From: an uncultured Anaerolineae bacterium
Lineage (GTDB): Bacteria; Chloroflexota; Anaerolineae; Anaerolineales; Villigracilaceae
Direction of reading: 5' to 3'
Length of the DNA: 36,959 nucleotides
Assembly (NCBI GenBank): GCA_903910795.1
Contig: CAIWAX010000139.1
Coordinates: 1 to 36,959 of the forward strand
A program made the position numbers and the translations under genes. The notes under the pieces were generated by a model. The model saw nothing but the letters and a program-made list of their open reading frames with translations. It was not told the origin of the DNA and did not search any database. Below, piece after piece: positions 1 to 36,959 of this stretch (position 1 is its first letter; the number at the start of each line of letters is the position of its first letter).

Positions 1-40
1 CCCCAACTCCCGACGAGCCCGCCTTCAAACCCATCGAATT

Positions 41-370
41 CTCCCCCCAACCCGCCGCCCCACGCATCGACCCGCCCACCGCCGGAACCCGGGCCCAGCA
101 CCACAGCGCCCCTACCCCTGCTCAAAATCATAGGCCGCATCGTCCCGAATCACTTACGAAATCATCCAATCATAAAAATCATAGTCCGCATACTTATCCA
201 GGATGCTCCAATCGGGACTTCTCCCCCCAACCCGCCGCCCCGCGCATCGACCCGCCCGCCGCACCGTTGCGCCCCTACCCCTGCTCAAAATCATAGCCCA
301 CATCGTCCCGAATCACTTACGGACTCATTCAATCATAAAAATCATAATCCGCACTTCTGCTCTGCTCAAA
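41..370. repeat. Imperfect tandem duplication, about 165-180 bp per unit
   Basis: Two similar units lie end to end, one from about 41 to 205 and one from about 221 to 370. Each starts with the C-rich string CTCCCCCCAACCCGCCGCCC, continues through CCCCTACCCCTGCTCAAAATC and CATCGTCCCGAATCACTTACG, and ends in an A/T-rich part containing AATCATAAAAATCATA. The first unit has about 17 extra bases near 85-105. The downstream copy runs into the 3' end of the winged-helix remnant at 325-618. No convincing gene lies in 1-324; short open frames there are low-complexity Pro/Arg-rich translations. The stretch looks like duplicated intergenic or decayed gene-end sequence. Confidence 0.75.
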
Positions 371-618
371 GCCATCCTGCTCCATTGACGCCCGAGTTCG
401 GTCAGATAATACTTGTAACACTTGCCAACCTTCTTAATAATGCCATGAGCACGCAGTCGGTTGATTAAACGGGTGACCTGGTTGGTAAATTTTTGGGTGA
501 AGTACTGGCGAAGTTGCTTGTTGGTGAAACCACTGATGGCAAACTCACCTTGTGACCAGTGTAGCGGTATTGCACCTGACGGTAATGTTTGAAGAACGAA
601 TTGATCCCCAATATTCAA
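325..618 (-). pseudogene. Winged-helix C-terminal domain remnant
   Basis: This 97-codon frame can only start with TTG, has no Shine-Dalgarno sequence, and has an in-frame stop just upstream, so it looks like the 3' end of a larger lost gene. The readable part (about residues 28-80) resembles a winged-helix DNA-binding domain: a helix with NKQLRQYF, then VTRLINRLRAHGIIKKVGK and YYLTELGRQ as recognition helix and wing. Similar tails occur in mobile-element or uncharacterised proteins, but I cannot name the parent. The 3' end (after LTELGRQ) runs into the duplicated sequence of 41-370. It could still be an expressed small regulator; a remnant is more likely given the neighbouring duplications. 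Confidence 0.4.
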
Positions 619-636
619 TTGGGCTGATCAAAGCCC

Positions 637-667
637 TTGACATTAACGTTACGTCAGGGTTTATATT
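637..667 (+). promoter_or_regulatory. MerR-type promoter/operator of the TipA-like regulator
   Basis: The -35 box TTGACA (637-642) and a -10-like TATATT (662-667) are separated by 19 bp, the long spacer typical of MerR-family promoters. The spacer holds an inverted repeat centred on TAACGTTA, with outer arms CCTTGAC and GTCAGGG. This architecture is known for TipA/Mta/SoxR-type regulators, which untwist the DNA on activation. The start codon of the regulator lies only 6 bp after the -10, so the transcript is probably leaderless and the gene probably autoregulated. Confidence 0.85.
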
Positions 668-673
668 AAGCGC

Positions 674-1417
674 ATGTACACGGTCAAACAACTTTCCAGC
701 CTGGCGGGCGTCACCCCGCGCACACTCCATCACTATGACGCGATTGGCCTGCTCAAACCCGCCCGGGTGGGCGGCAACGGCTACCGCTATTACGCTGAGG
801 AGTCGCTCCTGCTCCTGCAGCAGATCTTGTTCTACCGCGAACTGGAGTTGCCGCTGGACGCCATCAAGGACATCCTTTCGCGTCCCGGTTTTAACGCGCA
901 GGGCGCGCTGGAAGGCCACCGGTTGGAGCTCCGCAAGCGCATCGCGCGACTGGAACGCCTGCTTGGCACCGTGGATGAAACGCTTTCCCATTTGAAAGGA
1001 AAAAAAGAGATGAGCCCCAAACAATTATTTGCAAATTTCTCGGGTGAAGAACAGTCCAAATACGCCGCCGAAGCCGAGAAAATGTATGACCCCGCCACCG
1101 TCAAAGCCTCCAACCGCAAGTGGCAGGCCTATTCTGCCCAGGAGAAACAGCGCATCCTGGACGAAGGCAACCAGATTTACGCCGAACTCGTGACCGCCAT
1201 GCCCGCCGGCCCCGGTTCGGCACAAGTCCAGGCCCTGGTGGAACGCTGGCGGACGCACATGAGTTACTTCTGGACGCCTGCCCTCGATCAACTGGTTGGT
1301 CTGGCAGATACCTATGTCGATGACCCGCGTTTCAGGGCCAATTTTGACCAGTTTCACCCCGATCTGGCCGGCTTCATGCAGCAGGCTGTGCGGATTTACG
1401 TGGCGGGTAAGCAGTAA
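674..1417 (+). CDS. MerR-family regulator with TipAS-like ligand domain
   Basis: 247 aa. Residues 1-70 form a MerR winged helix-turn-helix (YTVKQLSSLAGVTPRTLHHY, then GLLKPARVGGNGYRYY). Residues about 75-112 form the dimerisation coiled coil. Residues about 125-245 resemble the TipAS antibiotic-recognition domain (WQAYSAQEKQRI, MSYFWTPALDQLVGLADTYVDDPRF). In this family ligand binding twists the DNA between the promoter boxes and activates transcription. No cysteine is present, so covalent thiopeptide capture as in Streptomyces TipA is not possible here; a non-covalent, multidrug-type ligand is inferred. The start at 674 follows the promoter directly with no room for a Shine-Dalgarno. No co-oriented target gene follows, so autoregulation is the only target visible. 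A bidirectional terminator lies at 1427-1461. Confidence 0.88.
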   Translation: MYTVKQLSSLAGVTPRTLHHYDAIGLLKPARVGGNGYRYYAEESLLLLQQILFYRELELPLDAIKDILSRPGFNAQGALEGHRLELRKRIARLERLLGTVDETLSHLKGKKEMSPKQLFANFSGEEQSKYAAEAEKMYDPATVKASNRKWQAYSAQEKQRILDEGNQIYAELVTAMPAGPGSAQVQALVERWRTHMSYFWTPALDQLVGLADTYVDDPRFRANFDQFHPDLAGFMQQAVRIYVAGKQ

Positions 1418-1426
1418 AGCCGGAAT

Positions 1427-1461
1427 AAAAATGAGCCGCGGTACGCTTGCGGCTCATTTTT
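1427..1461. terminator. Bidirectional rho-independent terminator
   Basis: The arms ATGAGCCGC (1431-1439) and GCGGCTCAT (1449-1457) form a 9-bp stem, extended by AAAA/TTTT, with a 9-nt loop. A T-run (TTTTTATTATTTT) follows on the plus strand and an A-run precedes it, so the hairpin can serve both the regulator (+) and the convergent HAD gene (-). Confidence 0.85.
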
Positions 1462-1462
1462 A

Positions 1463-2161
1463 TTATTTTAAGATTTCTTCCAGCTCCCCCAGCCTCTTGA
1501 TAACGAAGCGTATGCTGTGCACCTGATACGTTACCGCCAATTCGTTGGCCTTCCCATGCGGATTGTACCAGCAGGTATCGATGCCGTAATCCAGGCCGCC
1601 CTTGATATCCGAACTCAGGCTGTCACCGATGATCAGCACACTTTCGCGCGCCGGGCGGCCAATCGCCTCAAAAACAGCCTCAAAAAATCCGCGCGCCGGT
1701 TTGGCCGCGCCGATTTCCTCAGAGATGAAGACACGCTCAAAGCAATCATGCAGGCTCGAGCGTTCCAACCGTGGGCGCTGGACATCCTTCAGCCCATTCG
1801 TTACCAACGCCAGGTGGAATTTACCCTTTAAATCGTGTATCAGCTCATGCGCGCCCTCCAGCAGATCGGTGCCCAGGGCCAGGTTGCGCAGATAAAGCTG
1901 GCTGACGGCGGCGGTATCCCCGCTCAATCCCGCGGCTTCAAAAAACAAGCGAAAGCGTTTTTCGCGCAGTTCGATGGACGTGACCAGTCCGCGCTCAAAC
2001 TCCCCCCACACCTGCTGATTGAAACGCGCATATTGCGGGATAAATTCCAGGCGAAAAGGCAGGCCGCAGCCTTGCAGGGTCCACTTCAGCGCGTTAGCCT
2101 CAGCCTTGCCGAAGTCAAACAACGTATCGTCAGCGTCAAACAGCAGCCAGTCATATTTCAT
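1463..2161 (-). CDS. HAD-superfamily hydrolase, YjjG-like nucleotidase
   Basis: 232 aa from the ATG at 2161. HAD motif I is FDADDTLFDF (nucleophile D9, acid/base D11), followed by a helical C1 cap. Motif II is LVTNGLKDVQRPRL, the motif III lysine is in GAAKPARGFF, and motif IV is IIGDSLSSDIKGG. The motif I form and overall size fit the YjjG/YfnB branch, whose characterised members dephosphorylate (noncanonical) pyrimidine nucleoside monophosphates; substrate here is inferred. The frame stays open upstream, but the motif sits right after M1 and the extension would overlap the preceding SIMPL gene. That gene ends 7 bp upstream, so the two probably form an operon. Confidence 0.88.
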   Translation of the reverse strand: MKYDWLLFDADDTLFDFGKAEANALKWTLQGCGLPFRLEFIPQYARFNQQVWGEFERGLVTSIELREKRFRLFFEAAGLSGDTAAVSQLYLRNLALGTDLLEGAHELIHDLKGKFHLALVTNGLKDVQRPRLERSSLHDCFERVFISEEIGAAKPARGFFEAVFEAIGRPARESVLIIGDSLSSDIKGGLDYGIDTCWYNPHGKANELAVTYQVHSIRFVIKRLGELEEILK

Positions 2162-2168
2162 CCCGGCG

Positions 2169-2903
2169 TCAGGCCTGTGACAAATTGTCCGACACCTGCA
2201 CTTGCGTTCCGGTGCCATTTGCCGGTTTGCTAAGCAAATCGCGAATCGTGTCTCCTTCCGGAAAACCCGAAACGCGGTACTCCACAAACACCCGCACTTC
2301 CACTTTCTTGCTGTGCTGGATGTCTATGCCCAGGTCGGGTTGGGCAACCACGCCCATGGCGCGGCTTTTGCTTTGCGGCCCGAGCGCAATAAATTTTTCC
2401 GACGGTTCCTGGTCTGTGACCTTTTCTTCAAAAGAATAGACGCCCAGCAGCTTGACACCCAGGGCCGCGGCGGTCTTTTGGGCTTTGGCCTGCGCCTTCT
2501 GGATGGCCTGTTCCAGCGCGCCCGCCAGGATGTCATCATCCGGGTACTTCCATTCGATGCGATCCAGGCTGGCGCTCTTTTGGGAGGTGATGATCCCAAA
2601 TAGCTCGGCGAACTGCTCCAGCTTTTCACAGCGGATGCGCAGGTAATAGGTGGCGGTGGATGTAGACAGAAGGGCGCCGCTGGATAATTCGGCATGGATC
2701 GACATGATCTGGATCGCCTCGGCGGGCAGGCCTGCCTGATTGAGTTCCTCCACCAGTTGGCTAACCTCTTTGGCTTTTATGAAAGCCTCGTTGCCGCTCG
2801 CCAGCGAGGAGCCTTTGACGGACGCGAACATATCCACCTGCGTAGCCTGGATTTCTTCGCGCTGTGAAGCGCTGATTTTGATGGTATCCGGTTGGATTTC
2901 CAT
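2169..2903 (-). CDS. SIMPL (DUF541) domain protein
   Basis: 244 aa. The pattern fits the SIMPL/DUF541 family: KISASQREEIQATQVDMFASV at the N-terminus, a helix with KAKEVSQLVEELNQAGL, then YYLRIRCEKLEQFAELFGII, and the helix ALEQAIQKAQAKAQKTAAALGVKL before the last strands. Family members form oligomers and have been linked to stress, but no reaction is established. No signal peptide is visible, unlike many SIMPL proteins. AGAGG lies 5-6 nt before the ATG. The C-terminal 20 or so residues (RDLLSKPANG onward) are encoded by a family A repeat piece (2191-2251), so the tail is probably repeat-derived. The HAD gene follows 7 bp downstream. Confidence 0.85.
   Translation of the reverse strand: MEIQPDTIKISASQREEIQATQVDMFASVKGSSLASGNEAFIKAKEVSQLVEELNQAGLPAEAIQIMSIHAELSSGALLSTSTATYYLRIRCEKLEQFAELFGIITSQKSASLDRIEWKYPDDDILAGALEQAIQKAQAKAQKTAAALGVKLLGVYSFEEKVTDQEPSEKFIALGPQSKSRAMGVVAQPDLGIDIQHSKKVEVRVFVEYRVSGFPEGDTIRDLLSKPANGTGTQVQVSDNLSQA
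2191..2251 (+). repeat. Family A repeat fragment in the SIMPL gene 3' end
   Basis: Contains GCACTTGCGTTCCGGTGC, nearly identical to GCACTTGCATTCCGGTGC inside the long element at 26861-27003. This is followed by GGTTTGCTAAGCAAATCGCGAATCGTG, here written as arms GGTTTGC and GCAAATC around TTAGC-type loops. It encodes the last part of the SIMPL protein in frame on the minus strand. Confidence 0.65.
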
Positions 2904-2930
2904 ATATTCCTCTATGTTGAACTTGTTTGA

Positions 2931-3056
2931 CGAAGTGTATCCTGTGGATAACGAAGTGTATCCTGTGGATAACGAAGTGTATCCTGTGGATAGCGAAGTG
3001 TATCCTGTGGATAGCGAAGTGTATCCCGTGGATAGCGAAGCGTATCCTACGGATTG
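2931..3056 (+). repeat. Six 21-bp tandem repeats with DnaA-box-like 9-mers
   Basis: Six direct units of exactly 21 bp start at 2931, 2952, 2973, 2994, 3015 and 3036. The unit is CGAAGTGTAT followed by CCTGTGGATAA. Units 1 and 2 hold TGTGGATAA, the complement of the consensus DnaA box TTATCCACA (2943-2951, 2964-2972). Units 3 and 4 have TGTGGATAG, unit 5 CGTGGATAG, and unit 6 is degenerate. The array fills the gap between the GMC oxidoreductase stop (inside unit 6) and the SIMPL gene start. The 21-bp period is two helical turns, so all boxes face one side of the DNA. Confidence 0.93.
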
Positions 3057-4639
3057 GGCGCGACCATGCTCATGGCGTACTCTGCCAGAGCGGTGATGGT
3101 CAGGCTGGGATTGACACCCGGGTTGGCCGGGACGATCGAGCCGTCGATGATGAACAGGCCCGGGTAGTTATGGATTTCAAATTTCTCATCCACCACGCCT
3201 TCATCTGCATCTTTGCCGAGCGGCGCGCCGCCCAGGATGTGGGCTGTGGTGGGCAGGTTGAGCAGGTTTTCACCCAGCGACCCCATCGGGACGCCGTTGG
3301 TGCGCTGGGCAAAATTACGCGCCAGCGAATGCGACCCGCGCACCTGCGCGTTGATCTCGTAGCCCGGTTCCGGCTCTGTGACCAGACCCGTCTGCCACAG
3401 CGTCCAGAGGCTGCGCCCGGTGCGGAAGCGCATGCGGTTATCGGCGTGCTGCATGATCAACAGGATGGTGGCGTTGTGCGCCCAGCCGGGCAGCAGCATA
3501 GTAGTGGCGTAATCCAGCGGATGGCGCAGAATCCAGCTCAGCGAGTCGATCATGCGCCTGAACATGCCTGCCTCCAGGTCGATCAGCGGGGCGGAGATGA
3601 AGCGCATCAGCGATGAACCATCCGGGTAGCGCACCGGTTCCACGCGTGTAATCTCGTCGGCGTTGAAGATGGATGAGATCGAAACACCCTCAGAGTAATT
3701 GATATCCGATTGGCGGGCAATCGAGCCCAACAGGGCTTCGCTGTTGGTGCGCACCACATCGCCCAGGCGCTTCGATAATTTTGGCAGGGAATGTTTGATA
3801 TCGCGCAGCTTGAGCAGCAGCTTCACGCTGCCCATCACCCCTGCCGAAAAGATGACATTTTTGGCCTGCACGCTGCGGGCTGGGCCCGGCAGCCAGCTTG
3901 TGGAGGAGCGGTAGCTGACCTGGTAGCGGGCCTCTCCACCGTTCGAGAATGGGCGAACATCCGTCACTTCCACCTCTGCCTGCACCTGTGCGCCGCGCTT
4001 TTCGGCGAAATACAGGTAATTCTTGGGCAGGGTGTTCTTGGCGTTATTGCGGCAGCCGACCATGCAGCCGCCGCAGTGCTGGCAGCCAGCCCGTTCCGGC
4101 CCCTGGCCATTGAAGTATGGGTCGGGAACCGTCACGCCAGCCTGCCCAAAATAGGCACCCACATCCGTGGCGCGGAAGGTCTCTCCCATACCGCGCTCAA
4201 CGGCCATCTGGCGCAGTTCTTCATCGGCCTTCCACAGCTTTGGGTTGCGCGCCGCGCCCAGCATTTTGCGGGCCGTCTCGTAATGCGGCGCCAGCACCTC
4301 TCCCCATCTGACCGGGTTGTTCCAGGCCGGGGTGCTGAAAGTTTCATTGGTTGGAACTTCCAACACGTTGGCATAGCCCAGGCTGCCGCCCCCTACCCCG
4401 GCGCCGTGCAGTACCATCACCCCTTTCAGGATGCTGATCTGCAGGATGCCGTGTGCGCGGATGGCGGGCGCCCAGATGTATTTCCAGAAATGCCAGTTGG
4501 TTTTAGCAAAATCCTGATCTTTAAATCGCCGGCCTTTTTCGAGCACCAGCACGGAGTAGCCTTTTTCCACCAGGCGCATGGCCGAAACACTGCCGCCGAA
4601 ACCGGAACCAATGATGACGTAATCAAATATCTCGGGCAT
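3047..4639 (-). CDS. GMC-type FAD oxidoreductase, cholesterol-oxidase-like
   Basis: 530 aa. The N-terminal FAD-binding Rossmann motif is YVIIGSGFGGSVSAMRLVEK, followed by LVLEKGRRF. A cysteine cluster, GCQHCGGCMVGCRNNAK (about residues 184-200), is typical of the ChoD-like branch of the GMC family. The C-terminal GMC segment is present: HILGGAPLGKDADEGVVDEK, then LFIIDGSIVPANPGVNPSLT. Such flavoproteins oxidise alcohol groups of sterols or other lipids in the cytoplasm or at the membrane; the substrate here cannot be read. AGAGGA lies about 9 nt before the ATG. The stop codon lies in the last unit of the 21-bp array. It appears to be a single-gene unit. Confidence 0.87.
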   Translation of the reverse strand: MPEIFDYVIIGSGFGGSVSAMRLVEKGYSVLVLEKGRRFKDQDFAKTNWHFWKYIWAPAIRAHGILQISILKGVMVLHGAGVGGGSLGYANVLEVPTNETFSTPAWNNPVRWGEVLAPHYETARKMLGAARNPKLWKADEELRQMAVERGMGETFRATDVGAYFGQAGVTVPDPYFNGQGPERAGCQHCGGCMVGCRNNAKNTLPKNYLYFAEKRGAQVQAEVEVTDVRPFSNGGEARYQVSYRSSTSWLPGPARSVQAKNVIFSAGVMGSVKLLLKLRDIKHSLPKLSKRLGDVVRTNSEALLGSIARQSDINYSEGVSISSIFNADEITRVEPVRYPDGSSLMRFISAPLIDLEAGMFRRMIDSLSWILRHPLDYATTMLLPGWAHNATILLIMQHADNRMRFRTGRSLWTLWQTGLVTEPEPGYEINAQVRGSHSLARNFAQRTNGVPMGSLGENLLNLPTTAHILGGAPLGKDADEGVVDEKFEIHNYPGLFIIDGSIVPANPGVNPSLTITALAEYAMSMVAPNP

Positions 4640-4732
4640 GCGCGTTATCCTCTATTAGATCTCTTGCGTAATTTAAAAAACGTTCTCGTAGTGACGGCTA
4701 TAGCTGTTTGGTTTGCGGCAAAAGCAGTCAAA

Positions 4733-4762
4733 AGCGACTGACCCGCACTACCCGTGAGTCGC
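4733..4762 (-). terminator. Possible terminator after the DinB-like gene
   Basis: The arms AGCGACT (4733-4739) and AGTCGCT (4756-4762) form a 7-bp stem. Read on the minus strand it is followed by TTTT and then TGCTTTTG, about 45 bp past the stop of the DinB-like gene. The T-run is short and the loop is long, so the call is tentative. Confidence 0.45.
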
Positions 4763-4808
4763 TACTATGGTACATTTTCGCCCAGGCAAAACCACTTTTG
4801 CGAGAGGT

Positions 4809-5291
4809 CTATTGTTTTTTCCAGAGCTGGTAATTGTTCTTGATCTGCACGATGTGCCCGGGGATGTGCTCGGGATAAATCGACAGCCACATCTCAAAGC
4901 TGTAGGGTTTGTCGAATTCAGGATGCACAACCGTATTCTCGAAAACTGAATCTGGCAGCATTTTCAGTAAATCAGTGGTGGTTTTGCGGGCGTATTTCAC
5001 CAGCTTGAGAGCATCGTCTACATCCTGGTCGTGATAATTCAAACTGATGGCCCACTGATCCTGGTCGTAAGCCATCACCGGTTTGCCGGGTTCAACCGCC
5101 AGCAGGCGCGCGCGCAGCGCGGCGTTGGTTTCGCTGTCGGCCAGATGGATGATGACCTCATGAATGCTCCATTCTTTCGGGTCTGGTTTGAACTTCCAGG
5201 CTTTGCGCGGGATTTTGACCAGCGCTTTTTTCAACATGGCGTAGCCTTCCCCATAGCGTTCAATCATTTGTTTGCGTTCTTCAGATGTCAT
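4809..5291 (-). CDS. DinB-like four-helix-bundle protein
   Basis: 160 aa, starting at the ATG at 5291, which has GGAGG 8 nt upstream; the frame is open further upstream but without such a signal. The pattern fits the DinB/YfiT superfamily: WKFKPDPKEWSIHEVIIHLAD near residue 40, AYDQDQWAI in the middle, and IYPEHIPGHIVQIKNN at the C-terminus. The histidines in the first and last motifs match the usual metal-binding triad positions. Some family members are thiol transferases or hydrolases; many have no known reaction. The gene lies 67 bp downstream of the thiolase gene on the same strand and may be co-transcribed. Confidence 0.85.
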   Translation of the reverse strand: MTSEERKQMIERYGEGYAMLKKALVKIPRKAWKFKPDPKEWSIHEVIIHLADSETNAALRARLLAVEPGKPVMAYDQDQWAISLNYHDQDVDDALKLVKYARKTTTDLLKMLPDSVFENTVVHPEFDKPYSFEMWLSIYPEHIPGHIVQIKNNYQLWKKQ

Positions 5292-5358
5292 GCGATTTCC
5301 TCCAATTTTCACAGCCGGCAAAGCCGCGACCAGCGTCAAGCTTTGAAATACCACTCAA

Positions 5359-6561
5359 TTATTCAATTTCTACAGCCAGCGCCACGGCTTCACCTCCGCC
5401 CAGGCACAGGCTGGCCAGCCCGCGCTGCAGGCCGCGCGCGCGTAGCGCATACACCAGGGTGACCAGGATGCGCGCTCCACTGGCGCCGATCGGGTGCCCG
5501 AGCGAGATGCCGCCACCGTTGACGTTAACCTTGCCCCAATCCCAGCCGTCCTGGCTGAGCGCATACCCGTTGGCCAACACCTGCGCGGCAAAAGCCTCGT
5601 TCAACTCGATCAAATCGACATCCGCGAGTTTCCAACCGGCTTTGGCCAGCACCTTTGGAATGGACAGGGCCGGCGCGCCAAACAGGTATTTTGACTCAAC
5701 CGCGGCCTGTCCATAGGCGACAATGCGCGCCAGGGGTTTGAGCCCGTTGGCCTGGGCGTAGGACCGGCTGCTGACCACGATGGCCGCCGCGCCATCATTG
5801 AGCGTGGAGGCGTTTCCCGCGGTGACCTTGCCATCCGGGCGGAAAGCGGGTTTCAACCTGGTAAGCGCTTCCAGCGAGGCGTCCCGGCGCGGGCCTTCAT
5901 CCATCGTGAATAGGGTCACTTCGCCCTTCCGGCCGGGGATTTCAACCGGCGCGATCTCATCTTTGAAGCATCCGGCATCCATGGCGGCCACGGCTTTTTG
6001 GTGGCTCTCCAGGCTGTACTGATCCATGGCGGCGCGGGTCACTTCAAATTTCTCGGCGATAAAATCGGCGGAATTGCCCATACCCCAGTTTTCAAATGGA
6101 TCCCACAGGCCGTCGTTCAGCAGCGAGTCCTTCATCTCCACGTGCCCATAACGGATTTCGCCGGTGCGCCCCGGCACCAGGAAAGGCGCGCGCGTCATCG
6201 ACTCCATGCCCCCGGCTACAAAAAGCCGCCCATCCCCGGCGCGGATGGCCTGCGCGGCATACATGACGGCTTTCAGCCCGGAACCGCAGACTTTGTTCAG
6301 GGTGGTGGCGCTGACTGTGACAGGTAGACCTGCAAATAGGGTGGCCTGGCGGGCGGGTGCTTGCCCCACACCGGCCTGCACCACGTTGCCCATCAGAACC
6401 TCATCGATCTCATCCAGCTTTTGCAGCCCGGCCCGTTCCACCGCGGCTTTGATTGCGACAGCGCCCAGCCGGGGAGCGGCCAGGCCGCTCAAGGCGCCTT
6501 GAAACTTGCCGATGGGCGAGCGCGCGGCGCTCAGAATGACAGCTTCTGTCTCTGGGTTCAT
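5359..6561 (-). CDS. Acetyl-CoA C-acetyltransferase (thiolase)
   Basis: 400 aa, full thiolase length. The acyl-accepting cysteine is C92 in [12 protein letters not shown]356 is in GHPIGASG, and the second catalytic cysteine is C386 in [15 protein letters not shown] is also present. These are the catalytic elements of type II biosynthetic thiolases, which condense two acetyl-CoA to acetoacetyl-CoA, or of degradative thiolases running in reverse. GGAGG lies 5 nt before the ATG. No other beta-oxidation or PHA gene is nearby, so the pathway cannot be fixed from context. Confidence 0.95.
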
Positions 6562-6702
6562 TTTTCCTCCGGTTTTTAGAATAGCCGGTTACGAATGTAC
6601 AGCATATCTGGTGAACATGGTGCTCTGCATGTGTAAGCGTTTGAGGTATATCTTCCTGTGGCAGAGGTATTATACCCATGACCGGGGCGATATATAAGCC
6701 AA

Positions 6703-7377
6703 TCAGGCATCTTCCAGCCACTTGAGCGCCTCGCGCGCGCTGAGCGGGTTCAAGGGCGTGCGGATCACAAAACCGCGCACGGCCTGTTCATCCACTTTGG
6801 AGTATTCCCGCAGCGCCCAACCGATGGCTTTATTGATGAAAAACTCATTTGACCCCAGGTTTTCGCGGATGATCTCGCACAGCAACGGGAAATCAGTTTC
6901 CTTTTTATAATGAAGCTGGTACAGGATGGCCGAGCGCCGCAGCCAGAAATTGTCTGAGACCCGCCAGCGCCCCAGCCGTTCGGCGCGCACACTTGGAAAT
7001 CGCCGGAAGTGCGTCCCTACAGCGTGCGCCGCGATCAAATCGACCGTATCCCACCACGATTTCGTCACCAGCATAAATTCCAGCGTTTCGATGAACTCTT
7101 CCGGCAGCTTTTTCTCAAACCTGTCCAGCAGGGTCAGACCCGCATACTGGAATTCGCGTTCGGGCAGCGCCCACAGGTCGCACAGAATTTGTTCGATTTC
7201 AGAGATAGCGGGCAGCCCGTGCTGTGCATAAAACCCCTTTTGCAGCGACGCCATTTCCGGGCTTTTGATGCCCAGGTAGGCGAACTGCCCGCGCATATAA
7301 GCCGACATCGGCCCGGCTTTCTGCGGGTCGGCGTTTTGTTCGAGCAGGGATTGTAGCGCGGAAACTGTTGGGTGCAT
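6703..7377 (-). CDS. DNA alkylation repair enzyme, AlkD-like DNA glycosylase
   Basis: 224 aa, the usual AlkD size, all-helical HEAT-like repeat protein. The residues aligned with the Bacillus cereus AlkD active site occur at the same numbers: W109 and D113 in KSWWDTVDLIA, and R148 in WLRRSAILYQL. The family removes positively charged alkylated bases (3-methyladenine, 7-methylguanine) without base flipping. GGAGG lies 8 nt before the ATG at 7377. The gene stands 141 bp upstream of the thiolase gene on the same strand and directly downstream of a DUF3048 lipoprotein gene (12 bp gap), so it may be read from that operon. Confidence 0.93.
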   Translation of the reverse strand: MHPTVSALQSLLEQNADPQKAGPMSAYMRGQFAYLGIKSPEMASLQKGFYAQHGLPAISEIEQILCDLWALPEREFQYAGLTLLDRFEKKLPEEFIETLEFMLVTKSWWDTVDLIAAHAVGTHFRRFPSVRAERLGRWRVSDNFWLRRSAILYQLHYKKETDFPLLCEIIRENLGSNEFFINKAIGWALREYSKVDEQAVRGFVIRTPLNPLSAREALKWLEDA

Positions 7378-7389
7378 GGATATATCCTC

Positions 7390-9105
7390 CTATTTCACGT
7401 TTTTCGGCGGGGCCGTGTCATCCGGCATGGCAAACAACGCCTGCCACTTGCCATTCAGCAAATCCTTCATAGCAGAATTGATCGTCATGACGCTGACCCA
7501 CGTCCGGCCGGGCTTGAGCGGGAAGGGCGTGCGGTCCGGGAAAGTGAAATGCAGCGGGCGCAGCAGGCCGGTGGCCTTCTCCCAGGCGCCGTTCGTAGTA
7601 GACCAGCGTACCTTGTACATTTGCCCATCGCGGAACACAAAAGCGAAACCTTCAAACCCGCAGCACAGGTTGATGTCATACTGGCCGTGCCGGAAAACTG
7701 TGTAATCGGCCATGATGATGGCCAGATTCTCAAAGGATAACTGCCGCCCGGTCAACCGGTCAGTATCCATGTGGAAGACGCCCTTGCCATCGCCGTCATC
7801 GGTCTGGCGCAGATAGCTGCCTGAAACCGGGTCATACTGCCATAGCGCCTGCGAGAAGGCATGGAAGTAGGTCCACAACGTGGCGGCGGGCAGCCCACTA
7901 GCAGGCGGCACTGGGTCAAACAGGTGCCCGGAGTAGTTGACTGGCTGGTTGGGGACTTTGTTTTGCTGGGCCAGTTCCAGCAGGTGCAAGGTATCCAGCA
8001 GGGCTGTGTTGGGGCTTTCGGTTGGCTCGGCGCCAAAGATGATCTCGCAGCCCTTTAACTGCTGGCGGATGCCATCCCCGGCGCTGGCATAGATCAGGCA
8101 GGAGGCCGGGTACATGGCGTGAAAGTCGTTGTAAGTCAGCCGCCCGGAGCGGATTGGGCCGACGTAGGTACGCGCCGGGGCGATATCCGAGGCGGCGTAG
8201 ACGGGTTGGCCGGGTTTGACCAGCACCAGGCCCGCGTCCAGGCTCATATCCGTGGCGCCGTTGTAGGTGAAGTGCACCTCGCCGCTGGCAGGGTCGGCGT
8301 CGCTATCCAGGTTGTCAAAACCCAGGTTGGGCTGGGTGAACTGGTAGGCGACCGGAATCTTAAAATCAAGTGTGTAGTCGCTTGTGGCTTGCAGGCCCGA
8401 GGTATCGAAGGCGTAATAGCCGTTTGAGTCTGTGCTGGTGCTGGCGAGCTGTTTGCCGCTGGCTGTGTCGATCAGGCGGACGCACACCCCACCCACCCCG
8501 GCCTCCCAGGGTTCCTGGATGCCGTCTTTATTCTCATCCAGCCAGACGCGTTTCCCCACCCAGCTTCCATGCGGCTGGAAAATCGTGGTGTTGACCGGGC
8601 AATCGCCCAGGTCATTGGAAATGCGGCGCGGCAGGTCGCCGTAGAAGACGCTCATAAAGCGTGTCGTGCCCTCGGCAATGAAGATCTCGTAATTCCACGG
8701 CACAAAACTCAACCCGGCCTGTGGTCGGGCGGTGGGCGGCATGTTGCTGATCGAGACCAGCACGGCCGGCAGGTTGAGCATCGTGGGGTCTTGCAGCCGC
8801 AGCCCGGTCAGTGGACTGATGCCGGACGGGAACTTATCCTGGTCCGGGCCTTCAGGTGGAAAGGTCAGGCGCGGCTGGGGTGTGGGGCTGGGAGCGCTGG
8901 TGCCTGTCGGGACAGGTGTGGCTGTCGGGCTGGGTGATCGGGTTTCGGTGGGCGTGGAGGAGGCCGGAACGGCAGGGGCTGTTGGACTGGCGACGGTTGG
9001 CGCGCACGCAGCAGAAAGCAGCAGCACGCCGAAGATGATCCAGGTCAGCATGACCCGGTTTATTTTGGAATTCCAGTGAACAGAGGGCTGCTTCATAAGC
9101 GGCAT
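7390..9105 (-). CDS. DUF3048 lipoprotein with inserted SdrD_B-like domain
   Basis: 571 aa from the ATG at 9105 (another ATG at 9096 is possible; neither has a strong Shine-Dalgarno). A signal peptide ends in the lipobox LLSAAC, followed by a Thr/Pro/Ser linker of about 50 residues. DUF3048 (YerB-like) starts near residue 95 (SPLTGLRLQDPTMLNLPAVL, RPQAGLSFVPWNYEIFIAEG) and resumes near 315 (YVGPIRSGRLTYNDF, LKGCEIIFGAE). Between them, about residues 180-290, sits an SdrD_B/Cna-B-type beta domain (GKRVWLDENKDGIQEPWEAG, GYYAFDTSGL, FDNLDSDADPASGE). The paralogue at 10311-11642 lacks this insert. The protein should be anchored on the outer face of the membrane; function is unknown. It follows the GNAT gene by 22 bp. 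Confidence 0.88.
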   Translation of the reverse strand: MPLMKQPSVHWNSKINRVMLTWIIFGVLLLSAACAPTVASPTAPAVPASSTPTETRSPSPTATPVPTGTSAPSPTPQPRLTFPPEGPDQDKFPSGISPLTGLRLQDPTMLNLPAVLVSISNMPPTARPQAGLSFVPWNYEIFIAEGTTRFMSVFYGDLPRRISNDLGDCPVNTTIFQPHGSWVGKRVWLDENKDGIQEPWEAGVGGVCVRLIDTASGKQLASTSTDSNGYYAFDTSGLQATSDYTLDFKIPVAYQFTQPNLGFDNLDSDADPASGEVHFTYNGATDMSLDAGLVLVKPGQPVYAASDIAPARTYVGPIRSGRLTYNDFHAMYPASCLIYASAGDGIRQQLKGCEIIFGAEPTESPNTALLDTLHLLELAQQNKVPNQPVNYSGHLFDPVPPASGLPAATLWTYFHAFSQALWQYDPVSGSYLRQTDDGDGKGVFHMDTDRLTGRQLSFENLAIIMADYTVFRHGQYDINLCCGFEGFAFVFRDGQMYKVRWSTTNGAWEKATGLLRPLHFTFPDRTPFPLKPGRTWVSVMTINSAMKDLLNGKWQALFAMPDDTAPPKNVK

Positions 9106-9127
9106 TTTATCAGGCAATTCCGGCGAA

Positions 9128-10114
9128 TCAATTATTTTCCTCATCCGGCTCCCGGCCCGGGCGCAGTTCTTTTTCATAAGTGACAAACTGGCTGGTGACA
9201 TGCATCCCGGCGCGCTCATACAGGCGGGTTGCGCCGGTCGGGTTGGATGCATCCACGCTCAACCCAATGGTGGTGTATCCCTGTGCGTAAAACTGTCTGA
9301 ATGAATGTTTGAGCAATGCCATTCCAAGCCCTTGTTTTCGCCAGGCGGGCCGGACGCCCAGTTTTCCGACCCAGCCAATCCCGTGGCGGAGACGGCAGAG
9401 TGCGTAGCCCGCCGCCCGATCTCCATCCCAGGCGATGAACCACAGCGCCGGGTCAAAGTCCGGATGACCGCTGATATAGGTTTGCCAGGTTTCAAAGGTG
9501 CCAGGGGTGTGGCCCCAATGATCGAGAAAGGCTTCCTCGTCAGCCAGATAGACGGGATGATCGTGCCTGGCGAGTTCAAAGGGCCGCAGTTCTATATTTT
9601 GGGGCCACACAGCAGCGGGCGGATCCGCCTCAAGGCTGATCTCCATCTGCCAGGAGAAACGGATTGGCTTGAACCCGGCTTCCTCGTGAATGGCGCGCGC
9701 ATTGTTTTCCGTTTTTCCCAGGGTGTTGCGGATAAAAACGCGCAGATCGGGCGCGGCCAGGGGCATTTCCTGACGTGCGCGAGCCTCCAGTAATTCCAAC
9801 AAACGGCTGCCAACGCCCAGGCCGAGAAACTCAGGGTCTACATAACCATCCCCTTGCAAGCTGGCATGAGCAAAACGGTTCTCAAATATTTCGTAACCGA
9901 TTACTTTTCCACCAGGGGAGGTGCCAACCCAGGCGTCTGTTGCCGGGTTGAAGTCGGGTGATCTCCAATCCATCGCCAGTTCTTCCAAGGTCGGCGCCAG
10001 GCTTTCATTGCCATCCGCTTTGCAGGCTGTGTAAATGACTTGCTGAACAGCTTCGAGATCGCTCCAGGTGATCGGGCGCACACCGAAGCCTGCCGCTAAA
10101 CTGTTATTTTTCAT
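9128..10114 (-). CDS. Tandem GNAT-domain acetyltransferase
   Basis: 328 aa with two GNAT folds. The first (about residues 10-155) has the acetyl-CoA loop region YVDPEFLGLGVGSRLLELLE; the second (about 175-315) has LGVRPAWRKQGLGMALLKHS and the late motif ASNPTGATRLYERAGM. The layout resembles mycothiol synthase MshD and other double-GNAT enzymes, where usually one domain is catalytic. Here the second domain has the better Q/RxxGxG/A signature, so it is the likelier active one. The acceptor is unknown. GGAGG lies 5 nt before the ATG. The DUF3048 lipoprotein gene follows 22 bp downstream. Confidence 0.88.
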   Translation of the reverse strand: MKNNSLAAGFGVRPITWSDLEAVQQVIYTACKADGNESLAPTLEELAMDWRSPDFNPATDAWVGTSPGGKVIGYEIFENRFAHASLQGDGYVDPEFLGLGVGSRLLELLEARARQEMPLAAPDLRVFIRNTLGKTENNARAIHEEAGFKPIRFSWQMEISLEADPPAAVWPQNIELRPFELARHDHPVYLADEEAFLDHWGHTPGTFETWQTYISGHPDFDPALWFIAWDGDRAAGYALCRLRHGIGWVGKLGVRPAWRKQGLGMALLKHSFRQFYAQGYTTIGLSVDASNPTGATRLYERAGMHVTSQFVTYEKELRPGREPDEENN

Positions 10115-10274
10115 CCAACCTCCAATGCTGGTTTCTTTCCAGATCGTAACAGGTAATTTCTATGAATTGCTACTTTATTCGAGTTTCTTCACTATTATAG
10201 TATGCCACAGGTTACAAATGTTCAGCGCGTGGCCCAAGAGTTTGTACGAAATTAACTTTTGAACATCAGATGTA

Positions 10275-10304
10275 TAAATAAAAACCTCCCCGTGCGGGGA
10301 GGTT
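10275..10304 (-). terminator. Rho-independent terminator after the second DUF3048 gene
   Basis: The arms AACCTCCCC (10283-10291) and GGGGAGGTT (10296-10304) form a perfect 9-bp GC-rich stem with a 4-nt loop. Read on the minus strand, TTTTTATTTAT follows. It starts 6 bp after the stop codon of the lipoprotein gene at 10311. Confidence 0.93.
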
Positions 10305-10310
10305 GGGAGT

Positions 10311-11642
10311 TCACTTGGCGCCCAGCGGGGCGTAAAACTGCACCAGCCAGTTGCCGGAGCCTTTGTCCAGCACCTCCGTCGGCAGGGTGACGATATGGAT
10401 CCAGGTCTGGCCGGGTTTGAGCGTGAAGGGGTTGCCATCTGCGGTCTCGAAGCGCAGCGGGCGCCGCAGCAGGGTGGACTTTTCGTAGTCTCCTCCTATG
10501 GTTGACCAGAAGGCATCGAATTTTTGCCCATCGCGGAAGATGATGGCTTTGCCGCGCTCACCCTGGGCCATTTGAATATCAATAATATAGGGGCTGATGA
10601 CCGTGTGCCTGGTGTAAAGCACCACCACGTTTGAGAATGAAAGCTGACTGCCGTTCAGGCGGTCGGTGGCGGGGGTGAATTTACCGTCTCCGTTGGCGAA
10701 GTCGTCGAATTTCAGGTATTGGCCGGTGTCCGGGTTGTACTGCCATTGGCCCTGGTTGAACAGGCTGTAATAGGTGTGGATCAGGGCGGCTGCCAGACCC
10801 TGGCTTTGCGGCGCACTGGTGAACAGGTTGCCGCTGTAATTGAACTGGTCGTAGCTGCGCTGATTGGTTTGGGCGATTTTCTGCAGGCGGGTGGCATCCA
10901 GCATGGCGCTGTTGATGTTGGTCGTGTCGGCACCAAAAACGAAGGCGCAGCCTTTCAGCCTGTCGCGAATTTCCACGGTGGCTCCGGCGTAGACCAGGCA
11001 GGAGTTCTGGAAAAAATCGCGGATGTAAACATAGGGCAGACGCCCGGAGCGCACCGGCCCGACCTGGACGGCTGTGGCGGGCACCGGCGTGGCGGACGGG
11101 TCGGTTGAGATAGGGATTTTTGGATAGCTGCCATAAAACGCCGCCAGGTAGCGCGTCATGCCTTCGGCGATGTAAAGCTCAAAGACCCAGGGCGCAAACG
11201 ACAACCCGGCCTGCGGCCGCGCCGATGGCGGAAAGTTGGTGATCGAGATCAGCACGGCCGGCAGCTTGAGCAGCGCGGGATCGGCAACCGGCAGCCCGGT
11301 CAACGGGTTATACCCGTCAGGGATGTTTTTTGAATCCGGCCCAATGGCGGCCGGGGCGGAACTGGTTGGCACCGCGCTGGCGGCTGGCACATCCGTGGGC
11401 GCCGCCACGGATGTTGCGCTCGGGCCGGTAGAGGCTGGTTGGCTGGGGATGGGCGCGTTTATAGAAGTGGCCGGCAATTCCTGTGGTTTGGCGGAACTGA
11501 GCGCCGCGGCCGCCGCGCCTTTTTCAATACCGAACGATTTGCTTGGCAAATCGTGGGTATTTTCCGCCGGGCTGGCAGTGTTGCAGGCGCTCAGAGAGAG
11601 CGCCAAAATAAGCAGCAGGTAAAATATTTTTTGCAGTTTCAT
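10311..11642 (-). CDS. DUF3048 lipoprotein, paralogue without insert
   Basis: 443 aa. A signal peptide (FYLLLILALSLSAC) carries the lipobox LSAC, followed by a linker of about 85 residues rich in Ala, Ser, Pro and Thr. The DUF3048 halves are NPLTGLPVADPALLKLPAVL with RPQAGLSFAPWVFELYIAEG, and VGPVRSGRLPYVYIRDFF with LKGCAFVFGAD. The C-terminal part (FRDGQKFDAFWSTIGGDY, PFTLKPGQTWIHIV) matches the other paralogue. A hairpin-type family A repeat (11525-11565) lies in the linker and encodes about 13 residues (LPSKSFGIEKG region) without shifting the frame. It follows the HIT gene by 34 bp and ends at a strong terminator. Confidence 0.9.
   Translation of the reverse strand: MKLQKIFYLLLILALSLSACNTASPAENTHDLPSKSFGIEKGAAAAALSSAKPQELPATSINAPIPSQPASTGPSATSVAAPTDVPAASAVPTSSAPAAIGPDSKNIPDGYNPLTGLPVADPALLKLPAVLISITNFPPSARPQAGLSFAPWVFELYIAEGMTRYLAAFYGSYPKIPISTDPSATPVPATAVQVGPVRSGRLPYVYIRDFFQNSCLVYAGATVEIRDRLKGCAFVFGADTTNINSAMLDATRLQKIAQTNQRSYDQFNYSGNLFTSAPQSQGLAAALIHTYYSLFNQGQWQYNPDTGQYLKFDDFANGDGKFTPATDRLNGSQLSFSNVVVLYTRHTVISPYIIDIQMAQGERGKAIIFRDGQKFDAFWSTIGGDYEKSTLLRRPLRFETADGNPFTLKPGQTWIHIVTLPTEVLDKGSGNWLVQFYAPLGAK
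11525..11565 (+). repeat. Family A repeat, hairpin form, inside a lipoprotein linker
   Basis: Reads CAATACCGAAC, then the hairpin arms GATTTGC and GCAAATC around TTG, then GTGGGTATTTTCC. Apart from a few bases it matches the copy at 17445-17486. It lies in frame within the low-complexity linker of the DUF3048 lipoprotein. Confidence 0.88.
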
Positions 11643-11676
11643 GAGGGCCTCGCTGCTTGAATCTTCTCATGAAACT

Positions 11677-12177
11677 TCATGCCTGTGCTGCACCCAAAAG
11701 TACTATGGCTTCTTTTACACGCCGGTAGGTTTCTTCCAGGGTTTCGGGCAGCACGCGCACATCCCCGATACTGGTCATAAAGTTGGTATCGCCGTTCCAG
11801 CGCGGTACGATGTGGAGGTGGACATGCCCTGGGACGCCCGCCCCGGCTGCCTCGCCGATGTTGGCGCCCAGGTTGAAGGCTTGCGGGTTATAGACCCGGC
11901 GCAGGGCCGTCATGGAAAAGGAAGACAGCTCCATCATTTCAGCGCGCGAGGCGGCATCCAGCTCTTCCAATGTGGCTGCGTGCAGGATGGGCGCCACCAT
12001 TAAATGCCCGCTGGTGTAAGGGAATTTATTCAGGATGATAAAGGCGCGTTCACCGCGCATCACGATCAGGTTGGCATCATCGTCTTTTTTGGAGAGCGCG
12101 TTGCAAAAAATACAACCGGTTTCCCTTATTGTGCTGCCAATGTATTTCATCCGCCAGGCTGCCCAGAGTCGCTTCAT
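11677..12177 (-). CDS. HIT-family nucleotide hydrolase/transferase
   Basis: 166 aa. The histidine triad is H118, H120 and H122 in GHVHLHIVPRW. The N-terminus, KRLWAAWRMKYI followed by CIFC, matches the Ap4A-phosphorylase-like HIT branch in which the cysteines help bind zinc. Such enzymes cleave dinucleoside polyphosphates or nucleoside phosphoramidates and AMP conjugates in the cytoplasm; the exact substrate is inferred only at that level. GGAG lies 6 nt before the ATG. The gene sits between the NBR1-Ig lipoprotein gene (24 bp upstream) and the DUF3048 gene (34 bp downstream), so the three probably form an operon. Confidence 0.93.
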   Translation of the reverse strand: MKRLWAAWRMKYIGSTIRETGCIFCNALSKKDDDANLIVMRGERAFIILNKFPYTSGHLMVAPILHAATLEELDAASRAEMMELSSFSMTALRRVYNPQAFNLGANIGEAAGAGVPGHVHLHIVPRWNGDTNFMTSIGDVRVLPETLEETYRRVKEAIVLLGAAQA

Positions 12178-12201
12178 GGTTTCTCCGCGTTTTGGATGAA
12201 T

Positions 12202-13260
12202 TTATTTGACGACAAGCGTAAATTGGAATACCTGTCCAAATAATTGGCCGGTGTCCGAAGACATTTGCCAGGCGGATTGGTAAGTGCCGCTGGTGCTGGG
12301 CGCTGTCATTTTTAGCGAGATTTCGGTGGTGCCGCCCGGGACGACAGTCCGGCTGATCTTGGTGGTATCCGCCCCCAGCATGTCGCCGTCGAGATATGTG
12401 ATTTTAAAGTTGCCGGTCCAATTGCAGGTGCCAGTGTTTTGAATCTGCCAGGTTTTGGTGAAGGTATCTTTGGTGTTCACTTTTGAGCCACTGGGGATAG
12501 TCACATCCGAAATCAACAGTGAGTTCAGGCATCCGTTGGCAACGATGGTGGCATTTGAGGTGCCCGGCAGGGTGATGGAAACCGAAAGCACCGGCCCAAA
12601 GGGCTTGCCTACATCGGTCGCCAGCATCCAATTGCCGGTGACCTGTCCGGTCATGGATGGTGCCACCATGGAAAGCGTAATATCGGCGGTTGAACCGGTG
12701 GCGACTTTCTGGTCGATGGTGGTTGTATCGGCTCCGAAGCGGTTACCACCCCCAAACACGATCAGAAAACCTCTGGGCCAGTCACAGGAGCCAGTATTTT
12801 TAACCCGCCAGGTCTTGGTAAAATGCTGGCCCGGGCTAAAGGTCGGGGCAAACCAGGGCGGTATATCCGCCACAAAGGAAGCGTTATAACAGCCGAACGC
12901 GGCGCCTTGATCAACCGGCACCGGTGTCGAACTTGGGTAAGCCGGCCCGGCCGGGGCGGCTGGATTGGTGGCGGTAAGGGCTGGGGTTGGCCCGGGGTTT
13001 GTGTTCTGTTCGGGCGTGGCAGCCGGTTGGGGCGTGTCGGTGATGGTGGCGGTGGCGGTGGGGGCTGGCAGCGTGGCGCTGGGCAGCGCCTCAGCCGTCT
13101 GGGTCTGGCCCGCGGCAATAGTGGCAGCGGCCTGGGTATAATATATGCTTACATCGGGGGTTGGGCCGGGTGTTGCGGCAGAGCCGCAGGCGCTCAACAG
13201 GAGAGCCATGCAAACCGTTACAGCCGCCAGTCCAGCTAAATCTTTATAAATCGATTTCAT
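12202..13260 (-). CDS. Lipoprotein with two NBR1/FW-type Ig-like domains
   Basis: 352 aa. A signal peptide with lipobox LLSAC is followed by a Thr/Pro/Ala linker to about residue 120. Two beta-sandwich repeats follow, about residues 130-235 and 245-350. Each has the four-tryptophan (FW/NBR1) pattern: TKTWRVKNTGSCDWPRGF and TKTWQIQNTGTCNWTGNF early, GNWMLATDVGKPFGPV and SAWQMSSDTGQLFGQV late. In eukaryotes this domain is known from NBR1; in Chloroflexota it is common in surface lipoproteins of unknown role. GAGG lies about 10 nt before the ATG. It probably heads an operon with the HIT and DUF3048 genes. Confidence 0.9.
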   Translation of the reverse strand: MKSIYKDLAGLAAVTVCMALLLSACGSAATPGPTPDVSIYYTQAAATIAAGQTQTAEALPSATLPAPTATATITDTPQPAATPEQNTNPGPTPALTATNPAAPAGPAYPSSTPVPVDQGAAFGCYNASFVADIPPWFAPTFSPGQHFTKTWRVKNTGSCDWPRGFLIVFGGGNRFGADTTTIDQKVATGSTADITLSMVAPSMTGQVTGNWMLATDVGKPFGPVLSVSITLPGTSNATIVANGCLNSLLISDVTIPSGSKVNTKDTFTKTWQIQNTGTCNWTGNFKITYLDGDMLGADTTKISRTVVPGGTTEISLKMTAPSTSGTYQSAWQMSSDTGQLFGQVFQFTLVVK

Positions 13261-13304
13261 ATTATTTTTCCTCAGGAAAGTTAATATCCTCTTTTGGATT
13301 TATG

Positions 13305-13333
13305 TTGACACAAATATTCAATGAAGGTATGCT
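13305..13333 (+). promoter_or_regulatory. Sigma-70 type promoter of the xseA operon
   Basis: A perfect -35 TTGACA (13305-13310), a 17-bp spacer and -10 TATGCT (13328-13333). The predicted transcript starts near 13340, giving an 89-nt leader before xseA. Confidence 0.75.
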
Positions 13334-13403
13334 ACCTGTATTGTACATCATCCGAAAATTCCTGAATTGTTCTTTATATACCAGCCCGGCTCCCAAAAAT
13401 TGA

Positions 13404-13421
13404 ACCCGGGCGATCCCGGGT
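13404..13421 (+). promoter_or_regulatory. Hairpin just before the xseA start codon
   Basis: The arms ACCCGGG (13404-13410) and CCCGGGT (13415-13421) form a perfect GC-rich stem with the 4-nt loop CGAT. The ATG follows 7 nt later at 13429 and no Shine-Dalgarno sequence is present, so the stem occupies the place where the ribosome would dock. A role in limiting translation is an inference. Confidence 0.5.
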
Positions 13422-13428
13422 AGCAAGT

Positions 13429-14664
13429 ATGCTCCAACCATCGCTTTTTGAAATACCCCGTCTGAGTGTGACTGAATTCACCCGTCGTGTCCGCCGCCTG
13501 TTGGAAGGCGACCCGGCATTGGGTGATGTTTGGGTGAGGGCTGAAATATCCAATTTTTCGCGCCCTTCCTCCGGTCATTTATATTTTACACTTAAAGATC
13601 CGGGTGCATCGCTGCGCTGCGTGATGTGGCGCAGCGATGCGCTGCGCGTCCGCGGTCTTGATCTGCAGGATGGTCTCTCGGTTGAAGTGCACGGTAAAAT
13701 CACCGTGTATGAGCCGAGCGGGCAGTATCAATTGGTTGTTGATACCCTGCGCCCGGCGGGCGCGGGCGCGCTGTTTGCCGAGTTTATGCGTCTGAAAGCC
13801 ATGCTGGAGGCTGAAGGGCTGTTTGACATCGAGCGGAAGCGCGAGATTGGCAACTTCCCGCGTGTCATAGGGATTGTGACCTCACCGACCGGCGCGGCCC
13901 TGCAGGATATGCTCAACGTGCTGCGCCGCCGTCTGCCGTTGGCCCAGGTGATCCTGGCGCCTGCCCCCGTGCAGGGCGCTGAGGCGCCCGCGGCCCTGGT
14001 GCAGGCGCTGAAAAGGCTCAACGATCAGGCCCAGCCAGATCTGATTCTGCTGGCACGTGGCGGCGGTTCGATCGAAGATCTGTGGGCCTTCAACGATGAA
14101 CGCGTTGTGCGCGCCGTGGTTGCCTCACGGGCGCCAGTGATCAGCGGCGTGGGCCATGAAACCGATTTCACCCTGGTTGATTTTGCCGCCGATTTGCGCG
14201 CGCCCACGCCTACCGCGGCGGCTGAACTGGCAACGCCCCTTACCATCCTGGATCTGGCTGGCGCTTTGCGCTCTGACCGGCAGCGTCTGGATGATCTGCT
14301 TAACCGGCAGATTGATCAGGAACGTGCCAGGTTAGAATCGATTAATATGGAGTTGCGTTTTTATTCTCCGGCGCGGCGATTGCAAACAGAAGCCCAGCGT
14401 CTGGATGATCTGACGCACCGCGCTGCGCGCGCGCTGACCCACAGCCTGGCACTGGAAACCGCCGGGTTGCGCAGCCTGAGCCGCCGGTTGGAAGCGCTCA
14501 GCCCGCTGGCGGTTTTGCGGCGCGGTTACGCGGTGGTCACCCGGCCGGACGGCGGGATCATCCAGGCTGCCAGCCAGGCCCCGGTCGGCGCGGAGTTGCA
14601 TGTGCGCCTGGCGCAGGGCGCGTTAAAAGTCAAAGTGAATCAATCCAATATGGAGGAGACATAA
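13429..14664 (+). CDS. xseA: Exodeoxyribonuclease VII large subunit
   Basis: 411 aa. The N-terminal OB-fold domain (about 10-100) has LSVTEFTRRVRRLLEGD and VRAEISNFSRPSSGHLYFTL. The catalytic domain has IGIVTSPTGAALQDMLNVLR, LILLARGGGSIEDLWAFNDE and ISGVGHETDFTLVDFAADLR. A coiled-coil region follows and the C-terminal segment ALSPLAVLRRGYAVV is present. With XseB it forms the single-strand-specific exonuclease VII, which digests DNA from both ends. The stop codon overlaps the xseB start by one base. Confidence 0.97.
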   Translation: MLQPSLFEIPRLSVTEFTRRVRRLLEGDPALGDVWVRAEISNFSRPSSGHLYFTLKDPGASLRCVMWRSDALRVRGLDLQDGLSVEVHGKITVYEPSGQYQLVVDTLRPAGAGALFAEFMRLKAMLEAEGLFDIERKREIGNFPRVIGIVTSPTGAALQDMLNVLRRRLPLAQVILAPAPVQGAEAPAALVQALKRLNDQAQPDLILLARGGGSIEDLWAFNDERVVRAVVASRAPVISGVGHETDFTLVDFAADLRAPTPTAAAELATPLTILDLAGALRSDRQRLDDLLNRQIDQERARLESINMELRFYSPARRLQTEAQRLDDLTHRAARALTHSLALETAGLRSLSRRLEALSPLAVLRRGYAVVTRPDGGIIQAASQAPVGAELHVRLAQGALKVKVNQSNMEET

Positions 14665-14897
14665 TGGCCCCATCATTAAAAAAAGTGGAAGGCCTGACCT
14701 ATGAAGCGGCCTTTAAAGAGTTGGAGGGAATTGTGGCTGCCCTGGAGGCTGAAGGCAACCCGCTGGATGAGTCACTTAGCCTGTATGAGCGTGGGCAGGC
14801 CCTGGCTGTGCACTGCGCCGCCCTGTTAGAGAAGGCTGAATTGAAAGTCCGCCAGTTGGGCGCAGATGGCCTGTCTGATTTTGAGGGACAGGCCTGA
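14664..14897 (+). CDS. xseB: Exodeoxyribonuclease VII small subunit
   Basis: 77 aa, the usual size. The family pattern is complete: TYEAAFKELEGIVAALE, then NPLDESLSLYERGQAL and a last helix with LLEKAELKVRQL. It forms the coiled-coil partner that decorates the large subunit. GGAGGAG lies 6 nt upstream and the ATG shares its A with the xseA TAA, so translation is coupled. Confidence 0.96.
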   Translation: MAPSLKKVEGLTYEAAFKELEGIVAALEAEGNPLDESLSLYERGQALAVHCAALLEKAELKVRQLGADGLSDFEGQA

Positions 14898-14898
14898 C

Positions 14899-15351
14899 AT
14901 GCCGATCACTACAATCATCGACAACCCGTCCCTGCTCACGGCTGTTGCGGCCTGGCTGCTGGCCCAATTGCTCAAACCGCCTCTGGAATATTTACGCAAG
15001 GGCCGCTGGAACTGGGGTTATTTGCTCAGCGCGGGCGGTATGCCCAGTTCGCATTCATCCTTGATGGTAGGCGCGACCATGGGCATTGGTTTGCACAATG
15101 GCTTTAACTCACCGGTTTTTACGCTGGCTATTTCGATGACCATGATCGTGATTTACGATGCGGCCGGTGTGCGCCGCGAAGCGGGCCGGCATGCCGAAAA
15201 GATCAATATTTTGATCAACGAACTGCTCAGCGGCCACCCTATTTCTGACCAGGCACTGCGCGAAGTGATTGGACATACTCCCATGGAAGTGCTGGGGGGC
15301 GTGTGCCTGGGCATCGCGGTTGGTCTGGCTTACTGGTACTATATCGGCTAA
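14899..15351 (+). CDS. Divergent PAP2 (DUF212) membrane protein
   Basis: 150 aa from the ATG at 14899, one base after the xseB stop; the upstream extension overlaps xseB and is unlikely. The sequence holds the DUF212 signatures GGMPSSHSSLMVGATMGIG, IYDAAGVRREAGRHAEKIN and LREVIGHTPMEVLGGVCLG, with three to four membrane helices. The family is related to acid phosphatase/vanadium-dependent haloperoxidases (PAP2) and keeps the SSHS and conserved Arg/His elements, so a membrane lipid phosphatase role is inferred. It is the third gene of the xseAB operon. Confidence 0.92.
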   Translation: MPITTIIDNPSLLTAVAAWLLAQLLKPPLEYLRKGRWNWGYLLSAGGMPSSHSSLMVGATMGIGLHNGFNSPVFTLAISMTMIVIYDAAGVRREAGRHAEKINILINELLSGHPISDQALREVIGHTPMEVLGGVCLGIAVGLAYWYYIG

Positions 15352-15358
15352 ACTACGC

Positions 15359-15387
15359 TTGTAAATTAACTTCAACTCTGCTATGAT
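15359..15387 (+). promoter_or_regulatory. Promoter of the small helical protein gene
   Basis: -35-like TTGTAA (15359-15364), 17-bp spacer, -10 TATGAT (15382-15387). The start would lie near 15394, giving a leader of about 26 nt that contains the Shine-Dalgarno AAAGGAG. Confidence 0.65.
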
Positions 15388-15419
15388 TCGGACAACACCA
15401 TTCATTAAAGGAGATCATC

Positions 15420-15614
15420 ATGCAGGAACTTTATAATCTTGTTGCACAGAAAACCGGTTTATCAGCCGATCAATCCAAAATGGCCGTGGATACCGTGATC
15501 AGCTACCTCAAATCCAAACTGCCGGCTCCGATTGCCGCAGAAGTTGACGTCGTCCTGGGCGGGAACATGGATTTGGGCAGCGCGGCGGGCATGCTCGGCG
15601 GTCTTTTCAAGTAA
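15420..15614 (+). CDS. Small helical protein of unknown function
   Basis: 64 aa. AAAGGAG lies about 7 nt before the ATG, and the gene has its own promoter and a strong terminator, so it is a real, independently expressed gene. The sequence is a short helical bundle (LYNLVAQKTGLSADQSKMAV, VISYLKSKLPAPIAAEVDVV) ending in a glycine-rich tail (GNMDLGSAAGMLGGLFK). The first helices resemble the DUF2267-like small proteins found in many bacteria, but I cannot assign it firmly. No membrane segment or catalytic motif is visible. Confidence 0.8.
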   Translation: MQELYNLVAQKTGLSADQSKMAVDTVISYLKSKLPAPIAAEVDVVLGGNMDLGSAAGMLGGLFK

Positions 15615-15635
15615 GGATCAAAAAGAATGAAAACA

Positions 15636-15670
15636 AAAACTTCCGAAGTCTTGAAGACTTCGGAAGTTTT
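15636..15670. terminator. Strong bidirectional terminator
   Basis: The arms AAAACTTCCGAAGTC (15636-15650) and GACTTCGGAAGTTTT (15656-15670) form a perfect 15-bp stem with a 5-nt loop. A-rich sequence precedes and TTTTATTTT follows, so it serves both the small gene (+) and the convergent murJ (-). Confidence 0.93.
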
Positions 15671-17255
15671 ATTTTGATCCCAGTCGTCTTTGCACCGCAT
15701 CCAGCAACATGCGGACTTCGGAGACCTTGAGCAGCAGCAAACCAGCCGCGTACACCAGCCCGCCGACTGCCACGCCTCCCACTCCAATTAACCAGGGGTT
15801 CATCCCATTGGTAAACATCATCCAAATCAGGATTGACACACACATCGCCAGTGCCGCCAGGCTGTACTGGCCCACACCGCGCAAGATGTGCCCACCCTCA
15901 ATACCACCCAGCCTTCTGCGCATAAAGTAAACCAGGGTGCCCGCTTCCAGCGCAGTTGCCAGCGAATTGGCCAGCGCCAGCCCGCCGTGCGGCATCCAAC
16001 CAATCGAAGAGAACAGGGCTGCGAAGCCAAAGCTAAAAACCGCGTTCAATCCCATGGCAGCCACCCCCACACTGACGGGGGTCTGGGTATCATGCAGGGC
16101 GTAAAAGGCGCGCGACAGGATCTCCACCACAGCGTGCCCTACCAGACCGGCGGTGTACCACAGCAGGGCCCAGGCCACCATGTCGGTGGATTGTTGCCCG
16201 AACTGGCCGCGTTCAAACAACATGGCGGTGACCGGCTCGCGCAGCAAAATCAGCCCCAGGCTGGCGGGAATGGAGAGCAGCAGCACGCCACGCAGGGTGG
16301 CGGCCAGTGAAAAACGCATCTCATCGCGTTCGCCGCGCGCCACTTGGGCCGAAAAAGTCGGCAGGGCCGCCGTGGCGATGGCCTGCGCGATCACAAACAG
16401 CGGCATGGTCATGACCATGCGCGCCACGTTGATGGCTGACAGGCTGCCCTCGCCCTGCCCGGAGGCGATCATGGCGTTGATCACAAAGTTGATCTGCACA
16501 GCCGCCACGCCCAGCAGGCGCGGCGCCATCAGACGGCCCACTTCGCGCACAGCCGGGTTATCCAGCCCGAAGCTAAGGGAGTATTTCCGGCCTTCCAGGC
16601 GCAGCAAGTCCGGGAGCTGCACAGCCAGGTGCATGAGCGCGCCCAACACATAGCCCCAGGCCAGCCCGCGGATGCCCATGCCCGGCACGAACAGGAAGAT
16701 GCCGATGATCCAGCCGACCCAGTTGAAGACCGGGGCCAGGGCGGGCATCCAGAATTTCTGGTGGGTGTTCAGAATGCCCATCACCAGACCGCTGAATCCA
16801 AAGATGGCCGGGGCGATCAGAATGATGCGCAGCAGGTCAACTGTCAGCGATGCCAGGGTTGGGTCGAGATCGGGTTTGAAGACAAAGATGACGTGCGTGA
16901 CCAGAACGGGCGCAAACCAGGCCGCGATGGCGCTGACCAGGCTGAGTGCCAGGATGACCAGGTTGGTAATGGCCGAAGCCAGCCGCCAGGCATCCACGCG
17001 GTCTTCCTTTGCGAGGAAGCCGGTGAAGGTAGGAATAAAGGCGGAGGCCAGCGCACCGCCAGCCAGCAGGTTGAATAACAGGTCGGGAAAGGTGGCGGCG
17101 GCGTAAAACGCATCCAGTGAGGCGCTTGTGCCAAAGGCGCGCGAAACCAATATCTGGCGCACCAGGCCAACCACGTTGCTTAAAACAAAAGCCAGCATGA
17201 CCGTCCCGGCGGCGCGGGCGATCTGGCGGTTGGCAGAGGCGCTCTTTGCATTCAC
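15669..17255 (-). CDS. murJ: Lipid II flippase MurJ
   Basis: 528 aa, polytopic membrane protein with about 14 helices, the MVF/MATE-like fold. Typical MurJ elements are VGLVRQILVSRAFGTS near the N-terminus, DAFYAAATFPDLLFNLLAGG and ALASAFIPTFTGFLAKE. It moves the peptidoglycan precursor lipid II across the cytoplasmic membrane. The likely start is GTG at 17255: a TATAAT lies only 8 nt upstream, so the mRNA would be nearly leaderless. The gene is monocistronic between a PLD gene (divergent) and a shared terminator. uppP, also in the undecaprenyl lipid cycle, lies about 18 kb away in this window. Confidence 0.95.
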   Translation of the reverse strand: MNAKSASANRQIARAAGTVMLAFVLSNVVGLVRQILVSRAFGTSASLDAFYAAATFPDLLFNLLAGGALASAFIPTFTGFLAKEDRVDAWRLASAITNLVILALSLVSAIAAWFAPVLVTHVIFVFKPDLDPTLASLTVDLLRIILIAPAIFGFSGLVMGILNTHQKFWMPALAPVFNWVGWIIGIFLFVPGMGIRGLAWGYVLGALMHLAVQLPDLLRLEGRKYSLSFGLDNPAVREVGRLMAPRLLGVAAVQINFVINAMIASGQGEGSLSAINVARMVMTMPLFVIAQAIATAALPTFSAQVARGERDEMRFSLAATLRGVLLLSIPASLGLILLREPVTAMLFERGQFGQQSTDMVAWALLWYTAGLVGHAVVEILSRAFYALHDTQTPVSVGVAAMGLNAVFSFGFAALFSSIGWMPHGGLALANSLATALEAGTLVYFMRRRLGGIEGGHILRGVGQYSLAALAMCVSILIWMMFTNGMNPWLIGVGGVAVGGLVYAAGLLLLKVSEVRMLLDAVQRRLGSK

Positions 17256-17263
17256 GAGTGGGG

Positions 17264-17269
17264 ATTATA
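17264..17269 (-). promoter_or_regulatory. -10 box of murJ
   Basis: A perfect TATAAT on the minus strand; its downstream edge is 8 nt from the GTG start of murJ. A TTGTAA lies about 19 bp further upstream as a possible -35 element. The predicted transcript starts within 1-3 nt of the start codon. Confidence 0.6.
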
Positions 17270-17412
17270 CCTCTTCAATCTCGATGGTTTACAATCAGCC
17301 CGTCATGCGCCTGTGCAGTTTGATAAAATGTCAGCGTGAAAGTTTTTTCCACAGGTGAAGTTGTGGCGGATGACCAATTATTTTTGTAGTCTATTTGTAT
17401 AGAGGTTTGAAG

Positions 17413-18672
17413 ATGTGCTTATCCCCGCGCTTGCGTGTTGATTCCATATCGAACGATTTGCTTGGCAAATCGTGGGTACTTTCCATGAACCGGATCAGCC
17501 AGTCATTCTCTTACCGGATCGGGCTGCTGGTCTGCGTATTAAGCCTGGCTTTGCAATCCTGCGCGGCTGCGCAGGCGGTTCTGACACCCCCCGTGGAAAC
17601 CCGGCCTACGGGCAGCCCCTCTGCGCCCGCCGTCCCAACCCTGCTGCCGCCCGGCTCACAGATCAGCCTTCCCATGAAAACGGGCTATGGTATGCGCGGC
17701 TCGTTTTACGAGCTGTACTTCACCGATCCATTCAACCCGGCTTCTGCCAATGAGGAAGGCGGCCCGGATGCGCCGCTGGCCGCGGCCATCAACGCCGCCC
17801 GGGTCTCGGTGGATGTGGCGGCCTATAGCCTCAGCCTGTATTCCGTTGAGCAGGCGCTGATCGGAGCCAATAAACGCGGTGTGCGGGTACGCATGGTCAT
17901 GGAAAGCGATAATATGAGCGACCCGGTGCCCCAGGAGCTCAAGAATGCCGGCATCCCGATCGTGGGGGATAACCGGCCAGGCCTGATGCACAATAAATTC
18001 ATGGTGATCGATCATTTCGAGGTTTGGACAGGTTCAATGAACTTTACGACTTCCGGCACCTATCAGGATAACAATAACCTGATTCGCATCCGTTCCAGCA
18101 AGGTAGCCGTAGACTACACGACAGAATTTGAAGAAATGTTTGTGGATAACTTCTTTGGCCCGGACGCGATCGCGAACACACCCTACCCGCAGGTGACGGT
18201 CGATCAGGTGCCGATGGAAGTGTATTTTTCCCCCGATGATCATGTCGCCCGGCGTATCGCGGCCTTGCTGCGAGCGGCCAACTCCAGTATTTACTTCCTG
18301 GCTTATTCTTTCACGGCCAACGATTTTGGCGACATTATCCGCCAAAAGGCGCAGGATGGGCTAAAGGTGGCGGGCGTGATGGACGAATCCCAGATCAGGC
18401 TGGATACCGGCACCGAATATGATGCCTTTGCCAAGGATGCGCTGCCGGTTTATCCGGATGGCAACGCCGGGTTGATGCACCACAAGGTGATCATCATCGA
18501 CAATGAAATTGTCATCACCGGCTCGTATAACTTTACGGCCAGCGCCGAGCGCACCAACGATGAGAATGTCGTGATTTTCTTCGATAAACAGCTTGCTGCC
18601 GATTATATGGCCGAGTTTCAGCGCGTGTTTGACGAGGCGCCCAAGATCAAGGGCGGCACCTCGATGCGCTAG
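17413..18672 (+). CDS. Phospholipase D-family lipoprotein with two HKD motifs
   Basis: 419 aa from the ATG at 17413, which has AGAGG 7 nt upstream. A start at 17485 (395 aa) would give a more normal signal peptide. The lipobox is LALQSC, followed by a Pro-rich linker. Two PLD domains follow: the first has MHNKFMVIDHFEVWTGSMNF, the second MHHKVIIIDNEIVITGSYNF, both complete HxKxxxxD motifs. Such proteins hydrolyse phosphodiesters of lipids or DNA (Nuc-like); the lipoprotein signal puts it on the cell surface. A family A repeat (17445-17486) lies between the two candidate starts and ends on the second ATG, so it either encodes part of the N-terminus or forms the 5' leader. Confidence 0.9.
   Translation: MCLSPRLRVDSISNDLLGKSWVLSMNRISQSFSYRIGLLVCVLSLALQSCAAAQAVLTPPVETRPTGSPSAPAVPTLLPPGSQISLPMKTGYGMRGSFYELYFTDPFNPASANEEGGPDAPLAAAINAARVSVDVAAYSLSLYSVEQALIGANKRGVRVRMVMESDNMSDPVPQELKNAGIPIVGDNRPGLMHNKFMVIDHFEVWTGSMNFTTSGTYQDNNNLIRIRSSKVAVDYTTEFEEMFVDNFFGPDAIANTPYPQVTVDQVPMEVYFSPDDHVARRIAALLRAANSSIYFLAYSFTANDFGDIIRQKAQDGLKVAGVMDESQIRLDTGTEYDAFAKDALPVYPDGNAGLMHHKVIIIDNEIVITGSYNFTASAERTNDENVVIFFDKQLAADYMAEFQRVFDEAPKIKGGTSMR
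17445..17486 (+). repeat. Family A repeat, hairpin form, at the PLD gene start
   Basis: Reads CATATCGAAC, hairpin arms GATTTGC and GCAAATC around TTG, then GTGGGTACTTTCCAT. The final AT begins the internal ATG at 17485. In the frame from 17413 it encodes NDLLGKSWVLS, nearly the same peptide (NDSLNKSWALS) that another copy encodes in the DUF5667 protein at 19884-20855. Confidence 0.92.
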
Positions 18673-18765
18673 TCAGGGACTGGCTTGTTGGCGGCCTAAA
18701 ACGACTCTACCGTTTTGAGTACCAGCAGTTCCCGCGTATTGGGTCGCATAGACTCGCTTGCGAAA

Positions 18766-19074
18766 TCAGGCCGGTAACCCGCCGATTATTTCCAATTCCT
18801 GCCCGCGCGCCGGCATACCATCCAGAATTGGAAAGGCTTTTTTGATCAATCCCTGGACATCCTGCAGTTTGAGGGAATTGTCATGATCTTCCTGGCTATC
18901 CCAAATTTCCGTTACGAAAATGGCCTCCGGTTCCGCCGGGGTACGGCTGACCACATACAGGCGACAGCCTTTGACTTTCATCACCAGTTTTGAGGCTTCC
19001 ACCAGGATATCCGTCAGTTTTTCTGCCTGGCCTGTTTTGGCTGCTAATTTCCCATGATACAAATAATTTGCCAT
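18766..19074 (-). CDS. ABM-family (antibiotic biosynthesis monooxygenase) protein
   Basis: 102 aa from the ATG at 19074, which has GGAG about 9 nt upstream. The ferredoxin-like ABM fold shows as NYLYHGKLAAKTGQAEKLTD, then LVMKVKGCRLYVVSRT and IFVTEIWDSQEDHDNSLKL. Members act as small dimeric monooxygenases or quinol-modifying enzymes; many have unknown substrates. It is monocistronic and divergent from the ECF sigma factor gene, with a palindrome in the shared upstream region. Confidence 0.88.
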   Translation of the reverse strand: MANYLYHGKLAAKTGQAEKLTDILVEASKLVMKVKGCRLYVVSRTPAEPEAIFVTEIWDSQEDHDNSLKLQDVQGLIKKAFPILDGMPARGQELEIIGGLPA

Positions 19075-19155
19075 ACCATTGCTCTCCGTTTTTGATTTGT
19101 GGATATTCAAGGCTTTTGGATAAATCAGCGTTTATTTATCGGCTTAGCCCAAGCC

Positions 19156-19170
19156 TATCATATTATGATA
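19156..19170. promoter_or_regulatory. Palindrome in the ABM/sigma-factor divergent region
   Basis: TATCATA and TATGATA form a perfect 15-bp inverted repeat around a central T. Next to it lies a second short inverted repeat, GGCTT/AAGCC (19141-19155), and the direct repeat CCGTAGGG occurs at about 19191 and 19213. The set looks like an operator region between the two divergent genes; the binding protein is unknown. Confidence 0.45.
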
Positions 19171-19296
19171 TCCAAAAGTCTGCGAGAATCCGTAGGGCAG
19201 GCGTAACTTTTCCGTAGGGGAAACGACTAATAATATGAATCCAATTTGACTCAAAAACTTGATCGGTCTCTCCAGGAGTTCATCAGGCAGGACGCG

Positions 19297-19887
19297 ATGG
19301 TATACTCAACCAATCCCAAAACACAACAGGGTTTTTTGAATTCCATCATGTCTTTGCCCGCCAAAAACGAACTTGAAGGCTTGCAGCAGCTTGACCCTCA
19401 GGCGATCAGCGCAGTATATGACCGATACTTTCCGGATGTTTACCGGTTTGTACGTTACCGCTTGAACGATGAACACCTGGCGGAAGATATCGCCAGCGAC
19501 GCTTTTGTGCGGCTGCTGGAGGCTGTCAGATCGGGGCGCGGGCCTCAAACCAATATCAAGGCCTGGCTGCTGGCGACCGCCTCACATATCGTGGTAGATC
19601 ATCAGCGCAAAGCCTACCGCCGCCCGGAAAACGAATTACCCGAGAGCGCCCCGGATGCCGCGCCTGGCCCCGTCACACAACAGGAGCAGCGTGAACGCGA
19701 GCGCAGTTTGAAAAAGGCGCTGGCCGCTCTGACCGAAGAACAACAAAGTGTGATCGCGATGCGTTTCAACCTGGGTTATTCGCTGGAAGAAACCGCCGCT
19801 CTTTTAAAGAAAAATGTAAACTCAGTCAAACAACTTCAATTCCGAGCTCTCGCCGCGCTTAAACGCGCACTGGGTGAGATATTATGA
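19297..19887 (+). CDS. ECF RNA polymerase sigma factor
   Basis: 196 aa from the ATG at 19297 (AGGA 5 nt upstream). A TTG at 19246 would add 17 residues and an ATG at 19348 would remove 17. Region 2 is LDPQAISAVYDRYFPDVYRF with HLAEDIASDAFVRLLEAV and IKAWLLATASHIVVDHQRK. A charged linker follows, then region 4 is ALAALTEEQQSVIAMRFNLG with YSLEETAALLKKNVNSVKQL. Such factors direct polymerase to a small regulon and are held by a partner protein. The stop overlaps the start of the next gene (ATGA), so that product is the expected anti-sigma factor. Confidence 0.92.
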   Translation: MVYSTNPKTQQGFLNSIMSLPAKNELEGLQQLDPQAISAVYDRYFPDVYRFVRYRLNDEHLAEDIASDAFVRLLEAVRSGRGPQTNIKAWLLATASHIVVDHQRKAYRRPENELPESAPDAAPGPVTQQEQRERERSLKKALAALTEEQQSVIAMRFNLGYSLEETAALLKKNVNSVKQLQFRALAALKRALGEIL

Positions 19888-20855
19888 CCAGCCAAAAACT
19901 TTACGATGCCCTTGAAATTTGCCTGCAGGCCCTCGACCATGGAGCGGATATGGAATCGTGCCTGGCGCTTTTCCCCCCACTGGCTGATGATCTGCGCCCC
20001 TTGCTGACGACCGCGCTCCAGGCCCGTACTGATGGGGTTCTGGAAGTGCCCGCGGGTGCAGCGCGGCGCGGCAAGGCGCGGGTTTTGCAGGCCGCGGCCG
20101 AAATGCGCGAACAGGCGGCTTCGAAACCGGCTCGCCCGGCCCTGCGCCGCTGGCAAAACGGCTGGCCAGGCACGCGCATTTTCCGGCTGGTAATCACCAC
20201 GGTTGCCATGCTGGCCTTCCTGCTGACGGGCGGCACCGGGCTGGTCGGCGCCGCCAGCAGTTCGCTGCCTGGCGACCATCTCTATCCGGTCAAACGCAGT
20301 TGGGAGGATGTGCGCCTGTTTTTGGTATTCAATCCCAATGAACGGATGCAGCTTGAACAGGAGTTTGAGCAGGAACGCTTTCAGGAAATTGAAGAGTTGT
20401 ACACTGCCAAACGGGTTGCGAAAGTGAACTTTCAGGGTCAGTTACAGACCCGCAGCAACGGTGATTGGGTAGTTGGTGGATTGGATGTGAGCGTCAATGG
20501 AAATGCCACCCCACAGGCTGGTATCGTCTCCGGCGTAACAGTGCAGGTGATCGGCGAAACAGATAACGGCGTGATCAAGGCTGAACAAATCATCCTGATA
20601 ATCACCCCGACTGTGATCCCCGAGAACAGCCCAACTATTTCACCCAGTTCCACGCTGGCGCCAACCATTCAACCAACTGCCGCCCCAACGGAAATGGAAA
20701 ACACGCCCCAGCCCACCAAGAACACTGAATTGCCGGCCTTAACGAACGATTCGCTAAACAAATCGTGGGCACTTTCCAGCGACCCCGCCCAAACACGCCG
20801 CCCGGCGGCTGCCCGCACTTCCGAGAACGGTGGGGATACGCAGGACGGCGAGTAA
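19884..20855 (+). CDS. DUF5667-type membrane protein, putative anti-sigma factor
   Basis: 323 aa, starting at the ATGA overlap with the ECF gene. The N-terminal 85 residues are cytoplasmic (LYDALEICLQALDHGADMES, LFPPLADDLRPLL). One membrane helix follows (about residues 92-115, LVITTVAMLAFLLTGGTGLV). Outside it comes the DUF5667 segment SSLPGDHLYPVKRSWEDVRL with FEQERFQEIEELY, and then a small beta domain like DUF5666 (VNFQGQLQTRSNGDWVVGG). The tail is Thr/Pro-rich. Operon position and topology suggest an anti-sigma factor, although no zinc-type ASD motif is seen. A family A repeat (20741-20779) encodes NDSLNKSWALSS in the tail. Confidence 0.82.
   Translation: MTSQKLYDALEICLQALDHGADMESCLALFPPLADDLRPLLTTALQARTDGVLEVPAGAARRGKARVLQAAAEMREQAASKPARPALRRWQNGWPGTRIFRLVITTVAMLAFLLTGGTGLVGAASSSLPGDHLYPVKRSWEDVRLFLVFNPNERMQLEQEFEQERFQEIEELYTAKRVAKVNFQGQLQTRSNGDWVVGGLDVSVNGNATPQAGIVSGVTVQVIGETDNGVIKAEQIILIITPTVIPENSPTISPSSTLAPTIQPTAAPTEMENTPQPTKNTELPALTNDSLNKSWALSSDPAQTRRPAAARTSENGGDTQDGE
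20741..20779 (+). repeat. Family A repeat, diverged, in the DUF5667 gene tail
   Basis: Reads AACGAAC, then GATTCGCTAAACAAATC, then GTGGGCACTTTCCA. The hairpin arms have decayed (GATTCGC against AAATC) but the reading frame is kept, giving NDSLNKSWALSS. Confidence 0.78.
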
Positions 20856-20876
20856 ACCAGCCGCGCCTACCTCGCG

Positions 20877-21395
20877 CTACAAAACCCAGGCCCACACCAC
20901 CCAAAGCCCGATCATCGCCACCCCGAGCGCGAATTCCGCCAGGAAGGTCCAGCCGGAACCGACCAGCCAGCCCTTGAGCGAGGCCAGGGCTTTGCGTGCA
21001 TCCCGCAGCCGCCAGTATTCGGCGCCGTACAGCGCCAGCGGGATGATGAACAGGGCCGCGATAGGTGTCAAGAACAGACTGGAAACCAATCCAGCCGCAT
21101 AGCTCAGGCCAATTGACTGCCAGGTGGTTCCAGTTTCGCGCAGCTTTTTGGTGATGATGATATTTTCAACAAAGAAGTCGATGATCATCAGGATGGTGAT
21201 CAACCCAAACACCAGCCAGGCCCAAGCTCCCGCCCGCCCGGCCAAATATTCAGCCAGGCCGTAGACCAGCGCTGCCAGCCAGATGACCTCTACCCCCGGG
21301 AAAATGGGGATGACCAGGCCCGCCAATCCGACCAGCATAAAGATCAGCGTCAGCCACTGCAAAAGAAATTCACCCACCACGGGCAGGTTTGTCAT
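20877..21395 (-). CDS. DUF456 family membrane protein
   Basis: 172 aa from the ATG at 21395; the frame extends upstream into the serS 3' end and is unlikely there. Four to five membrane helices are rich in Gly and Ala. Family elements are FMLVGLAGLVIPIFPGVEVI near the N-terminus and SIGLSYAAGLVSSLFLTPIA further on. DUF456 proteins have glycine-zipper helices and no established function. The gene is convergent with the DUF5667 gene (21 bp apart) and lies 64 bp downstream of serS on the same strand. Confidence 0.88.
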   Translation of the reverse strand: MTNLPVVGEFLLQWLTLIFMLVGLAGLVIPIFPGVEVIWLAALVYGLAEYLAGRAGAWAWLVFGLITILMIIDFFVENIIITKKLRETGTTWQSIGLSYAAGLVSSLFLTPIAALFIIPLALYGAEYWRLRDARKALASLKGWLVGSGWTFLAEFALGVAMIGLWVVWAWVL

Positions 21396-21420
21396 ATTAA
21401 TGATTTGCCCAGTACTTATT

Positions 21421-21453
21421 ACACCGGAACAGGTTTTTACCCTGTTCCGGTGT
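21421..21453. terminator. Hairpin after serS
   Basis: The arms ACACCGGAACAGG (21421-21433) and CCTGTTCCGGTGT (21441-21453) form a perfect 13-bp stem. The T-rich tail (TTTGTTTTT) lies on the plus-strand side, not on the serS side, so efficient termination of serS is uncertain and read-through into DUF456 is possible. Confidence 0.65.
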
Positions 21454-21459
21454 TTGTTT

Positions 21460-22731
21460 TTAGCGTATGACGTCGATGCCGCCCATCCAGGGACGCAGTA
21501 CTTCAGGCACCACGATCGAGCCATCGGCCTGCTGATAATTTTCCATGACGGCGATCAACGTGCGCGGCAGCCCCAGCCCCGAGCCGTTCAGGGTGTGCAG
21601 CAGGCGGGTCTTGCCGCCATCCGTGGGCCGGTACTTGATGTTGGCGCGCCGCGACTGGAAATCGGTGTCGTTCGAGACCGATGAGACCTCCAGCCATTCG
21701 TCGCAGCCCGGCGCCCAGACTTCCAGATCATAAGTCATGGTGGCGCCAAAGCCGATATCGCCGGTGCAAAGCTGCTTGACGCGGTAGGTCAGACCCAGCC
21801 CGGCGCAGGTGGCCTCGGCATCCTCGCGCATTTTCTGATGCATGACCTCCGAGTCTTCCGGCTTGCAGTAAATGTACATCTCCACTTTGTCGAACTGGTG
21901 ACCGCGCTTGATGCCGCGCACATCCCGCCCGGCGCTCATTTTCTCGCGGCGGAAGCACGGGGTATAGGCGGTGTAATAGCGCGGCAGGCTGGCTTCGTCC
22001 AGGACTTCATCCATGTGCAGACCGGTCAGCGGGATCTCGGCGGTGGGCACGAAGTAATAGTCTTCCTCGTGATCCTTGTACAGATTGTCGGCGAACTTGG
22101 GAAGTTGCCCGGCACCGTAGACCGTGGCGGTCTTGACCATGAAGGGCAGGTACTGTTCGCGGTAACCCTGTCCGCGGGTGTGCAGATCGAGCATCCAGGC
22201 GATCAAGGCGCGCTGCAGGCGCGCGCCCGCGCCGCTCAGCACATAAAAGCGCGAGCCGGTCAGCTTGCTGCCGCGTTCAAAGTCGATAATGCCCAGTTCC
22301 GGGCCAAGGTCCCAGTGCGGTTTGGGTGTGAAATCAAATTTCTTTGGCTCGCCGACCGTCTTGATGACGATGTTCTCGCTGTCGTCCACGCCGTAGGGCG
22401 TGCGCGGGTCGGGGATATTGGGCAGGATATCGGTCAAGGCTTTTAGCTCAGCATCCACCTCGCCGACCTGCTTGTCCAGCGCGGCGATCTTGTCTCCCAC
22501 CACGCGCATGGCCTCCACTTTGGCCTGGCGCTGGGCCGGGTCCTTCATCTGGCCGATCTCTTTCGAGACGGCGTTACGCTCAGCTTTGAGCGTCTCAACC
22601 TGCACCAGCAGGGCGCGGCGCTGTTCATCCAATTTAAGAATGGAATCGACTGGGGCCGGGTTGTCCTGGCGGTCGCGCAGGGCCTTGCGCACGATTTCGG
22701 GGTTTTCACGGATAAGATTGATGTCCAACAT
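21460..22731 (-). CDS. serS: Seryl-tRNA synthetase
   Basis: 423 aa from the ATG at 22731, with AGGAGGT 8 nt upstream. The N-terminal arm is a long coiled coil (about residues 25-105) that binds the variable arm of tRNA-Ser. Class II catalytic motifs follow: [30 protein letters not shown] with FDKVE (motif 2), and [20 protein letters not shown] (motif 3). The enzyme attaches serine to tRNA-Ser, and to tRNA-Sec where present. Expression is controlled by the serine T-box leader at 22750-23026. Confidence 0.98.
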
Positions 22732-22749
22732 GGTAGTACCTCCTGTACT

Positions 22750-23026
22750 AAGAAACAAATAACCGCCCCTCCTGTGCAGGACGAGGGGCGGCTCGTGGTA
22801 CCACCTGCGTTTACTCCCTGCCCGCGTGGGCGGGTGGGTGAGTCTCAGTTCGGGCTGTAACGGGCTACCCCGTCTCTCTTACAGCCGCGCGTGCGGCTCC
22901 TGCGAGAGCAACTGGCCGCGATTTTCGCAGCCACCGGAGGGGATTTCTTTGTTTGACCTGCCACCTCGCACCGACCGGCGGCTCTCTGGAAGGTTGGACA
23001 AATACTCGTCTCCGGGATATCTTTGT
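22750..23026 (-). ncRNA. Serine T-box leader of serS
   Basis: Read on the minus strand, the leader starts just after the promoter at 23033-23060. The base of Stem I pairs CCGGAG with CTCCGG. The specifier loop has ACGAGTA on its 5' side and GAAATCCC on its 3' side, flanked by TTTGT/ACAAA, so the specifier codon reads UCC (Ser) at 22941-22943. The conserved T-box sequence AGGTGGTACCACG lies at 22794-22806 and precedes the terminator arms GCCGCCCCTC and GAGGGGCGG (about 22763-22792), followed by TTATTTGTTTCTT. Uncharged tRNA-Ser should favour the antiterminator and allow serS transcription. Confidence 0.93.
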
Positions 23027-23032
23027 CTCTGG

Positions 23033-23060
23033 ATTATACGCCAGCGAAACGACGTGTCAA
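23033..23060 (-). promoter_or_regulatory. Sigma-70 type promoter of the T-box/serS unit
   Basis: On the minus strand, a perfect -35 TTGACA (23055-23060) and a perfect -10 TATAAT (23033-23038) are separated by 16 bp. The transcript would start near 23026, at the 5' end of the T-box leader. Confidence 0.88.
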
Positions 23061-23112
23061 GGTTGTAGAAATTGGAATTGATTTCATGTGCCGGGGTGTT
23101 AGCTTTTGTGCG

Positions 23113-23463
23113 CTACATTTTTCCGCCACCATGCCGATTGAACATATCCCCCATCACCACGCCTGCTATCCCGGGGGCCGGGGCGCTTGGCTGATCCAGA
23201 CCCATATAATCAATGGCGTCATCATTCATGCCATGAGTATGATAATCCTGGCGGCTGTACCCATTTGCGAAAACCTCGCTGCTGGCGGATGTCGGGGATG
23301 AAGCGCGAGATGAAGATACTGCCCACTTCACGGGCGCTTGCCAATGCAGGTTGGCTCGTGTAATAAGATAAAGAATGGCCAGGACCACCAGGCCCATCGA
23401 CGTCAGAATGAACAGCGCTACAGCCAGGATAAAACCCACGTTTTCGATTGTTTGAATATCCAT
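23113..23463 (-). CDS. Small single-pass membrane protein, unknown
   Basis: 116 aa. One strong N-terminal membrane helix (about residues 9-34, FILAVALFILTSMGLVVLAI) is followed by a polar, Ser/Ala-rich tail that ends in HGGGKM. The tail has no recognisable domain. There is only a weak Shine-Dalgarno-like AAGGGCC about 8 nt before the ATG. The gene sits between the T-box promoter and the methyltransferase gene, on the same strand as both. It is not recognised; the codon use and membrane segment favour a real gene. Confidence 0.6.
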   Translation of the reverse strand: MDIQTIENVGFILAVALFILTSMGLVVLAILYLITRANLHWQAPVKWAVSSSRASSPTSASSEVFANGYSRQDYHTHGMNDDAIDYMGLDQPSAPAPGIAGVVMGDMFNRHGGGKM

Positions 23464-23536
23464 GCGATTAGGCCCTTTTGTTATCGATCATCTCCGGTCA
23501 TTTCAGATTTCCGCCCGGGGATGCAGGTAGTGAATA

Positions 23537-24874
23537 TCAATCTCGCTCAAGTTTTTGGGCAATGACAATGTATTTGTACGCCGGTCTGGTTGGCGTTTTT
23601 GATAGATCCGGGGCGGGGATATGATATTCCGGCGATAACCTTTTCACCTTTCTTTCGTACCTTTCCTGTGTCCAGACGCGCCAGCGTTCGATGAGCTCAG
23701 CCCGGTCTTCTTCGGTGGTTACATTTTCTGTTTTCAATACCTTGAAAAACCCATGTTCGCTGAGCAAGTCAGCGGCTTCTTGCATGCCGTATGTATTCGC
23801 CCACATCCACTGGTTGATGTCCACATCATACGGAAATCCGCGCCAGCCGGGATGCAGATCGAAGCTATATAGAAATAATAGGCCTCCCGGTTTGAGCGCC
23901 CGGTGTAAGCGGTATACACCGTGAAGAAAGTCGATTTTATCCAGGTAAAGCATCGATGAAAATGAGCAGGCACCGTCAAATACAGCCTCCGCCTGGATTT
24001 GAGTAACAGCCTTTTCCCAAAATTCCACGCCCGGGAACTGTTCGCGGGCGCGCGCCAGCATGGCTGGAGACAGGTCGCTGCCTGTGACCCGCAAGCCTTT
24101 CTCCAGCAGGTGGGCAATAACCGGGTCGCCGTGTCCGCAGCCCGCATCCAGGATATGACCTCCTGGCGGCATCTGCTCCAGCCAGTCATCAAAGGCTTTG
24201 GTCAGCAAGTTACTTTTAAAGTATTTTTCCGCATAGGTGGTAGAAATTTTGTCGTATGCCAGGCGGTTAAGATCGCGTGCAAACGGCCATTCGCTGTGAC
24301 CCGCTGGAAATTTGGATGGGTCAGGGTGGAGTCCGCCGCTGGCTTGTTCAAATTCTTCGACCAAAGCCGTCATGAAGCCAACACCTTCTTCAAATTCAAT
24401 CTCATCCAAACGGATATCCATCTTACGCGATCCAGGACTGGATTGTCCAAAAATAACACCCATATCAGCCGAGATTTTTAAGCGATAAGAGACCCAGCTT
24501 TGTTGTTTGTCTTCACTGTCAGTATAGGTATGTTTTTCACGAGTAAGAAAGATGCCGGTTTCGGGCAGCACGTCTCCAAAGCCAAAACCGTCCGTTTCTC
24601 CATCCTTGAATTTTTCCAACCGCTCAGACCATGTCGAATCCAGTTCCATCTTGTAATTCATAATGACCGAACGGGTGTATATGACAGGGATATCCTGGAC
24701 ACTGTAGCGGATTTCAAGCCAGTAGTTCACACTGGCATCGAAGTTTGATCCGCTGCCGATGTTGACTGATTGGTCGCTTTGTCCGCATTTACCCCAGACA
24801 TTTACCTCAATACATTCGACACTGGGTGGTGCATCCTGATCTTCCAATACCTTTGTTACTTCGATTTTTGCCAT
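23537..24874 (-). CDS. SAM-dependent methyltransferase with unknown N-terminal domain
   Basis: 445 aa. Residues 1-190 form a domain I do not recognise. It looks beta-rich (VNYWLEIRYSVQDIPVIYTR, VSYRLKISADMGVIFGQ) with a conserved-looking acidic stretch LDEIEFEEGVG. Residues about 205-440 form a class I methyltransferase: motif I is ILDAGCGHGDPVIAHLLEKG, the acidic loop is VTGSDLSPAMLARARE, and the post-motif strands are CSFSSMLYLDKIDF and ALKPGGLLFLYSF. The substrate is unknown. GGAGG lies about 11 nt before the ATG. It is apparently monocistronic. The two-domain layout is unusual for this small-molecule methyltransferase type. Confidence 0.83.
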   Translation of the reverse strand: MAKIEVTKVLEDQDAPPSVECIEVNVWGKCGQSDQSVNIGSGSNFDASVNYWLEIRYSVQDIPVIYTRSVIMNYKMELDSTWSERLEKFKDGETDGFGFGDVLPETGIFLTREKHTYTDSEDKQQSWVSYRLKISADMGVIFGQSSPGSRKMDIRLDEIEFEEGVGFMTALVEEFEQASGGLHPDPSKFPAGHSEWPFARDLNRLAYDKISTTYAEKYFKSNLLTKAFDDWLEQMPPGGHILDAGCGHGDPVIAHLLEKGLRVTGSDLSPAMLARAREQFPGVEFWEKAVTQIQAEAVFDGACSFSSMLYLDKIDFLHGVYRLHRALKPGGLLFLYSFDLHPGWRGFPYDVDINQWMWANTYGMQEAADLLSEHGFFKVLKTENVTTEEDRAELIERWRVWTQERYERKVKRLSPEYHIPAPDLSKTPTRPAYKYIVIAQKLERD

Positions 24875-24969
24875 GCTCTTCTGCCCTCCTGTTGGTTTGC
24901 TTGACGATCAACGCTGTGTAACCGATCGGTTGGTAATCTGTAAAATCTGACGCATTGCCCCCGTTCCCA

Positions 24970-25008
24970 GGCTTCCGAATCGCCCAAAAAGGGCGGAATT
25001 CGGAAGCC
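24970..25008. repeat. Long imperfect hairpin between M48 and methyltransferase genes
   Basis: The outer arms AGGCTTCCGAAT and ATTCGGAAGCCT pair perfectly over 12 bp, with an inner GCCC/GGGC pair around AAAAA. No T-run follows on the minus strand, so it is not a standard terminator for the M48 gene. It may stabilise the 3' end or be a REP-like element. Confidence 0.6.
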
Positions 25009-25025
25009 TCATGATTGCAGGGTCT

Positions 25026-26153
25026 TTACTTCCAGTTCTTTGCCATTTCAATGCGCTCGCCCAGGGGCGGGTGCGAATAAAACACCAGTACCACCCATTT
25101 CTCCGGGTCGACATCGCTCAGGTTCTGGTTGGCCAGCCGCGTAAACGCGGAGGCGAAGGCTTCGTTTTTGCCGGTGGATTGCAGCGCGTATTGATCCGCC
25201 TTGCGTTCGCGCCAGCGTGAAAAACCGTTGGTCAGCGGCATGGTTAGCAGGCTGTACAGGCTGAAAATCAAGATCAGGGCCGGGAAGGCGGCCGGGTCGG
25301 CCACACCGTTGAATCCAAAAGCGGCTACCGCCCAGTTCATGGCCTGCGAAACCAGGAAGAAGCCCAGCGCGGTGATCAGCGTTCCAAAGCCGATCAGAAG
25401 CGGGATGTCGTTGTTGACCTGGTGTCCCAGCTCGTGGGCCAGGACAGTCTCGATCTCATCCAACGAAAATTCGTTGATCAGGGTGTCGCCCAGCACGATC
25501 CGGCGTGTATTACCCAGCCCGGTCAGCGCGGCATTGGCGGATTTGGTGCGCTTCGACATATCGTATTTAAAAACGCCTTTGACGCGGGTGTGCGCTTTTT
25601 CGGCCAGTTTCATCAGTCGTTCGGCCAGTTCGGCGTGTTCATCACCCAGCGGCACAAATTTGTTAAAAAGCGGCATGATCAGGATTGGCACCAGGTTGAC
25701 GGCCAGCACCTGGAAGACCAGCAAACCGCCTGCCGCCCACAGCCACCACCACGCACCCGCGCTGCGCAGCGCCATATACATCAACTCCAGCAAGACCAGG
25801 CCCACCGGCAGGCTGATCGCCAAGCCTTTCAGGTTATCCATGATCCAGTCCTTCAGGGTCTGGTTGGATTGGTCGTAATGGTGCGGCAGGACGTATTCCT
25901 GGTAATAGCTGAGCGGGAGTTCGATCAGAACAGAGATCAGGCCAAAAATGAAGACAAAGGCCGGCATCAACACCCAATCAGATTGCAACGCTGAAAAGCC
26001 GCCCAACCAGGTGCGCAGGCCGCCAGCCCAGCCAAAAACCAGCCAGGCCAGGGCATACGCCAGGCTGAACAGATTGCTGGCCAGCCACAGGCGGCGATTG
26101 AGGCGGCTGTATTCACGGGCCTGTTTTTGTTTTTCGGGGTCAAGGACAGTCAT
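25026..26153 (-). CDS. M48 family (Ste24-like) membrane metalloprotease
   Basis: 375 aa. The zinc motif is HELGH (residues 240-244) in ETVLAHELGHQVNNDIPLL, with the third ligand region RERKADQYAL about 70 residues later. Several membrane helices precede and follow the motif. The upstream element NAALTGLGNTRRIVLGDTL and the length fit the CAAX-protease/Ste24 branch more than HtpX. In bacteria such enzymes degrade or process membrane proteins; the substrate is unknown. The ATG lies 3 bp after the cysteine hydrolase stop, so the two genes are co-transcribed. Confidence 0.93.
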   Translation of the reverse strand: MTVLDPEKQKQAREYSRLNRRLWLASNLFSLAYALAWLVFGWAGGLRTWLGGFSALQSDWVLMPAFVFIFGLISVLIELPLSYYQEYVLPHHYDQSNQTLKDWIMDNLKGLAISLPVGLVLLELMYMALRSAGAWWWLWAAGGLLVFQVLAVNLVPILIMPLFNKFVPLGDEHAELAERLMKLAEKAHTRVKGVFKYDMSKRTKSANAALTGLGNTRRIVLGDTLINEFSLDEIETVLAHELGHQVNNDIPLLIGFGTLITALGFFLVSQAMNWAVAAFGFNGVADPAAFPALILIFSLYSLLTMPLTNGFSRWRERKADQYALQSTGKNEAFASAFTRLANQNLSDVDPEKWVVLVFYSHPPLGERIEMAKNWK

Positions 26154-26156
26154 GGA

Positions 26157-26753
26157 TCAGTCCCCGCTGCCGGTGCTTTCAGCGCCCAGGCGCGAGATGA
26201 CTTCTTCGGCGGTCATCAGCATGCCGTAGGATTTGAAGGCTGCCAGGAAGGCCGCGTGGACATGGGCGGCTGGAACGCTGACATCGCCGTAGCTCAGCGC
26301 GCGGGTGGCGCAGGCATCCGGAACGATGATGACCTGGAAGCCCAGGTCGGCGGCAGCGCGCACGGTGGCATCCACGCACATGTGGGTCATCATGCCGCAG
26401 ATCACCACGCGCTCGGTTTTCCAGGCCTTGAGCTGCTCCAGTAAATCCGTCTCACGGAAGCTGTTGGGGAACTGCTTGTGAACGATTGGCTCGCCTTCAA
26501 AGTGCGTCACCAGGTCGTGGATGCGGATGCCATCCGTGCCAGGGATGAAGAAGGTGGCGCCAGGTTTGCGCGATTCGTGCTGGATGTGGATGTGCTGCCC
26601 GCCGTGTTCGCGGAAGCACTGCAGCAGCGCGCCGGCTTTTTTCCCAGCCTCGAGTGCGCCTTCCAGTTCCATCTTCCCGCCGGGGAAGTAATCGTTTTGA
26701 ATGTCGATGATCAGTAAAGCTGTGTTCATATCGAACTTATGGGTACTTTCCAT
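26157..26753 (-). CDS. Cysteine hydrolase (isochorismatase-like)
   Basis: 198 aa. The catalytic triad is D17 in LLIIDIQNDYF, K93 in VHKQFPNSF and C126 in GMMTHMCVDATVRAAAD, with a cis-peptide region after it. The fold covers isochorismatases, nicotinamidases and N-carbamoyl hydrolases; the presence of the cysteine points to an amidase type, but the substrate is unknown. The first eight residues, MESTHKFD, come from a family A repeat; the family core would start at M9 (26729). A GGGAG 5 nt before the ATG at 26753 supports the longer, repeat-extended form, and nothing similar precedes M9. It is coupled to the M48 gene downstream. Confidence 0.92.
   Translation of the reverse strand: MESTHKFDMNTALLIIDIQNDYFPGGKMELEGALEAGKKAGALLQCFREHGGQHIHIQHESRKPGATFFIPGTDGIRIHDLVTHFEGEPIVHKQFPNSFRETDLLEQLKAWKTERVVICGMMTHMCVDATVRAAADLGFQVIIVPDACATRALSYGDVSVPAAHVHAAFLAAFKSYGMLMTAEEVISRLGAESTGSGD
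26727..26753 (+). repeat. Family A repeat, core form, encoding the hydrolase N-terminus
   Basis: Reads CATATCGAACTTAT then GGGTACTTTCCAT. On the minus strand it encodes MESTHKFD and then the next Met. The start codon of the hydrolase is the last three bases of the element. Confidence 0.93.
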
Positions 26754-26778
26754 GGAGACTCCCTAAAATGGTTGGAAT

Positions 26779-26860
26779 TGGCACTTTCCATATTGAACTT
26801 ATGGGTATTTTCCATATTGAACTTATGGGTACTTTCCATATTGAACTTATGGGTACTTTC
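26779..26860 (+). repeat. Family A core repeated in tandem, 24-bp period
   Basis: After a partial copy (GGCACTTTCC, 26779-26788), three full units start at 26789, 26813 and 26837, each CATATTGAACTT plus ATGGGTACTTTC (one has ATTTTC). The period is 24 bp, or eight codons; on the minus strand it would encode MESTHKFN (or MENTHKFN) over and over. The array runs into the long composite element at 26861. Confidence 0.95.
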
Positions 26861-27003
26861 CATATTGAACTTACTTTTGCCCTGCGATTTGCTTACACAC
26901 AGTGCTGTGCATCGTCCCGACACGATTTGCTTGGCAAATCGCACTTGCATTCCGGTGCAAGTATGCCCTGGCAGAGCCGGGAGCAAATCGTGGTTACTGT
27001 CCA
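26861..27003 (+). repeat. Family A long composite element with nested hairpins
   Basis: It opens with the core left end CATATTGAACTTAC and closes with GTGGTTACTGTCCAT. Between them lie several palindromic pieces: GCGATTTGC, CACAGTGCTGTG, the hairpin GATTTGC/GCAAATC, CACTTGCATTCCGGTGCAAG and CCCTGGCAGAGCCGGG, then GCAAATCGTGG. The copy at 28110-28248 shares this order. The right end overlaps the stop codon of the DUF971 gene at 26994. Confidence 0.88.
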
Positions 27004-27377
27004 TTTTGCAACGCGCCCCGCCGGCATTCAGGACACGGGCACAGCGCGCGCAAATAATGCCAGTTATAAATCCCGTAATCATGACCGTCCTCCCAGACAA
27101 TGGTCAGAGCGTATGAGCCGGTAGGCTTAACGGTGGAAATCCGGGTGGCTGGTGCATCGATGAACTCGAAGTGGAACACATCGGCATCCGGTTCAGCCTT
27201 CATGTTTTCATGCCCTCCGCGGCATTGAGCGCAGGGACAGGCGGCCCGCAGCAGGGAAAATGGGTAAAGACTGGTGTGACCATCCGCCCAGGTGATCGTC
27301 ATTTCCAGCGCGGGGCGGTTGGCGGTAATACCGTTCGGTTTCTCAGAAAGCATATTGAACTTATGGGTACTGTCCAT
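26994..27377 (-). CDS. DUF971 domain protein
   Basis: 127 aa. Both halves of the DUF971 (gamma-butyrobetaine hydroxylase N-terminal-like) pattern are present: TITWADGHTSLYPFSLLRAA with CPCAQCRGG, and TIVWEDGHDYGIYNWHYLRA with CPCPECRRG. The cysteine clusters suggest metal binding; in bacteria stand-alone DUF971 proteins are often tied to Fe-S cluster handling, but nothing here shows that. AAGGAA lies 7 nt before the ATG at 27377. The first eight residues, MDSTHKFN, come from a family A repeat (27351-27377). The stop codon TAA and the last residues (LQNGQ) lie in another copy, so both gene ends are repeat-derived. Confidence 0.87.
   Translation of the reverse strand: MDSTHKFNMLSEKPNGITANRPALEMTITWADGHTSLYPFSLLRAACPCAQCRGGHENMKAEPDADVFHFEFIDAPATRISTVKPTGSYALTIVWEDGHDYGIYNWHYLRALCPCPECRRGALQNGQ
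27351..27377 (+). repeat. Family A repeat, core form, encoding the DUF971 N-terminus
   Basis: Reads CATATTGAACTTAT then GGGTACTGTCCAT. The change of TTTCC to TGTCC turns MEST into MDST on the minus strand. The element ends exactly on the start codon of the DUF971 gene. Confidence 0.93.
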
Positions 27378-27387
27378 GGTATTTCCT

Positions 27388-27455
27388 TATTGAACTTATA
27401 TCGAACTTACATATGCCCTGCGGGTGGGTATTTTCCATGCCGAACTTATGGGTTT
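27388..27455 (+). repeat. Family A repeat cluster at the SH3 gene 3' end
   Basis: Three partial or full pieces follow each other: TTATTGAACTTA, TATCGAACTTACATATGCCCTGC with GGGTGGGTATTTTCCATG (degenerate), and CCGAACTTATGGGTTT. The last one contains the TAA stop (27446-27448 on the minus strand) of the SH3 protein gene. Confidence 0.82.
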
Positions 27456-27931
27456 ATTACCGCAGTAAGATAGTTGGAGGCAGCCCAGCCGGTACGTTTT
27501 TCATCATTAATTGCAGCCAGGTAATACCAATCAAAACCGTCCAGCTTGCGGGGGCCGTCCATTACCTTGTAAGCTTCAGTGTCAAAACCCAGGAACAACT
27601 GCTGGCTGTTCAACCCGGGCGCTGAGCGAATGTGCAGCCCCTCACCCTGCGTTCCGGATATCTGCACAATCGTACCGACGCTGACCTGACCAGGCGCCAG
27701 GGTAGGAGTAGGCGTGGATGCGTAAGGGTCAAAGGTCGGCGTGGCCTCCGGGCCGGACGTGGCCGCAGGCGCAGGCAGGTCGGTGACTGCCGCCACCATT
27801 CCGGCCGGATCCAGCGCGGCTGGTGCGGACCACACAATCAGGAAATAAGTCAGAATCAGCAAAACAACGGTCACAGCCATCGAAGCTGCGACCACAACCC
27901 GACTAAATAAGCGCTCGAATTCGATGTTCAT
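27446..27931 (-). CDS. Membrane-anchored bacterial SH3-domain protein
   Basis: 161 aa. A membrane helix (about residues 11-35, VVVAASMAVTVVLLILTYFL) is followed by a Pro/Thr/Ala linker and one SH3b domain (about 84-160: VGTIVQISGTQGEGLHIRSA, then GFDWYYLAAI, KRTGWAASNYL). The domain should face the cell exterior; bacterial SH3 domains commonly bind peptidoglycan or other envelope polymers. There is no clear Shine-Dalgarno. The last residues (INP) and the stop lie in a family A repeat. It is divergent from the adaptor genes at 28336. Confidence 0.85.
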   Translation of the reverse strand: MNIEFERLFSRVVVAASMAVTVVLLILTYFLIVWSAPAALDPAGMVAAVTDLPAPAATSGPEATPTFDPYASTPTPTLAPGQVSVGTIVQISGTQGEGLHIRSAPGLNSQQLFLGFDTEAYKVMDGPRKLDGFDWYYLAAINDEKRTGWAASNYLTAVINP

Positions 27932-28335
27932 ATTTATCGCTGCTTTTTTCCGGACCAGATATGGTAATCCCGATAAACCCTGTGAGTCTGCGCGGGAAGG
28001 AACGCATAAAAATTATACCCTTCCCGGTCACAAACGCGAAGCGCTGCGAGGAATATTTATGGTACTAATGGAATTTGTGGTATCACCATTTTTTTCAAAC
28101 CATCCACGAATACTGAACTTACATTTGCCCAGCGATTTGCTAACACACAGTGATGTGCATCATCCCGACACGATTTGCGATTTACTTAGCAAATCGGCAA
28201 ATCGTGTGCCCTGGCAAAGCCAGGCGCAAATCGTGGATACTTTCCATTTCATTCTCCACAACTCCCGGCGATTTCTGCATAATTTCTGCATAATTGGCGA
28301 TTATGCTTATAGCGATGAAAAATTTCGGAGGAAGT
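27932..28335. other. Divergent intergenic region between SH3 and adaptor genes
   Basis: This 404-bp gap has no gene. It holds a TATAAT on the minus strand near 28012-28017 that could serve the SH3 gene, and a small TGGTATCACCA palindrome followed by a T-run near 28069-28089. The long family A element fills 28110-28248. From 28250 to 28335 lies A/T-richer sequence with the Shine-Dalgarno GGAGG at 28327-28331 of the first adaptor gene. Confidence 0.6.
28110..28248 (+). repeat. Family A long composite element, second copy
   Basis: It shares the order of pieces with 26861-27003: ACTGAACTTACATTTGCCC, AGCGATTTGCTAACACACAG, TGATGTGCATCATCCCGACA, then GATTTGC pieces with GATTTACTTAGCAAATC, CCCTGGCAAAGCCAGG and GCAAATCGTGGATACTTTCCA. 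The middle CACTTGCATTCCGG part of the other copy is missing, and an extra GATTT/AAATC hairpin is nested instead. Confidence 0.88.
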
Positions 28336-29793
28336 ATGAACCAAGCAAGTCCCCCAAAAATCAACAGGATAATCTGGCTCATCGCCAGCCTGATCCTGCT
28401 GGCCATCATCGGGTCATATTTATGGCTGCAGAAACCCTGGAATACTGATCTTATGGGTACTTTCCACTCCGCCAACGGCGCTTATCAAACCACCGCCGCG
28501 AGTATTGGGTCACTGACAGCCAGCGTGCAGGCTACCGGCACCATCCGCGCCGCGCAATCGGCCGTGTTGGTTTGGAATTCCAGCGGACGGGTAGAGAGCG
28601 CCAGCGCCGTCATTGGAGACAAGGTTTCTGCCAACCAGACTCTGGCCGCGCTGGCGTTGGATTCGGTTCCATCCAATATCCGGCTGTCGGAAGCAAACTT
28701 ATTGACTGCCCAAAAGAACCTTGATGACCTGCTCCTATCAAATAGCGGCCAGGCGCAAGCCATGCAAAACCTGGCGAATGCGAAACAAGCAGTTATGGAT
28801 GCCCAGATCAAGCTGGATTTTTACAATTGGACCTCAGAGGGCCGCGCTCCCGGGGAATTAATCAAAGACTTCCAGGATAAGATCAAGGCAGCGCAGCTTC
28901 GATTGAAATTCCTGGAGTGGGTCAGACACCTGCGTTATAACAGAACCGGAGATGACTTGCGCCGCAAAGCAGATTTCAATCTGACCGTCCTCAGTAGCAA
29001 ATTCAACCTGGCAGATCTGATTTCCAATTACAACTGGTTTACAGGCCGGCCCAGCGATCTGTTGATGGATCAAACCAGGGCTGAATTAAACCTGGCGATT
29101 GCCAAAGAAGAGGATGCGCAGCGCGACGTGAATCGCTACACGGGCGGGAAAAACCCCGCTGATGTGGATAGCGCCCGGGCTCAACTGGCAGCCGCGCAGG
29201 CTACGCTCAATCTTGCCAAAATCATCGCGCCATTTGACGGAACCGTGACCGCGGCAAAACCCCAAACTGGTGACATGGTTTCCGCCGGTCAAACGGCCTT
29301 TCGCGTGGATGACCTCTCGCACCTGCTGGTGGATCTTCAAATTTCGGAAGTGGACATCAACAATATCGCCGCCGGCCAGCCGGTAACCATCACGCTGGAT
29401 GCCATCCCCAATAAAACCTACCAGGGCCTTGTATCAAAAGTAAACCTGTCTGCCAAAGCCGGACAGGGCGGAGTCAATTACAAGGTTAGCATAACCCTGA
29501 CAGATGCGGATGAGCTTGTGAAACCCGGTATGACCGCGGTAGTGACCATCGCGGTCAACCAGGTAACCAACACCCTGATGGTACCCAACAGCGCGGTGCG
29601 CATGCTGAACGGTCAACGCATTGTCTATGTGCTCAAGGAAAACCAGGCAGTGCCGGTCAACATCCGGCTGGGTGCCAGCGCCAACGATAATAGCCAGGTG
29701 GTCGGCGGCAATCTAAAAACCGGAGATTTGATCATCTTGAACCCACCCGCCAACACACCTGTCCCCGGCCTAACCCCCACCAGCGCGCCCTAA
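28336..29793 (+). CDS. HlyD/MacA-type adaptor protein, copy 1
   Basis: 485 aa from the ATG at 28336 (GGAGG 4-5 nt upstream). An N-terminal membrane anchor (about residues 12-32) is followed by a periplasmic-adaptor layout. The first lipoyl half is SVQATGTIRAAQSAVLVWNS with GRVESASAVIGDKVSANQTL. A long helical hairpin holds LLTAQKNLDDLLLSNSG and ANAKQAVMDAQIKLDF. The second lipoyl half is IIAPFDGTVTAAKPQTGDMV and the beta-barrel is LLVDLQISEVDINNIAAGQP. MacA-like adaptors couple an ABC transporter to the outer envelope. A family A core repeat (28441-28467) encodes TDLMGTFHS between the anchor and the first domain. Copy 2 follows 88 bp downstream. Confidence 0.9.
   Translation: MNQASPPKINRIIWLIASLILLAIIGSYLWLQKPWNTDLMGTFHSANGAYQTTAASIGSLTASVQATGTIRAAQSAVLVWNSSGRVESASAVIGDKVSANQTLAALALDSVPSNIRLSEANLLTAQKNLDDLLLSNSGQAQAMQNLANAKQAVMDAQIKLDFYNWTSEGRAPGELIKDFQDKIKAAQLRLKFLEWVRHLRYNRTGDDLRRKADFNLTVLSSKFNLADLISNYNWFTGRPSDLLMDQTRAELNLAIAKEEDAQRDVNRYTGGKNPADVDSARAQLAAAQATLNLAKIIAPFDGTVTAAKPQTGDMVSAGQTAFRVDDLSHLLVDLQISEVDINNIAAGQPVTITLDAIPNKTYQGLVSKVNLSAKAGQGGVNYKVSITLTDADELVKPGMTAVVTIAVNQVTNTLMVPNSAVRMLNGQRIVYVLKENQAVPVNIRLGASANDNSQVVGGNLKTGDLIILNPPANTPVPGLTPTSAP
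28441..28467 (+). repeat. Family A repeat, core form, inside the adaptor gene
   Basis: Reads AATACTGATCTTAT then GGGTACTTTCCAC. It is read on the plus strand in frame as NTDLMGTFHS, the opposite strand from the one used in the hydrolase and DUF971 genes. Copy 2 of the adaptor has no such insert at the equivalent place. Confidence 0.85.
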
Positions 29794-29835
29794 TCACAAC
29801 CCAAAAATAACGCCCGTGGCGAAATTATTTATAGT

Positions 29836-29858
29836 AATCCCGATTTCTGCACGGGATT
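29836..29858 (+). repeat. Small hairpin between the two adaptor genes
   Basis: The arms AATCCCG (29836-29842) and CGGGATT (29852-29858) form a 7-bp stem with a 9-nt loop. No T-run follows, so both adaptor genes may still be read from one transcript. Confidence 0.5.
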
Positions 29859-29881
29859 GAACAAGGTACAGGAGGATCGTT

Positions 29882-31279
29882 ATGAACATCGGAAACTTTA
29901 TCAAGAAATTTTGGATTGTCATATTACTGATAATCATCGCGGCCGGCGCGGTTTTCTACTGGCAGCGTAACAAACAGGCCGCCAGCACCAGCACCTACCA
30001 GACCATCGCGGCCGCGCGCGGCTCACTGACTGCCAGCGTGGGCGCCACAGGCACAGTCCACGCCGGACAAAGCGCCACACTCACCTGGCAAACCAGCGGC
30101 CGGGTGGAAAATGTCGCCGCCAAAATTGGTGACAGCGTTCAGGCCAACGATGTGCTGGCTTCCCTCGTACAGACTTCCATGTCGCAAAGCATCATCCTGG
30201 CCCAGGCCGATTTGATCAGCGCCCAAAAGAACCTCTCCGATCTGATGGCCTCCAACACCAACCTGGCGCAAGCCGAACAGAACCTGGCCAATGCCAAGCA
30301 GGCCGTCAAGGATGCCCAGGACAAGGTCGACAGTATTTCGTACAAACGCGCCTCAGATAACCTGGTAATGCAAACCCAGGCCAACATTGTCATCGCCCAG
30401 CACGATCTGATGAAAGCCGAAGACAACTATAAGCTTTTTGCCCACCGGCCGGATGGCGATTCAAGCAAGGCGCAGGCCGCACTGACTGTCTCCAATTTGC
30501 GATTAAAGATCGTTGACCTGACCCAAAAGCTGGATTGGTACACTGGCAAACCCACCACGCTTGATACCGAAAAATACCAGGCCAACCTGGTCGTGGCCAA
30601 GGCCCAACAGGCCGACGCCCAACGTGAAGTCGACCGTCTGCAGAACGGCCCAACCAGTGACGATATCGCCTCCGCCAACGCCAAAATTGCCGCGGCCGAA
30701 TCCACCATCAACCAATCGAAAATCATCGCTCCATTCAACGGCGTCATCACCCAGGCTGAACCAGTGGCCGGGGATCTCGTTTCCCCCGGAACACTGGCCT
30801 ACCGCATGGACGATATCTCAAACCTGCTGGTTGACTTGCAAATCTCGGAAGTGGACATCAACAACATCACCGTCGGACAGCCAGTCACCATCACATTCGA
30901 TGCCGTGCAGGGCAAATCGTACGCGGGCAAAGTTTCCAAGATCAGTCAGGCCGGCGATTCGAGCGGCAGCGGTGTCAATTTCACCGTGACCGTTCAATTG
31001 ACCGAAACCGATCAACTGGTCAAACCTGGCATGACTGCCGCCGTGACCATCACCGTCAAGGAAATCAAAGACGCGCTGCTCGTGCAAAACCGGGCTGTGC
31101 GCCAGGTGAACGGCAAGCGCGTGGTCTACGTGCTCCAGGATAGCAAACCCCTGGCCGTCGATATCCAACTGGGCGCAACTTCTGACCTGAACAGCGAAGT
31201 GATCGGCGGCAGCCTGAAGGAAGGCGATCTGGTCATCCTGAACCCGCCCTCCACTACCGGCAGCCCCTTCGGCGGCTAA
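29882..31279 (+). CDS. HlyD/MacA-type adaptor protein, copy 2
   Basis: 465 aa, ATG at 29882 with AGGAGGA about 6 nt upstream. It has the same layout as copy 1: membrane anchor (residues 9-28), first lipoyl half (SVGATGTVHAGQSATLTWQT, GRVENVAAKIGDSVQANDVL), a helical hairpin of about 170 residues, second lipoyl half (IIAPFNGVITQAEPVAGDLV) and beta-barrel (LLVDLQISEVDINNITVGQP). Many segments are identical between the copies, so they arose by duplication and then diverged, mainly in the hairpin. The ABC ATPase follows after a 220-bp gap holding a family B repeat. Confidence 0.92.
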   Translation: MNIGNFIKKFWIVILLIIIAAGAVFYWQRNKQAASTSTYQTIAAARGSLTASVGATGTVHAGQSATLTWQTSGRVENVAAKIGDSVQANDVLASLVQTSMSQSIILAQADLISAQKNLSDLMASNTNLAQAEQNLANAKQAVKDAQDKVDSISYKRASDNLVMQTQANIVIAQHDLMKAEDNYKLFAHRPDGDSSKAQAALTVSNLRLKIVDLTQKLDWYTGKPTTLDTEKYQANLVVAKAQQADAQREVDRLQNGPTSDDIASANAKIAAAESTINQSKIIAPFNGVITQAEPVAGDLVSPGTLAYRMDDISNLLVDLQISEVDINNITVGQPVTITFDAVQGKSYAGKVSKISQAGDSSGSGVNFTVTVQLTETDQLVKPGMTAAVTITVKEIKDALLVQNRAVRQVNGKRVVYVLQDSKPLAVDIQLGATSDLNSEVIGGSLKEGDLVILNPPSTTGSPFGG

Positions 31280-31332
31280 TAATATAGTGTAATTTCAGTA
31301 AAAAAACACCTCACGCAAAAGACGCGAAGAAC

Positions 31333-31413
31333 GCGAAAAAATCAAAAACTTTGCGCCCTAAGCCCACATGTAATTAGTGGAGTGCGTCTTAGCGAGAGAA
31401 ATGGTTAATTCTT
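31333..31413 (+). repeat. Family B intergenic repeat, copy 1
   Basis: Contains AAAAACTTTGCGCCCTAAGC, CCACATGTAATTAGTGG, GTCTTAGCGAGAGAAATGG and TTAATTCTT. The parts TAAGCCCAC and GTGG...CTTA can pair as a hairpin. It shares these blocks with 33491-33580 and, inverted, with 36917-36959. Confidence 0.9.
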
Positions 31414-31439
31414 GACAAAAAATTATTTTTAAAATCTGC

Positions 31440-31463
31440 GCGATTTGCTTCAGCAAATCGTCT
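31440..31463 (+). repeat. Family A hairpin fragment upstream of the ABC genes
   Basis: GCGATTTGCTTCAGCAAATCG is a perfect inverted repeat of arms CGATTTGCT and AGCAAATCG, matching the hairpin part of family A. The flanking GAAC and GTACTTTCC parts are weak or absent (CACGTACTTTATCG follows further on), so it is a partial copy. Confidence 0.7.
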
Positions 31464-31499
31464 GCGGATCACGTACTTTATCGTATAAATGAGGCATCA

Positions 31500-32179
<680 letters not shown>

Positions 32180-32183
<4 letters not shown>

Positions 32184-33433
32184 GTACTACCCAAATTTTT
32201 ATCGAAGCCCTTGAAAGTTTGAGCGGCAATAAAATGCGTTCCGGGCTGACCATCCTGGGCATCGTCATCGGTGTAGCCGCCGTCATCGCCATGCTCGCAG
32301 TCGGCCAGGGCGCCCAAAACTCCATCACCGGCTCCATCAACGGCATTGGCACCAACGTCCTATTCGTATTCTCCGGCAACCAGGTCGGCCCCCCCAACCG
32401 CAACCAGAGCGCCGCCAAAAACGTAAAACCCCTCACCATGGAAGATTCACAAGCCATCAACGATCGCTTTGCCGCGCCCTCTGTCGCTGCCGTCGCCCCT
32501 GTTCTGCAGGGCAGCGCAATCGAAGCCGCCGCACTTGGCAACACCACCAACACCACCGTCTACGGCGTCACAACCGCCTACGGCGAAGTGCGCAACATCG
32601 AACTCACCGAAGGCGACTTCATCTCAAACGAAAACTACCTCGGGCACGCCTCCGTGGCCGTCCTCGGGCCAGACCTGGCCGATAAATTATTCAACCGCAA
32701 AGAAGGCCTGGTCGGAGAAACCATCCGCATCGCCGGACAACCCTTCCGCATCATCGGCGTCATGGCCAGCAAAGGCGGCTCCGCCTTCGGGAACGCCGAC
32801 AACCAGGTTGTCATACCACTCTCGACTGCCCGCGACCGGGTCGTCCACCGCGCCGGATCCAACCTGGATCTGATCTTTGTGCAGTCCACCAGTGCCGATA
32901 CGACCCAAACCGCCTCCGATGAGATCAAACAGATTATGAGCACCCGCCATAACATCCCAGTCGGCGCAGACAATGACTTCACCGTCTTTACACAACAAGA
33001 CATGCTCCAAACCGCTTCCTCCATCACCGGCATCCTGACCATCTTCCTGGGCGGTATCGCAGCCATATCCCTCCTCGTCGGCGGAATCGGCATCATGAAC
33101 ATCATGCTCGTCTCAGTCGTCGAACGCACCCGCGAAATCGGCCTGCGCAAAGCCCTCGGCGCCCGAAAACGCGACATCCTTACCCAATTCCTGGCCGAAT
33201 CATCCCTCCTCAGCCTGCTGGGCGGTGTGATAGGCATCCTGCTCGGCTGGGCCATCTCCTTCACCGTTGGCAGAGTCGCCGCCGCCACCGGCAACGCCTT
33301 TGAACCATCCATCACTCTTAGCTCCATTCTGCTCGCCACCATCTTCTCAGCCGCCATCGGCATGTTCTTTGGCATCTACCCCGCCAACCGCGCCGCCAGC
33401 CTCCAGCCCGTCGAGGCCCTTCGCTCAGATTAA
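32180..33433 (+). CDS. MacB-type ABC transporter permease
   Basis: 417 aa. The MacB fold is complete: one N-terminal helix ([20 protein letters not shown]), a large extracellular core domain (about residues 45-280), then three helices. The last part holds the FtsX-like segment [20 protein letters not shown] with [20 protein letters not shown]. It works as a dimer with the ATPase and, via the adaptors, could export a peptide, antibiotic or lipid. No TolC-like gene is nearby, as expected for a monoderm. Confidence 0.95.
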
Positions 33434-33490
33434 CATAGCATTTATCCGCAGGTTTTCAATGCCGTAAATACACCCACTCAGGCAAAGAAC

Positions 33491-33580
33491 CCGAAAAAAA
33501 TCAAAAGAAAAACTTTGCGCCCTAAGCGCTACATGTAATTAGTGGGTTGCGGCTTAGCGAGAGAAGTAGTTAATTCTTAC
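33491..33580 (+). repeat. Family B intergenic repeat, copy 2
   Basis: Contains AAAACTTTGCGCCCTAAGC, TACATGTAATTAGTGGG, TGCGGCTTAGCGAGAGAAG and TTAATTCTT. CTAAGC and GCTTAG are complementary arms. It lies between the permease gene and the response regulator gene. Confidence 0.9.
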
Positions 33581-33619
33581 CACCGCTACCCAAACCCCTA
33601 AACCACCGGCCACCAACCC

Positions 33620-34360
33620 ATGCCAAAAAAAATCCTTGTCATCGACGACGAACACAAAATCGTAGAGATCTGCCAGGACTACCTGAAAGCCTCCGGCTTC
33701 GACGTCGTCTCTGCCGCCGATGGCCTGCAAGGATTGGCAACTGCCCGCCGCGAAAAACCCGACCTCATCGTCCTCGACCTCATGATGCCCGGCGTGGACG
33801 GCCTCGACGTTTGCCGCACCCTCCGCCGCGAAGGCAACATCCCCATCATCATGCTGACCGCCCGCGTCGAAGAAAGCGACAAACTGGTCGGGCTCGAACT
33901 GGGCGCCGACGACTACATCACCAAACCCTTCAGCCCGCGCGAGCTTGTGGCGCGCGTACGCGTCGTATTACGACGCGCCGGCGGCGACCCTGCCAGCGAA
34001 GTCATCCGCGTTGGCGAAGTCAGCCTCGATCGCACACGCTTTGAAGCCACCCTGCCCGATAAAACCATCCTGCTCACCCCCACCGAGTTTGAAATCTTCG
34101 CCGCCCTCATGCGCCAGCCCGGGCGTATTTTTTCGCGCGCCCAGCTTCTGACGGCTGCGCACGGCATCGCCTTTGAAAGCTACGAAAGAGCCATCGATTC
34201 GCACATCCGCAACCTGCGCCGCAAACTTGAAACCGCAGCGGGCGAGTCACGTTATATCTTCACCGTGCACGGCGTCGGCTATAAATTCGAAAGTGCCGAA
34301 GGTTCCGGAGGCCCTGTGGGAAGCCCTGTGGGAGGCCCTGTGGGTTCCTCACGGAATTAA
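33620..34360 (+). CDS. OmpR-family response regulator
   Basis: 246 aa. The receiver domain has the acid pocket (DDE, residues 9-11), the phosphate acceptor D53 in IVLDLMMPG, and K102 in DDYITKPF. The DNA-binding winged helix is LLTPTEFEIFAALMRQPGRI with AIDSHIRNLRRKLE and YIFTVHGVGYKFE. The C-terminal tail (GGPVGSPVGGPVGSS) is encoded by three 12-bp repeats and is not part of the fold. The histidine kinase gene starts one base after the stop. It may control the adjacent transporter genes. Confidence 0.95.
   Translation: MPKKILVIDDEHKIVEICQDYLKASGFDVVSAADGLQGLATARREKPDLIVLDLMMPGVDGLDVCRTLRREGNIPIIMLTARVEESDKLVGLELGADDYITKPFSPRELVARVRVVLRRAGGDPASEVIRVGEVSLDRTRFEATLPDKTILLTPTEFEIFAALMRQPGRIFSRAQLLTAAHGIAFESYERAIDSHIRNLRRKLETAAGESRYIFTVHGVGYKFESAEGSGGPVGSPVGGPVGSSRN
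34307..34342 (+). repeat. Three 12-bp tandem repeats in the regulator gene end
   Basis: Units of GGAGGCCCTGTG (the second has GGAAGC) start at 34307, 34319 and 34331. Twelve bases equal four codons, so the unit encodes GGPV, GSPV, GGPV and copy number can change without a frameshift. Confidence 0.9.
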
Positions 34361-34361
34361 G

Positions 34362-35750
34362 ATGACGGCCTCCTCAGTACGCTCCATCCAGACCCGCCTG
34401 TTCATCCTGCTCCTGCGCGCCTTCAGCGCGGCAGTATTCTTCATCACCGTCGTCATACTGGTAGTCATGGCCTATTTTCTAACCTACCCCTCCGGCTTCA
34501 GCCCGGTCGAACGCTGGCCGATCGTGACCCGCCTGGAAACCTTCCACCTGATCAAGGGAAACTGGCAGGGGGTGGAGATTCTGCCGCAAACCGAGACCAT
34601 CACCGATTTTCACCAGTTTTGGAACCGCTCCATCCTGCTCGATGAGCAGGGCCGCGTCGTACTGGACCACGGCAGCGTAAACACCGCCCAGGTCGGCAGC
34701 ACCTACGTCCGAAAAGGCGACGAAATAGTCCCCGGTTTAGTACGGGACGAAACCGCCATCCCCATCCTTGCCAATGGCAAGGTAATTGCCACCCTGCTGC
34801 TCGATTCCTCCTTCTTCGCGGCCCAGGGTCAAATCTCCCTCGAATTTCTGTGGCCCATCCTCATCATCTCGCTGGTCATGGCCCTCCCCACCGTCATCAT
34901 CGGACTGTTCCTCATGCGCCGCTTCGTCACTCCGCTCGCCGAAGTCATCGCCGCGGCGCGCGCCGTGGCGGGCGGCGATCTCTCCACCCGCGTGCGCGCC
35001 TCCGGCCCGCACGACCTGCGCGCCCTCTCCGACAGTTTCAACCACATGGCCGCCTCGCTGGAACAAAGCGACAACGAACGCCGCAATATGCTGGCCGACA
35101 TTGCCCACGAACTCCGCACCCCGCTCACCGTCATGCGCGGCCGCCTGGAAGGCATTGTGGACGGCGTTTATCAGCCCAGCCCGGAGCAGATCATTCCTGC
35201 GCTCGAAGAAACCTACCTGCTCGAGCGCCTGGTGGAAGACCTGCGCCTCCTGACCCTCGCCGAAACCGGCCAGCTTCACTTCGAACACAAGCAGGTCAAC
35301 CTGGGCGAAATCGCCCTGCGCGTCATCGACCTCTTCCAGGCCGAAGCCGATGATAAACACATCCGCCTGAATTTTACTGAAAACAGTGCCGCAGATGCCC
35401 TCATTTCAGTCGACCCGCAGCGCATCAAGCAGGTCGCCGCCAACCTCGTCAGCAACGCCCTGCGCTACACCCCCGAGGGCGGCAGCGTGCTCCTGACCCT
35501 TGAAAAGAGCGCCGGGGAAGTGCGGCTAAGCGTTTGCGACGACGGCCCCGGCGTCCCCCCCGAAGATCTACCCAAAATATTCATGCGCTTCTGGCGCGCC
35601 GAAAAATCCCGCTCCCGCGCCTCCGGCGGCGCTGGGTTGGGGTTGGCCATCGCCCAACGCCTGGTCGAGGCCCAGGGCGGGACCATCCACGCCGAAAACC
35701 GCCCATCCGGCGGCCTCAAAATCTCCATCCAATTCCCAGCCCTGGCATAA
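34362..35750 (+). CDS. Membrane histidine kinase
   Basis: 462 aa from the ATG at 34362; the long upstream extension overlaps the regulator gene and is not likely. Two membrane helices (about residues 12-38 and 164-187) enclose an extracellular sensor of about 125 residues. A HAMP domain follows (TPLAEVIAAARAVAGGDLST). The phosphorylated histidine is H249 in DIAHELRTPLTVMRG. The ATPase part has the N box NLVSNALRYTPEGG, DDGPGVPPEDLPKIF and GAGLGLAIAQRLVEAQGG. The pair resembles BaeSR/envelope-stress systems. The signal is unknown. UppP follows 21 bp downstream. Confidence 0.94.
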   Translation: MTASSVRSIQTRLFILLLRAFSAAVFFITVVILVVMAYFLTYPSGFSPVERWPIVTRLETFHLIKGNWQGVEILPQTETITDFHQFWNRSILLDEQGRVVLDHGSVNTAQVGSTYVRKGDEIVPGLVRDETAIPILANGKVIATLLLDSSFFAAQGQISLEFLWPILIISLVMALPTVIIGLFLMRRFVTPLAEVIAAARAVAGGDLSTRVRASGPHDLRALSDSFNHMAASLEQSDNERRNMLADIAHELRTPLTVMRGRLEGIVDGVYQPSPEQIIPALEETYLLERLVEDLRLLTLAETGQLHFEHKQVNLGEIALRVIDLFQAEADDKHIRLNFTENSAADALISVDPQRIKQVAANLVSNALRYTPEGGSVLLTLEKSAGEVRLSVCDDGPGVPPEDLPKIFMRFWRAEKSRSRASGGAGLGLAIAQRLVEAQGGTIHAENRPSGGLKISIQFPALA

Positions 35751-35771
35751 AACCATCAGGGAGCAGCCGCT

Positions 35772-36641
35772 GTGACCATCCTCTTGCAAGCAGTCATTTT
35801 GGGAATCGTTCAGGGGTTGACCGAATTCATCCCTATCTCAAGCTCCGCGCATTTGATCCTGGTGCCCTGGTTCTTTGGCTGGCAGAATCAAGCTCTCACC
35901 AGCCTGTCCTTTGATGTGGCGCTGCACCTGGGAACGCTGCTCGCGGTACTGTGGTTCTTTTTTACGGATTGGGTGCGCCTGTTTCGCGCCGGGTGGGCCA
36001 GCCTGCTGGAACGCAAAATTGGCGCTGATCCCGACCGCCGCCTGGCGTGGCTGCTGGTGATTGGCTGCATACCCGGCGGGATCGCGGGCGTGCTCGGCGA
36101 AAGCAAGATCGACCAGCTTTTCCACCAACCGGATGCGCCCATCAACCCCCAGGCGATGATAATCATGGCAGTCATCATTGCCTTGCTGGCTGCTGCTCTT
36201 TTCGCGGCCGAGCGGCTGGCCAGACACACACGCGAGATGAAAACTATTACTTTCCGGGATTCGATCTGGATCGGCCTGGCCCAGGCGCTGGCCATTTTCC
36301 CCGGCGTTTCCCGTTCCGGCAGCACTATCACCGCCGGTCTGGCCCTCGGGCTGAAACGCGAGGCCGCCGCCCGCTTTTCTTTCCTGCTCAGCGCCCCCAT
36401 CATCGCCGGCGCAGGTTTGAAAAGCCTGTGGGATGTCTACCAGCAATATCAGGCTGGCGCAGGTTTCTCGCAGACTGAGCTGCTGCTTTTTCCGGTTGGC
36501 TTCATCACGGCCGCGGTCAGCGGTTACTTTTGCGTCAAATATCTGCTGGTATTCCTCCAGAGACACTCCGCCAATGGGTTTGTCTATTACCGCTGGGCGC
36601 TGGCGATCCTGATTGTGATTGTGGCGCTTGCGCGGGGCTGA
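35772..36641 (+). CDS. uppP: Undecaprenyl-diphosphate phosphatase
   Basis: 289 aa with a GTG start; GGGAG lies about 9 nt upstream. Both catalytic motifs are present: GLTEFIPISSSAHLI near the N-terminus and PGVSRSGSTITAGLALG in the second half, within an eight-helix membrane protein. It dephosphorylates undecaprenyl pyrophosphate so the lipid carrier can be reused; raised levels are known to give bacitracin resistance (bacA). Its place directly after the two-component genes suggests envelope-stress control. Confidence 0.96.
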   Translation: MTILLQAVILGIVQGLTEFIPISSSAHLILVPWFFGWQNQALTSLSFDVALHLGTLLAVLWFFFTDWVRLFRAGWASLLERKIGADPDRRLAWLLVIGCIPGGIAGVLGESKIDQLFHQPDAPINPQAMIIMAVIIALLAAALFAAERLARHTREMKTITFRDSIWIGLAQALAIFPGVSRSGSTITAGLALGLKREAAARFSFLLSAPIIAGAGLKSLWDVYQQYQAGAGFSQTELLLFPVGFITAAVSGYFCVKYLLVFLQRHSANGFVYYRWALAILIVIVALARG

Positions 36642-36959
36642 TCGTCTCTTTATCCCCTATCTACAAGATCACCTCAAAACGCTGGCTACTTCGGTTGACT
36701 ATCTCCAACCGACCACTTTGGCGTTGAACTTCAAAGCGCGAATCCCTCCGGAAAGTACTTCCACCAATCGAAAAGTTAAAAGGGAAAAGCTCAGGTAAAC
36801 GAGTCAGATCATGATGGCATGAAACAATATTAACTACACTTCCCCCACTAAGGGCCTGTAAAAGTATTACTCCGCATTTTGAAAGATTTTGCGGCCGAAC
36901 AAAGATTAAAAATTTCACCGCGAAGTCGCAACCCACCACAAGCATGTGGGCTTAGGGCA
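36642..36959. other. Intergenic end region, no gene seen
   Basis: About 275 bp after uppP hold no coding sequence I can support. The sequence is lower in GC than its surroundings, and a 94-codon open frame on the minus strand has no family signature or Shine-Dalgarno. The last 43 bp are the inverted family B copy. Confidence 0.6.
36917..36959 (-). repeat. Family B intergenic repeat, copy 3, inverted and cut by the window end
   Basis: On the minus strand it reads GCCCTAAGCCCACATG, then a changed centre, then GTGGGTTGCGACTTCGCGG. These blocks match copies 1 and 2 in the same order. Confidence 0.8.

Follow-up and report, generated by a model that had tools for sequence, protein, structure and literature searches.

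Among the small repeats described in bacteria, the small dispersed repeats (SDRs) of cyanobacteria (Elhai et al. 2008, Genome Res 18:1484) have units of about 20 bp that are dispersed within one genome, often lie in tandem and are thought to be mobile, according to the accounts of them in PMC2884548 and PMC3116915. The Rickettsia palindromic elements (RPEs) are about 150 bp long, palindromic and selfish-looking, and lie in frame in unrelated protein genes, to which they add a similar peptide (PMC10969869). REP/REPIN elements, which go with RAYT transposases, are short, species-specific, non-autonomous dispersed repeats (PMC3116915). A literature search for such repeats in Chloroflexota found no paper. 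Here we describe a 24-bp repeat in a stretch of 36,959 nucleotides (the window) from an uncultured Anaerolineae bacterium of the Villigracilaceae, and its relations in the rest of that genome.

The features of the window are collected in Table 1. Its tandem array has a period of 24 bp with 97% matches (TRF). The window contains the motif CCCATAAGTTC 7 times when up to one mismatch is allowed, and dinucleotide shuffles predict 0.49; for ATGGAAAGTRCC the count is 11, and shuffles predict 0.36. The units lie head to tail, no CRISPR-type unique spacers were found between them, and on the minus strand they translate as MESTHKFN, MESTHKFD or MDSTHKFN. A preliminary description of this DNA had reported the array, the detached units at 26753 and 27377 and a Shine-Dalgarno-like sequence before each of the latter; TRF, motif counts and minus-strand ORF reading confirm the first two, and GGGAG and AAGGAA do lie directly upstream of the new ATGs. 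It had further held that the unit codes for an octapeptide, that each unit supplies an ATG and that the copies placed directly before genes give new start codons. MESTHKFN is indeed read on the minus strand, but four of the six frames of the unit are open, so that coding for an octapeptide is not peculiar to this one. The new start codons stand for the two detached units. The ATGs of the array (26863, 26839, 26815 and 26791) are out of frame with the downstream hydrolase gene (26791 - 26753 = 38), belong to another ORF, whose end is at 26726, and have no Shine-Dalgarno sequence of their own before them. The unit at 26753 is the only one in frame with the hydrolase.

Table 1. Repeat units, structured variants and associated open reading frames in the window.
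Feature	Position	Strand	Basis
Isochorismatase-family hydrolase ORF with predicted 8-residue extension	26157..26753	-	PF00857, E 6.7e-36
Single unit in hydrolase start codon, adding MESTHKFD	26729..26753	-	sequence; relatives without repeat
Shine-Dalgarno-like GGGAG before new hydrolase ATG	26759..26763	-	sequence
24-bp unit in tandem array, 3.8 copies (ATGGAAAGTACCCATAAGTTCAAT on the minus strand)	26783..26873	-	TRF; belongs to 280-copy dispersed family
Long structured variant, core about 120 nt, several hairpins	26863..27006	-	fold z-score -3.6
DUF971 (GBBH-like_N) ORF with predicted 8-residue extension	26994..27377	-	PF06155, E 6.7e-27
Single unit in DUF971/GBBH-like_N start codon, adding MDSTHKFN	27353..27377	-	relatives without repeat
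Shine-Dalgarno-like AAGGAA before new DUF971 ATG	27383..27388	-	sequence
39-bp variant, core CCCGCAGGGCATATGTAA, downstream of SH3-like gene	27400..27438	-	
Second long structured variant, same ends	28111..28248	-	
Degenerate 24-bp copy near HlyD-like gene start	28443..28467	-	
39-bp hairpin variant, in frame within gene 10311-11642	11528..11567	-	
39-bp hairpin variant, antisense, abutting ATG of + strand gene 17485-18672	17447..17486	-	
39-bp hairpin variant near 3' end of gene 19884-20855	20740..20779	-	

Comparison with relatives locates the two detached units exactly. The hydrolase ORF begins MESTHKFD-MNTALL, with the native start codon at 26729-26727 and the PF00857 domain starting at residue 11. 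Its relatives, with identities of up to 87%, begin MKTALL or LKTALL and have no repeat (G006, G010 and G008), and in those of the same genus the gene opens with ATGAAA (MKTALL), with a Shine-Dalgarno sequence at the normal distance. The GGGAG of the window matches in place the GGAG ahead of the native ATG in G006. The DUF971 ORF begins MDSTHKFN-MLSEK; five relatives (G006, G009, G010, G001 and G003) start with MLSE or MLKE without the repeat, and the same-genus genes open with ATGCTC or ATGCTT (MLSE), again with the Shine-Dalgarno sequence at its normal distance. Relative to the same genus, each of the two window genes therefore carries exactly one extra unit in its start codon: the new ATG keeps the native Shine-Dalgarno sequence at about the old spacing, and the native ATG is shifted by 24 bp. 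Since the native Shine-Dalgarno sequence has passed to the new ATG, the products of both genes are likely, judging from sequence, to carry eight extra N-terminal residues.

The unit is not confined to the window. We searched the fragmented 5.0-Mb assembly of its own genome with the 21-mer ATGGAAAGTACCCATAAGTTC, allowing at most one mismatch, and found 280 matching places against 0 for the control; these are copies rather than independent insertions, and many contigs of the assembly end inside arrays. No copies were found in 60 relatives, 10 of them of the same genus, and the 24-bp repeat is thus a species-restricted dispersed micro-repeat. There were none in IMG/VR viral contigs, and the only match in the GTDB contig collection (L031, CAIULK010000088.1) lies in a MAG labelled Rhodospirillaceae. 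Over 5.9 kb that contig matches contig C386 of the window's own genome with 100% identity, so the two are the same DNA, wrongly binned in one of the two MAGs, and the Rhodospirillaceae were rejected as an independent host. In two relatives, comparable short repeats were absent from 269 kb of G006, and 165 kb of G007 held no comparable family. Contigs of G000 that were included for having no exact copies listed on them gave a count of zero, which has no bearing on clustering.

Sites were analysed in 0.91 Mb of contigs that were chosen for bearing copies and hold 212 of the 280. The core was present at 166 sites, 115 with a single unit and 51 with tandem arrays of two to six units. Alignment of 112 clean single copies gave a sharply bounded block of 25 positions, AT-GGAAAGTACCCATAAGTTCAGTA, conserved above 90% at most positions and with sharp ends (TGGAAAGTACCCA...GTTCAGTA). 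The flanks were random save for C at -6 (62/112), W (A/T) at 23 (102/112) and G at 25 (68/112), which gives a weak target motif, C-N3-A↓W-N-G. The junction between two units, C-AGT-A↓TGG, fits this motif. Left and right flanks were uncorrelated, and a general target-site duplication is therefore absent.

Direct evidence for insertion comes from a larger host repeat, TTTCACTTGGGCATTAAATCGTGAT followed by GGTTATGCCCAAACCAAGAC, which is empty in several places (L097, L034:16644, L055, L063 and others) and elsewhere filled at the boundary between the two parts. The same point is occupied by the 24-bp form (L033, L034:10960, L056, L058 and L065), the 39-bp form (L066, L103 and L059) or a form of about 60 bp (L053 and L172). 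Filled and empty host repeats differ by a net insertion of 24 bp without clear target duplication. A larger dispersed repeat, TTTCACTTGGGCATTAAATCGTGATGGTTATGCCCAAACCAAGACACGGGTGAGCAGTTAC (L097, L034, L103, L065 and others), is often filled by the 24-bp family. Within a protein, the alanyl-tRNA synthetase of this genome has an extra TELMGTSH just before CGGTH, in a loop of variable length, and the relatives in the alignment do not have it. The same gene (L072:1957-4854) has a further insertion, about 25 residues long (KNKGPVGSAGHVIASEARQHVPGG), which looks like another repeat in a coding loop.

The ends TGGAAAGTACCCA and GTTCAGTA are common to a set of variants in which the cores are exchanged. 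In the 24-bp unit the core is TAA; in 39-bp variants it is a CGATTTGCTNAGCAAATC hairpin or CCCACAGGGCAAATGTAA, and further forms with the same ends measure 54 bp, 63 bp and, with several hairpins, about 130-145 bp. The long variant at 26863-27006 contains blocks of 69 nt and 46 nt that are 91% and 87% identical to a second copy. DNA fold z-scores were -4.4 for the 39-bp hairpin, -3.6 for the long form and -1.5 for the 24-bp unit, which is close to shuffled sequence. The genome of the window has 146 places with the hairpin core, and relatives have 0-7, there without the same ends.

We consider it likely that the family is a very small dispersed DNA repeat, recently amplified in one species (represented here by one strain), with the 24-bp unit as its shortest form; that it is probably non-autonomous and mobile; and that it extends genes at their start only as a by-product. 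The element inserts as a net 24 bp, or 39, about 60 or about 140 bp in its variants, at many unrelated sites and in either orientation, and re-insertion at the motif-fitting junction between units would build the tandem arrays. With four frames of the unit open, some insertions within genes survive as eight-residue inserts, MESTHKFS or TELMGTFH. Insertion into an ATG, as the relatives show, recreates an ATG behind the native Shine-Dalgarno sequence and presumably lengthens the protein by eight residues, a change that is probably tolerated. The element would be moved in trans by an enzyme that recognizes its ends. The sampled contigs contained no autonomous parent, nor any kilobase-scale element sharing these ends, and no mobilizing enzyme was found, neither a Y1 transposase-domain protein nor a reverse transcriptase being flanked by the repeat. 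Reverse transcriptase matches lay at two loci. Contigs C178 and C292 of G000 carry reverse-transcriptase genes, that of C178 possibly of the diversity-generating retroelement type.

A more specific mover, a Y1 transposase acting on a REPIN-like palindrome as in REP/RAYT or IS200-like systems, would agree with the hairpin cores (CGATTTGCTAAGCAAATCG) of the longer variants and with the single Y1_Tnp-domain protein of the genome. We nevertheless regard it as improbable: the commonest form has no palindrome and a fold score of -1.5, no tag of the GTAG/CGTC type was noted, and the Y1 domain belongs to a long fusion protein in a 3.4-kb locus without copies.

Position relative to genes, called with a home-made codon-score caller on the copy-bearing 0.91 Mb, bears on a second alternative. 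The preliminary description took the array for a portable translation start, and one may suppose that the repeat spreads by supplying an ATG and an N-terminal tag that lengthen or re-start downstream genes. The two exact start-codon insertions of the window, with the Shine-Dalgarno sequence in register, speak for this, as do the sense ATG frame that runs into coding sequence at about 20 of 194 sites (mostly at N-termini, with five inside genes) and the ATG plus non-G base that directly follows about 17 of the units listed genome-wide. However, many copies occupy intergenic DNA, the 3' ends of genes or gene interiors, and between co-oriented genes 32 are on the gene strand and 32 on the opposite one. 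Among 169 sites away from contig ends, start-codon insertions comprise about 6 in sense (the window hydrolase, DUF971, L064, L081 and L059; L079 uses only the second ATG) and 5 in antisense abutting the ATG. ATG starts make up about 6% of non-coding AT dinucleotides, so that roughly 7 start insertions are expected in about 120 non-genic sites; the share is near chance, with no sign of targeting or of the orientation needed for translation. In addition, the unit brings no Shine-Dalgarno sequence of its own, and the array of the window does not share the reading frame of the hydrolase. A portable start is therefore very unlikely. The lengthening of genes by a new start codon remains likely for the two genes of the window, whose relatives have no repeat, but is not supported as a role of the array or of the repeat family.

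Twenty in-gene copies have coding signal on both sides, one five-unit array being counted on both strands. Eight read as MESTHKFS, 10 as TELMGTFH, one as WKVPISSV, none as LNLWVLSI and one in a normally stop-containing phase. Selection for a hydrophilic peptide was considered as the cause of this bias and set aside, since the availability of the target motif by codon phase favours the MESTHKFS and TELMGTFH frames and explains most of it. The hydrophobic LNLWVLSI frame was seen 0 times against about 4.5 expected, and its absence may reflect selection.

It is also very unlikely that the units are regulatory or structural sites (promoters, terminators, protein-binding or nucleoid sites) that were multiplied in tandem and maintained by selection. 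Sites outside called genes do make up two thirds or more of the total when 82-88% of candidate targets are coding, but there is no orientation bias to genes, promoter and terminator scans were at shuffle level, an Rfam scan gave no match, and the copies inside genes, their absence from all relatives and the filled and empty host repeats point to insertion.

A small mobile repeat, the reading we favour, may have counterparts in the same genome. At 2931-3048 the window holds a 21-bp tandem array (CGAAGTGTATCCTGTGGATAR, 5.6 copies), and a related sequence, CGAAGTGTATGCTGTGCAT, is dispersed singly in the genome and looks like another micro-repeat family. A 27-bp micro-repeat, ATGGAATAATCCCGGTTCTTGATTGGG (L032:6124-6200, L043 and L090:16-120), occurs singly and in tandem with 54 matches in the sample, and has variants with the same CGATTTGCTAAGCAAATCG hairpin. 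The CGATTTGC hairpin core is also present in one of the 27-bp and 21-bp families, and the two suggest that several such families arose by one process. Taken further, the 24-bp unit might rank with the smallest mobile elements on record, and a dedicated enzyme that recognizes its ends would move it in trans to targets that resemble its own tandem junction; one machinery would then serve several ends. Since the unit is eight codons long and begins with ATG, it would amount to natural peptide tagging at start codons and within proteins. We put this forward tentatively, as a rather unlikely proposal. Repeats of 20-30 bp are too short for known transposon ends. Here the filled and empty sites, together with a target motif, cores that can be exchanged and closely related unaffected genomes, make the mechanism of their spread testable. 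The family also shows how a mobile repeat can lengthen proteins in frame, whether at the start codon or within an enzyme such as alanyl-tRNA synthetase, with no obvious disruption.

Compared with described systems, the family resembles REP/REPIN elements in being short, species-specific and, probably, non-autonomous and in the hairpins of its longer variants. Unlike them, the 24-bp unit has no palindrome (z -1.5), folding being seen instead in the 39-bp hairpin form (z -4.4), no linked RAYT was found, and the cores change while the ends stay fixed. Tandem 24-bp units whose number is likely to vary recall minisatellites (VNTRs), but most sites have a single unit, the loci are unrelated and there is a target motif. 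From a CRISPR array the window units differ in having no unique spacers. With RPEs the family shares in-frame insertion that adds a conserved peptide (the 20 in-gene cases, and the alanyl-tRNA synthetase insert that is absent in relatives); the commonest unit, however, is 24 bp without palindrome or significant fold, only rare long variants being structured, many copies lie between genes, and which peptide is read depends on the strand. Like SDRs, the unit lies at many unrelated sites of one genome, with 280 copies and none in relatives, forms tandem arrays of varying copy number (2-6 units at 51 of 166 sites), and inserts precisely, as seen at filled and empty host repeats, at start codons compared with relatives and in alanyl-tRNA synthetase. 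The likeness is one of description, as SDRs are reported in PMC2884548 and PMC3116915; the lineage is different and the sequence probably so, and the variants found here share ends around exchangeable hairpin cores and lie in reading frames and start codons. On these accounts, the nearest described kinds would seem to be the cyanobacterial SDRs and, for the in-frame insertions, the RPEs.
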